Positions 1 through 27,304 of a stretch of 27,304 nt of DNA are shown in pieces; position 1 is the first letter of the stretch; each line of letters starts with the position of its first letter. Below the pieces are notes generated by a model. That model ran no database searches. It saw only the letters and a program-made list of their open reading frames with translations, and was not told the origin of the DNA. Origin of the DNA: a virus. Location: the IMG/VR virus record IMGVR_UViG_3300030616_000070, positions 1 through 27,304 of that record; one strand, written 5' to 3'. The translations under genes and the position numbers were made by a program.

Positions 1-1366
1 TGTACGCACCAGAGAGGATCACGCCAGGGAGATCCATTTCCTGAGAGGCATCTCGTTTGAGGACGTCCTGATACGTGACTTGCGGCAGGTAGTTTCCGCC
101 GAGCACACCGCTGACGTGAAGGCCGTTGTGGAGACAGAGCGGCTTGATGTCGTGGTACCACCGCTGGCTGACCAGCTCGGACGATGCGCGCTCGGTTCGG
201 TCGTTCAGGTGGTTGAAGATCTCCTGGAGTACCGCATCCAAGAAATGCGGCGCCGCACTGCTCTCTGGCGAACCAGTCAACGAAAGCACCCCGAGGTAGT
301 TGGCGCCGGAATTCCCCGCGAGGGTTGTCGCCCATGCCTGATGCGCTGCATTGACCGCGGACTGGACGTCGTTGAACGTGCCCGGGGCGAAGCCGAATAT
401 CGCTGCGAGGACCGCATCGTTGAACGTGATCGACGAGGCAGGGTGCGCGGGAGGAGCGCCGCCGATGTGGGCGTCCAGTGCTCCAGCGATAGTGCCCAGT
501 ACGTTCTCCACGCTATCTGCGATCCACGCTAAGAAGGTGCCTGTCCAAGGTGACATGCCGATCCGCCCTGCTCCTGGGCGCGGCGACGAAGCGGTTGTCG
601 CCAGGTCGAAGACGATCGCGTCGAGCGACTCCTGTATCGTCGTCGGCGGCGGCGCGGGTCCGAGAACGGCTCCGCCTCCGAACCACGTCTGGCTGAAAGA
701 GAACGGAAGCGCACCGCCCCACGAGTTGATCAGCGCGAGCAGATCCTCGGTTGCCTCCTTCGACGTCCCGTACACGCGGTCGCCGATGGTCGCGCCCGAG
801 AAGCGCACCCAATCCTGACGCCGAGAGAAGTCCATGTCGGTGTTCAGGATCGCCGTGAAGCCGTTGGTGACCAGGATGTCGACGAGGAGCACGGCGTCGG
901 TCAGGAGCGGGGGAGGAGTCGCGAGGCCAGCCGCAGCCTCGGCACCCATGCGGACGAAAAACTCGAACGACTCGAGCTGCTTCGTGTAGACCGTGACGTT
1001 GTTGCCGTCGAGCGCCGGTTCCGTGAGGTCCCGTTTGAAGCGCACGAAGATCGAAACGTACCGCTCGAAGAGTGGGGTCGGAGGGTTCGTGTCGGTGCCG
1101 TACTCGTCCTCCGAGCAGTCGACGACCGTGAGGGAATCGGGGACGTAGCACCGCTGTCCCTCCGGGTCGTAGGCCACGCCGGGGCCGGCAACGTCCACGT
1201 TCTTGTCCGGGGTCGGCGCGTGCTGCTGCGGGTCCATCCCGTCGAGGATTCCGAGCAGCGCGTTGTCCAAGGCCAGACCGTGCATCGAATCCTGCGCACG
1301 GTCGAACGCCCAGTCCATCTGGCTCTGGGTTACGATCTGCTTGAAAAACCAGTCGAAGATGTCCAT
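1..1366 (-). CDS. Fibre-like tail protein, N-terminal part (cut by left edge)
   Basis: The frame opens with ATG at 1366 and has no stop to the left edge, giving at least 455 codons; the end of the gene is missing. An AGGAG ribosome site lies 5 bases before the ATG, and the gene starts 8 bases after the stop of tail protein I. The first residues (MDIFDWFFKQIVTQ) and the following AYDPEGQR segment look like N-termini of phage fibre or baseplate-appendage proteins, which begin with a conserved attachment region. A segment near residue 330 (GGAPPAHPASSITF) resembles a linker seen in many fibre proteins. The phrase DAVLxxIF occurs twice (near residues 345 and 400), hinting at a repeated unit. I infer a tail fibre or fibre-attachment protein from position and these resemblances; no receptor-binding domain is visible because the C-terminus lies outside the window. 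Confidence 0.8.
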   Translation of the reverse strand, partial: MDIFDWFFKQIVTQSQMDWAFDRAQDSMHGLALDNALLGILDGMDPQQHAPTPDKNVDVAGPGVAYDPEGQRCYVPDSLTVVDCSEDEYGTDTNPPTPLFERYVSIFVRFKRDLTEPALDGNNVTVYTKQLESFEFFVRMGAEAAAGLATPPPLLTDAVLLVDILVTNGFTAILNTDMDFSRRQDWVRFSGATIGDRVYGTSKEATEDLLALINSWGGALPFSFSQTWFGGGAVLGPAPPPTTIQESLDAIVFDLATTASSPRPGAGRIGMSPWTGTFLAWIADSVENVLGTIAGALDAHIGGAPPAHPASSITFNDAVLAAIFGFAPGTFNDVQSAVNAAHQAWATTLAGNSGANYLGVLSLTGSPESSAAPHFLDAVLQEIFNHLNDRTERASSELVSQRWYHDIKPLCLHNGLHVSGVLGGNYLPQVTYQDVLKRDASQEMDLPGVILSGAY

Positions 1367-1374
1367 CGCTTCTC

Positions 1375-3750
1375 CTACTCCCCAAGCTCGGCGCTGACGT
1401 CGAGCTCGTCGATTCCGAGCATCCAGGCATCCGGCCACGGAAGCGGCTCGGCGGTGCGGATTTCAATCAGGTGCGTGTGCGCCGGCTTCATGTACTCCGC
1501 GACCCTTCGTACGATTGCCTGTTGCTCTGACGTTAGCACGTTCTCCGTCTCGATGTCGAATGAGTACAGCGTGTAGCTGTCGCTCGCCGCGAGGACCGCA
1601 CCACCCGTCGAGCCGACCTCGTTCACATCGAAAAGGAGAAGCGCGTTGGCCGAGCCGCCCGTGACCTGAATGGACGCCTCGACCCCTGCTTTGTTGCTAT
1701 AGACGACGACCTGCCCGTGGTCGGTTCCTATGATGAGCGCGGTCGCGAGGCCGAGCGCGGCCTGTGCTGCGCCGGCCGAAACCTGCTGCGAGGCGAGCGC
1801 GCCCCGCGTGATCGTCTCAAGCTCGACCTGGCCTCCGGCGTCCGAAGCGATCACGAATCCTACGAGCTGCTCCGTGATAGCTGCGGCGACCTCCGCGGCC
1901 GTCGCTGCACCAGGCGTGGCGATGTCCGCAGCGGTGAACGTTACCGTGTGCGTCGTAGGCCCATCGACCTGAACGTCGAGGGAGTCCCCAGGAGACACGG
2001 CAAACGGCTCTACGGCTGCCCCTACCTGGAGGGCAGGCTGGCCCGGGAACGCGGCGTACGCGCCTCCTCCGCTAGCCTGGGCGAGGATTACGGCTGCGAC
2101 CTCGGCTGCGGTCGCCGCAGTCGGGTCTCCGAAGTCGGCCGGGACGAACGTCACGACCTCGGGAGGTCCACCGTCAGGCGTGATCTCCAGCTCCCAAGGC
2201 GCACCGATGGAGGTGAAGTCCCAGGTATCCCATCCGAGGCTCATCACCTCCGCGATCCCGCCGCTCCCGAGGGCGTCGATCCCGAGGACCCATCCCCCCG
2301 CAGAATACTCGACGCAAGTCACGACCTCGCCGAGCAAGAAGAAGACCGTTTGCTCGATGCCCCAGGCCGTTCCCTTGCTCTTGTAAATCTCGATGAGAAT
2401 CCGCAGCAGCTTCCGCTGCTCGTTCGGCGTGAGGTCGAGCTCGGTCCACTCCGCGAACGGGTTGCCCATGTCGTAGAGCATGGCCGCAATCTGCTCGTCG
2501 GTCGCCTTGTCGGGGTCCCACTGATCGGTGAAGCGGTCGACGTAGTACAGCATCCACCCGAGGACCTCCTCAATGCAGTTGGAGAACCGCTCGAGATCCC
2601 TGGTCGCGTCCTCGATTCTGTTCTTCAGTGGCACCATGTGGCGCCAGTGGGAGAAGGCCCGCCCCGCGACCGGCTCGGGGGTGAACCCGTCGAAGTCGAC
2701 CGTGTTGTAGACGGGGTCCATCAGGTTCCCCGCATCGTCCTCGATCGCCGCGCCCGCCGTGACCTGATAGCGGCACCCTGGCGTCATCTCCCAATTCAGC
2801 GTGATGTCCCACTGCGAGGCCGGCGTGACCTGCCTCCATTCCGGGCCGGTCGTAGTCGGCGTGTGACCGTAGAGGAAATGCCCGTACAGCGCGCCCCCGT
2901 AACCTCCCATCGTGGCCGCGTTGTCGACGAGCTGCCAGTACGTCGAGTCGCTCTCCTGGAAGGCAAGCTGACCGATGTCCTCGGAGGTGAAGCCCGTCGC
3001 GGCCAGGCGCGCGGCTTCGTCGGCGTAGGTCCACTCGACCGGCACGGTCAAGGACGGCGCGTCAGCCTCCGCGATCGACACGGCCTCGATGGTGACACCG
3101 GGCAGCGGATCAACGTTCCACCGCACGAAGGCGTTGAGCCAGTTTGCGAGGAGGAGCACAGAGCCAGCTCCGCTCGTAGCCATGCCGTCGTCGAAGGTCA
3201 CGCGCACCGTGAACGGGTCGATCCCTTCCGCAGCCACGACCGTCGGCGGCGTAAGGTCCTGAATGGTGAACTGATACTGGAAGCTGTAGACGACCGGCGC
3301 CGGCGCGGAGTGGCCCCAAGGGAAGTGACCCCAGGGACCGTGACCCCAGCCCGCTGCGCCGACGAGATCGACCTGCACATCGACGACCTGCTCGGACTCG
3401 AAGACGTCGGGAGCCTGAGACGCGACGACCTTCCAGAAGGCGTACGGCGACGAGACGGTGTGCGTCGTGATCGTGCCGGTCCAAGGAGCCGTCCACGTCG
3501 GGATGCCAGCGAAGGAGAGCACGGCCGCGCCCTCAACCATGACGTCGAACGAGGGAGGGGAGAGCGAGCTGTCGGTCGGGTCGCCTTCGAGGTCGACCAG
3601 GACGAACTCGACGTCCGTGTCCTGGGCAATCCCCGTCTCGCTCGGCTGCGGGTCGCGCTGGATGAGGACGTACCGCCCAGACGCAGAGATCTCGACTGCG
3701 GCCTCATCGATGCCGAGCGTTGCGAGTAGCTGGTCGACCGTCAGCCCCAT
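1375..3750 (-). CDS. I: Tail protein I (baseplate wedge) with inserted beta domains
   Basis: The protein has 791 residues, several times the length of P2 gpI. Residues about 370-475 match the tail protein I family: an acidic helical stretch, then YKSKGTAWGIEQTV, the family's KGT signature. The family's C-terminal end reappears at residues about 727-765 with AEYMKPAHTHLIEI. Between them, residues about 515-710 hold inserted beta repeats with the phrase ATAAEVAA twice. The N-terminal 360 residues look like beta-rich domains and include a WGH repeat (134-147) and an LYGH repeat (288-296). GpI-like proteins join the gpJ wedge to the fibres, which fits its place between the fibre genes. The ATG at 3750 follows a GAGGAG site by 6 bases. 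I am confident in the family; the roles of the added domains are unknown. Confidence 0.85.
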   Translation of the reverse strand: MGLTVDQLLATLGIDEAAVEISASGRYVLIQRDPQPSETGIAQDTDVEFVLVDLEGDPTDSSLSPPSFDVMVEGAAVLSFAGIPTWTAPWTGTITTHTVSSPYAFWKVVASQAPDVFESEQVVDVQVDLVGAAGWGHGPWGHFPWGHSAPAPVVYSFQYQFTIQDLTPPTVVAAEGIDPFTVRVTFDDGMATSGAGSVLLLANWLNAFVRWNVDPLPGVTIEAVSIAEADAPSLTVPVEWTYADEAARLAATGFTSEDIGQLAFQESDSTYWQLVDNAATMGGYGGALYGHFLYGHTPTTTGPEWRQVTPASQWDITLNWEMTPGCRYQVTAGAAIEDDAGNLMDPVYNTVDFDGFTPEPVAGRAFSHWRHMVPLKNRIEDATRDLERFSNCIEEVLGWMLYYVDRFTDQWDPDKATDEQIAAMLYDMGNPFAEWTELDLTPNEQRKLLRILIEIYKSKGTAWGIEQTVFFLLGEVVTCVEYSAGGWVLGIDALGSGGIAEVMSLGWDTWDFTSIGAPWELEITPDGGPPEVVTFVPADFGDPTAATAAEVAAVILAQASGGGAYAAFPGQPALQVGAAVEPFAVSPGDSLDVQVDGPTTHTVTFTAADIATPGAATAAEVAAAITEQLVGFVIASDAGGQVELETITRGALASQQVSAGAAQAALGLATALIIGTDHGQVVVYSNKAGVEASIQVTGGSANALLLFDVNEVGSTGGAVLAASDSYTLYSFDIETENVLTSEQQAIVRRVAEYMKPAHTHLIEIRTAEPLPWPDAWMLGIDELDVSAELGE

Positions 3751-3753
3751 CGT

Positions 3754-4230
3754 CTACTCCTCAAGCCTCGCGACTAGCATGGCGAGCAGGGCCTCGCCGT
3801 TCTCTGGGTCCGTTGAGTGCGCCGCCTTGAACGCGAGACGCGCAGCGACAGCACCTCTCCAGTGAAGGACTCCTCGCGCTGTCCCTGGAATGCCGCGACC
3901 CTTGCGCCACGCTCCGATGTACCATGCCTCGTCGCGCCCGTCCGCTACGGCCTGTCGCGCCTGGTCTACGATCTCCGCGATGGCCTCCACGGTCCCATCG
4001 CGCTCGGCCGGCCACGTGCCCTCGAAGCTCTCGACCATGTCACACGCCCAGAGGCGCAGCACGTCCGAGCCTTCCATCAGCGTGACGATGAATGCGCGGT
4101 CTTCTACCGGCGCATCGAGGGCCAGAAACTCGACGGTCGTCAAGGACTCTCGCCCATCCCAGAGGGCCTCGAACTGGTTGCGCTTGTAGCAGGAGCCGCG
4201 CGCCATCATCTCGTCAATCGTCCAATCCAT
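3754..4230 (-). CDS. Unrecognised 158-residue protein in the fibre region
   Basis: I do not recognise this protein. It is acidic, probably helical, and has no signal peptide or membrane segment. The first half carries a run of the form SCYKRNQFEALW followed by LTTVEFLAL; the second half is rich in Ala and Glu and ends in LAMLVARLEE, which could form a helix or short coiled coil. It lies 9 bases after the tailspike stop and 3 bases before the tail protein I start, so it is translated within the fibre block. The ATG at 4230 has AGGAGG 5 bases upstream, overlapping the tailspike stop codon. Small genes beside fibre genes often encode fibre-assembly chaperones, but nothing in this sequence proves that role. 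Confidence 0.75.
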   Translation of the reverse strand: MDWTIDEMMARGSCYKRNQFEALWDGRESLTTVEFLALDAPVEDRAFIVTLMEGSDVLRLWACDMVESFEGTWPAERDGTVEAIAEIVDQARQAVADGRDEAWYIGAWRKGRGIPGTARGVLHWRGAVAARLAFKAAHSTDPENGEALLAMLVARLEE

Positions 4231-4239
4231 CTCGGCCTC

Positions 4240-6066
4240 CTACGGCAGCGTCGCGATGTTCGGGTTGTTCACCACGTTGTACGGAGCCGCCTCCGTGTTC
4301 GTGACGTTCGCGTTGATCCCGGCGTTCATGCGGCAATGAAGGATCGTCGCGATGACCGGGGCCGACGCTGTGATCGAATCCACACCCGAATCGGCGACGA
4401 GCGTACAGTTGTAGATGTGCGGACCGTTCACGGACGCACCCGAGCAGTCGAGAGGAGCACCGTTCTGGTTGCGGAACGTGCAGCCGTCGAGATAGCAGCC
4501 GGTCGACGAATCGGCCATCAGGTAGAGATACGTCTGATTTTTCGTCCCCTCGAGAGTCCGACACCGAATGAGCTGCCCAACGGGGCGTACGTTCTTGTAG
4601 CCGAGCTGCGTCCAGGCGCAGTCCACGAGGACTCCTTCGAAGTCGTAGCCGAAGCAGTCGGACCCGCCGCGGCATCTCTCGGCACGTCCCGAAAACGTAC
4701 CCGATGCAGCCCCAGCGAAGCAGTAGCCTCCGCCGTCAGAGTCCAGGGCGATTCCGGTGAACGACAACAGGCTTTTCCCGTTCGGCTCGTAGCCGTAGGA
4801 GTAGTCGCCGGCTGTGCAGCGTTTGACCTCTCCCGTGAACAACCCTGCCTGGGACATCGTCGCTCCGAGATCCCTGGTCGCGCCGAAGCTATAGTGACCC
4901 GCCTCGCAGTCCTCGGCGTACGCATCGAACCACCCGCTTCCATAGTCCGAGCAACCGAAGGAGTACGCCCCCCCAAAGCAGTGATAGAACTCGCCCGCTA
5001 CGTAGGCGTTGTCCATCATGTCCATGTCGATGCGAGAACCGAATGAGTAATCACCGCCGCTGCACCACCGCGCGACTCCCGCGAAGGAGTCCGTCTGGAG
5101 CATGGCGAGCGGGGAGTGGCAATGCTCGTAGAAGCCGTTGAGTGACTGCCCGTAGATCCCGCACTTCGTACCGCTGCTGCACGAGGCGTAGATGTCGATC
5201 AGGCGGTGCCCCACGTTCGGGAGTGCGCCTGGGCTGGCGTCGATCGCGTGGCCGGCTCCTGCGTTGTAGACCCGAACACCGCGCAACTCGATGTCGGCAG
5301 CGTAGACCCTCACGACCGAGCTCGCGTGGGTCCCGTAGATGTACGCGCCAGGCGTGTCATATGCGGACTGCGCTCGGTTGAACCTGGAGATCCCAAAGCC
5401 CAGCACATCGACGTGCTCGGCGTTGAGGAGAAGCTGCTGAGTGCCGAGATCGTACTCCGCATCTGGGAGGTAGAGACGGACTTTTCTCGAGGCCGTAGCG
5501 CCGAGTCCCGCTGCAACAGCGTAGGCGGCGACGAGCGCGTTGCCGTTGCTGATCGCATTCGTCGTGACAGGTACGACCAGGCCGGACGCTGCGGGAGGAA
5601 ACACCACCCCGCCTCCACCGAATGCGCTCTTCGCGCATCGCACGAGCGAAGTTCCGTCGCGTCTGATGATCGGGATCTGCGTGTTGTTGAGCGAGAGCGG
5701 GAGGCCGCTATGCCAAGACCCCGATGCAACTTGATCGGCAACGAGAGGACGCACCCACGCTCCGTCGAAACTTGCCCCCCAATACCGCCCGTCGGTGAAG
5801 AACAACGTGCTGCCCATGGGCACCGTGATCGTGCCGCCTCCGTAGAGCGTGTAGATTTTGAACGCGCTCCACGAGAGGGTATCGCCCACGAGCTGGAAGT
5901 TGGCCGCATCGTAGTCGACGACGCACGCCTTCGCCTCAGGGATCAGTACGGCGCTTTCGAGGCTGTTGATAAAGTTGACGTCGAAGTAAGTCCAGAACGG
6001 GTCGACGTACTCCTTCGGATACTGGATGCCGAAGATCGGTGATTCTTTCAGATTCGGGTCAGCCAT
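4240..6066 (-). CDS. Tailspike or fibre with right-handed beta-helix repeats
   Basis: The protein has 608 residues. Residues 1-110 form an N-terminal domain (GIQYP at 13, FFTDG at 89) shared with the next upstream gene product, probably the virion attachment part. From about residue 195 the sequence takes the short-strand, Gly/Asn-rich pattern of a right-handed parallel beta-helix, the pectate-lyase-like fold common in tailspikes. Within it a degenerate repeat of the form CxxGxYSFG occurs at residues 335, 363, 387 and 417, with variants near 442 and 465; coils are about 18-30 residues apart. The C-terminal part continues with coils ending in Cys residues (483, 502). Such proteins bind or cut surface polysaccharide; no catalytic triad can be assigned by eye. 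The ATG at 6066 has AGGAGG 5 bases upstream. Confidence 0.8.
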   Translation of the reverse strand: MADPNLKESPIFGIQYPKEYVDPFWTYFDVNFINSLESAVLIPEAKACVVDYDAANFQLVGDTLSWSAFKIYTLYGGGTITVPMGSTLFFTDGRYWGASFDGAWVRPLVADQVASGSWHSGLPLSLNNTQIPIIRRDGTSLVRCAKSAFGGGGVVFPPAASGLVVPVTTNAISNGNALVAAYAVAAGLGATASRKVRLYLPDAEYDLGTQQLLLNAEHVDVLGFGISRFNRAQSAYDTPGAYIYGTHASSVVRVYAADIELRGVRVYNAGAGHAIDASPGALPNVGHRLIDIYASCSSGTKCGIYGQSLNGFYEHCHSPLAMLQTDSFAGVARWCSGGDYSFGSRIDMDMMDNAYVAGEFYHCFGGAYSFGCSDYGSGWFDAYAEDCEAGHYSFGATRDLGATMSQAGLFTGEVKRCTAGDYSYGYEPNGKSLLSFTGIALDSDGGGYCFAGAASGTFSGRAERCRGGSDCFGYDFEGVLVDCAWTQLGYKNVRPVGQLIRCRTLEGTKNQTYLYLMADSSTGCYLDGCTFRNQNGAPLDCSGASVNGPHIYNCTLVADSGVDSITASAPVIATILHCRMNAGINANVTNTEAAPYNVVNNPNIATLP

Positions 6067-6075
6067 CGCTTCCTC

Positions 6076-6531
6076 CTAATTTCTCAGCCACGGCTGAAGC
6101 CAAAGAAACTTTCCGAGCAGGAGCACACCAATCAGCAGGGTATTCGGCGAATGGGTGTACACGGGTCCTGACGCGATCTGCCCCGGCGAGTGCGCGCTCA
6201 CGAGCGGTCGCTCGGGGATAGTTGCCCAGACGTACTCTCCCTCGGCTACCAGGACAGATGTCCCATCGGTGAACGTGATCGAGCCGCCCTGCGGACTCTT
6301 GATGACGACGTCTCCCATCGTGACGTCGAAGGAGTCCGCGCGGTCGTACTCCCACTGTCCGCTACCGGCTCCGTAGTCGCGGTGAATCGTGAGATCTTCG
6401 AGGCTCGCCATGAGGAGCTTGTCGAGCTTGTCCATGCGCCCGTCGACTGCGTTCTCGATGTCCCACCAGTCGTCGTCGTTCTCAGCGGGGTACGGGATGC
6501 CCAGCCTGGTCGTCGTTCTCGGAGTGCCCAT
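6076..6531 (-). CDS. Short fibre-associated protein sharing the tailspike N-terminus
   Basis: The product has 151 residues. Its N-terminus (RLGIPYPAENDDDWWD) is of a kind seen at the start of phage fibre proteins. GIPYP at residue 11 and TFTDG at residue 86 correspond to GIQYP at 13 and FFTDG at 89 in the neighbouring tailspike, with almost the same spacing, so the two genes probably share a homologous N-terminal domain. The remainder is a hydrophobic tail near residues 125-150 (TLLIGVLLLGKFLWLQPW), which might be a buried oligomerisation segment or a membrane-active stretch. The ATG at 6531 follows AGGAGG of the preceding gene's end. It may be an adaptor or a short fibre; there is no receptor-binding domain beyond the shared part. 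Confidence 0.75.
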   Translation of the reverse strand: MGTPRTTTRLGIPYPAENDDDWWDIENAVDGRMDKLDKLLMASLEDLTIHRDYGAGSGQWEYDRADSFDVTMGDVVIKSPQGGSITFTDGTSVLVAEGEYVWATIPERPLVSAHSPGQIASGPVYTHSPNTLLIGVLLLGKFLWLQPWLRN

Positions 6532-6532
6532 C

Positions 6533-7693
6533 TCAAACCTCCTGAAGCGTCAGCCTGAAGCTGACCTCGCACGGTCCCGTGAGGTGGCGAACCGGTGCCT
6601 TGAAATCTGTCCAGCGACGGCGCTCGCCAGGAACGATGACCCGCTCGGCGTAGACCTCCGCGTTGATGATGATCTGCATCAGCCATTCGTAGTCGATCGG
6701 GGTCGGCATCGACGTGCATGCCAGGTACGACGCGACGACCTCGCTCGGGGTCAGCGTCACGTCGAGCATTCGCATCTCGTCGAAGCGTCCCCAAAGCTCT
6801 CGATCCCCCGCCGTGATCGGCGTCCCAGGTGCCGCGGCAACGGGCGAGTTGCTCACGGGCGAGAAGGGAAGGAGCGGAGTAGGGTTGCCGTCGATGTAGC
6901 AGAGCAGCCGATCCCACAGCGCCGCGAACCGATCCCACGTCACCGTGATGAGCTTCCAGCCAGGGTTCGGCGTGTCCCACGTGAAGGCTGAGAAGACGGA
7001 CCCCGTGTTCCCGGTGTAGTAGTGCGTGACCGAAACGTTCCACTGGTGCGCGCCGGGGCCGACCGCTCCGCCGAGTTGCGCGGAGAAGCCGTTGGGAACG
7101 CCGTCTACGCACCGGAACAGATCCGGGCTAACGCCCCACGATGTCGGATGCGCGACCGCGTCGAAGTCGAACCACATCTGGAAGGTGTAGTTGTCGAGCG
7201 AGCCGCCCGGAAACCACTGCGGCGTGTTGGCGCCGAGGAGCTGTGCGGAGAGGCTTCCGATCGGGACCTGCCGGCACCTCGTGAGCAGGGGCGAATAGCT
7301 CTCGTTCGCGATCTCGATGTCGCCCTGGTCTACGAGGTCGAATCCGCCGGCGACAAGGTTCCGCGCCGTGGGCAAACCGATGTCGTAGTTGAAGTGCCAG
7401 AGCGGGTCGTAGTCGTCGGGGAAACCGGGCGCGGGTTGTGCCTGGCCCATCGCGACTCCAACCGTGTCCATCGTCGCCGCGACGAGGTCCCAATCCGAGA
7501 GGTCGATGACCTGTGTGATCTCCGAGTGGTCTCCAGGCGTGAGCGTCGCGGGGTCGCCCCCGCTGAGCACGGCCTCCTCGAGCGCACCGTCCGCGCCGAG
7601 GACGAAGACGTGCGAGCCGTCAGGAGCCGTGAAGCTCTTGGGGATCGAGCGCCCTTGGCCGGCGCCGCGCAGCCTATCGAACCACGTGATCAT
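6533..7693 (-). CDS. Lectin-fold (LamG-like) structural protein
   Basis: The frame can be read from 7786, but I place the start at the ATG at 7693 (MITWFDRLRG), which overlaps the preceding stop in a TGATG junction, giving 386 residues. The longer version would overlap the previous gene by 94 bases and begins with arginine-rich sequence of out-of-frame character. The central part has the features of a concanavalin/laminin-G-like jelly roll: GWKLITVTWD, CYIDGNPTPL, and FDEMRMLDVTLTPSEV, the last being the usual closing strand plus helix of LamG-like domains. Such domains in phage tails are usually carbohydrate-binding or structural decorations. Its place among fibre and baseplate genes supports a virion surface role. 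Ligand unknown. Confidence 0.75.
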   Translation of the reverse strand: MITWFDRLRGAGQGRSIPKSFTAPDGSHVFVLGADGALEEAVLSGGDPATLTPGDHSEITQVIDLSDWDLVAATMDTVGVAMGQAQPAPGFPDDYDPLWHFNYDIGLPTARNLVAGGFDLVDQGDIEIANESYSPLLTRCRQVPIGSLSAQLLGANTPQWFPGGSLDNYTFQMWFDFDAVAHPTSWGVSPDLFRCVDGVPNGFSAQLGGAVGPGAHQWNVSVTHYYTGNTGSVFSAFTWDTPNPGWKLITVTWDRFAALWDRLLCYIDGNPTPLLPFSPVSNSPVAAAPGTPITAGDRELWGRFDEMRMLDVTLTPSEVVASYLACTSMPTPIDYEWLMQIIINAEVYAERVIVPGERRRWTDFKAPVRHLTGPCEVSFRLTLQEV

Positions 7694-8442
7694 CAGGTCA
7701 CCCGGAACGCCTCGATCGCGTCGAACGCTCCCCGTCGATTCAGCGACTGCGACACCTGGAAGGCGAAGCCCGCATAGCCGCCCCACAGCGGCGGTGTTCC
7801 CGTGAGGATCTGGAGCACGTCATCGACGACGCCTCCGCTCGGGAATCCTCCGATGTTCTGCCAATCGGGGGAGTCCCCGATCGGGTGCAGGTTGAGGTCG
7901 TTCTCGAAGCACTTGAGCAGCACGTCGCCGTTCGGCTCGACGATGGCATCGAGGCGGAGGTGGTGCCACAGCCCGTCGCCCATCGCGTACTGCGCGGAGG
8001 ATCGTGCGAGGATCGTGACGTTCTCGTCCGATGCGACCAGGCCGCTTACGATCTGCGCCTTGGCGAGCACGATCTCGTACGGGTCCGCGTCGAGCAGCCC
8101 GAGGATGTAGGCGTAGTCGTTCACGGACGCGGGCGCACCCTGTCCGCAGAAGAACAGCATCGGCGTCATGCCCGTGTTGTTCGGGGAGGAGACACGCTTG
8201 ACGCAGCCTCGGATCGAGCCTCCTCCATCCGGTGCGGAAAGCAGCGATCCCGTCGGCGTGAACCCGGGCAGATCGACGTACTTTCCGTGTGCTCCCGTCA
8301 CGGTCCCGTCGAGGCTGTTGTAGCCGTAGACGAAGTCGTTGGCGATGGACGACGGCGGCCTGTCGATGCCGTTCGTCACGCCTCGTGCGAGGGTCGCTGT
8401 CGAGAGCGCGCCTCCGAGGTCATTCCAATCTAGCTGGCCCAT
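7693..8442 (-). CDS. Probable lectin-like baseplate or fibre protein
   Basis: This 249-residue protein is beta-rich, with segments like DGLWHHLRLDAIVEPNGD followed by YAGFAFQV, a pattern common in concanavalin-like jelly-roll folds (a solvent-accessible strand, a ligand-face strand, then a closing strand). It shows no signal peptide or membrane segment. It is followed by, and shares one base with, a second lectin-like gene (TGATG at 7691-7695), so the two are translationally coupled and their products may work together. The ATG at 8442 has AGGAGG 5 bases upstream that overlaps the preceding stop. The fold call is by eye; the role as a surface-binding structural protein is inferred from neighbours. 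Confidence 0.7.
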   Translation of the reverse strand: MGQLDWNDLGGALSTATLARGVTNGIDRPPSSIANDFVYGYNSLDGTVTGAHGKYVDLPGFTPTGSLLSAPDGGGSIRGCVKRVSSPNNTGMTPMLFFCGQGAPASVNDYAYILGLLDADPYEIVLAKAQIVSGLVASDENVTILARSSAQYAMGDGLWHHLRLDAIVEPNGDVLLKCFENDLNLHPIGDSPDWQNIGGFPSGGVVDDVLQILTGTPPLWGGYAGFAFQVSQSLNRRGAFDAIEAFRVT

Positions 8443-8451
8443 GTCATCCTC

Positions 8452-11400
8452 CTACGTGGGGAACATCTCGTCGGGCCATTCCCCGTCGAGGAAGTCCTCC
8501 CGTGGTCTGAATCCATAATCGAACATCGCCTGCGTCAACGCGACCATCGAAAGGTCCGTTACCCAGACAGCCGAGGGGTCGACCCAACCCTCGATCGTGA
8601 ACCTCTCCAGAATCGTCGGGTCAGGGACGGCTACGTCGAACACGGCGACAGCCATGTCGTTCTCCTTGACGTACAGCCCAACGACGGAATCGAGCAGGAT
8701 TCCAAACGAGTTGGCGCTCCATGAATCGAGAAGGAACCCGTCGTCGGTCGCGACGCCGGCCGGCAGCGCCGGGTACAGCCACGCCGGGATGCTGACCGCG
8801 GTCGCGTTCCCGTTCGGACTGAGGGAGAACAGCCCGAGCTTCTCGCGCATGTCGCGGAAGCGGTCTGACTCCAGTGCCGCGAGGCCGAACCAGATCCCAG
8901 CGAGCGTAGCTCCATCCCAACCGAACGTCAGTCCCTCCTGGTCGCCTTCCGACCACGAGCCGAACTCCAGGGCGAGGCCTGGGAGGAACGCAGCCACCTG
9001 GGCGTTCAGGTCACTCACGAGCGTAGCGATGTCAGCGTAGCTCGTCGTCGGTAGGGAGAACATCGCAGGGATGCTCGCATCGGTCAGGATGATGAGCTGG
9101 TTCTCGTTCGGCGGAATGAACAGAGGGAACTCGATTGCCTCCCCGCGCATGACCCCGTTCGGCGCCGTGTCTGGACACCACCTCTGCCCCCCAGAGGTCG
9201 AGAGCGGATCGTTGCCCCACGCCTCCTCGAAGGACTCGACGCAAAGCGGGTCGACGTTCGTGCCGAAGACGTGGTCGTACCACCCATCGAACCCGGTCGG
9301 ACCGGCGTACGGCCCGAGGTTGTCCTGGCACGGCGGCGTGAGCGTGTACGCGTCCATCCAGGGCGGGCCGACGTAGGTCGGGGAGGACCCAGGAGGAAAG
9401 CCCCACAGCGCGAAGATCTCCATCGTCGTCTCGAAGTTGCCGACGCCCTCGTTGAATAGAGCCGCGGCGATGGTCGCAGCCGGAAGATCCCCGAGCCAGT
9501 CTTGGTTCTCCCCGACGATGACCTCCTCCCAGGTAATCGGTGAGTGGTTCGTCAGGACGTAGTTGCGGTTCACGTCGATCTGCCACGCGGCCTTGCCCAC
9601 ATCGTCGGCCGTGAACGGTCCCGCGGCGAGGCGCGCAGTCTCGTCTGCGAACGCCCACGAATACGACCACAGCCAGCCGCCCTCAAACCCTTCCCGGCCG
9701 TAGCGGTACGGCGCGAGGTCGGCGCGGTAGGCGCAGAAGTCGGCCCACCCTCCGACGTCTTGGAACGACTGCCACTCCCACCCCTCGGCTTCGCCTGGTC
9801 TACCGGACTCCGCAGCCGTCTCGAACGAGGGGTTATTGAACCCGCCGTTTCCCTCCTCGTCGAAGGCGTGTCTGATGTCCGTGTCCGTCGCCGGCTCGTA
9901 GAACGTAGCGCCTCCGAACCAGTGACCGACGAACGACTTGCGCGCCGCGAGTGGGTTCCCGCTTCCGATCGTCGCGACCCACGTCTTGCTGATGTCCAGC
10001 GACGGGTCCACCTTCGTCGTGAGGGTCACTCCATCTACGACGATCCGAAGCTCCCGGTTGTCCCGGTTGATGAGGTAGCCGAAATCGCCTGTCCAACTGA
10101 ACGCGATGTCGACCAGGCGCTCGTCGTACTCGTCGATCCGCAGCGGCGCCGTGAGCGTGAGCCAGCCCGGTGTTACTCCGTCCCAATATGCAACGACGAG
10201 CTCGCCGCCGTTGTTGGGTTGCCAGTAAATCCCGATGCCGTTGAAGTTCGGGTCGGGGTTCAAGGTGCGGAAGCCACCGAAGCCGAAGGAGGCCAGGCAC
10301 CGCTCACCGCCCCACGTCCCGAGGCCCTTGAGCTTGTACCTCCCGACGTAGGTGAACGGGAGCTGTGCTCCGAAGGCGTCTGAGTCGGCCAGACAGATCG
10401 GAACGTACTTGCCGATCTGCGGTGTGATCGCGATGATTCTCCGGTCCTCAATCGCGGACCCGGCGAGTACGCTGTCCTCGTTGAACAGGACTCCCCAGCC
10501 GCCGTCATCATCGAAGTCGCGCACCTTCTCCGGGGCGTACCCCGTCGGAGTCCCTTCCGGGTAGTGAACGAAGTCGATGACCGGTGTCTTCGCGTAGACC
10601 GGCCCGAGGTACGGAGGAATCGGTGACAGCCCCATCTCTTCGAGGCGCTCGAGATACTCGCGCGCGTTCGCCGCGTTCATGTCGCAGACCCACGGTTCGA
10701 ACTGCGAGACGGAGACCTGCCTGAAGTACGTATCCTGATACGGCGCCGGGTCGGGCATCACGCCAGGAAAAACCCTCGTCGCGCCGTGCACGATCTGACC
10801 GCTTAGGAGGACGAGATCCTCGAGGCCTGGAGCCGTGTAGCTTTGGAGATCGACGATGTCGCTCCTGATGTCGACCCAATCCGACAAGCCAGGGTCCCAA
10901 TACTGCTCGCGCACCGTCCACGCGGGAGGTCCACCCGTGATCACGAGCCGCACGCGACCACCGTCGACACCGTCCCACGGAGAGACGGCTGACTCGAAGA
11001 GTCCGAATGCTCCAGTAGGGTTGTCGACGTAGGCTCCGCGATACTCCCAGGAGAGGTCCCCGAGGCGCTTGCCGTGGAGCGCGTACATCAGGTAGTCAGC
11101 TTGCTGATTCTTGCCGTCGAACAGGGTGGCGCACAGGCCCGTCCATCGCCCTCGGGAGTCGGACGCATTCCTCTGCACAGGGTCGCCCCAACGCACCTGG
11201 AAATCGACGTTCAGAACGTCCTGCACGACCGTAGCGATCCACCCTCGGAGGCCCATGCGGTAGCCGACGTTGATATAGCGGTACGTCTCGCCGCCGTAGG
11301 GATCTGCCGCGTCGCCTGGTCGCGGTTCTCCGTTCGCCGGATCTGCGCCGAAGAACGAGAGGTTATCCGGCATGTACTCGTAGCCGCGGACGAGGAGTCC

Positions 11401-11607
11401 GCGCAGCGGGTCAACGCCGTCCTCAACCAAGAGCTCGGCCGAGTAGCCGATCCCGTCGAGGCCCGCGTACAACACCGGCTGAACCCACTCGCGGCAGAAT
11501 AGCGGCCAACGCTCGTCGTCGCCGTCGATCACGAGAGGGCCATCGGCGGACGCGGTAAAGAGGTCCACGTTCGCTGCGGGGTCCCATCTGTTGATCGGCC
11601 GTGCCAC
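8452..11607 (-). CDS. Large multidomain tail or fibre protein (1051 residues)
   Basis: The protein follows gpJ and starts with GTG at 11607, after a TAGGAGG stop/ribosome-site junction. The N-terminal 400 residues are of unknown fold. Residues about 415-575 look like a LamG-type lectin domain (YINRDNREL-like and RIVVDGVTLTTKVD strands). Near residue 592 the phrase NPSFE followed by Trp resembles the start of carbohydrate-binding modules. Residues about 650-695 carry a small motif, ADETARLAA then DVGKAAWQ, also present in tail protein I. A loose ExFxxxW phrase recurs near residues 640, 793, 1002 and 1038. Residues about 860-930 weakly resemble the beta repeat of the sheath. All this suggests a modular surface protein, perhaps a baseplate-linked receptor-binding or adaptor protein; the exact job is not known. 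Confidence 0.75.
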   Translation of the reverse strand: MARPINRWDPAANVDLFTASADGPLVIDGDDERWPLFCREWVQPVLYAGLDGIGYSAELLVEDGVDPLRGLLVRGYEYMPDNLSFFGADPANGEPRPGDAADPYGGETYRYINVGYRMGLRGWIATVVQDVLNVDFQVRWGDPVQRNASDSRGRWTGLCATLFDGKNQQADYLMYALHGKRLGDLSWEYRGAYVDNPTGAFGLFESAVSPWDGVDGGRVRLVITGGPPAWTVREQYWDPGLSDWVDIRSDIVDLQSYTAPGLEDLVLLSGQIVHGATRVFPGVMPDPAPYQDTYFRQVSVSQFEPWVCDMNAANAREYLERLEEMGLSPIPPYLGPVYAKTPVIDFVHYPEGTPTGYAPEKVRDFDDDGGWGVLFNEDSVLAGSAIEDRRIIAITPQIGKYVPICLADSDAFGAQLPFTYVGRYKLKGLGTWGGERCLASFGFGGFRTLNPDPNFNGIGIYWQPNNGGELVVAYWDGVTPGWLTLTAPLRIDEYDERLVDIAFSWTGDFGYLINRDNRELRIVVDGVTLTTKVDPSLDISKTWVATIGSGNPLAARKSFVGHWFGGATFYEPATDTDIRHAFDEEGNGGFNNPSFETAAESGRPGEAEGWEWQSFQDVGGWADFCAYRADLAPYRYGREGFEGGWLWSYSWAFADETARLAAGPFTADDVGKAAWQIDVNRNYVLTNHSPITWEEVIVGENQDWLGDLPAATIAAALFNEGVGNFETTMEIFALWGFPPGSSPTYVGPPWMDAYTLTPPCQDNLGPYAGPTGFDGWYDHVFGTNVDPLCVESFEEAWGNDPLSTSGGQRWCPDTAPNGVMRGEAIEFPLFIPPNENQLIILTDASIPAMFSLPTTSYADIATLVSDLNAQVAAFLPGLALEFGSWSEGDQEGLTFGWDGATLAGIWFGLAALESDRFRDMREKLGLFSLSPNGNATAVSIPAWLYPALPAGVATDDGFLLDSWSANSFGILLDSVVGLYVKENDMAVAVFDVAVPDPTILERFTIEGWVDPSAVWVTDLSMVALTQAMFDYGFRPREDFLDGEWPDEMFPT

Positions 11608-11616
11608 GCTGCCCTC

Positions 11617-13146
11617 CTAAATCGCCGCCGCCGTCTCGCCGTTGATGACGGTCAGGGAGCCGAGCGCCGGAAACTCCCAGTTGTTGATGGTCACGTCGTC
11701 CGTGATCCCGTTCAGCTGCATGGTGTGTTCGAGCTTCCGCACGCCTTCGGTATCGCGGATCACGTTGAAGACATCCGACCACGGAATCGCCCCCGCGGGA
11801 GCGCCCGTGCTGTCCTTGTAGTAGTACCCGAAATCGACGTTGGGGTTCGGCTCCCCGCTCGCCAGCATCGGCTCGAAGTAGTCCTCCAGGTTGGCCAGGA
11901 TCGACGCCTTGACCGCGCTCGGCGTGTACCCTTCCCGCAGCCAGATGGTGCAGTCAACATCGACGTCCTTGTACACGGGCGGGAGGACCTCGAGCTGGAA
12001 CGTCAGCGTGTGCGGGTAGCCGTCGGGCGGCGGGAGCGTGAGGATGTCCTCAACCTGCTGCAACAGGAGCGTGCTCGGCGTCCCTCCGGTCGTCGGTACG
12101 ACGAACAGCTTGCCTCGGTTCTCCCCGATGACAGTGTCCTCGTTCGAGGTCAGCATCAGCGCGCGGCCAACACCCGTGACGCGCTTCGCGTTGATCTCGA
12201 AATCCTCGCGCGCCACGGTGCGGTTGATGGCGCGGATCGACTCCGGCGCGTTGACCCTGGCCGCATCGACCTCCTCTCGCGGTGTTCCTCCCGTCGCAGC
12301 GTTCGCGTTCGTCGCGGAGATGTACGCCACGGTGCCGACGCTGTCCTTGAACGTGCCGACCGCCTTGATGAGGGTGTTGGCCTCGACGTTGCCGAAGATC
12401 CCTCCGCCCGTCTTGTAGGTGATGGTGACGTTGCCTACGGGGATCGCCCCGTTCTGCCCATCGCCGAAGATCACGGTCGCGCGGTCGTTCTGATCGACCT
12501 GCACGCGGTAGTGGAGATCGGTCGGCCCCGAGTTGTAGAACGAGTCGACCCGAGTCCATCCCGGCTGCGTCGGCGTCGAGACTCCTTCCGAGTCCCAGAG
12601 GAACGGGCCAAAGGGCAGCAGGATCTCCTGGTCGCCGCGGCCGTTTGAGGCGACGACGTACGGGGTCTGCGTCGTGCTGTGCTCCCAAGGGAATGTCTTG
12701 CTCGTCTCCCCGAGTCCGAGGTTGAACGAGACGGTCCCTTGAAGCTCGCCCTTGATGGGGTCCGTGACCTCCTGAGTCTGCACCGTGACCGGCGACGAGG
12801 CCGGGGTCACGATCCCGGTGAGCGCGGTTGCGTTCGTGATCGTCAGCGTGACGTCGGTAGTCGCGGCCGCTGCCGGTGTTAGCTCGTAGCCGATGAGCTT
12901 GCACAGGGCGATCATGTTCCGGCGAAGCTGCACGAAGGCGATGCGGCCCTCTCGCGCTTGCTGGTCCTGATAGAAGGTCAGCACGTCGAGTATCCAGGAG
13001 AAGCTCTCGACGAGGATGTTGCCGAAGTTCGCGACGGCCTCGTCCGACCAGTCGGGGAAGACCGAGCGCACGAGGTTGAAGACTCGCTCGCGGATCGATG
13101 CGAAGTCCTTGTCCGTGTAGTCGTAGCTGGTAGGCAGTAGCGTCAT
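11617..13146 (-). CDS. J: Baseplate wedge protein J (gp6-like)
   Basis: The product has 509 residues and belongs to the baseplate J family (P2 gpJ, Mu gp47, T4 gp6), which forms the dimeric wedge ring around the central hub. The N-terminus (YDYTDKDFASIRERV), the following FPDWSD and the helix with NILVESFSWILDVLTFYQ are typical. Near residue 305 the line INRTVAREDFEINAKRV is the family's usual signature, followed by a domain with repeated beta-alpha pattern. The C-terminal part (PYHTLTFQLEV-like, then a helix with ILANLEDYF) also fits. It lies 1 base after the gp25-like gene stop, the standard W-J order. The ATG at 13146 has AGGAGGGG upstream. Confidence 0.93.
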   Translation of the reverse strand: MTLLPTSYDYTDKDFASIRERVFNLVRSVFPDWSDEAVANFGNILVESFSWILDVLTFYQDQQAREGRIAFVQLRRNMIALCKLIGYELTPAAAATTDVTLTITNATALTGIVTPASSPVTVQTQEVTDPIKGELQGTVSFNLGLGETSKTFPWEHSTTQTPYVVASNGRGDQEILLPFGPFLWDSEGVSTPTQPGWTRVDSFYNSGPTDLHYRVQVDQNDRATVIFGDGQNGAIPVGNVTITYKTGGGIFGNVEANTLIKAVGTFKDSVGTVAYISATNANAATGGTPREEVDAARVNAPESIRAINRTVAREDFEINAKRVTGVGRALMLTSNEDTVIGENRGKLFVVPTTGGTPSTLLLQQVEDILTLPPPDGYPHTLTFQLEVLPPVYKDVDVDCTIWLREGYTPSAVKASILANLEDYFEPMLASGEPNPNVDFGYYYKDSTGAPAGAIPWSDVFNVIRDTEGVRKLEHTMQLNGITDDVTINNWEFPALGSLTVINGETAAAI

Positions 13147-13147
13147 C

Positions 13148-13573
13148 TCACCCCTCCTGATCGACGTACAGCGGGAGCGTTTCCAGCTCGCCCACCTGGG
13201 CCGTCTTCGGTGCGAAGGACAGATCGATCCGCAGCGTGTTCTCTGTCTCGCGGTCTACGGTCACGGGGCCGACGCGGACGCGCCGCTCGTACACCCGAAT
13301 CGGCGTCGCGGTGTACTGCTCCGCGAGCGCCCTGGTCATCTCTAGGTGGAGGCGGCGGTGTCGCAGCGCACGGATGCGACTCCCGCGGTCGGGGTCCCAG
13401 GGAAGCTCCCCAGGCTCGGTAGGAGAGGAGCCAATCACGCCGACGAGCTCGCCGATGTCTGACTTCAAGAGCCGCATCCCGGCAGTGTTGGCGAAGTCAC
13501 CTTTTCCGTCCCGCTGAAACGGGCAGACGATACCGCGTCCGAACTGTTCACGAAGCTGCGTCATTTCAACCAC
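13148..13573 (-). CDS. W: Baseplate wedge protein W (gp25-like)
   Basis: The product of about 141 residues matches the GPW/gp25 family, the small wedge protein that contacts the sheath and starts its assembly. The diagnostic stretch PGELPWDPDRGSRIRALRH matches the family's P-G-E-x-P-x-x-P-x-x-G-S motif. It is directly followed by gpJ, as in many contractile tails. The furthest start is GTG at 13573 and the ATG at 13564 (residue 4) is an alternative; neither has a strong ribosome site, and coupling to the preceding gene (stop at 13575) is likely. Confidence 0.92.
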   Translation of the reverse strand: MVEMTQLREQFGRGIVCPFQRDGKGDFANTAGMRLLKSDIGELVGVIGSSPTEPGELPWDPDRGSRIRALRHRRLHLEMTRALAEQYTATPIRVYERRVRVGPVTVDRETENTLRIDLSFAPKTAQVGELETLPLYVDQEG

Positions 13574-13574
13574 T

Positions 13575-14351
13575 CTAGCATTTCAGGTCCCCCATAGCGA
13601 GCGTGAGGGCCAGGTCTGGATCGGGTATCGCCTCCGCGATCTCCGTGAGGATGTCTGCGAGGGTCGTCAGGAGGTCTACGATAAAGTCGAACCCTTCCGC
13701 GAGGTTGTCCGAAACGAGGGTCCCGAAGCAGGGTATTTCCTCCCCGCCAAATAGCCCGATCATGATGTTGATGAGCAGGATGATCCGCCCGATTCCCTTC
13801 AGCGCCTCCGCCGTTGACATGACCGACCCCTCGACCGTGTCCTGCGCGCAGACCAGGAACCCGTTGAGCTTCACGTCGTTGAGGTCCGCAGCGCGGTCGA
13901 TCATGTCCGCGATCCGCTGGAGCTGGCTCTGGAGGTACAGGAAGTCGGCGGCGATGCCGCGAAGGAGCGCCGCGAGGTTCTTGATGGCCGCGATGATCAT
14001 CTTCGGGATCGATAGCTGCGGGATGAGCTTGAGGATCTGATCGATGAGTTCGGCCAGGGCCGGGATGCAGTTCAGAAGCTCGCTCGGATCGAGGCTCGTG
14101 ATGACGTCGGGGATAGCCTGCACGCAGCGGTAGATCGCGAGCACGGTGTCGAGGAGGTTGAAGAACGGCTGGAGAGGGGCCATAGCGGGGCCGATCTGGC
14201 TGAAGAAATCCAGCGAGATGTCCGCGATGTGTGGGATCTGGTCGATAGCGTCCCAGATGTACGAGAGGCAGAACCCTCCGGGGAAACAGATGTCCTCGAG
14301 AGACGGGATCTCAGGGAGGTCGAAGCACAGATCTGCGGGCGGGAACGCCAT
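13575..14351 (-). CDS. Orphan helical protein between spike and gp25
   Basis: I do not recognise this 258-residue protein. It is nearly all helical by eye, with hydrophobic heptad-like stretches (IPALAELIDQILKLIP, IIAAIKNLAALLRGIAADFL, ADILTEIAEAIPDP). Cysteines are frequent at the N-terminus (CFDLPEIPSLEDICFPGGFC) and elsewhere, ending in a terminal Cys. A segment near residue 190 (GRIILLINIMIGLFGG) is hydrophobic enough to be a membrane or buried helix. It sits between the spike and gp25 genes, so a baseplate or tail-tip role is likely. The ATG at 14351 follows a 17-codon reading frame by 3 bases; the ribosome site is not obvious. Confidence 0.75.
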   Translation of the reverse strand: MAFPPADLCFDLPEIPSLEDICFPGGFCLSYIWDAIDQIPHIADISLDFFSQIGPAMAPLQPFFNLLDTVLAIYRCVQAIPDVITSLDPSELLNCIPALAELIDQILKLIPQLSIPKMIIAAIKNLAALLRGIAADFLYLQSQLQRIADMIDRAADLNDVKLNGFLVCAQDTVEGSVMSTAEALKGIGRIILLINIMIGLFGGEEIPCFGTLVSDNLAEGFDFIVDLLTTLADILTEIAEAIPDPDLALTLAMGDLKC

Positions 14352-14354
14352 TCG

Positions 14355-14408
14355 TCACTCCTGGGCTCGCTGTACGAGCGCGTAGCCCTCGTTCTCGTCT
14401 CTACCCAT
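14355..14408 (-). other. 17-codon reading frame or spike read-through tail
   Basis: Between the spike stop (14462-14460, TAG) and the next gene there are 108 bases. The spike's reading frame stays open after the TAG for 34 more codons, to a TGA at 14357-14355. Within it an ATG at 14408 starts a 17-codon frame (MGRDENEGYALVQRAQE) ending 3 bases before the next ATG. The only strong ribosome-like sites (two AGGAGG copies at 14456-14461 and 14446-14451) are 37 or more bases away, too far for normal initiation at this ATG. It could be a leader peptide, an amber-truncated spike tail, or chance. Confidence 0.3.
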
Positions 14409-14445
14409 GCCCCAGGACCCGCGACGGCCTCCGTCGATTCTCGGG

Positions 14446-14461
14446 CCTCCTGGGGCCTCCT
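14446..14461 (-). repeat. Direct repeat of AGGAGGCCC downstream of the spike gene
   Basis: On the minus strand AGGAGGCCC occurs twice, separated by one C, with the first copy overlapping the spike's TAG stop. Both copies contain a full Shine-Dalgarno core, but no start codon follows either at the usual 5-10 bases. The second copy is followed by CCCGAGAATC. This may be a duplicated ribosome site whose start has been lost, or chance. Confidence 0.5.
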
Positions 14462-15065
14462 ATTTGATCGGCCGCGAGGCCGGCATCACCTTCCGACGAC
14501 GCACCTGGATGTCGCCGTCGCTGTCGAGGTCGGTTAGGCCCCCCGACGTGACCTGAACTGCCGCGTCGCCGCGGACCTGGATCGAGTTCTCTCCGAGCCG
14601 CACCCACGCCGTATCCGTCTCGCTCCCATCACCGAGCGTGGCTACCTGCTTGAGGACCAGGCTCGGAGTCTGCTCGGCGCCGTCATCACGGAGGTCGATT
14701 ACGAGCCGGAATGGACCGAAGCCAGCGACGATGATGTCGGGGTCCTCGTGCTCGGGGAACACCTCTGGCTCGCCGTCCCTGATGCCGTAGTCGGCCGGCT
14801 CGTAGACCGGGCGCTCGATGTCGCCGTTGACGAACTGGACGTACACATCGGCGTCGAGCGGAGGGACGGCGACAGATCCCCACTTGCGCGAGCCTCCTCC
14901 CTTCGGGACTGCCCACGCGGAACGCTCGTCGATCATGCCAGGGATCTCGACGCGAACACGGCCTCGCGTGTCGGGGTCGTTGCGGTCCACAACGCGGCCC
15001 ATGTACAGGCCGAAGTACCGCTCGCCGCGAAAGCCGTCGCCGTCGAATCCAGTGTTGCCTACCAT
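14460..15065 (-). CDS. V: Baseplate spike protein (gpV-like, gp5 OB domain)
   Basis: This 201-residue protein has the OB-fold of the phage baseplate assembly protein V / VgrG family in its N-terminal 100 residues: GLYMGRVVDRNDPDTRGRVR, then KWGSVAVPPLDADVYVQFVNGD, a standard core. The C-terminal part is rich in short beta strands (VRLGENSIQVRGDAAVQVTS), as in spike tips that form a beta-helical needle. It has no lysozyme or enzymatic domain. GpV-like spikes are trimers attached under the hub. The preceding gene encodes the hub (stop 15075), the expected order. ATG at 15065 has AGGAAGGG upstream. The reading frame continues past the TAG (see separate entry). Confidence 0.92.
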   Translation of the reverse strand: MVGNTGFDGDGFRGERYFGLYMGRVVDRNDPDTRGRVRVEIPGMIDERSAWAVPKGGGSRKWGSVAVPPLDADVYVQFVNGDIERPVYEPADYGIRDGEPEVFPEHEDPDIIVAGFGPFRLVIDLRDDGAEQTPSLVLKQVATLGDGSETDTAWVRLGENSIQVRGDAAVQVTSGGLTDLDSDGDIQVRRRKVMPASRPIK

Positions 15066-15074
15066 CGTCCCTTC

Positions 15075-16466
15075 CTACATTCCCGAGTCCGGCTCGGCGC
15101 TCTGCCCGCCGAGGTTGTAGAGCTGCTCGAGCGTCCTGTCGTTCAGGGCCAGGACCTCGTCCGGCGTCAGCGTGTCGAGCGCCCCGGATACCTCTCCCGA
15201 TCCCTGGAAGGCGTACGCTGGGATCACGTTCCCTGCGGAGTCCGTGGTCAGCGTCACCGTCTTCTTGAGAGTCGGGGCCTGCTCGATGGCCGTCGCCTCG
15301 TCAGTGTCCGTCGCGTTCGGGTTCTTGTTCTCCTTCTGTCCGCGCCTGGCTGACTTCGCCACCTTGAGCCGGTTGACGGCGTTCTTGCGGCACTTCAGAT
15401 CGATCGTCCACTTCCCTCCCTCGACCACGTGCTCGGCCTCGGTGATGTAGTACAGGCCGTCGAGCATGTCGGAGATCCCAGCGAAGCCTACGAGGAGCTT
15501 GGCGCCGACGCGCGAGTCGCCGATGATTGGCACCGACATCTTGTAGCGGCCGTTCGCTGTCTCGTAGTACCGAGCATCGGCCTCGCGCTGTGCTTCCTCC
15601 TTCGTCATCACCCCGCCGCAGCGCGTGTCCTCCCTCGTCATGCGGTCGGCGCGACGTCCCTGGTCGGAGTCGTCGGGGTTGCCCATCTCCGTCTCTTCAC
15701 CGAGGCTCTCGAGCTCGGTGTCGTCGGGGCCTCCGAACACCTCCCCGTACTCCTTCGTCACGGGGTCGCGGTAGGTCACGCGGACCCTCGAGATGCCCTT
15801 CGACATGTTGATGTCGAACTGCGGCGGACCGAGGAGGTCGCCGCGCCCCTCGTCCTTGCGGTAGACGAACCAGCGGACAGGCTCGCCCTTCAGGTTGCGG
15901 GTGTGCCAGTGGAAGCCCGTCGCGTCCTCGTAGAATACGAAGCCGTTACGCCGTGCGAGCTTGTGGACCATGCGCGCGTCGGTGCGGCGGTTCTGAGTCA
16001 CGTCGGTACGCTCGCTCGTCGCCTCGATCCACTGGTACGTGCCGCTGTAGCCGTACTCGTCTGCGACCTTCGTGACGAACTCGCTGTGCGTGACCTGCTC
16101 CTCGAACCTCGACTTGCGCTCCTTGTCGAGCAGCGAGAGGCGGCAGTTCGCTACGATGGTCACGCGGTCGCCGCCCTTGACCGACTTCACAATGAAGCGG
16201 CGCGGCGGCACCATCTCCCCCGGCCAGCCCCACGTGACGAGGAGCTTCTGGCCGCGAGCGAAGACCGGCGATTCGATCATCGCGAAGTCGTCGTTGCGGA
16301 AGACCAGCTCGAGCCGATCCTTCCCTCGGTCGCGGTCGCGCACCTTCATGGAGAGCAGGCGCGTTTGAATGAACTCGACCATCTGGATGTAGTCGCCGTA
16401 ATAGGTATCGTCGCCCTGGTCGAAGTCGATGGGCTGGATGATGACCTGTGCGCCTCCGTACGGCAT
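15075..16466 (-). CDS. D: Baseplate hub protein (late control gpD-like)
   Basis: The 463-residue product matches the phage late control D / hub family (P2 gpD, T4 gp27): an N-terminal beta domain (GKDRLELVFRN), a middle with LLVTWGWPGE and a helix-turn segment (THSEFVTKVADEYGYSGTY), and a C-terminal barrel with LLVGFAGISDMLDGLYYI and YITEAEHVVEGG, typical of the family. The C-terminal 100 residues are polar and lysine-rich, then low-complexity, and may be flexible. The hub is a trimer joining tube and spike; the spike gene follows. ATG at 16466, with GAGGTAGG upstream overlapping the end of the preceding LysM gene. Confidence 0.9.
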   Translation of the reverse strand: MPYGGAQVIIQPIDFDQGDDTYYGDYIQMVEFIQTRLLSMKVRDRDRGKDRLELVFRNDDFAMIESPVFARGQKLLVTWGWPGEMVPPRRFIVKSVKGGDRVTIVANCRLSLLDKERKSRFEEQVTHSEFVTKVADEYGYSGTYQWIEATSERTDVTQNRRTDARMVHKLARRNGFVFYEDATGFHWHTRNLKGEPVRWFVYRKDEGRGDLLGPPQFDINMSKGISRVRVTYRDPVTKEYGEVFGGPDDTELESLGEETEMGNPDDSDQGRRADRMTREDTRCGGVMTKEEAQREADARYYETANGRYKMSVPIIGDSRVGAKLLVGFAGISDMLDGLYYITEAEHVVEGGKWTIDLKCRKNAVNRLKVAKSARRGQKENKNPNATDTDEATAIEQAPTLKKTVTLTTDSAGNVIPAYAFQGSGEVSGALDTLTPDEVLALNDRTLEQLYNLGGQSAEPDSGM

Positions 16467-16474
16467 CGCCTACC

Positions 16475-16813
16475 TCAGTGGTGGTACCGCCGCTGCTCGC
16501 GGCTGAAAACGTAGTTGCGGAGAACGCGCTCGCTCGGAATGACGACCTGCTGTCCTCCCGTGAGTGCGATGGTCGGATCGACTACCGGCTCGGGCTGGTA
16601 CTCGCACAGCAAGAACCAGAGCAGCGAGGGGTTACGGAACGACCTGAAGAAGCGCCACGCCAGGCCCCACCAAGTATCGCCGGCACGCGCGGTGAAGTAC
16701 GTGTTGTCGGCCTCGTCGCGGAAGCGGAACGGCTCGCGCTCGTCGAGGTACTGAGTCTGGCCGTCGGCTGCGGTCAGCACGGTGCAATATCGATAGCGGC
16801 TGTTCTCATCCAT
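16475..16813 (-). CDS. X: LysM tail protein (gpX/gp53-like)
   Basis: The 112-residue protein contains a LysM-type domain at about residues 37-95: YFTARAGDTWWGLAWRFF, then LLWFLLCEYQPEP, then ALTGGQQVVIPS. This LysM type in phage tails (P2 gpX, Mu gp43, T4 gp53-like) binds the tube-baseplate junction rather than only the cell wall. It sits between the tube-initiator-like gene (1 base before) and the hub gene, the position typical for gpX. The ATG at 16813 has only a weak ribosome site, so it is probably coupled to the preceding gene's stop. Confidence 0.88.
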   Translation of the reverse strand: MDENSRYRYCTVLTAADGQTQYLDEREPFRFRDEADNTYFTARAGDTWWGLAWRFFRSFRNPSLLWFLLCEYQPEPVVDPTIALTGGQQVVIPSERVLRNYVFSREQRRYHH

Positions 16814-16814
16814 C

Positions 16815-17462
16815 CTACTGCCCCCACGTTCTGAACATGCCGTTCATGAGCACGTCCTCCATCGAGACGCGGGCCATCGGCGCCTCGCGGAACGTGACCG
16901 GCAACCGCAGCGCGGTGATGTTCCCTTCGATGTCGCAGTCCTCGATAACCTCCCCGAGGCTCTTGAGCTTCGCGCGGATCGTGAGCACGCCCGGAAGGCA
17001 GAGGATGACCGGCGGCTGTTGCGCCCCGATCACACCAGGCGAGACGTAGCCCGGATAGAGCAACGACTGGAGCCAGCGGCGCTGCTGTTCGATCTCTGCG
17101 CTCATCTGATTGAGGAGCGACTTGCCTCCCTCCTTGAACCCTTCGGACGTCGTCTCCTTGATGAGCATCAGGGCGTTGTAGTACAGGTCGAACCGCACCG
17201 AAGAGTTTGAGGTGTTGGTGTAGACCTCGTACGAGTGGCTCTGCCCGAGCACCGTCATTTCCTCGTCGTTCACGCTCGTCTCGATGTGGATCGGATGCGG
17301 CCGGAACGGGAAGGTGATCATATCGGGGAAGTCGGGGTTGCCCGTCTCCTCGAGCAGGAGGTTCTTGCAGTAGCCTCGCGCCGCCGTGTCTGGACGCTGC
17401 CCCGCGCTCGCGCCGAGGTTCGGGTCGCTCGTCGTACTCGGTGCTGAACCAGGGTTGGGCAT
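16815..17462 (-). CDS. Tube-baseplate junction protein (CIS tube-like)
   Basis: This 215-residue protein follows the tape measure. Its middle segment (MITFPFRPHPIHIETSVN, then LGQSHSYEVYTNTSNSSVRF) matches the pattern of the N-terminal domain of contractile injection system tube-initiator proteins, which form the first tube ring at the baseplate and are usually followed by a LysM gene, as here. The first 40 residues are low-complexity and the C-terminal half (LPGVLTIRAKLKSLGEVIEDC, then LPVTFREAP) looks beta-rich. The ATG at 17462 has AGGAGG 5 bases upstream, with TAGGAGG overlapping the tape measure stop. The family call is from pattern; the role fits the position. Confidence 0.75.
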   Translation of the reverse strand: MPNPGSAPSTTSDPNLGASAGQRPDTAARGYCKNLLLEETGNPDFPDMITFPFRPHPIHIETSVNDEEMTVLGQSHSYEVYTNTSNSSVRFDLYYNALMLIKETTSEGFKEGGKSLLNQMSAEIEQQRRWLQSLLYPGYVSPGVIGAQQPPVILCLPGVLTIRAKLKSLGEVIEDCDIEGNITALRLPVTFREAPMARVSMEDVLMNGMFRTWGQ

Positions 17463-17471
17463 CTCGTCCTC

Positions 17472-20153
17472 CTAAAAACTCGCCACGACCGCCGCTTCGT
17501 CGTCGAGGGAGTCCTCCCCCGTCATCGACGGCTGTCGCCCGATGATCTCCGCTACCTTCTCGCCGTCGAGGGAAACGCTGATCGGTGTGCCGGACATCTT
17601 CGCGAGCTGCTTGTTCACGCTGGCGAGCTCGTCCAAGAACTTCTTTTGCATCTCGGCCGAGGCGTTACCGAACGCGAGGTCCCCGCCTCCTCCGCCAGCA
17701 GCCCGAATCTTCGCCCACTCCTCGGGTGACGCGCCGGTCCACTCTTCGATCTGGCGCTTCCGCTGCGTGAGCTGGTTGAGCTTCTGAGCCTCCCTCTCGC
17801 GCCGTGCGTACTCGGCCTGTCGGTCCTCCTTCTGGGCCATGCGATCGGCCATCTGCATCTGCACGTCCGCGAGGTCGCCCGCGGCGCCGGTAGTCCACGA
17901 GAATGCGTTGCTCGGATCGAGCACGCGAGCGTAGTACGCCTGCACGTCCTTCTCGTCCTTGTCGGAGCCGAAAAGCTTGGCCCATACCGAGTCGACCGCC
18001 CACCCGAGTCCTCCCCCGAGGAAGCCGATGGCCTCGAGGACTGCCGAGATGACCATCTTGACGAAATAGTAGATGGAACCGAGCCCGGTCTTAATCCCCT
18101 GGATGACGTCGCCAAGCGTGTTGAACGTGTCGACCATCCACGTGATCCCGTCCTTGATGTCCTGCGCGGAGATGTCGCGGAAAAACTCTGCGGCTGAACC
18201 ACCGAACTCGATGAGCTTGCCCATCATGTCCGCTGCGGTTTCCCCGAGCCGCGCCAGGTATCGGCCGGCCTCCGCGCCGCGGTTCGCCCACTCCTCCAAG
18301 AGCTTCGGACTGTTCTCCGCGTCAGGCCCCGTGAAGATCGCGATGAGGCCTTCGAGCTTCTTTCGGAACGCAGCGAACGCGGACGACTTCGAGAGCATCT
18401 CGACGCCCTGGTTGAAACCGGCCACGAGTCCCTTCCAGAACACCTTGACCCGCTCCATCCACCGCTCGAAGGTCTTGAGGAATTTGACGACCCCCTTATT
18501 CTCGGCCTTGTCCAGGTTTTTCTGGAGGTCCTCGCTAAACTCCTCGCCGCTGAGGATCGACATCATCCCCGACGCAGCGAGGCGCACCTTCTCCATGATC
18601 TCGCGGACGCTCATACCCTCGCCCTTAAAGATGTTCATGGCCTTGACGAGTGAGGTAAACCCGACGCCGAGTCCCGAGAGGAGGATCAGCAGAGGCGTCC
18701 CGATCAGGAGAAGCTTGCCGATACTGAAGACGAACCCGAGGAGCGAGCCGCCGAGCATATTCGTGATGCCCGAGAGGATGAGCAGCCCACCTCCGGCTGC
18801 GGCCAGAACACCGAGCGCGACGGCGAACTTGAGGATCATCTGCTTCGCCTCGGGCGACATCGACTTGAGGAACAGCGTCACGGACGAGATGATCTCGTAG
18901 AGCACCTTGGCGACCGGCTGCATCGCCTTCGCGAAGTCCTCGCCGAGTACCACCTGCAAGGTCTGCCACGCGCCGCCAACGAGCTGCTTCTGGCCCTCAT
19001 AGGTTTCGAGGAGAGCGTCGCGGAATTTCTCGGCCACCTTTACCGAGGTAGTGAGGACCGACGACAGCTTGTCGACGCCGAGCGCGGCCCTCAGAGAGGC
19101 CTCCTGCTGCTCATTGAGAACATCCCCCGCTTCCGAGAGCTCGTACCGCATTGCGTTGATGGCATCGGCCCCCTTGAGGGTCTTCTTCTCGCCGTCGACC
19201 ATCACGGTGTACGCAGCGGCAGCTACGGCGTTGAACGCGGCCATGCCGCGCTTCCCGAAGCCGAGTGTACCGACGAGGAACTTCTCGGCGTCGCCGGTCT
19301 TTGTAAACTTGAGCGCGAGGTCGTTCATCACGTCGATGAGAGGCCGCACCGAGCCGTCGGTCTTGTTGAAGATGTCGATGCCCTGCTCTGCGATCATCTG
19401 CTGCGATCTCTGGTTCGCCGCCATGCGCGACCAGGACTCGCGGAGGCTCGTGCTGGCGATACTCGCATCGATGTTCATGTTCCGCAGCAGACCCATCAGG
19501 ATCAGGCCGTCCTCGATGTCCTGATTGTAGAGTCTCGCCGTCGATGCGGTACGGCCCATCGAGACGGAGAAGTCGCGCGCCTGATAGTTCGTCATCTGCG
19601 TGATCTTGAGGAGCTGATTGGTGACTCGCGTAGCCTCTCCCATCTCGAAGCCCATCGCCTTGACCGTACCGATCACGGCATCGGCGGCGCCGGCTACGCC
19701 GAGCTGTCCCATCGACCCCGTCGCGAGGTTGAGCACGTCCTCGAGGACGACGACTGACTCCGCCGCTTTCAGACCCATCGCGGAGAGTGTTTTGAGGCCG
19801 TCGATAGTTTCGTCGGGGGAAAACTTCGTACCGAGCGCGGCCTTGATCGCAGTGTCGTGGAGCTGCTCCAACTCCTCGGACGTAGCGCGGGAGATCTGCC
19901 CGACTGCCGTAAGCTCGTACTCGAAGTTGGCCGCTGCGTCTGCTGTAGCCTTCGAGAGCTTGACCAGGCCCATGCCAGCGTGCAGCGCGGCGTACCCCAT
20001 GCCCAGGTTAGCCATCGACTGGTTCATGCCCATCGAGGCCCTGTGCACGGTCTTACGAAGACGCCCGAAACCACTTCCGACGCGACGAAGGACATGCGAG
20101 GCCCGGTCGTAGGCCTTCAGCACGAACCCCGCGCCCATCTGATTCAGAGCCAC
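17472..20153 (-). CDS. Tail tape measure protein
   Basis: The 893-residue protein carries the TP901-type tape measure core at about residues 75-315 (FEYELTAVGQISRAT, TKFSPDETIDGLKTLSAMG, NYQARDFSVSMGRTA). A hydrophobic block at about residues 439-500 gives one or two membrane helices (ILKFAVALGVLAAAGGGLLIL). The second half is helical with charged coiled-coil-like stretches, and the C-terminus (ISVSLDGEKVAEII) is typical. It measures tail length and is injected. By the usual ratio of about 0.15 nm per residue it would set a tube of roughly 130 nm (inference). The start is GTG at 20153, overlapping the chaperone fusion frame by 10 bases; ATG at 20138 (residue 6) is an alternative. Confidence 0.93.
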   Translation of the reverse strand: MALNQMGAGFVLKAYDRASHVLRRVGSGFGRLRKTVHRASMGMNQSMANLGMGYAALHAGMGLVKLSKATADAAANFEYELTAVGQISRATSEELEQLHDTAIKAALGTKFSPDETIDGLKTLSAMGLKAAESVVVLEDVLNLATGSMGQLGVAGAADAVIGTVKAMGFEMGEATRVTNQLLKITQMTNYQARDFSVSMGRTASTARLYNQDIEDGLILMGLLRNMNIDASIASTSLRESWSRMAANQRSQQMIAEQGIDIFNKTDGSVRPLIDVMNDLALKFTKTGDAEKFLVGTLGFGKRGMAAFNAVAAAAYTVMVDGEKKTLKGADAINAMRYELSEAGDVLNEQQEASLRAALGVDKLSSVLTTSVKVAEKFRDALLETYEGQKQLVGGAWQTLQVVLGEDFAKAMQPVAKVLYEIISSVTLFLKSMSPEAKQMILKFAVALGVLAAAGGGLLILSGITNMLGGSLLGFVFSIGKLLLIGTPLLILLSGLGVGFTSLVKAMNIFKGEGMSVREIMEKVRLAASGMMSILSGEEFSEDLQKNLDKAENKGVVKFLKTFERWMERVKVFWKGLVAGFNQGVEMLSKSSAFAAFRKKLEGLIAIFTGPDAENSPKLLEEWANRGAEAGRYLARLGETAADMMGKLIEFGGSAAEFFRDISAQDIKDGITWMVDTFNTLGDVIQGIKTGLGSIYYFVKMVISAVLEAIGFLGGGLGWAVDSVWAKLFGSDKDEKDVQAYYARVLDPSNAFSWTTGAAGDLADVQMQMADRMAQKEDRQAEYARREREAQKLNQLTQRKRQIEEWTGASPEEWAKIRAAGGGGGDLAFGNASAEMQKKFLDELASVNKQLAKMSGTPISVSLDGEKVAEIIGRQPSMTGEDSLDDEAAVVASF

Positions 20154-21192
20154 GTCCCTCTGTCCTTCCCGAACGCGCTACGCGTCTCGCGCTCGCGCTC
20201 GTCCATCACCATCTCGAGCAACTCGATTGCCTCGTCCATCGCAAGATCCAAGGTCTCCATGTACCCAATGCGGAGGCCCGCGCCGAACAGAGGCAGCCAG
20301 GACAGATGGAACCGCAGCGTGCGGACGTCTTCCTCGGTCAGTCCTCCGATCGGCGCGCGGAGCCTGCCGCTCTCCGTTCGCGCCTCTCCCGGCGTTGCTT
20401 GTCCGCACGCGCCGGTGTGAAGATTCGGTCGAAAGGGAGGTCGAGGGTGAAAAACTCGCGGCACATCGACCGCGGGCATTCCAGCTCGACCTCCGTGTCC
20501 ACGCCGCAGTCGGCTTCCTCGAACGCGGCTCTCAGATCCTCGGCGTCGTCGCTGCACAGACCCTCGTACTGCGACGGCTCCTTGCCCCGCGACTCGCCGT
20601 CGAGCCACGACATGATGTCCTGCTGGTCGATGCCCTCGACCTCCGCGATCCGCGAGCGGAACATGCACGCCATCTCGCGGTTCGGGAAGCGCCGCTCGAG
20701 CTTCTCCTGGCGCTGGGCATCCTTCACGAAGCCGAGGTGGAACCGCACGATGCGATCCGCGATCCTGGCCTCCAGTGGCTTCCCTTCCTTCAGCGCCTCG
20801 GCCGACTCCTCGGGAAGCTCCTTGACGAACAGGTCCTTGTCGAGGTCGACCTTCCACGCGAAGCGGTTGTTGCACGCGCGGCTCGGACACTGAGCGCGGA
20901 TCTCGTAGCTGCTCCCCTCGCGGTACGAGAACTTTCGAAGCTCGATCATGGCCGCGAACCAGTCGCCGGCCAGCATCTCGTTCCAGTCCGGCTTCTTGCC
21001 CGCCTCGATGTGCGGGTACGGACCCGGCTCGATGACCGAGTTCGTGCACAGCGAGACGACCTCGATGAGCACCTGGTCTTGGCTGCCCTTCTTCGAGCGC
21101 GCGGCGCTGGCGAGGTAGTTCTCCTCGCGCAGTCCGAGCTTGCGCATCTCGATTACGGCCCCTGATGGAAGTCTGACGTTCTTGGTCTGCAT
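20144..21192 (-). CDS. Tail assembly chaperone, long frameshift product
   Basis: The long form is made by a -1 shift at 20437-20431: 254 residues of the first frame, then 95 residues of the -1 frame to a TGA at 20146-20144 (349 residues). The -1 frame holds a clearly protein-like C-terminus (GGLTEEDVRTLRFHLSWL, then AMDEAIELLEMVMDERERE), which has no ATG or GTG of its own near its start. This copies the G/G-T and E/E' arrangement of lambda and P2, where short and long chaperones bind the tape measure and recruit tube subunits. The long frame overlaps the tape measure start by 10 bases, as is usual for this arrangement. Confidence 0.85.
20338..21192 (-). CDS. Tail assembly chaperone, short form (gp26-like family)
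   Basis: The unshifted product has 284 residues. It has the pattern of the T4 gp26-like tail-chaperone family: an N-terminal LPSGAVIEMRKLGLREENYL, a helical middle (DWFAAMIELRKFSYREGSSYE), then a Cys pair (C102, C107) followed by FAWKVDLDKDL. A second Cys pair (C239, C244) is followed by FFTLDLPF, suggesting two zinc-knuckle-like halves. It sits between the tube and tape measure genes, the place of tail assembly chaperones. ATG at 21192 has GGAGGGG close upstream. The C-terminal 30 residues (RRERRERRAAGSARRSED) are arginine-rich and are lost in the frameshift form. Confidence 0.85.
   Translation of the reverse strand: MQTKNVRLPSGAVIEMRKLGLREENYLASAARSKKGSQDQVLIEVVSLCTNSVIEPGPYPHIEAGKKPDWNEMLAGDWFAAMIELRKFSYREGSSYEIRAQCPSRACNNRFAWKVDLDKDLFVKELPEESAEALKEGKPLEARIADRIVRFHLGFVKDAQRQEKLERRFPNREMACMFRSRIAEVEGIDQQDIMSWLDGESRGKEPSQYEGLCSDDAEDLRAAFEEADCGVDTEVELECPRSMCREFFTLDLPFDRIFTPARADKQRRERRERRAAGSARRSED
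20431..20437 (-). promoter_or_regulatory. -1 programmed frameshift slippery site (CCCTTTC)
   Basis: On the minus strand the zero-frame codons CCT TTC are preceded by C, giving CCCTTTC, a perfect X XXY YYZ heptamer. After a -1 slip both codons (CCC, TTT) keep their tRNA pairing. The heptamer is at residues 253-254 of the chaperone, and the -1 frame is open to its stop at 20146-20144. A possible stimulator is a 6-base perfect stem (20410-20415 with 20389-20394, 15-base loop) starting 15 bases downstream, which is farther than usual. The C-rich heptamer differs from the GGGAAAG and TTTTTTG sites of lambda and P2. Confidence 0.8.
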
Positions 21193-21222
21193 GACCCCTC
21201 CTTCTGCCTTTGCTGTGTCCTA

Positions 21223-21306
21223 TCCCCGAAGGGACCGGCCGGCGACGACCGCGTGAGCGACCGCCGCCGGCGTTACCTGCAACCCTACCTGCTGCCGTTA
21301 AGCAGC
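21223..21306 (-). promoter_or_regulatory. Cluster of RNA hairpins between tube and chaperone genes
   Basis: The 122-base gap after the tube gene holds three possible hairpins on the minus strand. The first, 9 bases after the tube stop, pairs 21302-21306 with 21291-21295 (5 bases). The strongest pairs 21262-21271 with 21238-21247 (10 pairs including one G-U, 14-base loop). The third is TCCC-TTCG-GGGA at 21223-21234, with the very stable C(UUCG)G tetraloop. No T run follows, so none is a standard intrinsic terminator; a role in mRNA stability, processing or lowering expression after the tube gene is likely. No other gene is visible in the gap. Confidence 0.6.
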
Positions 21307-21314
21307 GAACGCGA

Positions 21315-21770
21315 TCAGCTCGGCACCTTCTCCGGGTAGTCGTAGCGAATGACCACCGTCTCCATGAGCGCCTCGCTCGCGTTGTTGTCCCAGTCGCCCG
21401 AGCTCCACCGCTTGCAGTACGCCTTGTACAGGCGGTACCGGCGAAGCTCCTCACCCGCCTCGTCGAGCTGCACGACGTCGACCGTGCGGAACAGATCGGG
21501 CGGGACCTGGCCCGTACCGGCCGCGGCGTCGTAGCAGTCGCGGAACCAGTTGTACAGGTCGAAGTCCTCCGTGCTGCCGCGCGTTAGCGTGACGTCGGGG
21601 AAGTCCACGAGGCCCGGGGCCTTGTGCGGGTGTCGCCGCCCGCCCTCTCGGTGGTTCACGTCCTCGAACTCGCCCGCGATCTCGGAGCAAGTGGTGAACC
21701 CAGCCCACCCTACGCCGTCAATCTCGACGACGAAGGCGAACTTCTTGTCGTAGTAAACCGGCTCGCCCAT
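21315..21770 (-). CDS. Tail tube protein (T4 gp19-like family)
   Basis: The 151-residue protein matches the T4-type tail tube family shared with contractile injection systems: FAFVVEIDGVGWAGFTTCSE near the N-terminus, then EFEDVNHREGG, PGLVDFPDVTLTRGSTEDFD, then FDLYNWFRDC. The length is typical. It forms hexameric rings stacked inside the sheath. It lies 14 bases downstream of the sheath gene stop, the normal order. A ribosome site of ten bases fully complementary to the 16S rRNA end is 3 bases before the ATG at 21770, so strong expression is expected, as for this major virion protein. Confidence 0.95.
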   Translation of the reverse strand: MGEPVYYDKKFAFVVEIDGVGWAGFTTCSEIAGEFEDVNHREGGRRHPHKAPGLVDFPDVTLTRGSTEDFDLYNWFRDCYDAAAGTGQVPPDLFRTVDVVQLDEAGEELRRYRLYKAYCKRWSSGDWDNNASEALMETVVIRYDYPEKVPS

Positions 21771-21773
21771 GGT

Positions 21774-21783
21774 TCACCTCCTT
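21774..21783 (-). promoter_or_regulatory. Full-length Shine-Dalgarno of the tube gene
   Basis: The minus strand reads AAGGAGGTGA, ten bases matching the anti-Shine-Dalgarno sequence of 16S rRNA completely, with the GGAGG core 6 bases before the tube ATG. It is the strongest ribosome site in the window, in keeping with a tube protein needed in very many copies. Confidence 0.85.
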
Positions 21784-21784
21784 C

Positions 21785-24055
21785 TTAGGCCGCGAGGCTT
21801 TCCTCGAGTGCCCTGGTGTCCTGCGTGATGAGCAGGATGATCCAGTCGGTCGGCTTGTTCGTCGCGAGGCCGATCCGACCGGTCATGATGCCCGCGAACT
21901 CGTTGGCCACCGGGTTGAGCGCGTTCGAGAAGTCCACGAAGAACGCGCGAGCCGGGTCCGTCGAGCGGAAGGCTCCCTTGTTCATTTCGGCCTCGAGGAA
22001 CACGCGGCACGCGCGCTCGGCGCGCATCCGGTTGGTGCGGTTGTTGAAGCGGTGGCGGAAGATCTCCAGGCCGTTCTTGAGGGACTCGGCAATGAAGATG
22101 ACCCCGCGCCTCTCGCCGATGCTCGGGAAGTTGCCGGTCGACTTCAGCGTGCGGCTGCCGTCGATGTACCACAGCCCACCGGTCGTCCGGTTGAACGGGT
22201 TGATGCGGTACGGGTAGACGTAGTCGCGCGTCTTCTCGTCGACGCACTCGTGCTCGGTCTGGCCCGTGGGGTCGTCCTCCACGTCGGTCATGCCGCGGAT
22301 AACTCCCCAGCCCTCGCCGAACCCCGCGGGGGCCTCGTACACCCCTCCGCGCCTCTGGTCGTTCGCCGCGCACTTCCCCGCGATCCAGCCCGAGGGCGGG
22401 ATCGTGATCTCGTCGTCGGTGCCGAACACGGCGGGCTGCGGGTTGCCGACCTTGATCCACGGCCAGTGGATGGCGCCGAACTCGCTGTACTCGAGGAGGC
22501 CCGCGCTCGTCAGGTACGTGACGACCTGCACCTTGGTGTTCTGCGGGGGGCAGTCGAGGAAGCAGAACATCGAGCCGTTGCGGTCGATCTCGGCGTAGTC
22601 GAGCATCCCCTTGTGCACGACCTCGGTGTAGAGGCCGGGAACGATCAGGATGCGGCCCGTCTGCACGCGGTCGAACGTGTACAGCCCGGTCGGTCCCGCG
22701 ACGTTGCCGACGTAGTCCGCGTCCGCGATCCCGATGAGGCCGTCGTCCCCTCCAGCGAGCGCGGCCGAGGTCCCGTTCGCGGGGCGCTTGATGCCGAGCG
22801 GCGTGAGGCCCTGGTCGTCCACCGCGATGAGCCGCGAGCCGAGGTTGATGTCGTTCAGGACCGTCTCGACGTAGTCGGCCGAGGTGTCGTCCATCGTGAC
22901 GTTCGGCCACGCCTCCTTCACGACCCCGCTGACGACGACGGACAGGTTGAAGTATCCCGCCTGACCGTTGGTCGCGTCCGCGATGGTGATCGTGATGTCG
23001 TCGGTGTAGCTCCCCGGCGTCTTGCCCTCGACTTCGAGGGTCGCCTGGACCGCGGCGTCGGCGCCGTTGTGGAGCAGGTTATCCAGACCGAAGTCGACCG
23101 TGCTGGCCGGCATGACCTGGATCTGCGCCGCGAGTCCCGTCGCGACCGTCTCGATGGTGATGGTCCCCGTGCCGCCGACGATGACGTCGACCAGGCCCGC
23201 GAGTCCGACCGCCACCTCGATCAGGGCCTCGACCTCCGTCGCGAGCACGGCGACGATGTCGCCCACGTTGCCGGGGCCGACCACGGGGCCGGGAACGAAC
23301 GCGAGGATCGGGGCAGCGGTACCGCCCGCGATGTCCAGCGTGTAGTTGTTCCCGCTGCCGTCCGTCTCGAGCTGGAGTCCGTAGGGACCCGGAGCCGGTC
23401 CGATCACGTCGCACTTGGCGCCGCTGATGTCGGAGTTGATCCTGGCCGCGACCTCCAGACCCGTCGCCGCGCCCGGGACCGCGAAGTCCGTCGGCAGGAA
23501 CGTGACCGTCTGGATCACGCCGTTCACGACGACGCCCAGAGTCTCACCGCCGATCAGCGCGTAGGGGCCGACAGCCGGGGCGTTGGGAAGCTGCGCCGGG
23601 GTGCCGTTGAACGTCACCACGACGGGGCCGGCACCGATGTCGATGTCGATGTGCTGCCCATCGGTCAGCACGAACGGAGCGAGGTCCGTGCCGGGGCCGA
23701 CCACGGCGGGAGTCGCGAGCGAACCGCTGTTGTTCAGCATGACGCTGCCCTTCGCGGCGGTCGCGGTGTTGGGATCGGTCAGGTCAGTGAAGTGGCACGT
23801 GCGGGAAACCCACATGAACGTGCCGCCCTGCCTGAAGAATCCGTACGCGGCCACGGCCACGTCGGAGTCCAGGGTGAACCCTCCGAAGATGCGGTTGTAA
23901 TCCTCGAACGAGGTGAGCAGTTGCGGATCGGCGATGGGGCCGCGCTCCGTGATCCCGAGGCACAGAGTCACCGCGCTCGGCAGCGCGGCGATGGTCGGGA
24001 TCGAAGGCTCCTCCTCGAGGATCACGACTTTGCTGGCAAGAAGCTCTGCTGCCAT
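21785..24055 (-). CDS. Tail sheath protein with an inserted beta domain
   Basis: The 756-residue protein is a phage tail sheath. The N-terminus (residues 10-90: SKVVILEEEPSIPTIAAL, GITERGPIADPQLLTSFEDY, GFFRQGGTFMWVSR) and the C-terminal contractile core (about 456-756: GRILIVPGLYTEV, YPYRINPFNRTTGGLWYIDG, RRGVIFIAESLKNGLE) are typical. A third normal segment (KTPGSYTDDITITI) begins at about residue 345. Between them, residues about 100-335 are an extra region with two beta-repeat units; this insertion makes it long for the family. It probably forms an outer domain on the sheath surface. The ATG at 24055 has AGGAGG 6 bases upstream, beside a hairpin. The tube gene follows. Confidence 0.95.
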   Translation of the reverse strand: MAAELLASKVVILEEEPSIPTIAALPSAVTLCLGITERGPIADPQLLTSFEDYNRIFGGFTLDSDVAVAAYGFFRQGGTFMWVSRTCHFTDLTDPNTATAAKGSVMLNNSGSLATPAVVGPGTDLAPFVLTDGQHIDIDIGAGPVVVTFNGTPAQLPNAPAVGPYALIGGETLGVVVNGVIQTVTFLPTDFAVPGAATGLEVAARINSDISGAKCDVIGPAPGPYGLQLETDGSGNNYTLDIAGGTAAPILAFVPGPVVGPGNVGDIVAVLATEVEALIEVAVGLAGLVDVIVGGTGTITIETVATGLAAQIQVMPASTVDFGLDNLLHNGADAAVQATLEVEGKTPGSYTDDITITIADATNGQAGYFNLSVVVSGVVKEAWPNVTMDDTSADYVETVLNDINLGSRLIAVDDQGLTPLGIKRPANGTSAALAGGDDGLIGIADADYVGNVAGPTGLYTFDRVQTGRILIVPGLYTEVVHKGMLDYAEIDRNGSMFCFLDCPPQNTKVQVVTYLTSAGLLEYSEFGAIHWPWIKVGNPQPAVFGTDDEITIPPSGWIAGKCAANDQRRGGVYEAPAGFGEGWGVIRGMTDVEDDPTGQTEHECVDEKTRDYVYPYRINPFNRTTGGLWYIDGSRTLKSTGNFPSIGERRGVIFIAESLKNGLEIFRHRFNNRTNRMRAERACRVFLEAEMNKGAFRSTDPARAFFVDFSNALNPVANEFAGIMTGRIGLATNKPTDWIILLITQDTRALEESLAA

Positions 24056-24061
24056 CGTCGT

Positions 24062-24082
24062 CCTCCTGCTCCACTATGGAGC
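24062..24082 (-). promoter_or_regulatory. Hairpin joined to the sheath ribosome site
   Basis: On the minus strand, 6-base arms GCTCCA and TGGAGC (24077-24082 and 24068-24073) flank a 3-base loop, directly followed by AGGAGG (24062-24067), then ACGACG and the sheath ATG. A stable hairpin abutting the ribosome site can hold it open or protect the mRNA 5' end after cleavage; it is too short for a strong claim and lacks a T run. Confidence 0.55.
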
Positions 24083-24101
24083 GGTTGTTACGGTCGTGTT
24101 C

Positions 24102-24461
24102 CTACTTCTGCCCCGTCTCGCCGCCTCGGCCCTTCTTCGACTTGGGCGGCTGCTCCTGCTTGCTGTCCTTCTCCGCGGCCTTCGGTGCGGCCTTCTTCGC
24201 CGTCGGCTCGTGACCGATCAGCTTCACCTTCGGCTTGCGCCCCGCGAGGTCACGCTTGAGCTCGGGGATCAGCGCCATCGCCGGGTGCAGCGGCACTGAC
24301 CGCTTGCCCTTCCCTCCGGGTACGTGAACCGACCCGGCGACCAGACCACGGCGACCCTGCTTGCAGAAGCACTTGCCCGCCTTCACGCACACCGTCTGGT
24401 GGTCGATCCGGTACTGGATGTGCCGCTCCGTCTGGTTCTCGATGATGATCTGTCCTTCCAT
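24102..24461 (-). CDS. Small basic protein upstream of the sheath
   Basis: I do not recognise this 119-residue protein. It has three cysteines close together (TVCVKAGKCFCKQGRRGL, residues about 24-41), a beta-rich first part, and a C-terminal 50 residues that are lysine-rich (KKAAPKAAEKDSKQEQPP) and probably disordered. There is no signal peptide. ATG at 24461 follows a GGAGGG site; the gene starts 13 bases after the terminator stop and ends 46 bases before the sheath start. Small genes at this place in contractile-tail clusters are often of unknown function; the Cys cluster could bind metal. Confidence 0.75.
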   Translation of the reverse strand: MEGQIIIENQTERHIQYRIDHQTVCVKAGKCFCKQGRRGLVAGSVHVPGGKGKRSVPLHPAMALIPELKRDLAGRKPKVKLIGHEPTAKKAAPKAAEKDSKQEQPPKSKKGRGGETGQK

Positions 24462-24474
24462 CTTGCCCTCCGTG

Positions 24475-25440
24475 TCACGGCACCTGGACCTGGAGCACCG
24501 GGTCGCCGTTGTTCTGCGTAATGATCCAGCCTCGCTCGACTATCGTACCAACATCTTCGTCGAGATGCACTCCCCGAACGAAGAACGTCGTCGAGGCGTA
24601 CATCAGATCGTCTGTACTCGGGTCGCTCGTGATGTCTGGGTAGGCTCCCCAATCCATCCTGAATTCGTAGTCCTTCGTCCCTGCGCCAGGGTTACTCGGG
24701 TCGCGCGGGACCTTGACGAGCTTCACGTCGCGCTGAAGGAGGAGGAGAGCTTGCACGAGTCCGTGTAGGTGCATCGGGTTATTAGCCCACGCAACGACGT
24801 TGAATTCGATGTTGACCGTGACGGGTGGCTTCCTCCTCATCCTCCCGTCTACGCCCCCGAGAGGGTCGCTCTCGTCCTCCTCCCGCTCGATAGAGTGGAA
24901 GCGGTTGAGGACCAGGCGCGGCCCGGCGAGTTGAACGAGCGGACCCTCTGCGCGAAGCGTCTCCTGCTGCGCCGGCGTGAGCGAGTAGTCGCGCTGAGTC
25001 GTGTGGTGCGTGTTCTGGAGGACGTGCCTACGGAACAGCCTGATGACCTCCCGCACGGTGCGCTGTAGGTACGACTCGACCACGAGGGAGGGGCGGTCGA
25101 TGCCGTAGGCGTCTGCGGCCGTGACGTTCTCACCGGGGATCTCCACGCCCGAGTTATCTAGATTCGCGACACGGACGTCGAGCTGAGCAGGGAGTACGTC
25201 GTACGGTCCCTCCCACTCTGGAACCCGCGCGAGGATGAGTCCGTCGTGCGCGGAGTACGCCCACTCGGACTCGATGCCCTCGAACTGAACCGACACGGTC
25301 TTCTGCTGGTCGGCCAGGACCGGCCCTGTCGCCGGCGGCGGGTCGGGTAGGCGGTAGCCTGTCCCCTCGATGCGAACGACGTTCTGGCCTCGTGTGGACC
25401 CGCTAGACGGCGTTATGGAGGTGATCGTCGGGATCGCCAT
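24475..25440 (-). CDS. Probable tail terminator with N-terminal IPT/TIG-like domain
   Basis: The 321-residue protein opens with ITSITPSSGSTRGQNVVRIE and GTGY, the standard start of an IPT/TIG immunoglobulin-like domain (residues about 3-110). The C-terminal half (residues about 200-310: PPVTVNIEFNVVAWANN, LHGLVQALLLLQRDV, YEFRMDWGAY) has the beta-alpha pattern of tail terminator proteins, which cap the tube and sheath; this is by position and pattern only. The order completion protein, terminator, sheath, tube is as expected. The ATG at 25440 overlaps the previous stop in TGATG, so translation is coupled. Confidence 0.65.
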   Translation of the reverse strand: MAIPTITSITPSSGSTRGQNVVRIEGTGYRLPDPPPATGPVLADQQKTVSVQFEGIESEWAYSAHDGLILARVPEWEGPYDVLPAQLDVRVANLDNSGVEIPGENVTAADAYGIDRPSLVVESYLQRTVREVIRLFRRHVLQNTHHTTQRDYSLTPAQQETLRAEGPLVQLAGPRLVLNRFHSIEREEDESDPLGGVDGRMRRKPPVTVNIEFNVVAWANNPMHLHGLVQALLLLQRDVKLVKVPRDPSNPGAGTKDYEFRMDWGAYPDITSDPSTDDLMYASTTFFVRGVHLDEDVGTIVERGWIITQNNGDPVLQVQVP

Positions 25441-25991
25441 CAGTCACCCCCGAAGGAGATGCCGCCGAGACGGCTCCCGATCCCTACCGCCATCGAGCCT
25501 GTGAGAGGCAGCCCCAGCTCCTTCGCGATCATCTTGGCGAACCTGGTCTGCGCCTCGTAGCGCCATGCGTAGTACGAGGGCCGCAGGAACGGTCGCGCCG
25601 GGGGCCTGTCCTTCACCTTCTTCGACCCGAACTCGTGGATCTCCGCGAGGTTCGCCATCGACTTCCCGTCCTTGGTCTTCACCTTGCGGTGGACCCCGAC
25701 AAAATAGTCGAGCTTGCCGAGCTTCGTGACGTTCACGGAGCGCACGAGATCGCCCTTGTCGATCAGGGCCTTGCTAGAGCCTTTCCTCCGTCTCGTCGAC
25801 GCGGCGAGCGGCTTGAACTGGAGGCCTCCTGGGTTCTGGTTCCTGACCCCCGAGACGATGTCGCGCCGTAGCTCATGCGCGAGCTTTCCGAGGGACCTCC
25901 CGACCGCGCCTTCGGACCTCCGCGCCCACCTCTGCACCGATCCGAAGATCCGGTCTAGTCCGCGCTCGGTGATGGTGATGCGAACCGACAT
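25440..25991 (-). CDS. Tail-completion / virion morphogenesis protein
   Basis: The 183-residue protein matches the HK97 gp10-like and phage virion morphogenesis families: ALIDKGDLVRSVNV, a core strand pattern, LAEIHEFGSKK and RPFLRPSYYAW, the last two being the family's usual H-x-G and P-x-R-P-F-L motifs. It is a basic protein (many Arg/Lys) that acts at the head-tail joining step. It overlaps both neighbours by one base (TGATG at 25989-25993 and 25438-25442), so the genes are coupled. Confidence 0.9.
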   Translation of the reverse strand: MSVRITITERGLDRIFGSVQRWARRSEGAVGRSLGKLAHELRRDIVSGVRNQNPGGLQFKPLAASTRRRKGSSKALIDKGDLVRSVNVTKLGKLDYFVGVHRKVKTKDGKSMANLAEIHEFGSKKVKDRPPARPFLRPSYYAWRYEAQTRFAKMIAKELGLPLTGSMAVGIGSRLGGISFGGD

Positions 25992-26521
25992 CAGGTCAGC
26001 CCTCCCTCATCAGCGGCAACGCGCTCGTACGCGCAGTAGGTGTAGAGCAGATTCGTGCGAGGCACGCCGAATGGCGCCAGGCCGTGACCAGCTCGCTCGA
26101 AGTCCGTAACGAACATGCCCGGAGGATAGTCGAACGTCGCCTCGACGTCACCTTTTACCGTCTCGATCTTGGCGATCCGATCTCCCTTCTTGAGTACGCA
26201 CTCGCCGTCGGCGTCGACCAGGCCTCCGTTCTCAAGGTCGGGCCAGTGGAAGGTCAGCACGATGTCCGCGTTGACCTGACGGCCGCCCCGCGCCATGCGC
26301 TGCTCTCCCCACGACTTGCGATCGAGCTGGACAGGAAGTCGAAGCTCGGCCATCTCCCGCCGCGAGGAAGCTCCGAGCTGGGTCCCATCGTTGACGGGGA
26401 CGACCGCATCGAACTCGTCGTCGTAGCCTCCTCCCACTACGAGTGAGGTGGCCTCCGTGTCGAGCCGACGGATCACGGCGACGAACTTGTTGATGAGGCG
26501 TCCGCGCGTTGCGATGCTCAT
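25991..26521 (-). CDS. Probable head-tail stopper or adaptor
   Basis: The 176-residue protein has a beta-rich pattern (ADIVLTFHWPDLENGG, KKGDRIAKIETVKGDVEATF) resembling the small barrel of neck proteins. It lies between a connector-like gene (sharing ATGA, 4 bases) and the tail-completion gene. I infer a stopper or adaptor by place in the order; the sequence alone does not prove it. ATG at 26521. Confidence 0.6.
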   Translation of the reverse strand: MSIATRGRLINKFVAVIRRLDTEATSLVVGGGYDDEFDAVVPVNDGTQLGASSRREMAELRLPVQLDRKSWGEQRMARGGRQVNADIVLTFHWPDLENGGLVDADGECVLKKGDRIAKIETVKGDVEATFDYPPGMFVTDFERAGHGLAPFGVPRTNLLYTYCAYERVAADEGGLT

Positions 26522-27297
26522 CGTCCGACAGCTCCCATGCGGAGCGGTCCTGCGTAGCGCATCAGGATGTTGTCGACTTCGAGGTTGCCCGTCAGGCCGT
26601 AGGCTGCGTCCGAGCCGCCGCTACCGCCGGGGTCGGCAAACTTCACGTACTGGTCGCGCGTCCTGACCTCCGTGATCCGGTTCTCCATCGCCGCTTCCTG
26701 CTGCTCGTTGGCCGGGAGCATGTACGTCAGCGAGAGGAGGAGAGCAGCCCGCTTGATTTCGGCCGGTGTCTGCCCGTAGCTCACGGGGATCTGACTCTCG
26801 TCCACCGTCTCGGCCGCGACGTCGCCATCGCTGAGCTCGGTGAAGCCGAAGATGCCCTTCAGGATGACGTTCTTGCGCCCGCCGCCGAACAGCGCGGCGT
26901 CGGCGTAGATCCGCCTGCGGCGTCCGCGATAGCCCGGAGGGAAGTCCAGCGCGTACGTGACCTTCGGGTTCGACCGGTCATCGGGGTTGAGCTGCCCTCG
27001 CGTCAGGTGCCGGTTGTAGACCGAGAGGTCGGTGAGGTCGACGACGGTATCGTCCTGCCTCAACTCGTGCAGCGCGCAGATGGGAAGCTCGAGCCAGAGC
27101 TGGTCGTGGTCGGTCCCGTCGAAGCTGAACTGCGTGTACCGCGGCTCGAACCACTGGCCGCAGAGGCGGTCGATAGTTGCCGTCGCACGATCAATCCCAC
27201 GCCATACCTTGCTCGGAGTCCACGGAGGGTTGACGTAGCCCTCATCCCAGACGTCCTGCGGCGTGATGTAGCAGCGCCGCGCCTTGGCTGCGGACAC
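26518..27297 (-). CDS. Head-tail connector-like protein (right edge)
   Basis: A reading frame open to the right edge gives at least 259 residues from a GTG at 27297; the true start may lie outside the window because no ribosome site precedes this GTG. The sequence (YITPQDVWDEGYVNPPWTPS, then RATATIDRLCGQWFEPR) resembles head-tail connector proteins (gp6-like), with helices that bind the portal ring. The middle holds YALDFPPGYRGRRRRIYAD and the C-terminal part a helix (PAEIKRAALLLSLTYMLPA). It fits as the first neck gene before the stopper. The ATGA overlap with the next gene shows coupling. Confidence 0.75.
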   Translation of the reverse strand: MSAAKARRCYITPQDVWDEGYVNPPWTPSKVWRGIDRATATIDRLCGQWFEPRYTQFSFDGTDHDQLWLELPICALHELRQDDTVVDLTDLSVYNRHLTRGQLNPDDRSNPKVTYALDFPPGYRGRRRRIYADAALFGGGRKNVILKGIFGFTELSDGDVAAETVDESQIPVSYGQTPAEIKRAALLLSLTYMLPANEQQEAAMENRITEVRTRDQYVKFADPGGSGGSDAAYGLTGNLEVDNILMRYAGPLRMGAVGR

Positions 27298-27304
27298 CGG
27301 AGCA

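Follow-up and report, generated by a model that had tools for sequence, protein, structure and literature searches.

The insert in tail protein I of an environmental phage is likely a mobile virion module with a nested architecture and a predicted FliD-like fold

The insert that interrupts tail protein I (gpI) in the sequence analysed here is, with good probability, a mobile virion module, an add-on that would decorate the tail and the baseplate; this applies to the reading as a whole, and any specific role of the module is less certain. The window, by which we mean the whole stretch of 27,304 nucleotides (the 27.3-kb virus record IMGVR_UViG_3300030616_000070), holds a contractile-tail module in which every gene lies on the minus strand. 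In addition to gpI and the tail sheath protein, it encodes neck proteins, tube, tape measure and hub, the baseplate J protein (11617-13146), a 1051-residue protein and a LamG protein. The relatives of the window are environmental phages of roughly 78-100 kb (IMG/VR).

The protein that carries the insert (791 aa; 1375..3750, minus strand) was recognised as gpI, a Tail_P2_I-like baseplate wedge protein, from Pfam Tail_P2_I and 12 related loci. The match to Tail_P2_I (PF09684) spans residues 406-481 and is weak (E 0.0053, 17.1 bits, with a cut-off of 20.6). In fold comparisons, the gpI core on both sides of the insert aligns to baseplate chains of 179-190 residues from A-1(L), a Streptomyces injection system and P1, and the highest-ranked chain for the gpI model, 8kea_c, matches this core and not the insert. 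The evidence for an empty site in gpI consists only of these short gpI-like chains of solved baseplates; a scan with the gpI of the L012 phage for an orthologue without any insert returned near-copies only. Searches of isolate phages by tblastn, with gpI and with its insert, gave no match.

The insert is flanked by the Tail_P2_I helical core and by the SYTLYSFDIE...KPAHTHLIEI end of the protein, and the initial annotation had correctly described it as splitting the gpI family domain from the KPAHTH end (residues 755-760). Its proposed extent, residues 515-710, maps exactly to window positions 2208-1621, and the start holds, while the end lies nearer residue 720 than 710. Based on the orthologue alignment, the profile and a model with pLDDT about 90 over most of the insert, we place the whole insert at residues 515-720 (1591..2208, minus strand).

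Specifically, profile matches in gpI fall at residues 520-571 (profile positions 9-59), 582-673 (1-93) and 678-712 (57-93). They correspond to three segments, all on the minus strand: the N-terminal half of an outer, split unit, comprising strand, strand and helix (residues 515-575; 2026..2208), an inner complete unit (residues 582-675; 1726..2007; E 4.5e-27), and the C-terminal half of the outer unit, a strand hairpin (residues 676-720; 1591..1725; E 3.5e-8). When joined, the outer halves behave as a single domain, which covers profile positions 9-93 with 66.8 bits and E 7e-21. The AlphaFold model of gpI residues 363-791 runs from strand-strand-helix through a complete strand-strand-helix-strand-strand-strand unit to strand-strand, the outer-unit elements in the model being strands 157-163 and 169-173, helix 186-196, and the later strands 318-323 and 331-336. 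The gpI insert is one complete unit nested inside a second, split unit. We reject a tandem-repeat reading, since the two outer halves complete each other along the profile, one on each side of the inner unit; the two units originally proposed are both there, but one of them lies within the other and not beside it. The phrase ATAAEVAA reported for both units is found at residues 546-553 and 616-623, and VELETITRG at 642-650. In the gpI of the L012 phage the outer unit is retained, but a different domain occupies its loop, which fits a loop that accepts inserts. As a separate observation, the N-terminal Ig-like region of the same L012 protein contains an extra complete unit (6571-6849), a third insertion site in this protein family.

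The same module is present in the tail sheath protein (756 aa; 21785..24055, minus strand; phrog_15814, E 1.9e-169; phrog_23 tail sheath, E 1.5e-25). Composition-adjusted BLASTP aligned gpI residues 568-716 with sheath residues 149-297 at E=5.1e-10, and the Smith-Waterman score of the two inserts was 154, against a mean of 53 +/- 8.7 for shuffled sequences (0 of 500 shuffles as high). A profile built from ten gpI units recovers the sheath units. In addition, leave-one-protein-out profiles, from which all gpI or all sheath sequences had been removed, still recovered the excluded protein, with E=1.9e-21 for the inner gpI unit, 1.5e-9 for the N-terminal half of the outer gpI unit and 4e-25 for the complete sheath unit; shuffled or reversed ORFs (n=5,918) yielded nothing below E=0.09. 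These results bear out the claim of one repeat in both proteins, and the proposed check by a profile made from one protein's units, which does recover those of the other, gave a positive answer. A, T, G and V are abundant in these segments, and a composition artefact would make unrelated, Ala/Thr/Gly-rich and beta-rich inserts merely look alike; the composition-adjusted BLASTP, the shuffles, the leave-out profiles, the reversed and shuffled ORF controls and the matching predicted folds rule this out and leave it a negligible probability. Early PDB matches of a narrower profile to a copper ATPase and to CRP were dismissed as chance, since with the wider profile they vanished or stayed weak. Bacterial genomes scanned with the alignment pattern of the unit gave no confirmed match, and one weak match in a Deltaproteobacteria MAG (E 0.007) concerns a Cys-rich protein and was taken as chance.

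In the sheath, conserved N-terminal residues, 120 in number, precede the complete unit (residues 164-260; 23276..23566, minus strand; profile E 1.3e-30), and the phrases AATGLEVAA and LQLETDGSG quoted for this protein were located at residues 196-204 and 227-235. On either side of the complete unit lie the parts of a probable outer unit. The N-terminal hairpin (residues 125-160; 23576..23683, minus strand) is a weak match to profile positions 1-32 (E 0.003, fragment alone) that keeps the same register in relatives. The helix plus hairpin (residues 264-325; 23081..23266, minus strand) matches profile positions 33-78 with E 0.006 at full length and 1e-4 as a fragment (0.0096 and 1.4e-4, respectively, with the leave-sheath-out profile), and was found in nearly all sheath relatives. 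From this order of hairpin (127-153), complete unit (164-260) and helix plus hairpin (268-315), the sheath probably has the same nested plan as gpI, the insert lying ahead of the helix instead of behind it. The model of the full sheath protein has low confidence (mean pLDDT 37, values of 80-90 being reached only by the complete unit), and the nesting in the sheath therefore rests on weak profile matches.

The gpI and sheath units were modelled separately, and the predicted structures were compared with solved chains by VIA-align. In these models the module is a domain of about 95 residues, with the order strand-strand-helix-strand-strand-strand and the fold of the 'IN' domains of the bacterial flagellar cap and filament, FliD D2-D3 and flagellin D2. 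For both units the sheath protein gp6 of Vibrio phage XM1 ranks near or at the top of the solved matches, through its insertion domain, or InD (residues about 96-216), with Z 10.6 and rmsd 2.4 over 102 residues for the gpI unit and Z 9.8 and rmsd 2.5 over 103 residues for the sheath unit. FliD from several species and Vibrio flagellins follow (predicted models; Z 9.3-10.2 for the gpI unit and 8.5-9.5 for the sheath unit, rmsd 2.4-3.4 over 90-106 residues), and then the sheaths of E217, PhiTE, Mu, A-1(L) and Milano. The predicted gpI and sheath units thus agree in matching XM1 gp6, FliD and flagellin, so that the refuting outcome named at the outset, differing folds, did not arise for these two proteins, and the likeness to the hook-IN motif, initially put down as only visual, turns out to be a real fold match with FliD D2-D3 and flagellin D2 (Z about 9-10). 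Fold matches in BFVD name the same protein types, namely J-like, kelch, sheath, wedge and tail protein I. XM1 gp6 is also the best PDB sequence match of the 47-unit profile (A5), with E 0.0018 over residues 122-200, the same region as in the fold match; this E value is modest but agrees with the independent fold result, and we take the XM1 InD to be related to the module in sequence. The upper ranks of the fold lists, led by FliD, flagellin and sheath domains, contain no phage Ig-like domain, which by itself is no proof against an Ig relationship, and Pfam Ig matches among the 47 units are isolated and weak (Big_3_3, E 0.019).

The link in sequence between the module and hook-IN runs via intermediate phage units. 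Pfam Flagellin_IN (PF07196; curated cut-off 22.7 bits) matches three related phage units inside their boundaries, one of them, a J-like unit, above the cut-off with 23.5 bits. The window gave no match to this family at E<=10, the best window-type member having E 0.15 or worse, and its units are therefore not filed as Flagellin_IN members. When the unit profile was compared by hhalign with single flagellar proteins, E. coli FliD gave P 0.13, not significant although aligned at the right residues, and FlgK gave P 0.8. A recent capture from the host, in which a piece of FliD or flagellin was taken to mimic or interact with flagella, was proposed by the XM1 authors (PMC10457771) and would account for the fold match and for the Flagellin_IN matches in related phages; with Flagellin_IN silent in the window, no significant alignment to FliD, and phage units as all of the closest sequence relatives, we judge it quite improbable.

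A weaker copy of the module had also been suggested in the 1051-residue protein, near residues 860-930. At this site (residues 835-935; 8803..9105, minus strand), pairwise comparison with the units gave Z 0.7-1.9, the unit profile found no match in the window's 1051-residue protein, and the profile-profile comparison reached P=0.066 over only 19 columns. All three fall short of significance, and this third copy is not supported in the window.

By sequence profile, relatives of the window carry the module in six or more additional proteins that either belong to the virion or have their genes among those of virion proteins. Baseplate J-like proteins have up to four or more units each, and profile-significant units occur in a 434-436-residue protein adjoining J, in the kelch protein of a related phage, in a 570-residue ORF, in a 213-residue ORF of the L012 phage and in the LamG protein of the L010 and L011 phages, whose window orthologue is without the unit. 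The same difference is seen for the p176 homologue, encoded beside neck genes, where a unit is present in the L012 phage and absent from the window orthologue. The L012 homologue of the 1051-residue protein has weak but still profile-significant matches, at sites other than the one proposed in the window protein (256-338 and 420-503, E 2e-5 to 5e-3), and a match in a phrog_1623 head protein is weak. Taken over the units outside gpI and sheath (J, LamG, p176 homologue, kelch and small ORFs), profile E values go down to 1e-30. A cultured isolate, Myxococcus phage Mx1 (OR576727.2), has units in its J-like and kelch proteins and is a possible laboratory system for the module.

We also built a tree of 66 units, many forks of which are unresolved. 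One clade of the L012 phage joins units from the sheath, the 213-aa ORF and a 916-aa ORF (99/80), and the unit of the p176 homologue groups with one LamG and one gpI unit (96/87). In the window lineage, gpI and sheath units mostly cluster by protein, and transfer between those two is therefore old. This clustering would also be expected if the sheath unit were simply an ordinary sheath insertion/extension domain, the gpI insert stemming from it by one old duplication and the rest being a coincidence at the level of fold, and the solved sheaths of XM1, E217, Mu, PhiTE, Milano and A-1(L) do have this fold at the same place (PMC10811340). Such an origin is nonetheless rather unlikely, in view of profile matches to J, LamG, p176-homologue, kelch and small-ORF units that go beyond folds, of presence and absence differing between orthologues, and of the cross-protein clades. 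The same three lines of evidence sustain the early proposal that one domain type has moved among virion proteins. Found in gpI, in the sheath and in at least six further proteins, the module therefore acts like a mobile building block with which phages extend their virions. More tentatively, it could be an actively mobile domain, duplicated within a genome so that a copy from one virion gene enters loops of further virion genes, or another copy of itself; sheath, baseplate and neck would then share a surface coat made from a single domain family. This is possible but, in our judgement, doubtful.

Units diverge faster than the cores of their host proteins. The gpI of the window and that of L001 are 95% identical in the core and 57% in the inner unit, and the sheath and that of L018 are 98% identical over the first 100 residues and 72% in the unit. 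Relaxed constraint could be an alternative source of this fast divergence. The columns conserved among units are core hydrophobics, glycines and turns, a single Glu and a single Asp being the only charged ones, and include no candidate catalytic set or binding signature. These features bear on whether the module is a receptor- or glycan-binding adhesin, with reversible host attachment as its main job and divergence tracking host surface variation. Fast divergence relative to the cores would suit an adhesin, as would the presence of LamG- and kelch-type proteins, often adhesive, among the carriers, and an adhesive role of additional sheath domains has been put forward before (PMC9230969). On the other hand, a conserved surface or aromatic patch is absent, only fold-keeping residues being conserved, and the carriers also include internal-type or structural proteins (J, sheath and the p176 neck-region protein), so that an adhesin is conceivable without being the explanation that we favour.

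Our preferred reading, a mobile add-on module, would work as follows. In the sheath the module occupies the site of the known insertion/extension domain, and in gpI a complete copy has been inserted into the loop between the helix and the second hairpin of another copy. The module would be tolerated in a loop of an unrelated core, leaving the core fold unbroken. By analogy with solved sheaths it would face outward, and it would decorate tail and baseplate, altering their surface in packing, spacing or perhaps weak adhesion. The module would presumably take no part in contraction or catalysis, and may move by recombination between gene copies. The position and orientation of the XM1 InD in the sheath have been described (PMC10457771), and according to the Adele paper a sheath domain of the same fold does not contribute directly to contraction (PMC12846349).

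Among known systems, the InD of XM1 gp6 (PDB 7kh1; PMC10457771) resembles the window units in its FliD-like fold (rmsd about 2.5 over 102-103 residues) and is inserted after about 95 residues of the sheath, compared with about 120 for the window sheath unit. The sheath copy is of this XM1 type, having the same fold within the N-terminal domain of a contractile sheath, whereas the gpI copy is not. Moreover, the XM1 InD is a single copy confined to the sheath, while here the module is found in a number of proteins and, in gpI, in nested form. The sheath extension or lateral domains of E217, Mu, PhiTE, A-1(L) and Milano, together with the Adele prediction (PMC12846349, PMC10811340), share both this fold (Z about 4-8) and its place in the sheath; they are fold-level parallels, whereas here a sequence profile links units across many proteins of one phage group, together with nesting and presence/absence differences. 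FliD D2-D3, flagellin D2 and Flagellin_IN share with the units the IN-type order of hairpin, helix, strand and G-x-V/L-x-I/L-x-S hairpin, but belong to different proteins and a different setting, and the window units score nothing with PF07196. The FD domain of the crAss001 auxiliary capsid protein (PMC10172136) likewise has a FliD/flagellin-like fold on the virion surface, but this is a head protein, and the parallel is one of fold. Ig-like domains on phage virion proteins, as described by Fraser et al. 2006 according to the citations in PMC9230969 and PMC10684548, behave like the module in being non-essential-looking and swapped among unrelated virion proteins. Such exchange is what profile matches and tree indicate for the module, whose fold, with one amphipathic helix packed on a beta sheet or sandwich and solved matches to FliD, flagellin and sheath domains, is probably unlike Ig.

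The fold and its occurrence in different proteins are already published: the XM1 paper of 2023 noted that the InD resembles FliD and called it unique to XM1 (PMC10457771), the crAss001 paper of 2023 reported a FliD-like domain on the capsid (PMC10172136), and the Adele paper of 2025 listed the fold in sheaths, podovirus nozzles, auxiliary capsid proteins, FliD and flagellin (PMC12846349). What is new is a mobile family definable by sequence, its new carriers and the nested insertion. In the open-access papers searched, which leave out most subscription papers, we found no description of a sequence-level family across carriers, of the gpI, J and LamG sites or of the nesting; the fold is ordinary, and the extent and architecture are new. 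Extra domains of phage tails have usually been described one structure each and recognised by fold comparison alone. With a family that can be defined by sequence, that moves among sheath, baseplate, neck and fibre-type proteins and that nests inside itself, one can ask what purpose decoration serves, by what route domains pass from one virion gene to another, and whether the 'IN' domains of flagella and phages have a common ancestry. The family corrects the statement that the InD is unique to XM1, and the unit profile offers annotators a means of labelling many so far unnamed parts of proteins from environmental phages.

Some minor observations concern the window and its genes. A 9.8-kb contig of a Deltaproteobacteria MAG (JAFGQN010000116.1), the one bacterial contig found to carry a related J gene, is syntenic with the window from the tape measure to J, and its J is 47% identical. 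It may be a weak hint at the host group, or a contaminating phage, and is too little for naming a host. The 479-aa protein encoded at 2-1438 has a weak F-box-type Pfam match (E 0.0014, below cut-off) which, in a phage protein, is probably chance.

As regards gpI itself, a Trp-Gly-His motif (WGHGPWGHFPWGH; residues about 135-147) is conserved throughout the aligned gpI relatives (L001-L012), some of which have a second, YGH-rich copy of it (YGGALYGHFLYGH). In L010 and L011 (6001-8144) gpI is encoded in two ORFs, the Ig-like N-terminal part stopping and the Tail_P2_I part beginning in a different frame, and the split is identical in both contigs. Finally, gpI residues 240-265 (window 2956-3033; WTYADEAARLAATGFTSEDIGQLAFQ) and residues 651-676 of the 1051-aa protein (9580-9657; WAFADETARLAAGPFTADDVGKAAWQ) share a stretch with 57.7% identity (E 1e-5). 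This stretch is present in the gpI of L001-L005 and missing from L006-L012, and therefore may be another exchanged module.
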